From a virus, in IMG/VR virus record IMGVR_UViG_3300033571_008636, positions 1-23,134 of that record: a DNA stretch of 23,134 nt; one strand, given 5' to 3'. This document shows positions 1 through 23,134 of this stretch, in pieces (the stretch's first letter is position 1; each line of letters begins with the position of its first letter). A program made the position numbers and the translations under genes. The notes beneath the pieces are model-generated. The model made no database searches. It was not told the DNA's origin and saw nothing but the letters and a program-made list of their open reading frames with translations.

Positions 1-86
1 ACGGCACGTTAGCCCGCACCCTGAACAAAGCTGCCGACATGCTGCAAGCTGTGTGGGATGAGCACAACAAGGAGGAAAAGACATGA
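1..86 (+). CDS. C-terminal end of an unidentified protein (partial)
   Basis: An open frame enters from the left edge (first full codon at 3) and stops at the TGA at 84-86, giving the last 27 residues, ending DEHNKEEKT. The stretch is helical and charged (LARTLNKAADMLQAVW). The stop overlaps the ATG of the next gene at 83 as ATGA, which is the same coupling seen in the following genes and supports this being a real gene end. The family cannot be recognised from so short a piece. Confidence 0.55.
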   Translation, partial: GTLARTLNKAADMLQAVWDEHNKEEKT

Positions 87-313
87 GAGGCAATGGTTAT
101 AGAGGCGTTATTGCTGAGAATCTCACGGCGGTAAACCCAGAGCTTGGTTTGAAGAGAGCCATGAATATAAAAAGGAAGTTGTGTTGGAAATGCCAGAAAG
201 ATAAGTCCCCTGTTGGCGGGCATCTGAAAATTCAACCGGGCTTGTGCAAATTCGTGTGCGCGGACTGTTTAGCTGCCATTGCACAGAAAAAGCTTGAGGG
301 GGCATGGGAGTGA
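83..313 (+). CDS. Small Cys-rich (zinc-finger-like) phage protein, 76 aa
   Basis: The protein has a CWKC pair near residue 34 and a CADC pair near residue 59. This C-x2-C...C-x2-C spacing suits a small zinc ribbon or treble-clef knuckle. The start ATG overlaps the preceding stop (ATGA) and is preceded by a strong AAGGAGGAAAAG ribosome site. Its end overlaps the next gene by 10 bp. The function is unknown; small zinc proteins in phage early regions are often regulators or host-takeover factors, but nothing here shows which. The N-terminal 25 residues have no recognisable motif. Confidence 0.7.
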   Translation: MRGNGYRGVIAENLTAVNPELGLKRAMNIKRKLCWKCQKDKSPVGGHLKIQPGLCKFVCADCLAAIAQKKLEGAWE

Positions 314-477
314 AGGAAGACACCACCACACCAAACGCGCCCAAAACTCCTGAGGAGGCAAGGAACTGGTGGCCTTTTCTGCGGGCTGACGGCAAAGTCC
401 TTGACGCTTTACATCGTAAAGTTGCAAAATCCCAGGCCCAACAACGCATACGTGAGGCAGAGGACGCACTCCTATGA
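304..477 (+). CDS. Hypothetical 57-aa phage protein
   Basis: An ATG at 304 opens a frame to the TGA at 475-477, beginning MGVKEDTTTPNAPK and ending REAEDALL. It starts inside the end of the preceding gene behind a GAGGGGGC stretch, and its stop overlaps the next ATG (474) as ATGA. This overlap on both sides fills what would otherwise be a 160-bp hole in a tightly packed operon, which is the main support. The product has a NWWPF aromatic patch followed by a basic, then acidic helix (LHRKVAKSQAQQRIREAEDA). The family is not recognised. Confidence 0.6.
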   Translation: MGVKEDTTTPNAPKTPEEARNWWPFLRADGKVLDALHRKVAKSQAQQRIREAEDALL

Positions 478-851
478 TCCCCAACACCAACCAACTTGAA
501 CTCCCCCTGTTCCACACAGGCCCTGAATGGACCCCCGAAGAGGAAGAAGCAATGAACAAGTTAGCAAAGCAAATCACCGATGTTGACGCAACCCTGATCG
601 AACGCGGTAAGCGTTATGGGGATTTCATGGGTCACGCCACTATCACCCAGCACCTCAAGACCATGCTGCTTGGACACCTTGCTTCGCGCAACATAAACAT
701 GGCCCCGGACCAGATTGAAGCCCTGGAGATGATCTGCCACAAGCTCGGGCGCATCGTCAATGGTGACCCCGACTATGCTGACTCATGGGTAGATATCGCA
801 GGCTACGCCAAGCTTGTCGCAGATCGGTTGGAACACGGCGTGGTGCGGTAA
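474..851 (+). CDS. DUF6378-like phage protein, 125 aa
   Basis: The central part has the pattern ERGKRYGDF, then a helical stretch, then EALEMICHKLGRI, GDPDYADSW and DIAGYAKLV (about residues 43-118). I recognise this arrangement from a widespread phage family catalogued as DUF6378. The conserved acidic residues and the YADSWVDIAGYA motif are reminiscent of all-alpha NTP pyrophosphohydrolases, so a role in nucleotide handling is possible but is inference. The start overlaps the upstream stop (ATGA), and the stop TAA overlaps the ATG of the nuclease gene (TAATG), suggesting translational coupling. Confidence 0.75.
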   Translation: MIPNTNQLELPLFHTGPEWTPEEEEAMNKLAKQITDVDATLIERGKRYGDFMGHATITQHLKTMLLGHLASRNINMAPDQIEALEMICHKLGRIVNGDPDYADSWVDIAGYAKLVADRLEHGVVR

Positions 852-1186
852 TGGCGCTAACTCCCGAAGCCAAGGTCAAACTACGGGTACGGCAAATTCT
901 TGATGAGTTTGCCACTGTTGACCCGGTTTACTACTTCTTCCCCCCAGCCAACGGTTACGGCAGGCAAGGCATACCTGATGTGATCGTGTGCATCAACGGC
1001 AAGTTTCTTGGTATTGAATGCAAGGCTGGTAAGGGTAAGACCACCACTTTGCAAGAGCGCGAAATGGCCAAGATACGCGCAGCCAACGGGGCGACCATGG
1101 TTGTCAACGAGGATAACCTGAACAAGCTGGTAGCGTATTTAATCCTTTTCAAAAACAACCATGAACATAATCACCATCGACTTTGA
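851..1186 (+). CDS. VRR-NUC domain nuclease, 111 aa
   Basis: This is a compact PD-(D/E)XK nuclease of the VRR-NUC type. The motif GIPDVIV supplies Asp43, and GIECKAG supplies Glu57 and Lys59; Gln68 in TLQERE follows, as expected for the family. The length of about 110 aa matches stand-alone phage VRR-NUC proteins, which are proposed to cut branched DNA or Holliday junctions during recombination or replication repair. I chose the ATG at 851 over an in-frame start at 785: it overlaps the preceding stop and gives the normal family N terminus MALTPEAKVK. The 3' end overlaps the polymerase gene by 26 bp. The C terminus is His/Asn-rich (NNHEHNHHRL), probably only a consequence of the overlap. Confidence 0.88.
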   Translation: MALTPEAKVKLRVRQILDEFATVDPVYYFFPPANGYGRQGIPDVIVCINGKFLGIECKAGKGKTTTLQEREMAKIRAANGATMVVNEDNLNKLVAYLILFKNNHEHNHHRL

Positions 1187-3044
1187 GACGTACTACGACT
1201 CTACATACAGCCTATCGAAGCTGAGTACGGAGGAGTACGTCCGTAACAGCGAGTTTGAAGTCATCGGGGTTGCATACAAAATCAATGCTGAGGAGACGCA
1301 GTGGGTCACGGGACCAATGTCTTACATCTATGACGTCCTCAAAACTCTCCCATGGAAAACCTCCTTGGTGCTGGCCCATAACACGATGTTTGATGGGGCG
1401 ATCCTGTCCTGGCACTTCGATGTCACTCCAAAGGGCTGGCTCGATACGCTGAGCATGGGGCGGGCGCTGCATGGGGTGGATGCAGGTGGCTCACTTAAGG
1501 CCATGGCCGAACGCTACGGTGTGGGTGAGAAGGGCACCGAGGTGCATAGTTTTGTTGGCTACAGCCGCTTCGATTTTTCACAAGAGCAGCTTGACGCCTA
1601 CGGGCGCTATTGCGCCAACGATGTTGAACTGACCTACCTCATCTTCAACCGCATGATGCAGCAGGGCTTCCCCATGAGCGAACTCAAGCTCATCGACCTG
1701 ACGCTACGCATGTTCACGCATCCCGTGCTGGAGTTGGATAAACGCGCTTTGGAGCTTCACCTTGAGGCAGTCAGCGCTTCCAAGCAAGAGCATCTGGTCA
1801 ACGCACTGCAAGCCATTGGCCGCAAGGACTTGGCGGTCAAGCAGATCGTGGGTGATGAGGACATGCAGGCCGATGTGCGGACTACGTTGATGAGCAACCC
1901 CAAGTTTGCTGAGATGCTGGAAAGCCTGGGGGTTGTCCCGCCCAAGAAGATCAGCATGACCACGGGCAAGGAGACCTTTGCGTTTGCCAAAAGTGATGAC
2001 GGGTTCAAGACCTTGCTAGAGCACGAAGACCCTCGTGTGCAGGCGCTTGCCGCTGCCAGGATCGGCACCAAGTCCACGTTGGAGGAGACGCGCACCCAGA
2101 GGTTCATCGAGTTGGCTGCAAGGGGTAGGTTCCCCGTGCCCCTCAAATACTACGCGGCTCACACCGGGCGCTGGGGTGGCACTGACTCCATCAACCTGCA
2201 AAACCTTCCCAGCCGGGGAGCCAACGCAGGCAAACTCAAGAAGGCGATCATGGCCCCGGAGGGGCATGTGTTCATCGACGCCGACTCCTCACAGATTGAA
2301 GCCCGTACGCTGGCCTGGGAGGCGGGGCAGGACGACTTGGTGAGTGCGTTTGCCAAGGGGGAGGATGTCTACAAGATCATGGCCTCGGCTATATACCAAA
2401 AAGCCATTGAAGACATCACCGCCCCTGAACGCTTTGTGGGTAAAACCACGATTTTGGGCGCAGGCTACGGCATGGGTGGTCCCAAGTTCAAGGCGCAGTT
2501 GGCGGTGTTCGGCACCAAGATCGAGGAAGAGGAATCCAAACGCATCATCGATACCTACCGCGCCACCTACCCCAAGATTCCAGAGCTTTGGCGCATCTCC
2601 CAGGACGCGCTGCGCTGCATGGTGAGGGGGCAGACCATGAAGCTAGCCAACGGGCTGCTGGAGGTCGATGCCAACGGCATCAAGCTACCCAATGGGCTGC
2701 ACATTCACTACAAGGGGCTGCGGGAGGTAGCCGATGACCAGGGTAAGCGGCAGTTCGTCTACGACACCCGCGCAGGGGCCAACAAAATTTATGGTGGCAA
2801 GGTCGTCGAGAACTTCACACAGGCCATAGCCCGCTGTATCATTGGGGATCAAATGTTGAGAATTGCCAAGCGGTACAGGGTGGTCCTGACCGTGCATGAC
2901 GCCATCGGGATCATTGCCCGGGAGGCTGAGGCAGAAGAAGCGCGGGCCTACGTGGAATCCTGTATGCGCTGGGTTCCGTCATGGGCCGAAGGTTTGCCGG
3001 TCAACTGTGAGAGCGGTGTGGGGAAATCATATGGGGATTGCTAA
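1161..3044 (+). CDS. Family A (Pol I-like) DNA polymerase with 3'-5' exonuclease
   Basis: The 627-aa protein starts with the exonuclease I motif DFET (Asp7, Glu9) and the exonuclease II-like AHNTMFDG. The polymerase part shows HTGRWGG (334-340) with NLQNLPSRG, motif A as DSSQIEAR (catalytic Asp375), an O-helix RFVGKTTILGAGYG (Arg424, Lys428), and motif C as TVHDAIG (Asp580). There is no 5'-3' exonuclease domain, as usual for phage replicative Pol A. Motif C has Ala where bacterial Pol I has Glu after the catalytic Asp; to my knowledge this variant also occurs in other phage polymerases. It probably copies the phage genome with the primase-helicase encoded 5 kb downstream. The start lies inside the end of the nuclease gene, so the two are likely co-translated. 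Confidence 0.96.
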   Translation: MNIITIDFETYYDSTYSLSKLSTEEYVRNSEFEVIGVAYKINAEETQWVTGPMSYIYDVLKTLPWKTSLVLAHNTMFDGAILSWHFDVTPKGWLDTLSMGRALHGVDAGGSLKAMAERYGVGEKGTEVHSFVGYSRFDFSQEQLDAYGRYCANDVELTYLIFNRMMQQGFPMSELKLIDLTLRMFTHPVLELDKRALELHLEAVSASKQEHLVNALQAIGRKDLAVKQIVGDEDMQADVRTTLMSNPKFAEMLESLGVVPPKKISMTTGKETFAFAKSDDGFKTLLEHEDPRVQALAAARIGTKSTLEETRTQRFIELAARGRFPVPLKYYAAHTGRWGGTDSINLQNLPSRGANAGKLKKAIMAPEGHVFIDADSSQIEARTLAWEAGQDDLVSAFAKGEDVYKIMASAIYQKAIEDITAPERFVGKTTILGAGYGMGGPKFKAQLAVFGTKIEEEESKRIIDTYRATYPKIPELWRISQDALRCMVRGQTMKLANGLLEVDANGIKLPNGLHIHYKGLREVADDQGKRQFVYDTRAGANKIYGGKVVENFTQAIARCIIGDQMLRIAKRYRVVLTVHDAIGIIAREAEAEEARAYVESCMRWVPSWAEGLPVNCESGVGKSYGDC

Positions 3045-3336
3045 AGATTACGTGGAGCCTACGAGCCACCCCACGTACGCAGTAAGACGGCATTTTAGGT
3101 ACGCCCGTATCCTTGACCTTCGTGCGCAAGGGGAGAGCTACCCGAAGATCGGAAAGGTGCTGGGTATTTCTGGGACGTATGTAAGCCAGCTACACAGACG
3201 TGCTAAGCGAGAGTTTTATTCACTAGTTGACGTACCTGTGTATAAGCGCCCCCGGCTGGAGCCTACTCCCGTGTACGAAATGCACGTGCTGTACCACCTA
3301 AAAGATTTTTTAACGGAGATTGCTGATGGGAAATGA
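3031..3336 (+). CDS. Small helix-turn-helix DNA-binding protein, 101 aa
   Basis: Residues about 23-60 read RYARILDLRAQGESYPKIG followed by KVLGISGTYVSQLHRRAKRE. This is a helix-turn-helix of the sigma-70 region 4 / resolvase-like type, with the recognition helix around SGTYVSQLHRR. The C-terminal 40 residues have no recognised motif. I chose the ATG at 3031, which overlaps the polymerase end by 14 bp; the in-frame start at 2896 would lie deep inside the polymerase gene. It could be a middle-gene regulator, but this is inferred only from the fold. Confidence 0.72.
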   Translation: MGIAKDYVEPTSHPTYAVRRHFRYARILDLRAQGESYPKIGKVLGISGTYVSQLHRRAKREFYSLVDVPVYKRPRLEPTPVYEMHVLYHLKDFLTEIADGK

Positions 3337-3514
3337 TGAACTGATCGACTACGCCAGCCCCTGCATGGCAGCGGAAAAGGCTCTCAAAGACTTGCACAAG
3401 GCCATGCTGGACCGAGACTTTGAGAAGGCGCTTAGCCGGGGCATGGACGCTTTGGTGGAGGTCCGCATGACCATCAACGCGGTGCGCTTTGCCATGAACA
3501 CGGACAACAAATGA
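3326..3514 (+). CDS. Hypothetical 62-aa protein
   Basis: The start ATG at 3326 follows GGAG (3315-3318) at a 7-nt spacing, which decides it over the in-frame TTG at 3320. The product is a predicted two-helix protein (ACMAAEKALKDLHKAML-type heptads, then RGMDALVEVRMTINAVRFAM) with no signal peptide or cysteine pair. It overlaps the upstream HTH gene by 11 bp and the downstream nuclease by 4 bp (ATGA), indicating one transcript. The family is not recognised. Confidence 0.68.
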   Translation: MGNDELIDYASPCMAAEKALKDLHKAMLDRDFEKALSRGMDALVEVRMTINAVRFAMNTDNK

Positions 3515-4182
3515 ACAAAATCCCCGCGTGGTCCTTCAGCGGCCTGAAGACCTTCACCACCTGCCCCAAGAAGTACTATCACACCAAGGTTGCCAAGGAT
3601 GTGAAAGAGCCTGAAGGGCAAGCCGCCCTGTATGGCAAGGAGGTGCATTCGGCTGCTGAACTCTACGTGCGGGACGGCACCCCCATCCCTGAGAAGTTCA
3701 GCTTCATCAAGGAGCCTCTGGACTCCCTGCTGAAAATCCCCGGTGAGAAGCTGTGTGAGTACAAGATGGCCCTGACTGAAAAGCTGGAGCCCTGCGATTT
3801 CTTTGCCAAAGACTGTTGGTTCCGAGGGGTGGCAGACCTGCTCATCATCAACCGTGAGAGGGGCACCGCCCGGGTGGTGGACTACAAGCTAGGGAAATCC
3901 CGGTACGCTGACATTGGGCAGCTTGAACTCATGGCGCTGGCCATCTTCAAGCTCTTCCCGGAAATCAAGAAAGTCAAGGGCGCTTTGCTTTTCCTTACCG
4001 AGGGAAAGTTGGTACCATCCGTGTACGAGGCTGAGCAGCAGCACCGCTACTGGGGCAACTGGATGCCCACGGTGACCATGCTGGAGGGTGCGTACAGTTC
4101 AGGTGTGTGGAACGCCCGCCCCAACGGCCTATGCAAACAGTATTGCTGGGTCAGCGAGTGCGCCCACTGTGGAAGGAAATAG
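3511..4182 (+). CDS. Cas4/RecB-like PD-(D/E)XK exonuclease with probable Fe-S cysteines
   Basis: The N terminus WSFSGLKTFTTCPKKYY is the characteristic start of the PD-(D/E)XK_1 (RecB/AddB/Cas4) family. His46 lies in GKEVHSAAE, Asp109 in GVADLL, Asp124 and Lys126 in VVDYKLGK, and Gln137 in IGQLELMAL, giving the full H-D-DxK-Q active-site set. Cys18 together with Cys208, Cys212, Cys217 and Cys220 resembles the Fe-S cluster arrangement of Cas4 and AddB (one N-terminal Cys plus three C-terminal ones; here there is a spare). The 223-aa length is like stand-alone phage versions. It probably resects DNA ends in recombination. No cas genes are nearby, so a CRISPR role is not supported. It overlaps the upstream gene by 4 bp. 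Confidence 0.88.
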   Translation: MNKIPAWSFSGLKTFTTCPKKYYHTKVAKDVKEPEGQAALYGKEVHSAAELYVRDGTPIPEKFSFIKEPLDSLLKIPGEKLCEYKMALTEKLEPCDFFAKDCWFRGVADLLIINRERGTARVVDYKLGKSRYADIGQLELMALAIFKLFPEIKKVKGALLFLTEGKLVPSVYEAEQQHRYWGNWMPTVTMLEGAYSSGVWNARPNGLCKQYCWVSECAHCGRK

Positions 4183-4184
4183 CC

Positions 4185-4460
4185 ATGCCGTACGTAAACA
4201 AACCGCGTCCGTACAAGAAAGAGTACCAGCAGCAACTTGCCCGGGGGGAAACAGCCTCTCGCCGCAAGCGAGAGCAAGCCCGTGACCTGTACGACCGTGA
4301 AGGTATTGACCGCAAGGGTAAGGACATCGACCATGAGGTGCCGCTCAGCAAAGGCGGCAGCGCCGGTAAAAGTAATCTGCGGTTGAAATCACCCTCACAG
4401 AACAGATCGTTCAGTCGCAACAGCGACCACACTGTGAAGGTGAACAAACCAAAGAAGTGA
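4185..4460 (+). CDS. Small HNH endonuclease-like protein, 91 aa
   Basis: The motif IDHEVPLSKGG (48-58; Asp49-His50) is followed by NLRL (Asn64) and SQNRS (Asn73). This matches the HNH beta-beta-alpha core with Asn in the last position. No zinc-binding CxxC pairs are present. The N terminus is very basic (KKEYQQQLARGETASRRKRE), suiting DNA contact. Start at 4185: GGAAGG at 4171-4176 lies 8 nt upstream, and the gene begins 2 bp after the nuclease stop; an in-frame start at 4107 would overlap the nuclease gene. Possible roles are packaging-associated nicking, recombination or homing. It sits directly beside a structured gene-free region, which makes the homing option worth testing. Confidence 0.82.
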   Translation: MPYVNKPRPYKKEYQQQLARGETASRRKREQARDLYDREGIDRKGKDIDHEVPLSKGGSAGKSNLRLKSPSQNRSFSRNSDHTVKVNKPKK

Positions 4461-4529
4461 GCATCACGAATACACAGCCCGTAATGCGTGAGTGGGGCTG
4501 TGGGGGCTGTACTTTGTTTACCCTCTAAA

Positions 4530-4806
4530 CCGCGCAAGATACTGACGGCTCCTCCCCTTTCGGCTGGGCAGTATCGGACACCTCGGAAAGACGAGGACTA
4601 ACACGCATGGGGATTGGCGAGCCGCGAGACGTGGCGGCGACCAACAGGCACATCGCCTGAGTTCAGTCCCCAGCCGTGTTGGTGTCACCAGAACACTGGT
4701 TTGCCTAAAACCTGAACCGGGCCGGTGAGGGGGAGGCAAGTGTAAAAGGGTGATTGATCGTCACCTGCCCAAGCCCGGCGTGTGCCCCTCCTCTGAGGCC
4801 CGGCCA
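4530..4806 (+). ncRNA. Candidate structured RNA or helicase leader in the 418-bp gap
   Basis: Between the HNH and helicase genes (4461-4878) no convincing ORF exists, but inverted repeats are dense. Seen directly: GATACTG/CAGTATC (4538-4544/4569-4575); CCTCG/CGAGG (4581-4585/4592-4596); AACACG..TGGGGA/TCCCCA..CGTGTT (4600-4613/4667-4680, 12 pairs with a 2x2 internal loop), enclosing hairpins TTGG-GCCGC/GCGGC-CCAA (4614-4644) and CAGGC/GCCTG (4645-4659); ACCAG/CTGGT (4687-4691/4696-4700); TTGCCT/AGGCAA (4701-4706/4734-4739); GGTGA/TCACC (4749-4753/4761-4765); and a possible long-range CCGGGCC/GGCCCGG (4717-4723/4797-4803). The central element is a closed three-way junction. The strand is assumed to follow the flanking operon. 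No match to a known RNA class is claimed. The flanks 4461-4529 and 4807-4878 show little beyond the helicase ribosome site. Confidence 0.45.
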
Positions 4807-4878
4807 CGGCACCAACAACCTATCTCCATCGTGGATTCCACTTTGGAGTGATACCTCATTGCCCATCGGAGAAAAACA

Positions 4879-6444
4879 ATGGAAATCGTGGAAGGTAAGG
4901 CACTCAAGCTGCGCCTGAGAAACCCCCACAAGGTCCTCAGCGTGATCCCCAAAAGTGCCTTGGTCGAAGACGGCCCTATCAGCACAGTGCTGGTCAAGTG
5001 GGGGCTGGAAGAAGCACAGGTCTTGAAAAACCTCAAGATCAAGAACGTGCCCTCGCCCATCATTGGCAAGTACAAATGGCCCGGTATCTACGAGCCGTTC
5101 TTCCATCAGAAGCAAACCGCAGCGTTCCTTACTCTGCACAGGCGGGCCTTCTGCTTCAACGAACCCGGTACAGGCAAGACGCTCTCAGTGACCTGGGCCG
5201 TGGACTACCTGATGAACCTCAAGTACATCAAGCGTGTGCTGGTCATCTGCCCCCTGTCCATCATGCAGTCGGCGTGGCAGGCCGACATCTTCAAAGGGGC
5301 CATGCACCGCAAGGTGGGTATCGCGCACGGCTCACGCGCCAAGCGAGAGCAGGTCATCAACTCCGATGCTGAGTTCGTCATCATCAACTTCGATGGTGTA
5401 GGTGTGGTGGAAGACGCCATTGCCAACGCGGGGTTTGACCTGATCGTGATCGATGAAGCCAATGCCTACAAGACCGCCACCACTACACGCTGGAAGACGC
5501 TCAACCGCATCCTCAAACCAAACATGTGGTTATGGATGCTCACCGGAACTCCAGCCTCGCAGTCACCTCTGGACGCATATGGCTTGGCTAAGCTGGTCAA
5601 CCCATCGGATACACCCCGCAGCTCTACGATGTACCGCGACCAAGTGATGCACAAAATCACGCAGTTCAAGTGGGCTCCCAAGGTAGACGCCAACGCAATG
5701 GTCAGCAGGTTATTGCAGCCAGCAATCAGGTTCACCAAAGAGCAATGTCTGGACCTACCGGACATGCTGTACACCATACGCGAAGTACCACTGACCCCGC
5801 AGCAAATCAAGTACTACGAGCAGTTGCGCAAGCAGATGGTCATGCAGGCCGCAGGAGAGGAAGTCACGGCAGTCAACGCCGCAGCCAAGCTCAACAAGCT
5901 GCTGCAAGTCTCATGTGGTGCGGTGTACTCAGACAATGGTGAGGTAGTGACGTTCGACGCTAGCAACCGCACGGCGGTACTCAAGGAAGTCATTGAAGAG
6001 TCCACCAACAAGGTGCTGGTGTTTGTGCCGTACCGCCACGCCATCGAGATTTTGTACGACGAATTACGCAAAGCAAACATCACTGCGGCCATGATCCACG
6101 GCGGGGTCTCCGCAGGCAGGCGCACGGAAATCTTTCGACAGTTCCAAGAGCAGGCTGACCCTAGGGTGCTCATCATCCAACCGCAAGCCGCGTCACACGG
6201 TGTCACCTTACACGCAGCCAACACGGTGGTGTGGTGGGGGCCGATCACTTCCTATGAGACGTACGCACAGGCAAACGCACGGGTCCATCGTGCGGGGCAG
6301 AAGAACAAGTGCCTCGTGGTCAAGTTGCAAGGCAGTCCCGTCGAGGCCAAGCTGTACAAGGCGCTGGACTCCAAAGAGTCAGCCCAGATGAACTTGATGG
6401 AACTTTACAAAGACACGCTGCAAGAAAGCGAGGCCCCTACTTGA
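4879..6444 (+). CDS. SNF2-family (superfamily 2) DNA helicase/translocase
   Basis: The 521-aa protein carries the helicase motifs in order: motif Q-like FHQKQTAAF (75-83), Walker A NEPGTGKT (94-101), motif Ia-like VLVICPLSIM (120-129), Walker B IDEAN (191-195, DEAN rather than DEAH), motif III LTGTP (221-225), the second RecA lobe with VLVFVPY (379-385), and motif VI QANARVHRAGQ (464-474). The ARVHRAGQ form is typical of SNF2/SWI2 ATPases, which in phages are thought to help replication fork or recombination intermediates. Length and single-domain layout are typical of phage copies. The start ATG follows GGAG at 4868-4871 and the long structured gap. The stop TGA overlaps the -35 box of a predicted promoter. 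Confidence 0.95.
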   Translation: MEIVEGKALKLRLRNPHKVLSVIPKSALVEDGPISTVLVKWGLEEAQVLKNLKIKNVPSPIIGKYKWPGIYEPFFHQKQTAAFLTLHRRAFCFNEPGTGKTLSVTWAVDYLMNLKYIKRVLVICPLSIMQSAWQADIFKGAMHRKVGIAHGSRAKREQVINSDAEFVIINFDGVGVVEDAIANAGFDLIVIDEANAYKTATTTRWKTLNRILKPNMWLWMLTGTPASQSPLDAYGLAKLVNPSDTPRSSTMYRDQVMHKITQFKWAPKVDANAMVSRLLQPAIRFTKEQCLDLPDMLYTIREVPLTPQQIKYYEQLRKQMVMQAAGEEVTAVNAAAKLNKLLQVSCGAVYSDNGEVVTFDASNRTAVLKEVIEESTNKVLVFVPYRHAIEILYDELRKANITAAMIHGGVSAGRRTEIFRQFQEQADPRVLIIQPQAASHGVTLHAANTVVWWGPITSYETYAQANARVHRAGQKNKCLVVKLQGSPVEAKLYKALDSKESAQMNLMELYKDTLQESEAPT

Positions 6445-6468
6445 CAAGATAAAGATACCCTCTATGAT
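6441..6468 (+). promoter_or_regulatory. Sigma-70-type promoter, near consensus
   Basis: TTGACA (6441-6446, perfect -35) is followed after 16 bp by TATGAT (6463-6468, one mismatch to TATAAT). It lies at the end of the helicase gene, 25 bp before the next ATG. Transcription would start near 6475 and drive the coiled-coil, HTH, SSB-like, HTH and primase genes. The downstream AAGGAG (6481-6486) then serves the gene at 6493. Confidence 0.75.
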
Positions 6469-6492
6469 TAAGGACCAACCAAGGAGTCACCC

Positions 6493-6882
6493 ATGAACGT
6501 AACCGCTGACAGGCTCGTTCGTGCATACATCAAGATGCGCGACAAGAGGGCCGAGTTGAAAGCCGCCTACGAGGCGGAGGATGAAAAAATAAAAGAGCAG
6601 ATGGCTCTGGTAGAGATGCACCTACTGGACGTCTGCAAGAGCACGGGTGCTGAAAGCATCCGCACAGAGCATGGCACTGCCATTCGCTCGGTACAAACAC
6701 GCTACTGGACAGGTGACTGGGCTTCCATGCACAAGTTCATACGTGATAACAACGCACTGGACTTGATGGAGCGGCGCATCTCGCAACTCAGTATGAAGAA
6801 TTTCCTTAGGGAAAATCCTGATCTGATGCCTGCGGGTTTGAACGTGGACAACAAGTACGTAGTGACGGTAAGAAGGAGTTAA
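6493..6882 (+). CDS. Uncharacterised coiled-coil phage protein, 129 aa
   Basis: Residues about 5-50 form a charged helix likely to be a coiled coil (RLVRAYIKMRDKRAELKAAY, then EAEDEKIKEQMALVEMHLLD). The rest has mixed character, with TEHGTAIRSVQTRYWTGDW and a short helix MERRISQLSMKNFLREN. I have seen similar proteins next to phage recombination genes, but I cannot assign a family with confidence; a nuclease-inhibitor or SSB-partner role would be speculation. It is the first gene behind the predicted promoter and has a perfect AAGGAG at 6 nt from the ATG. Confidence 0.72.
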   Translation: MNVTADRLVRAYIKMRDKRAELKAAYEAEDEKIKEQMALVEMHLLDVCKSTGAESIRTEHGTAIRSVQTRYWTGDWASMHKFIRDNNALDLMERRISQLSMKNFLRENPDLMPAGLNVDNKYVVTVRRS

Positions 6883-6883
6883 C

Positions 6884-7099
6884 ATGGAAACCGCACTAAC
6901 GCTTGCGGAGGTTGCCAAGTTTTTGAACGTGTCCGTGTCTACGGTGCATTCAATGATCCGGGAACCTGATCCCACCAAGCGTATCCCCTACGTGAGAGTT
7001 GGAAGAAGCTACCGCTTCTTTGCAAGTGAACTCGCACGTTTTTTCAACATCGATATCCGTATCATCGTCCCCGACACCAAGGAGCTTACCAATGTCTGA
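6884..7099 (+). CDS. Excisionase/MerR-like winged HTH protein, 71 aa
   Basis: The protein opens TLAEVAKFLNVSVSTVHSMI, the helix-turn-helix of the HTH_17 / excisionase family, followed by a wing IPYVRVGRSYRFFASELARF in which V-x-V-G-R-x-Y-R-F is diagnostic. Length is right for stand-alone Xis/AlpA-like proteins. Without an integrase in the window it is more likely a transcription or DNA-architecture regulator than an excisionase, but this is inference. It starts 1 bp after the preceding stop, and its end overlaps the next gene by 8 bp. Confidence 0.82.
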   Translation: METALTLAEVAKFLNVSVSTVHSMIREPDPTKRIPYVRVGRSYRFFASELARFFNIDIRIIVPDTKELTNV

Positions 7100-8015
7100 A
7101 CTCACCCTGTTTTCCAAAGGCGGCAACACTCTCCCCGCTCACCTGCAAAATCTGGAGCTTGATGCAACTACCAAAGCCCTGATGGGTGGGGGCAGTGGCA
7201 AGCGCATTTCGATTCGTGGGGGCGTCTTTCGCATGGTTGTCGGTGGCAAGGAAGTCGCGCAAAACGATGACCGCGCCATGAATGTTGTGATCGTGAAGGC
7301 CGCTGAGAAGACCGCCCGCAGCTACTACGGTGGCACCTATGTGGAAGGTCAGAACTCTTCGCCCGACTGCTGGTCTAACGATGGCATCACCCCCGATGCT
7401 AAGGTCAAGAGCCGCCAAAGCTCCAACTGCCAGAACTGCCCACAGAACATCAAGGGCTCGGGCCAGGGCGACAGCCGCGCCTGCCGTTTCAGCCACCGCC
7501 TCGCAGTGGTGCTTGAAGGCAATATGGAAGGCGATGTGTATCAACTGACGCTGCCCGCGCAGTCGATCTTTGGTTCGGGCGATGGCGGCAAGATGCCCCT
7601 GCAACAGTACGCCAAGTTCTTGGGTGGCCATGGTCTGCCCGTGACGGTGGTGGTCACTGAGATGCGCTTTGATACGGCTAGCGCCACACCTAAGCTGACG
7701 TTCCGCGCCGTGCGCCCCTTGAGCCCAGAGGAAATGGTGGTGGCCCGTCGCCAGGGTGAGACTCCCGATGCGCTCAATGCGGTGACCATGACGGTTACTC
7801 AGATGGATGGCACAGATGCAGCACCTGCTGCCAAAGGTAGCCCGTTCATGGCTGCACCCGAGGTCGAGGAAGACGAGGCCCCCAAGCCCAAAGCCAAAGC
7901 TGCCAAGGCCAAGGTCGAAGAAGTCGAGGAGCCCCAGGTGCGTACCACCAAGAAGGTCGAGACTAAGGACGTTGCAAAGGTGCTGGACGACTGGGCCGAT
8001 GACGGTGATGAGTAA
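7092..8015 (+). CDS. Probable ssDNA-binding protein with Cys cluster and acidic tail, 307 aa
   Basis: I choose the ATG at 7092, preceded by AAGGAG (7079-7084); an in-frame start at 6999 lies inside the HTH gene. The core (about 38-215) is beta-rich, with Cys93, Cys113, Cys116 and Cys131, a likely zinc site (DCWS, NCQNC, RACRF). The C terminus is an Ala/Lys/Glu linker (255-290) ending in the acidic tip LDDWADDGDE, the hallmark of single-stranded DNA-binding proteins that recruit partners (bacterial SSB, T7 gp2.5, T4 gp32). The position between replication genes agrees. Residues 17-35 (HL....LDA..KALMG..S) recur in the primase-helicase. No sequence match to a named SSB family can be claimed from reading alone, so the function is inferred. 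Confidence 0.65.
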   Translation: MSELTLFSKGGNTLPAHLQNLELDATTKALMGGGSGKRISIRGGVFRMVVGGKEVAQNDDRAMNVVIVKAAEKTARSYYGGTYVEGQNSSPDCWSNDGITPDAKVKSRQSSNCQNCPQNIKGSGQGDSRACRFSHRLAVVLEGNMEGDVYQLTLPAQSIFGSGDGGKMPLQQYAKFLGGHGLPVTVVVTEMRFDTASATPKLTFRAVRPLSPEEMVVARRQGETPDALNAVTMTVTQMDGTDAAPAAKGSPFMAAPEVEEDEAPKPKAKAAKAKVEEVEEPQVRTTKKVETKDVAKVLDDWADDGDE

Positions 8016-8032
8016 GTAGTTTCGGGGGGAAA

Positions 8033-8066
8033 GCGCGGCCCTATGTCCTCCAGTATGGGGCTGCGT
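8033..8066 (+). promoter_or_regulatory. Imperfect hairpin in the gap before the HTH gene
   Basis: In the 103-bp gap between the SSB-like and HTH genes, the arm from 8033 to 8045 (containing GCGGCCC at 8035-8041) pairs with the arm from 8054 to 8066 (containing GGGCTGC at 8058-8064). This gives about 13 pairs including G-T wobbles and an 8-nt loop. No T-run follows, so it is not a classic terminator. It could stabilise the mRNA end or modulate read-through into the primase. Confidence 0.4.
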
Positions 8067-8118
8067 GTCAGCGTAAAGGCCCGTGAGTACCCCCACCATT
8101 CCACCGTTGGAGAAAAAG

Positions 8119-8343
8119 ATGATCGGCTACACACTATCCACCGTTGCCAAAAACAAGGCAGCGGACCAATCCAAACCCGGCGTACAGATCGGAGCCATCT
8201 GCATCAAGAAGGGTATCTCTGTCACTCAGATAGCCGCTGTTGCGGGTGTAAGCACCGTGACCGTGTATTCGTGGTTCGCGGGTTTGTACTCGCCCAAGGA
8301 GCCCACCGCAAAGAAGCTGTTTAAGTACGTCAACAAATATTGA
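8119..8343 (+). CDS. Small helix-turn-helix regulator-like protein, 74 aa
   Basis: Residues about 21-50 read GAICIKKGISVTQIAAVAGV, then STVTVYSWFAGLYSP. This is a Cro/phage-repressor type helix-turn-helix with ISVTQIAAVAG as helix 2 and STVTVYSWF as recognition helix. The ATG at 8119 sits 6 nt after GGAG (8109-8112); a GTG at 8083 in the same frame would add 12 residues but lacks a good site. The gene ends 4 bp before the primase ATG, so the two are probably coupled. It may regulate the replication genes. Confidence 0.75.
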   Translation: MIGYTLSTVAKNKAADQSKPGVQIGAICIKKGISVTQIAAVAGVSTVTVYSWFAGLYSPKEPTAKKLFKYVNKY

Positions 8344-8347
8344 TGCC

Positions 8348-11185
8348 ATGACCGTAACCGAGTTCTTGCAAGCAGTGCTTGCAGACAGCGGGCTGTACTG
8401 CACGGTCGGCATCAAGCAAGGCAAACTGAGGACACGGTTTGTCAACGACCTTCAGACACTCGTCTTTGAGATAGACACGCTACACGCGGCTCAGGCCGAT
8501 ACGTACTTTGCGATGTTCTCATTCGACCCTGCGATGAATCCGCAGCGGCGCTTGGGGGACAACGCACAACGGGTTAAATGCTTTTGGCTGGACTTGGACT
8601 GCGGCCTAAGCAAGCACTACCGTACACGCGATGAGGCCATGGCGGCGCTCGGGCAATTCTGTACGGACCTGAACCTGCCCCAACCCATCTGCATTAACTC
8701 CGGCAACGGGGTGCATGTGTACTGGGTACTGCCTGAAGCCATTGACAAAGCCACATGGCTACCGGTGGCCAAGCGTCTGAAGGAAGTGTGCGTGGAGAAG
8801 GGGATACACGCGGACCCATCCTGTACAACCGACAGCGCCCGCATTCTGCGTGTACCTGGGACCACCAACTTCAAGAACCCCCAGGCCCCGCTGCCTGTGG
8901 AGTACATCGCAGGGGACGGCAAGATCGAGCTTCTTGCGTTTGCAGCCGCTCTGGGTGCTTCCACGCAAACCCAGACTGCGGACGCGCTACCCTTTGAAGT
9001 ACCTGACCATCTGAAGTCTACGCAGCTTGATGCGGCGTCCAAAGCTTTGATGGGTAACAACAGCTACCGGTTCACCAAGATCATTGCGCTCAAGGAAGAG
9101 GGCTGCGCACAACTGAACCGTATCTGCGCTGACCAAGCCACCATTGAAGAGCCAGTGTGGCGGGCAGGCTTATCGATTGCCCAACACTGCGTGGACCGAG
9201 ACACCGCCATTCATGAACTGTCCAAGGAGCATCCAGCGTACGACCCGGGTGAGACTGAGCGAAAGGCAGAACTGACCAAGGGCCCATACACCTGCACGGT
9301 GTTCGACTCGCTGCACACTGGCCTGTGCGGAGATTGCAAACACAAGGGTAAGTTCGGCTCCCCCATCCTGCTAGGCAAAGAAATCATCGAAGCCACCGAG
9401 GAAGACAACACGGTGGTGCAGTTGGACTCTGAGACCAAGGACGTTCGCACCTACAACATCCCGGCGTACCCTTTCCCTTTCTTCCGTGGCAAGTACGGCG
9501 GCATCTACCGCAGAGCCGACTCCAGCAAGGCCGACGATCAGGACAAGCTGATCTACGAGAACGATTTTTACATCGTCAAGCGCATGCAAGACCCCACGTT
9601 GGGTGAAGTGCTGTGGGCACGGTTGCATCTGCCAAAGGACGGTGTGCGGGAGTTCTCTATACCTCTGGCCAGCGTGATGTCCAAGGATCGCTTGCGTGAT
9701 GTGATCGCATCGCAGGGCATGCCTGTCATGGGTAAGGGCTTGGATGAGTTGATGTTTTACATTGCCCGCTGGGTAAAGGATTTGCAGAATATGGGACAAG
9801 CAGAAAAAGTGCGAACGCAATTCGGTTGGACCGAAGACAAGACGTTCATCCTGGGGGATCGTGAGATCACGCCCAACGAGGTGAAGTACAGCCCGCCAGC
9901 AAACTCCATCCTCAACACCTGTGCCATGCTTACCAAGAAGGGTGAATTGAGTGAGTGGAAGTCGGTGGTCAACTTCTACAACAACGCTGGTATGGAGGCG
10001 CAGGCATTCGCACTGTTCCTGGGGTTTGGCTCCATCCTCATGCCATTCACACAGATCAGGGGCGGCATCGTCAACCTGATGAGTCCAGGCTCAGGCACCG
10101 GCAAGTCCACCGTGCAGATGGCCATCAACAGCATCTGGGGGCATCCCTATGACCTGCTGATGAACAGCGATGACACCTACAACGCCACCATCCACCGGTT
10201 CGGTGTGCTCAACAACCTACCCGCCACCATCGACGAGATCACCAACCTGCGGGAAGAGATGGTCTCACAGTTGGCCTATGCCATCACACAAGGACGCGGT
10301 AAGAACCGCATGGAGTCTCAGCGCAACGAGGAGCGGATCAACCATACGTTCTGGCGGCTCCTTGCAATCACATCATCAAACAGCAGCTTGTACGACAAGT
10401 TGTTCAGCCTCAAGGAGTTTCCTGAAGGCGAGATGATGCGGATCATTGAACTGAAGATTGCGCGGGACAGCAATTACTCCAAGGAATACACTGACGCGCT
10501 TTTTGGCAAGTTGCAGAGTAACTATGGGTTGGCAGGTGATACGTTCGTGCGTTACTGTGTGGCCAATCTACCTGATGCACTGGATGTTTTCAGGGATGTA
10601 CAGCTCCGCCTGGATACCGCCGCAGGGTTGGGCCAGCGTGAACGCTTCTGGTCGTCGATTGGGGCACTGGCTATCGCTGGGGGACTCATCTCAGCAGAAC
10701 TCGGGCTGCACAACATCGACGTCAAGCGCATCTTCCAGTGGTTGGTGTTGGCCCTACGTGTAGGAAAGAAAGAAATCAAAGCCGGGAACTCGTCTGACAG
10801 CACCACCCACTTGGGGTCCTACATCGCGGCCAACATCAACAACGTGCTGATCGTGCATGACAACCCGGCAGCGAATGGATTGCCAACCCCACCGGTCAGA
10901 GAGCCTCGCGGTGAACTGCTGATCCGTTATGAGCCGGACACAAAGCGCGTGTTCATCGTGCAAAAGAAGTTCAAGGAGTGGTGCGCCAAGAACCAAGTCA
11001 GCTACCACGAGACCATCAACAGCCTACGCAACGAAGGGATCAGCGTGGAGTCCGTCAAAAAGCGCATGGCAAAGGGCACCCTCATGGCAGCTACTCCGGT
11101 CAACGTGCTGATGATCGAAGACCCTACCAACCGACTGTTCGACATCGATGAACTTGCCAACGCCGCGCCCCAAGATACGGATTGA
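8348..11185 (+). CDS. Primase-helicase: AEP-like primase fused to P-loop ATPase
   Basis: The N-terminal third looks like an archaeo-eukaryotic-type primase: FWLDLDCG (Asp82, Asp84 metal ligands), INSGNGVHVYW (116-126, His123), and DPSCTTDSARILRVPGT (156-172) with TNFK. A middle segment (about 265-335) resembles a primase C-terminal helical domain and ends in a Cys cluster (Cys316, Cys327, Cys330). The C-terminal part is an ATPase: Walker A SPGSGTGKST (579-588), Walker B-like ATIDEIT (626-632), as in DUF927 or SF3-like phage helicases. At 945 aa it is a complete two-domain protein. It should unwind and prime the fork for the Pol A encoded upstream. Residues 221-239 share a motif with the SSB-like protein. 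It ends 38 bp inside the next gene. Confidence 0.9.
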   Translation: MTVTEFLQAVLADSGLYCTVGIKQGKLRTRFVNDLQTLVFEIDTLHAAQADTYFAMFSFDPAMNPQRRLGDNAQRVKCFWLDLDCGLSKHYRTRDEAMAALGQFCTDLNLPQPICINSGNGVHVYWVLPEAIDKATWLPVAKRLKEVCVEKGIHADPSCTTDSARILRVPGTTNFKNPQAPLPVEYIAGDGKIELLAFAAALGASTQTQTADALPFEVPDHLKSTQLDAASKALMGNNSYRFTKIIALKEEGCAQLNRICADQATIEEPVWRAGLSIAQHCVDRDTAIHELSKEHPAYDPGETERKAELTKGPYTCTVFDSLHTGLCGDCKHKGKFGSPILLGKEIIEATEEDNTVVQLDSETKDVRTYNIPAYPFPFFRGKYGGIYRRADSSKADDQDKLIYENDFYIVKRMQDPTLGEVLWARLHLPKDGVREFSIPLASVMSKDRLRDVIASQGMPVMGKGLDELMFYIARWVKDLQNMGQAEKVRTQFGWTEDKTFILGDREITPNEVKYSPPANSILNTCAMLTKKGELSEWKSVVNFYNNAGMEAQAFALFLGFGSILMPFTQIRGGIVNLMSPGSGTGKSTVQMAINSIWGHPYDLLMNSDDTYNATIHRFGVLNNLPATIDEITNLREEMVSQLAYAITQGRGKNRMESQRNEERINHTFWRLLAITSSNSSLYDKLFSLKEFPEGEMMRIIELKIARDSNYSKEYTDALFGKLQSNYGLAGDTFVRYCVANLPDALDVFRDVQLRLDTAAGLGQRERFWSSIGALAIAGGLISAELGLHNIDVKRIFQWLVLALRVGKKEIKAGNSSDSTTHLGSYIAANINNVLIVHDNPAANGLPTPPVREPRGELLIRYEPDTKRVFIVQKKFKEWCAKNQVSYHETINSLRNEGISVESVKKRMAKGTLMAATPVNVLMIEDPTNRLFDIDELANAAPQDTD

Positions 11186-11372
11186 TGGGATTGCAGTAAA
11201 CATCAAATGGGAGAAGTTCCAGATCGGGACTTCTTTCTTTGTACCCTGTATAGATGACCAGCGGTTTATCGCAAAGGTACGACGGGTAACCGACGAGTTA
11301 GGGTACAAAGTGCGGGCCGTACCCCGTGTAGAAAATGGGAAATGGGGTGTACGGGTCTGGCGGATTCTGTAA
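11148..11372 (+). CDS. Hypothetical 74-aa protein ending the plus-strand operon
   Basis: The ATG at 11148 lies 38 bp inside the primase end; no later ATG exists in this frame before the conserved-looking part. The core, IKWEKFQIGTSFFVPC, an aliphatic helix (about 40-50), then GKWGVRVWRI, has the look of a small phage family with a W..m..G.SF.VP start and a GVRVWR end that I have met in phage and plasmid genes. The function is unknown; a beta-rich DNA- or RNA-binding fold is possible. It is the last gene before the terminator. Confidence 0.65.
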   Translation: MNLPTPRPKIRIDGIAVNIKWEKFQIGTSFFVPCIDDQRFIAKVRRVTDELGYKVRAVPRVENGKWGVRVWRIL

Positions 11373-11381
11373 TAATTCCCG

Positions 11382-11397
11382 CGTGGCTTAGGCCACG
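11382..11397 (+). other. Perfect short inverted repeat in the convergent gap
   Basis: CGTGGC (11382-11387) and GCCACG (11392-11397) are perfect complements around a TTAG loop. No T-run follows on either strand, so termination alone is unlikely. It sits about 30 bp ahead of the strong terminator and may back it up or mark a protein-binding palindrome. Confidence 0.45.
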
Positions 11398-11427
11398 TTG
11401 CTATGCTTCTCCTTGGTTGGTGAGGTC

Positions 11428-11458
11428 AAGCCCCCGGCTAACCCCCGGGGGCTTTTTT
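11428..11458 (+). terminator. Rho-independent terminator at the convergence point
   Basis: AAGCCCCCGG (11428-11437) pairs with CCGGGGGCTT (11445-11454) around a 7-nt loop, and the stem runs into TTTTTT (11453-11458). It ends the plus-strand operon and overlaps the stop codon of the minus-strand 2189-aa gene. Read from the minus strand the stem is followed only by TT, so termination there would be weak. Confidence 0.92.
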
Positions 11459-14400
11459 ATTCTTGGGCGTCCCGCGTCCACTTCTTGAGCTTGCGGATGT
11501 CCTGCACCACGAGGTTTTCTTCCTCCTTGATCTGGTCAATCATCTCGCGGCGCTCGGCCCCGGTCATCTCACCCACCAACTCCTCACTGCCCTGCTCATA
11601 GAAGATGCGTTCCTGCCGCAGTCTTGTGCGTTCGGCCAGCAGTTGGTTCACATCGTTGGCTGCGTCGATCAGCGCAAAGTGCTTCTCGGCATACCGCTCA
11701 GCTTCAGCGGGGTTGCTTTCTAAGAGTTTTTTGTAGGTGTTCCTGGCTTTCATCACCTTCTCCCGGAATTCATAGAACTCTTGGGTCAACCCGCTGGCCG
11801 TAGGGTCGTACCGCACGATGTTCACAAAGGGCATCTGGTACAGGGGCCGGTCAGGGCGTGTGGGGTTGAGGATCGCATCGGTCACCATCAAGGTGGTGGA
11901 ACCCGCCATGCCAAACAGCCCACGCATGTAGTTGTCCACCACAATCGGGGAGACATTGGCTAGCTTACCCATCGCCTTGGCAAACTCCGAGGTGCCAGAT
12001 GTGTACTGGTACTGCGCATCCAACTCCTTCATGGAGCTTGGCACCAACTCACGTTGCAAGAAGAACGAGTAGTTGGTCATATGCTCCAAGATCGGACGGA
12101 TGGCGCTAGGCACCGCAGTGGGCATACCGTAGGCGCTCATGGCCCCCTTGAACACACTACCCAGCGCCTCCTGCACCGCTTGCTCTTCCTCTGTGCCGTA
12201 CCGGGTGTAGTACTCCACCAACCGCTCGGGGATGGACTTGAAGACAAAGCCGAGTTCTTTAGGTACGGGGATTTTGTAATTCCCTGGCAGCACCCAGTTG
12301 TTGTCCCGCACCTCTTGGGTGGTCTGCTTGTAGTCCTCATCCTCCTGCATGGTCAATGCGTACGCAAAACCCAACGCGGTCAGCAGCCCAATGCGGCTGT
12401 AGAAAAGCTGCCGTGCTTCTTTGCGACCCACCCCGGTGGCCGAGTCGATGCCCGATGCTGCGCGGTACAGCAGGTCCATACTCTGTGCGTAGGCGTTAAA
12501 GAACGGGATAACCTGCACAGCCATACGCATGGTGCCGCTGGCACCTCGGCGTGAGAAGTTGATAAGCTCTCGGGCGCGGTTCTGGGCAAGCTGCTGGTCA
12601 CCCTTGGTCTCACGCATGGTCTCTTCATAGACCGCCGTACGGGCTGCAAGGTCCGATGCCTTGGTGATCTTCTCAAGGAAGTGCAGCACGTTTGCAAACT
12701 TACCGCGCTGGTCGATTCCAAGCTCGTACCGAATGTCCTGCGTGGGGCGTACAAGGTTGGAGTCGTAGTCACCCACGATACCAAACTGCTCCATCTCCTG
12801 CACAGCTTTGGACTTGCGCCCAGTGAGTTCCCCGAAAAAGATGCGGGGGAAGTTGTACAAGGTGCGGATAGCCACCGCCACGGGCCGCTCCACGCCGGAG
12901 ATCACCATGGCTCGTTGCGCATCGTCAATGACCTGCTTGGCCGCAAAGGGCGGCATGGCCGTGATCGACAGCCTTAGCACCCGAGCTACCTCAGTCATGA
13001 GTTTGACCGCAGTGCCGATAACTTCCGGTGCCTGCTGGAACGCTGCGAAATCGTAGGGATTCTGCACCTCGTAGTACACGGGCTTTCCGTCTTCGTACAG
13101 CTTGGGCACCACGAGGCCTTGGTTCTTGCCCGCCTCTTTGGCAGGCAGCTTGCTGGCATACCCGGCAAGGCGCATAACCTCCAGCGTCTTGATCGATGCT
13201 TGGTTGCGCAGGCTCTCTGAAACCATGTAGCCCATGCGCTCGGCAAAGGCATCCAGCACGTTTTCCACCGGACGCCCGTAAGAGCCTTGCAGCTTGGGAA
13301 TGTTGCGCAGCACTGCGATACCTTTGCCCCGCACTGTGTAGGGCATCCCCTGCTCATCCTCATCGAAGATACGGTTGAAGGGTACGTACTCTTTGGCCGA
13401 CTTCCACGAGTCAGCTTGTTCCTTGGAGATACGTCCTGTGGCAACCATCAGGTCGATAGCCCGCTCCCGGATCACGTTAAGGTCCGCCATGATCCCTTTA
13501 AGCTCAGGCGAGTTGTCCATGATGCGCTTGGCATCGGCAAGCTGCGCACGGGTCATGGAGACCTTGATGCCTTCTTTCTCCAGCGCGTACAGGCGGTTGC
13601 CCTCCAGCAGCTTGCTGACAAACTCCATGGACTTTTGGGGGTCCATGCCGTTGGCCTTGCCAAAGTCAATCACTTTCTTGAACACGCCAACCACGGATTC
13701 CTTTTCCTTGGTCGTTTTGGCAAGGCCATCTTTGTCCACCTCAATGCCGCCCAGGTGCAAGAACGCAGCGGTCAGCTTGGCGTGGTCATCGGCTTGGCGC
13801 AGCAGCACCTCGTTGTTGAGGTTGCCAAAGGAATCGCGCACACCCTGCGAGAAATACTGGCTGGTTTTGGCCAGCACCGAGGCGTACTTGTCAGTAGTCT
13901 TGTGACGGAACCAATTGAGCAGGCCGGAGTCCTTCTGCGCCTTGCGCACACCTTCATAGCCCTGCTTGATGACGTTGGTTTCCTGCTCAGGTGGTAGAGG
14001 AGATGCAGCCACCAGCGCGTTGATGGTGTCGATGTCCTCCTGGGGCATCGTGCGTGAGTAGCGGATGTCGGGGTTAAGCGCGGCCTCCCCATAGGGTTGC
14101 CTCGCCTGTTCACGCGGTACCGGGAACGGAATTGTGAAGTTGGGGTTTGTAGCCTTTGATTGCGCTTGAAGTTTTGTGGGCCACTCTTGGATGTAATCAA
14201 ACCGTTCGGGATCTAGCTGTTCACTCCACCGAATGTTGTAATCTTTAAGAATAACCGGCATTGATTCATAGCCAGCTTCCTTCAAAGCCATGGCACGGTG
14301 ACGTCCTTCATGCCCAGTCACTTGCCCTTTGTCAGTAGACAAAAATGGAATAGATGTATACGGCTCACCATTTGCCAAAAACTTTCTCGTTTCAGCTAGT

Positions 14401-17400
14401 TTTCCTCTTGAATACGCAGAGTTTGGATCTGTGAAGTTTGACAACGCAAGGAAGTCGTCAATACGCATCTCGATGAGTTTCTCGCGGCTCTTGTAATCAG
14501 GCGTCCGCATCTCGTCAATCTTGGTTTGAGCGAAGGCGCGGCTTGCAGACCCACCACCTGACACACTCAGTTTTTTCTCTGTCGGCGTCAGGCTACCGGC
14601 CTTGGTACCCGTGAACGCCTCGACACCCATCGCGCCTTTGATGAGGAAGCCGATCTGGTCGGGGGTCAGGGTGTCCACACCAAAGCTCGTGCCAAACACA
14701 CGATTGACCGTGGCTTGCAGGGCTGCGCGGATGCGGTTGTACATAACCCGCAGCGGACCTACCTTGGGCAACTCGCCGTTCATCTCGGCCTTTGCAAGCT
14801 CCTCGGCAAAGTAAGCGATGGCTTCATCGCGGTACACCTCTTCACCACGGGCACGGTCTGCTTCAGGGATGCGGTTGAGAGCGCGTTGCGCCAGCGCACG
14901 TTCATTGGAAGCAGTCTTGCTTGATGCCATCGCAACGATGCGGTCACCGATCTCCTTGTATTGCTTCTCACCCAGCAGTTTATTCAGGCCCAGGTGGGCA
15001 CCGACTTCATGGAGCGCAACAGCGACAGCCTGCCCAGGCTTGATACCCGCAGCGTAGAGCGTGACGTACTCGCCGTTGTACAGGCCACCCACGGTGGCGT
15101 CTCCGTTGGGGTCGATATCAGCCAGTGTGACCTTGCCAGACTTCACAAGGCGGCGCAGCATAGTGGCCAGCAGCCCCTTGCCTTCGTTGACATCTTTAAT
15201 CAGTTGATCGAGCGTCTGCTGCCGCTTGCCGTTGGTAACCTGCACCGACTTGCGTGAGGCTTTATCCTGCGCTTCCTTGGTGTACTGCAAGGCAAAGTTA
15301 ACTTCGTCAAGGATGTCCTCTGGACCCATATCGCGGTCCTTGGCCATGTCGTTGACGGCACCCAGCGAGGCATCGTCGATCAGGCCATCAGCATAGAGTT
15401 TCCTGGCAAACGCAGCGGCTTTGGCTTTGGTGGTATCCGGGTCAAGCTTGAGGTCGTCAATCCTTTCAATCGCCTTATCAAGCGGATCGGCCTTTGCCTT
15501 GGGCTCTTTCTTAGCCTTGGGCTCTTTCTTGGTTTCTTTCTTGGCCTCAACCTTAGGCTCGACCTTGGGCTTACCAGCATCGCGCTTGGCTTTATCCGCA
15601 GCAGACCACTCGTCCATCGCAGCAGCAATCTGCGCGTCCAACTCCGCCCATTGCTTGGCTTTTTCAGTGCCCTCACGGGGCATCCGGCCATTCTTGCTCA
15701 GCAGCGCCTGCTGCTTATCTTTGAGTGCTTTGACGCGATCAAACGCTTCACGTGCGGCCTGCTCTAATGAAGTTGGCTCAGGCTTGCCGCTAGTTGCTCC
15801 TTCGCTAGCAGGTTGCTCAGTAAGAACCAATCCCCGTCCGTCAGGCTTTCCAGATTCGGCGGTGGGGGTGGAAACTCCGGCTCCGGGTTCAGTAGGCTGG
15901 GCTCCGGCAGGCTCACTAGGTACTGCCACGCTTGGCTTACCTCCTCGGGGCTTAGCGGCTTGCTTAGGCACACTCGGCGGGGCAGCGGGCGGTGCGGTTT
16001 CGGTGGCTGGTTGTTGTCCTGATCCACTTGCAACTCCTTGGAATTCGGGGCGCTTCAAAAACTCCCCGATGCGCTCAACGATGTTGGGGCTGAGCGTAGG
16101 TCGCTCAAGATAAGTTTCCAGTGTATCTTTAACTTGTTGTGCTTGCGCAGGATCGCTGATGTCTTTGCCAACGATGCCGCCATCAGGCTTGAACAAGTTT
16201 GCCGTAGGGCCAATACCCAGCAGCGTACGCAGACCAAGATCAAGTTGTGGCGCTACAGTTTGCAGCGTAGGCGCTTGCCGCACTGTGGGCTCGGGAACTG
16301 GTGCCACGTTGCGCGGTTGCACTTGTACGGAGCCTTCCGGCTCTGCAAACACAGACTGCGCAGCAAGCTCTTCCTCACGAATCAACCCACGCTCGGCTTC
16401 AATCTCCTGCGCCCGTTTTTGCTGTGCAATGTCGAGGTCATACAGCACCCGGTCCTTGATGTCCCGCACCAGCTTGCGTAGGTACGCCTGCTCTTCATCC
16501 GTGCGCTCCTCGCGGGGCTTGGCCAAGATGGCTTCGCGCTCCTGTACGAGATCAGCATAGTCCTTGGTGGCGTCAATACCCAACCCAAGCTGCCCCTCAG
16601 GCACATCGGAAGACGGGCGCTCCTTCTCCTCCTTGGCAGGCTCTGGCTCTGGGCGGTTCACGGGCTTGCCAAACAAGTCCGTCTGAGCGCCAGTGGACTT
16701 GGGGATTTCCTTGTCGTCGAACAACGCGCCCTGACGGCGACGGCCAAGCTGTGGGCCTCGTTCGGCATCCATGCGGTCAAGCTCGGTATCAAGCTCAGCC
16801 AGCCTGCCTTTGATCTGCTCTTTCTGTGCCTGGGCTTCCTTGGTGCGACTGCCCTTGAGTGACTCAAGCTCCGTGGTGAGTGCGGTGTACTCATCCACAA
16901 TGTCAGGCTTTTGGCGGGCCGACTCCAGTGGCAGTTCGATGTTGCCCGCAGCGGTGGCTTCTTGGCGAGTCAGGGGGGTGGGCTCTGCTTCGGCTTCCGG
17001 GGCTCGTGGTGTAGGCAAGAGATTGCCTTGCAAGTCCCGATCTGGCTGGGTGGGTGGCATCACCTCCCGCTTGGGGAACAACGCCCCCTGATCGCCCTCA
17101 AAGCGCCGGACCTGCGCGTCCTTGACGTTCTGTGCTTCTTGCTCTTTGGCAAGTGCGTCGGCGCGGGCGGCGGCTTCTTGCTCACGGGCTGCTTGCAGAC
17201 GTTGTTCAGCTTCGGTGGGGGTGCCCGGTGCGGTCGCGGGTTTGGCGGCTCTGCGCCCCAATGCGGCGTCCAGCAGACCCTGAACGATGGCACCCGTAGC
17301 GCCGCCATAGGCTGCGGCCTCTCCACTACCCTCAAGGATTTCCTGGCCGGGTTTGTAGATACCCTTGGCAATCAGGTTCTGGGCAATCTCAGCGGCGGCT

Positions 17401-18026
17401 TCCTGCGCGGCTTCTTCTCCTCCAGATGCAGCGGCGCGTTTAATCGCAGCCAGCATCCCCTCAGCGGCGGGTTTACCCACACGACCAAGAATGCGGGTGA
17501 TGGGAAGAAGTTCAGTGGCTCCTACACCTGCGCCCAACAGTGTGGCGGTGGAGCGTTGATCGGCAGATGCGCCTTCTTGTTCGGCCCTTACACGGGCAGT
17601 ACCCGCGCCCGCACCAATACCTGTAGCACCTGCGGCCAAAAGACCCGCAGGGCCAAGCGCGGCCATACCAAGGACCGGCGCAATAGAGCCCAGAGATTCA
17701 CCAAGCTTGCGGCCTACCGACTCTTCATACCCAGGCGCAGCAGCCATGGGGGCGCGGGCGGCTTCTGCAATGGACTTGGCTCTGGCCCGGACAGCCTTCT
17801 CAGCTTCATCGGGCAGAAGGGCAGATGCGCCAGTAACAGCGCCTTCAATAAGATTGATCGCGCCAGGGGCAAGGCCTTTGAAGGTCTCTTTTACTTGCCC
17901 ACCAAAGGTAGTTTTGGGCGCAAACTGCGGGAATTGCTCCCGAATTAAGGCAGCGGCCCGGTCTTTGGGTACCTCATCGGGGAACTCAACAACACGTCCA
18001 TCCGGGAGAGATACCTCATAAGCCAT
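11457..18026 (-). CDS. Giant polyvalent/internal virion-like protein, 2189 aa (LPD38-like)
   Basis: Domains in order: MAYEVSLPDGRVVEFP (1-16), a short N-terminal motif of phage virion proteins; a Gly/Ala-rich hydrophobic region (about 50-72, 111-145, 235-255) that could insert in a membrane; a long charged, Pro/Gln/Glu/Lys-rich linker with coiled-coil stretches (about 265-860); a zincin-like segment with LHEVGAHLG (His1006, Glu1007, His1011); a ParB-like segment with GHEGRHR (1238-1244); NPDIRYSR (from 1318), common in phage polyvalent proteins; helical repeats; and an LPD38-like region (about 1670-2130) with MPPFAAKQVIDDAQRA (from 1691) and PFFNAYAQ. Family knowledge suggests a protein packaged in the virion and ejected with DNA. 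The start is preceded by TGAGGT, 8 bp after the neighbouring stop. Enzymatic activity is unproven. Confidence 0.88.
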   Translation of the reverse strand: MAYEVSLPDGRVVEFPDEVPKDRAAALIREQFPQFAPKTTFGGQVKETFKGLAPGAINLIEGAVTGASALLPDEAEKAVRARAKSIAEAARAPMAAAPGYEESVGRKLGESLGSIAPVLGMAALGPAGLLAAGATGIGAGAGTARVRAEQEGASADQRSTATLLGAGVGATELLPITRILGRVGKPAAEGMLAAIKRAAASGGEEAAQEAAAEIAQNLIAKGIYKPGQEILEGSGEAAAYGGATGAIVQGLLDAALGRRAAKPATAPGTPTEAEQRLQAAREQEAAARADALAKEQEAQNVKDAQVRRFEGDQGALFPKREVMPPTQPDRDLQGNLLPTPRAPEAEAEPTPLTRQEATAAGNIELPLESARQKPDIVDEYTALTTELESLKGSRTKEAQAQKEQIKGRLAELDTELDRMDAERGPQLGRRRQGALFDDKEIPKSTGAQTDLFGKPVNRPEPEPAKEEKERPSSDVPEGQLGLGIDATKDYADLVQEREAILAKPREERTDEEQAYLRKLVRDIKDRVLYDLDIAQQKRAQEIEAERGLIREEELAAQSVFAEPEGSVQVQPRNVAPVPEPTVRQAPTLQTVAPQLDLGLRTLLGIGPTANLFKPDGGIVGKDISDPAQAQQVKDTLETYLERPTLSPNIVERIGEFLKRPEFQGVASGSGQQPATETAPPAAPPSVPKQAAKPRGGKPSVAVPSEPAGAQPTEPGAGVSTPTAESGKPDGRGLVLTEQPASEGATSGKPEPTSLEQAAREAFDRVKALKDKQQALLSKNGRMPREGTEKAKQWAELDAQIAAAMDEWSAADKAKRDAGKPKVEPKVEAKKETKKEPKAKKEPKAKADPLDKAIERIDDLKLDPDTTKAKAAAFARKLYADGLIDDASLGAVNDMAKDRDMGPEDILDEVNFALQYTKEAQDKASRKSVQVTNGKRQQTLDQLIKDVNEGKGLLATMLRRLVKSGKVTLADIDPNGDATVGGLYNGEYVTLYAAGIKPGQAVAVALHEVGAHLGLNKLLGEKQYKEIGDRIVAMASSKTASNERALAQRALNRIPEADRARGEEVYRDEAIAYFAEELAKAEMNGELPKVGPLRVMYNRIRAALQATVNRVFGTSFGVDTLTPDQIGFLIKGAMGVEAFTGTKAGSLTPTEKKLSVSGGGSASRAFAQTKIDEMRTPDYKSREKLIEMRIDDFLALSNFTDPNSAYSRGKLAETRKFLANGEPYTSIPFLSTDKGQVTGHEGRHRAMALKEAGYESMPVILKDYNIRWSEQLDPERFDYIQEWPTKLQAQSKATNPNFTIPFPVPREQARQPYGEAALNPDIRYSRTMPQEDIDTINALVAASPLPPEQETNVIKQGYEGVRKAQKDSGLLNWFRHKTTDKYASVLAKTSQYFSQGVRDSFGNLNNEVLLRQADDHAKLTAAFLHLGGIEVDKDGLAKTTKEKESVVGVFKKVIDFGKANGMDPQKSMEFVSKLLEGNRLYALEKEGIKVSMTRAQLADAKRIMDNSPELKGIMADLNVIRERAIDLMVATGRISKEQADSWKSAKEYVPFNRIFDEDEQGMPYTVRGKGIAVLRNIPKLQGSYGRPVENVLDAFAERMGYMVSESLRNQASIKTLEVMRLAGYASKLPAKEAGKNQGLVVPKLYEDGKPVYYEVQNPYDFAAFQQAPEVIGTAVKLMTEVARVLRLSITAMPPFAAKQVIDDAQRAMVISGVERPVAVAIRTLYNFPRIFFGELTGRKSKAVQEMEQFGIVGDYDSNLVRPTQDIRYELGIDQRGKFANVLHFLEKITKASDLAARTAVYEETMRETKGDQQLAQNRARELINFSRRGASGTMRMAVQVIPFFNAYAQSMDLLYRAASGIDSATGVGRKEARQLFYSRIGLLTALGFAYALTMQEDEDYKQTTQEVRDNNWVLPGNYKIPVPKELGFVFKSIPERLVEYYTRYGTEEEQAVQEALGSVFKGAMSAYGMPTAVPSAIRPILEHMTNYSFFLQRELVPSSMKELDAQYQYTSGTSEFAKAMGKLANVSPIVVDNYMRGLFGMAGSTTLMVTDAILNPTRPDRPLYQMPFVNIVRYDPTASGLTQEFYEFREKVMKARNTYKKLLESNPAEAERYAEKHFALIDAANDVNQLLAERTRLRQERIFYEQGSEELVGEMTGAERREMIDQIKEEENLVVQDIRKLKKWTRDAQE
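14140..14460. other. AT-rich island inside the 2189-aa gene
   Basis: By hand count, 14161-14460 is about 44% GC, with one 60-base line at 37%, whereas sampled neighbouring lines are roughly 50-65%. The island covers about residues 1190-1296 of the giant protein, including the ParB-like GHEGRHR motif. The frame stays open, so it is not a broken insert; it looks like a domain acquired from another source. Confidence 0.55.
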
Positions 18027-18034
18027 TGCTTACC

Positions 18035-19807
18035 TCATTCAATCTTCCCCGTTGCGGGGTTAAATTTCAGTTTTGCACCGCCATCCCCTGCGGATGAGGG
18101 CTCGCCCGGAGTGTACCCTTGCTGGAGAATAAAGTTAATCCGCTCTTGCACCATTTGGTCTTTGAGCGCAGGGTTCGCATTCACCTCACGGCGCTTGCTG
18201 AAGTCTTTACTGAGCGCGGCTTCTACGTCCTTTATGGCTTTGGCGCGGAGGTTAGCCAGTTGGGCAGGGGTAAGTTCTTTACCCTTTTCCCCCCGGGCGG
18301 CGGCGTAGGTTTTTGCCACCTGCAAATCTTTATCCATACGCTCTCGGGCAATCTTGGCTTCAAGGTCCGCCTTGCTTGCGCCCGTGCGGAGCGTTGCTGC
18401 GTCTTTGGCCAGTACGGCTTGGTCTTTGTTGAATTCCGCTTGCAGCTTCTTGGCTTCTTGCGTAAGCTTCTCGTAGGCCTGCACGTTGCCTTGGGCAAGG
18501 GCAAACTGCGCTTGGTCGTTCAGGGTGCGGATTTCGGCCATCTTCATCGCCTGCTGGTCCCGCATGTCCTGACGCTTCAAGGCTTCTGCCTGCTGCTCTC
18601 GCTCCACCTGCTGAACTGCACGAACGCCTTGAGCGCCGCCCATACCGAAGCTACCCGGGCCAACGCCTGAAAGGAACGTAGCAAGGTTGTCAAGCCTGCG
18701 CCCCTCACCGGTCGTCATGGCTTTGTAGTCCGCATCTTCCTTAGCGCGGCGAGCCTCAATCCCTTTGAGTCGTTCCTCAGAGGTTTCAAATGGCATTTTG
18801 CCTCCCGGCATCTGGCTGCGTATACCTTCGGTCATGCGCTTGATGTAGTCAGCCTGAGATTCCTGCGGACCCGCGTACGGGTTCTTAGCGGTTACCCCCT
18901 CCATGACGCGCTTAAATTCTGGGGAGCTTTCAAGCAACGCCGCGATCCCTGCGGGCAGTTGGGCTTGGGCCTGGGTTTGTTGCGGTGCAGCAGCAGGGGC
19001 TGCGCTTCGAGGTGCAGGGGGGCGTTGGCCGGGTGGACGTTGGCCACCAACACCGGATGGGGCGGGTGTGCCCGTCATCTCAACAGCGGAGGGAGCGTTC
19101 AGGACGCTTGCAGGGGCCATTGCGCTCTGGGCGGCTGCTCGTTGGGCTGCGCGTTCGCTTTCGCGTTCCGCCGGTACGCTTCCTACCGTCGATCCAGTGC
19201 TTTGCGCAGATTGGACCACTCGTTGGAGTAGCGCCGCACCTGCGGGGCCTGCGCGGAGGGCAGCTTCTTTGGCAAGCTCAGGGTTTTGCTGGTAAAGGCG
19301 GGTGAGTACTCGAATGTCTAGGGGCTGTGATACAGCCCGCTGCGCAGCCTGCTCCCGATTTTCACGGTTCATGCGGTCATAGGGTGTCTCATAAGCCGCC
19401 GGAACATCCGACCGCCCCTCCCCATTAAACGCCACAATCCCGCCACCAGCCATGCCAAACATGTCGTCTTTAACCGGCAGGGAATCAATCCCGCCAGCTT
19501 GGGGCTGCTGCTCCGGGGGGCTTGGCTGAGGAATCTGAGGACGCTGTGGGGGCTGCTGCTGCCCCATGAGTGCCATGATGCCTGCCTTTTGCTGGAGCTG
19601 ATCTTTGACCGTAGGTTGTGGGCCTTGCGCTGCGCCTTTGGCCAACTGGTCCATCATGCCCTCGGTCTCGCGGCGTTTGAGTTCGGCAGCGGCAATATAA
19701 GGCGGCACCGTCGCAACCTGCCCGTTCATGGCAGAGTTGAGGTACTGCATGGTCTGCGGAGTGTTGGGCAACTCCTGCACACGGTTTTGAATTTGTACGA
19801 TATTCAT
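18035..19807 (-). CDS. Probable virion-associated protein, 590 aa
   Basis: The N terminus (MNIVQIQNRVQELPNTPQT) is followed by a Pro/Gln-rich stretch (about 65-105), then MAGGGIVAFNGEG at 119-131. A Pro/Ala-rich low-complexity segment covers about 200-285. From about 300 to 560 it is a charged helical region with probable coiled coils (repeated K/E/A heptads such as AYEKLTQEAKKLQAEFNKD). The tail has KLKFNPATGKIE. There is no signal peptide or catalytic motif. The GGIVAF motif and location between two large structural-type genes suggest an internal or tail-associated virion protein. The ATG follows AAGGAC, 9 bp after the previous stop. Confidence 0.75.
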   Translation of the reverse strand: MNIVQIQNRVQELPNTPQTMQYLNSAMNGQVATVPPYIAAAELKRRETEGMMDQLAKGAAQGPQPTVKDQLQQKAGIMALMGQQQPPQRPQIPQPSPPEQQPQAGGIDSLPVKDDMFGMAGGGIVAFNGEGRSDVPAAYETPYDRMNRENREQAAQRAVSQPLDIRVLTRLYQQNPELAKEAALRAGPAGAALLQRVVQSAQSTGSTVGSVPAERESERAAQRAAAQSAMAPASVLNAPSAVEMTGTPAPSGVGGQRPPGQRPPAPRSAAPAAAPQQTQAQAQLPAGIAALLESSPEFKRVMEGVTAKNPYAGPQESQADYIKRMTEGIRSQMPGGKMPFETSEERLKGIEARRAKEDADYKAMTTGEGRRLDNLATFLSGVGPGSFGMGGAQGVRAVQQVEREQQAEALKRQDMRDQQAMKMAEIRTLNDQAQFALAQGNVQAYEKLTQEAKKLQAEFNKDQAVLAKDAATLRTGASKADLEAKIARERMDKDLQVAKTYAAARGEKGKELTPAQLANLRAKAIKDVEAALSKDFSKRREVNANPALKDQMVQERINFILQQGYTPGEPSSAGDGGAKLKFNPATGKIE

Positions 19808-19816
19808 AGTGTGTCC

Positions 19817-21832
19817 TTAACCGACGGTACCAGTGGTGCCGGTGGTGCCAGAAGAAGGTGCCGAGGTGGTGCCAGTCGACGAAGTAGTTGCTGTAGGCGC
19901 AAGCCCCATCTGTCGCAAGAGCGTAAGAAGTGTGCCGCTACTGGCCAACGCCTCAAGAATCGGGTTGGTATTGGGGGTGGTCACCTTGGACTCAACCGGG
20001 AGCTTTTGCAGCAGGCCCAATTTGTACTGCTGCATCGTCAGGTCATAGTCACGCTGTTTCTCAAACTCAGCCTTGTCGGCAGCAACGCCCTCAGCATCGA
20101 TGTCCCGCTGAGTCTTACCCAAAGCTGCCATATCGCCCAACAGATTCCGAGAGTAGTCAGCGCTGTAGGTGCGAGATGCCTCGCTGGCTTTTTGCGCACC
20201 CAGACTGCGGTCTTGTTCGGCGTTGAACTGGCCCATGGCCTTGTCGTAGGCAGTGGCGTAGCCCTGCCCCAGCACATCAGCCTGCTTGCCCAGCAGGTTG
20301 CGCATGTTCTCAGACTCCATCAAGTCCCGCCGAGCGCCGCCCATGATCCCCGAAGTGCCCGCTTTAGCCAGGGTGCCCAGGTTGCTGATCTGCGACTGCC
20401 TGCGCAGCTCTTTAAGCTGAGGGTTTAGCGCCTGCGAAATGTACGGATTCATGTACTGCGCGGCTTGGGTGGAATCAAACGTCCCAGTGGTAAACGTGGT
20501 GGGGGTGTAGCCGGTCTGGGCCAGGGATTTGATACCTGAAAACGCTTGACTTTGTAGGTCAGACGCGCCCGCAGTTAAGGGTCCGGTATAGGCTTGGTAC
20601 GGTTGATCCGCAGCGGTTTGGGCTTTGCCCAGCGTGTCCGTTACATAGTCGCCCGCCCAGTTGGCCAAGTTGGACTCGGTGGTAGTGTTTGTCGCGCCCC
20701 CGCTTTGGAACGCCACGATACCGCCGGACTGATAGCCCACCTGCCCACCCGGCATGAACTTGTCGGGGTTGATTTGTTTGCCCTGCTTCTTGGTGCCAGT
20801 GCGGGCTTGCCGAATCCGGTCCATCATCTGGTAGAGCTTCTTGGCCCCAGCATCGCTATTGCCATTACCCAAGTGAGAGACAACATCAGCAGGGATCACG
20901 AACTCCCCATGGCTGAGCTTAGCAGGCTGCTTGCCGTCGATAGAGGTATCGATCTTATCTTCCATGCCGTCCGTGATGCCACGGAGATATCGGGGCTGTT
21001 TCTTAGCTCGTGGCTGTTTCATAGCGGGGCCTCCTGCTGCCAATCCAATTCCACCAGAGTCAGCGGTGGGGCTGTTCGAGTTATCCACAAACTTTTCTGG
21101 ATATGTCTGCTTGGCAATGTCCAAAGCGTTTGGCACAGCAGGAAGCGCAGCGGCGACTCCCGTATTGGTCGTGGCTCCTGTGGCTGCGGCTTTTTCCCAA
21201 GGAGTTGCAAAGATGGACTTTACCTCTTCGGGGGCAGCGGCAGGCTTGTACCCAGCCAGTATGCCTTTGGCTTGCTCTGCTACAGCGGCCTTGGCAGCAT
21301 CAACTTCGGCGGGGGTTTTGGCGTACTGCGTGTCTGTGAAGTATTTGCGGCCACCAGCGCCAGGGCGTCGGTTGGGATCGTCATAGGCAATCTGCTCCCG
21401 CACAGCAGTCATCTTGGGGATGGTGCCCTTGTACCCGCCGGTTTGAGCTTTGTTGAGCCCGGTCATCCCCAGCAAAGTGCCGCCCGCCATGGCCAGCCTG
21501 CCGTAATCCAACTCGCCGTTGGGCTTGGTAAATGCACCTTTGACCCCGTTCCACAACGACTTAGGGATAGCCTTCAGAAAATCCAGCGATCCAGAGCCGC
21601 CCAGATATCCGTTACCGGCCTCAATGATTGCATTGATGTCACTGCGGTCCTCAGTGGCAGGGTCAATGCCGAAATCAACTGTACTCCAGTCAAAACTGTC
21701 CGCTATGTCATCGGGCGCATTAAGGGAGTAGAACCCCTGCCACTCATCGAAGCCAAGGTCATTCCACCACTCATCCTCTGCGGTACGGAATGGTTTGCCC
21801 AGCAGCTTAGTTTTTTGGTACAGGATGTTCAT
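19817..21832 (-). CDS. Phage structural/ejection-type protein with KLSHGEFVIPADVV motif, 671 aa
   Basis: Recognisable parts are AKLSHGEFVIPADVV (304-318) followed by SHLGNGNSDAGAKKL, then SGGIVAFQSGG (369-379), then a helical region starting YMNPYISQALNPQ (460-472) and running through GIMGGARRDLMESENMRNLL to about 560. I know the last two elements from proteins of many environmental podovirus-like phages, where they lie near tail or internal core genes; a precise function is not established. The C terminus is a Thr/Ser/Gly low-complexity tail (about 645-671). The ATG uses GAGG, which lies within the last codons of the upstream gene (2-bp gap), implying translational coupling. Confidence 0.82.
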   Translation of the reverse strand: MNILYQKTKLLGKPFRTAEDEWWNDLGFDEWQGFYSLNAPDDIADSFDWSTVDFGIDPATEDRSDINAIIEAGNGYLGGSGSLDFLKAIPKSLWNGVKGAFTKPNGELDYGRLAMAGGTLLGMTGLNKAQTGGYKGTIPKMTAVREQIAYDDPNRRPGAGGRKYFTDTQYAKTPAEVDAAKAAVAEQAKGILAGYKPAAAPEEVKSIFATPWEKAAATGATTNTGVAAALPAVPNALDIAKQTYPEKFVDNSNSPTADSGGIGLAAGGPAMKQPRAKKQPRYLRGITDGMEDKIDTSIDGKQPAKLSHGEFVIPADVVSHLGNGNSDAGAKKLYQMMDRIRQARTGTKKQGKQINPDKFMPGGQVGYQSGGIVAFQSGGATNTTTESNLANWAGDYVTDTLGKAQTAADQPYQAYTGPLTAGASDLQSQAFSGIKSLAQTGYTPTTFTTGTFDSTQAAQYMNPYISQALNPQLKELRRQSQISNLGTLAKAGTSGIMGGARRDLMESENMRNLLGKQADVLGQGYATAYDKAMGQFNAEQDRSLGAQKASEASRTYSADYSRNLLGDMAALGKTQRDIDAEGVAADKAEFEKQRDYDLTMQQYKLGLLQKLPVESKVTTPNTNPILEALASSGTLLTLLRQMGLAPTATTSSTGTTSAPSSGTTGTTGTVG

Positions 21833-21834
21833 TG

Positions 21835-23134
21835 TTAACCTCGTTGCTGAAGCATTTCCAGCAGTTCATCTATCGAGCCGCCAACCGCCATTTTAGGACC
21901 AGCAGTGTTCGGTGCAAAGGGGTCAGTTTGAAGTGGTTTGGTCCAGTCAAACGGCACTACGACCTCCTCAGGTACTGCTTCTTCCTCCGCAGGGGGTTGC
22001 TGCCCCCCGGACATTAAAGCCAACAACGCCAAAAGACCGTTGAAGTCCGCCCCTTGGCGACCCATACCCGTAGCGGTGCTTGTATTCCTAGTGGTGCCAG
22101 TGTTCGTAGAGGTGCCAGTGTTCGTAGAGGTGCCCGTACCCGTGGTGGTACCTGTGGTGGTACCCGTGCTCAACAAGGCATCGATGGCGTCTTTCTCGCC
22201 CTGCCCAACTTCCGCAGATGACAGCCCAAGCAGCGCGTCGTCGTTTATGGCATCAACTTCACTTTGACCGGCTTCCGCAGATGACAGCCCGAGCAATGGA
22301 TCGTCCTCAATGTCGGTGTCCGGAGGCAGGTCGTTGTAGTCACCCTCAATGACTGTCGGCTCTTCAGGGGGCAGCGTATTTAGGATTTCATCCAGAGTAG
22401 GCTCAGGCTCAGGCACCGGCTCAGGCTCAGGCTCAGGCTCAGGTAGAGGTTCCGGCTCAGGTAGAGGTTTCGGCTCAGGCTCAGGCAGAGGTTTCGACTC
22501 AGGCTCAGGCAGGGGTTCCGGCTCAGGCGTCAGCGTATTGAGGATTTCGTCCAGAGTAGGCGGCTCAGGCTCAAGCACCGGCTCAGGCAGGGGTTCCGGC
22601 TCAGGTAGGGGTTCCGGCTCAGGCAGGGGTTCCGGCTCAGGCAGGGGTTCCGGCTCAGGTAGGGGTTCCGGCTCAGGCAGGGGTTCCGGCTCAGGCAGGG
22701 GTTCCGGCTCAGGCACCGGCTCAGGCACCGGCTCAGGCACCGGCTCAGGGGGCAGCGTATTGAGAATTTCATCCAGAGTAGGCGGCTCAGGCACCGGTTC
22801 AGGCACCGGTTCAGGCAGGGGTTCAGGCAGGGGTTCAGGCAGGGGTTCAGGCAGGGGTTCAGGCAGGGGTTCAGGCAGGGGTTCAGGCTCAGGCAACGGC
22901 TCTGCGCCCATAATCTCTTTGATAAAGTCTTCCAGAGTTTGCGGCTCAGGCTCCACTACCGTAGGCTCAGGCTCCACTACCGTAGGCTCAGGCTCCACTA
23001 CCGTAGGCTCACCCGTAATTTCTTTGATGAAATCTTCTAGCGTTTGCGGCTCAGGGGTAGGCTCAGGGGTAGGCTCAGGGGTAGGCTCAGGGGTAGGCTC
23101 AGGGGTAGGCTCAGGGGTAGGCTCAGGGGTAGGC
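21835..23134 (-). CDS. Pro-Glu repeat protein with repeated amphipathic motifs (N terminus missing)
   Basis: The frame is open to the window edge, so a GTG at 22998 is not the true start; about 432 residues are visible. From the edge: (PEPT)n, TLEDFIKEI, three PEPTVVE units, [17 protein letters not shown] rods, three TLDEILNTL copies separated by PE-rich rods, two copies of LLGLSSAE-type segments, a Thr/Gly run ([14 protein letters not shown]), and a C-terminal domain ending [18 protein letters not shown] rods are extended and stiff, so this resembles a spacer protein presenting short helices. It is first in the visible minus-strand run, 2 bp before the 671-aa gene. The family is not recognised. 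Its very acidic, repetitive make-up suggests a fibre-like or scaffold-like virion component, which is inference. Confidence 0.8.
22580..22741 (-). repeat. 18-bp tandem array (7 copies) followed by 12-bp array (3 copies)
   Basis: On the plus strand GGCTCAGGCAGGGGTTCC repeats seven times (22580-22705), two copies having T for C, then GGCTCAGGCACC repeats three times (22706-22741). They encode PEPLPE-type and PEPV units on the minus strand. The near-identity at DNA level points to recent expansion by slippage or recombination. Confidence 0.93.
22808..22879 (-). repeat. 12-bp tandem array, 6 copies
   Basis: GGTTCAGGCAGG repeats six times without mismatch on the plus strand and encodes PLPE units on the minus strand. 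Confidence 0.92.
22943..23005 (-). repeat. 21-bp tandem array, 3 copies
   Basis: The unit beginning GGCTCAGGCTCCACTACCGT (plus an A) repeats three times exactly and encodes PTVVEPE on the minus strand. It is a third unit length in the same gene. Confidence 0.92.
23048..23134 (-). repeat. 12-bp tandem array running off the window edge
   Basis: GGCTCAGGGGTA repeats seven times exactly (23048-23131) and continues into the edge. It encodes PEPT units on the minus strand. Total copy number cannot be known from this window. Confidence 0.92.

Follow-up and report, generated by a model that had tools for sequence, protein, structure and literature searches.

The window analysed here is a stretch of 23,134 nt from a viral contig in IMG/VR. 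Within it, a gap of 418 nt on the + strand separates the stop codon of one gene at 4460 from the ATG of the next at 4879. The downstream gene (4879-6444) encodes a SNF2-family DNA helicase, matching Pfam PF00176 (7e-23) and phrog_62 (5e-104). The upstream gene (4185-4460) encodes a 91-aa protein that matched no Pfam family; its sole match was phrog_4590, a family without annotated function. An earlier note made from the sequence alone had placed the gap between HNH and SNF2 genes. The SNF2 assignment holds but the HNH label is a guess from a DH...N...NRS pattern. A coding reading of the gap was rejected because its length differs among relatives by non-multiples of three, and frames within the insertion described below contain stop codons or are not conserved. 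The region is thus gene-free, as the note had proposed, with no conserved reading frame in the gaps of relatives.

The + strand of the gap folded better than 100 of 100 dinucleotide shuffles (z -3.35), the - strand less well against its shuffles (z -1.59). The earlier note had described an outer stem, an internal loop, an inner stem, two inner hairpins and two adjacent hairpins, at a density hard to attribute to chance. All of these are present, the adjacent hairpins near 4687-4700 and 4749-4766, and the folding check bears out the density. It had also argued that terminators do not explain the hairpins, and we agree: an intrinsic terminator or attenuator (a G+C-rich hairpin followed by a U run) was rejected, as no terminator-like site was found on the + strand of the window.

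Scanning IMG/VR with the helicase returned 80 loci. The gap measures 180-198 nt in 31 close relatives, at 82-88% helicase identity, and contains hairpins with two-sided changes; RNAalifold on these gaps placed two-sided changes at 21 of 41 pairs. Covariation among homologous gaps, named in the note as a check on its RNA reading, was thus found. Comparison with L001 and 30 other relatives by blastn and alignment revealed an insertion of approximately 227 nt at 4597-4823 of the window: L001 aligns at 4476-4596 and resumes from 4824. The bulk of the folding signal of the gap comes from this insertion (z -3.76, better than 200 of 200 shuffles), which folds better on the + than on the - strand. By contrast, folding of the conserved core at 4470-4596 does not exceed that of its shuffles (z -0.23). 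This lack of excess arises because the core is partly a pseudoknot, and proof comes instead from covariation. The three-way junction of the window sits inside the insertion. These results indicate that the gap is untranslated RNA made of two families, which we call element 1 and element 2. Of the single RNA with a three-way-junction core previously proposed, the RNA therefore stands whilst the junction belongs to an inserted modular element and not to the conserved leader. As read from the alignments that follow, comparison shows that both elements fold as RNA on the transcript strand, that compensatory change maintains these folds and that both are widespread, with relatives in more than 100 uncultivated phages.

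Element 1 (4473-4596, + strand) consists of P1, a loop pseudoknot, P2, P3 and P4. P1 begins 12 nt after the upstream stop codon and pairs 4473-4480 with 4495-4502 (8 bp) around the loop GUAAUGCGUGAGUG (4481-4494); all of its pairs show two-sided changes in relatives. The loop follows the consensus GUnA-GGUGUG-[A/G]GUG, in which the six central bases pair with CRCACC directly 5' of P3. In the window this pseudoknot joins UGCGUG (4485-4490) to CGCGCA (4531-4536). Between its strands, alignments place P2 (4503-4523), a short G/C hairpin of the form GGG..CCC, followed by a conserved AAC at 4528-4530. P3, supported by covariation, pairs 4538-4544 with 4569-4575 (7 bp) and carries CCUUUC in its loop at 4556-4561. 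P4 comes last, a hairpin CCUCG-GAAAGA-CGAGG at 4581-4596 that also precedes element 2 in other phages. P3 has at least 5 bp in 67 of 67 representatives, in a fixed register beside the pseudoknot in nearly all of them, and CCUUUC occurs within its loop in 26 of 64 (0.8 expected). The P3 loop was also considered as a mask for the ribosome-binding site, a reading rejected because the observed duplexes were weaker than permuted pairs.

Members of element 1 were gathered by motif scans and the covariance models R1 and R2. Because the motif scans fixed most of the pseudoknot letters, a set derived from the helicase alone provides the fair test of the pseudoknot. In this set 93.0% of base-pair cells were paired, against 63.2 +/- 1.3% in shuffled and 31-46% in slid controls, and there were 165 two-sided cells against 51 shuffled. 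Two-sided changes fell at 18 of 20 pairs, including P1 and P3. For the pseudoknot itself, 98% of cells were paired and five of six pairs had two-sided changes. A collection of 35 diverse motif-selected members gave a matching picture, with 92.8% of cells paired (69.3% shuffled) and 181 two-sided cells (61 shuffled). The pseudoknot of the window is accompanied in the family by forms such as GGUGUG/CGCACC, GGUAUG/CAUACC (L387), GAUGUG/CGCAUC (L018) and GGCAUG/CAUGCC (L074). Model R2, trained with the window left out, found element 1 at 4468-4576 with E = 2e-14. A further coupling was seen between P1 loop position 7 and the first 3' base of the pseudoknot (4491 and 4531 in the window), where A goes with C and G with U in nearly all members; later scans fixed both letters. 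The pattern points to a base triple, or else to an isosteric A.C/G.U contact.

This topology recalls the pistol ribozyme, in which bases of the P1 loop pair with the strand at the left shoulder of the helix that follows (PMC4604425). Element 1 has the same P1-loop connection, to the left shoulder of P3, together with conserved unpaired residues and a phage context, so that a self-cleaving RNA cutting between cistrons could be imagined. However, the element 1 alignments revealed no helix enclosing P3 in the manner of pistol P2, the P3 internal loop is variable and the conserved residues differ from the 10 of pistol. Five members searched against Rfam at E <= 10 gave only chance matches far below the cut-off, with no ribozyme amongst them. 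Self-processing, one of the possibilities raised in the earlier note, thus finds no support, and we regard a pistol-like ribozyme as very improbable.

Scores of phage contigs have element 1 flanked by the same two genes, with strand and order preserved. For the two commonest pseudoknot motifs, 186 of 190 matches (not deduplicated) adjoin the helicase and/or phrog_4590 gene; the other four have a short P1 of 4-5 bp. The phrog_4590 gene is present 5' of the RNA in most relatives. Twelve loci have a different upstream gene with the helicase still downstream, and in about 20 an extra ORF or element 2 units separate element 1 from the helicase. A third pseudoknot type, GGCGUG/CGCGYC, was not beside the helicase in 27 of 75 matches, a few of which are weak and may be chance. 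Other settings also occur. Element 1 follows SNF2 and precedes the next gene in L561 and L574, again follows SNF2 in L566, and precedes an unrelated gene in the L562 group. In L552, L609 and others it precedes element 2, tRNA-Met and a terminase-like gene. Two variations in gene content were noted besides: in L127, L135, L194, L198, L206 and others the space between element 1 and the helicase holds a small ORF of some 70 aa (MKKNEFEALLKLQDRYLLMCEV...) that matched no Pfam family, and in L208, L234, L239 and similar loci phrog_4590 is replaced by a gene that, by sequence reading, resembles a 2-oxoglutarate-dependent dioxygenase.

A sigma70-like promoter site ends 7-58 nt 5' of the motif in 26 of 64 representatives, compared to four expected across the whole region. 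In L538, a terminator and a promoter-like site immediately precede element 1. The window and its nearest clade showed no promoter-like site 5' of element 1, indicating that element 1 is intercistronic there. In the majority of loci no more than about 25-30 nt, and no terminator, separate element 1 from a ribosome-binding site, and most helicase loci have element 1 only, without element 2. Helicase loci lacking element 1 often have a promoter and the hairpin P5 (see below) at that position. Because element 1 lies on the strand of its neighbours, with promoters 5' in many loci and ribosome-binding sites 3', it is probably a cis-acting leader. This conserved hairpin-pseudoknot domain opens an untranslated stretch; it would fold as RNA polymerase exits the upstream gene or promoter and act on its own transcript. 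The gene that comes next is not always the same one, which makes some general influence on the transcript likelier than a switch dedicated to the helicase. The likeliest such action would be to help polymerase through an untranslated or terminator-bearing region, by antitermination or increased processivity, with modulation of translation of the next gene as the second choice; even as first choice, the antitermination step is a tentative and rather doubtful proposal. Against the leader reading count the missing promoter-like site in the window and its nearest clade, and the roughly 20 loci where an ORF or element 2 units intervene before the helicase. In the window, element 1 may serve the SNF2 helicase operon, and the insertion would lengthen the leader with all element 1 helices intact. 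To this reading as a whole, a two-family untranslated RNA in which element 1 is a cis leader, with antitermination as its likeliest action, we assign a probability of roughly 0.5.

The HK022 put RNA offers a precedent. It is a phage antiterminator leader of two stem-loops and about 70 nt, which can directly follow a promoter and suppresses termination via the zinc-binding domain of the RNA polymerase beta' subunit (PMC9378689). Element 1 is of similar size, and a promoter-like site precedes it in 26 of 64 representatives, though not in the window; a shared working mode is possible. No pseudoknot is described in the two stem-loops of put, whereas element 1 combines P1, P2 and P3 with a covarying pseudoknot; the two have no sequence or Rfam relation.

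Element 1 might alternatively be a riboswitch or autogenous operator, its pseudoknot binding a metabolite or the SNF2 protein to control helicase translation. As in riboswitch leaders, a conserved pseudoknotted domain lies 5' of a ribosome-binding site. The tight SNF2 linkage in the two commonest pseudoknot classes, and the position of P5 just 5' of the ribosome-binding site, are consistent with this. However, element 1 is not tied to one gene or pathway as riboswitches are, preceding unrelated genes and following SNF2 in the three loci listed above, the helicase also occurs without it, and no Rfam riboswitch matched. A riboswitch or operator is therefore improbable in our view. Control of the helicase by the leader, as suggested in the earlier note, is plausible but not specific, since element 1 also stands beside other genes.

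Element 2 is a modular unit that, on our favoured reading of the window, has been inserted downstream of P4 and upstream of P5, the leader hairpin of the helicase. It is missing from the nearest relative, at 88% helicase identity, whilst related insertions occupy the equivalent position in L327, L318 and L095; the first sign of these was a weak blastn match to L327. An exact 26-mer of the window insertion was not found elsewhere. Each unit consists of an A hairpin followed by a B unit (UGGUG..CACCA) and often by the next A hairpin. The A hairpin of the window (4601-4679, + strand) has an outer stem ACACG/CGUGU (4601-4605 with 4675-4679), a CAU/AGC internal loop and an inner stem GGGGAUUG/CAGUCCCC (4609-4616 with 4664-4671), which encloses a variable three-way-junction module at 4617-4663. 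The family consensus is ACACG-CAU-GGGGAUUG ... CAGUCCCC-AGY-CGUGU with a variable interior. The B unit (4680-4814, + strand) is closed by UGGUG/CACCA, holds inner hairpins at 4687-4700 and 4750-4766, and has a homologous module in L482.

A motif scan of viral contigs found at least 118 A hairpins in at least 89 loci. Among the matches listed, 21 loci have two to four copies, 104 of 118 A hairpins are followed by a closed B unit, and 102 of 112 distinct A hairpins have at least seven of eight inner-stem pairs complementary, the scan having left the inner letters open. Eighteen different inner stems occur among these listed matches, including GGGG/CCCC, GAGG/CCUC, GGAG/CUCC, GAAG/CUUC, GGGU/ACCC and GCGG/CCGC. 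The 100% pairing given by a separate A-hairpin stem test should not stand alone, as it is inflated by the choice of rows for pairing; the open-letter test is unbiased. Model R3, trained without the window, found the A hairpin at 4600-4684 with E = 5e-12. The three-way-junction module of the window recurs in L466, L477 and L498, where its hairpin CAGGC/GCCUG becomes CAAGC/GCUUG or CAGAC/GUCUG with the ACAUC or AUAUC loop conserved. The inner modules are thus recurrent and exchangeable, and two module types were found in both A and B sockets.

Arrays of element 2 reach four units. They lie directly 5' of tRNA genes in L448, L458, L466 and L517, and others precede genes whose products look, by their first residues, like TerS, TerL or Cro-type proteins. 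Seven TerS-type loci have both elements, mostly with tRNA-Met, and L538, L545 and L600 combine element 1, P4 and element 2 at a site apart from the helicase gene. A third structured piece, AAGCCGTTAAGTC ... GACTTAACGGCTTTTTTGTTTTCCAC ... CCGTACTCCGCACGATAGCAAGCACC, recurs 3' of the arrays in L448, L458, L466, L524, L538 and L545, with a promoter-like site before it. In L442, L445, L450, L489 and L519, a P4-type hairpin with the loop GGAAAGA lies directly 5' of the first A hairpin without element 1. As P4 occurs before element 2 in this way, it behaves as if it were part of the modular system. There is in our judgement about an even chance that the whole forms a modular non-coding RNA system: a pseudoknot head (element 1), a P4 adapter and arrays of A and tRNA-like B sockets whose fixed outer stems hold exchangeable modules, transcribed beside tRNA genes or as leaders of phage genes. 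The gap of the window would then hold the head and one unit.

Such a system could also work in trans. GOLLD and ROOL, for comparison, are thought to act as RNAs in the infected cell. Both are structured non-coding RNAs from phages and prophages that often lie close to tRNA islands (PMC12286853), and element 2 arrays likewise lie near tRNA genes in some contigs. GOLLD and ROOL each have one large fixed fold, whereas element 2 comes as arrays of small units whose outer stems are fixed and whose interiors vary. In a trans-acting scheme, element 1 would head a modular RNA that is released or stands alone, the helicase locus being one place that encodes it. We consider a GOLLD/ROOL-like RNA the main rival because of the stand-alone and tRNA-linked composites: the three loci with all parts away from the helicase, the TerS-type loci with both elements, and the arrays of up to four units including those before tRNA genes. 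By contrast, element 1 mostly lies close to a ribosome-binding site with no intervening terminator, and at most helicase loci it occurs alone. A trans-acting RNA is thus possible though on balance unlikely, and we continue to favour a cis-acting leader.

The conserved ends, variable interiors and tandem arrays of element 2, and the absence of the insertion from the nearest relative, would also fit a DNA-level signal such as a recombination hot spot, origin or packaging site, with units as cassettes recombined at their conserved ends. However, the stems commonly contain and tolerate G-U and U-G pairs, most arrays share the strand of the genes next to them, and the + strand folds better. The G-U pairs and the strand bias of arrays and fold instead fit an RNA, and a DNA signal appears remote. 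The integron attC 3' core is GTTRRRY at the end of a hairpin. An attC site was rejected here, as the A hairpin ends in GTTGGTG with T at the sixth base.

Some B units resemble tRNA, having an acceptor-like closing stem and D-arm-like and T-arm-like parts, and one (L447) reaches the Rfam tRNA score (39.3 bits). Unlike tRNA, most B units, that of the window included, lack an anticodon arm and are unrecognised by ARAGORN or Rfam. Neither program found a tRNA in the window or insertion.

We also searched for known families. The whole window had no match at gathering score in Rfam 15, in keeping with the candidate new phage RNA proposed earlier. In 13 loci with element 2 arrays, Rfam gathering scores gave no GOLLD or ROOL and only tRNA and int-alpA RNA. 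Searches by blastn of isolate phages (50,697 records) and plasmids (72,556 records) returned no credible match to either element, and the covariance model found no element 1 at the loci of the nearest isolate helicases (Rollin, RHph_TM3_14A and Xp15). The sole motif match in a bacterial genome, a cyanobacterial MAG (L202), was judged chance because its P1 is weak and neither the helicase nor phrog_4590 adjoins it. The literature searched, with most subscription journals outside its scope, held no description of either element. Both elements thus appear new as RNA families and in their modular layout, whilst the mechanism could still prove a known one; structured phage RNAs without established function, such as GOLLD and ROOL, are already a known category. 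Two RNA folds with strong support from evolution lie inside operons that are common in phages, and yet neither Rfam 15, the isolate-phage collection nor the literature searched contains them. Element 1 is a compact target for structure probing and for antitermination or translation assays. For element 2, the larger question is how phages benefit from arraying standard frames, hairpin and tRNA-like, that carry differing modules, in some cases beside tRNA genes. If the arrays are decoys, scaffolds or leaders, they would represent a component of phage RNA biology not shown by any cultivated model.

P5 (4824-4848, + strand; CUCCA..UGG/CCA..UGGAG) lies just 5' of the ribosome-binding site GGAG at 4868-4871. 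It is conserved in close relatives, and 33 of 67 representatives have a hairpin of at least 8 bp in a similar position. Only 15% have at least five U within 8 nt after the hairpin, with no consistent U-tract. Given this, and its presence in half of the representatives, a simple terminator switch is unlikely. P5 has short loops (AGACC, ACA or AUU) and also occurs in helicase loci without element 1. It may function as an operator in its own right. Elsewhere in the window, a - strand ORF at 21835-22998 encodes 387 aa with long repeats, probably a low-complexity virion-associated protein.
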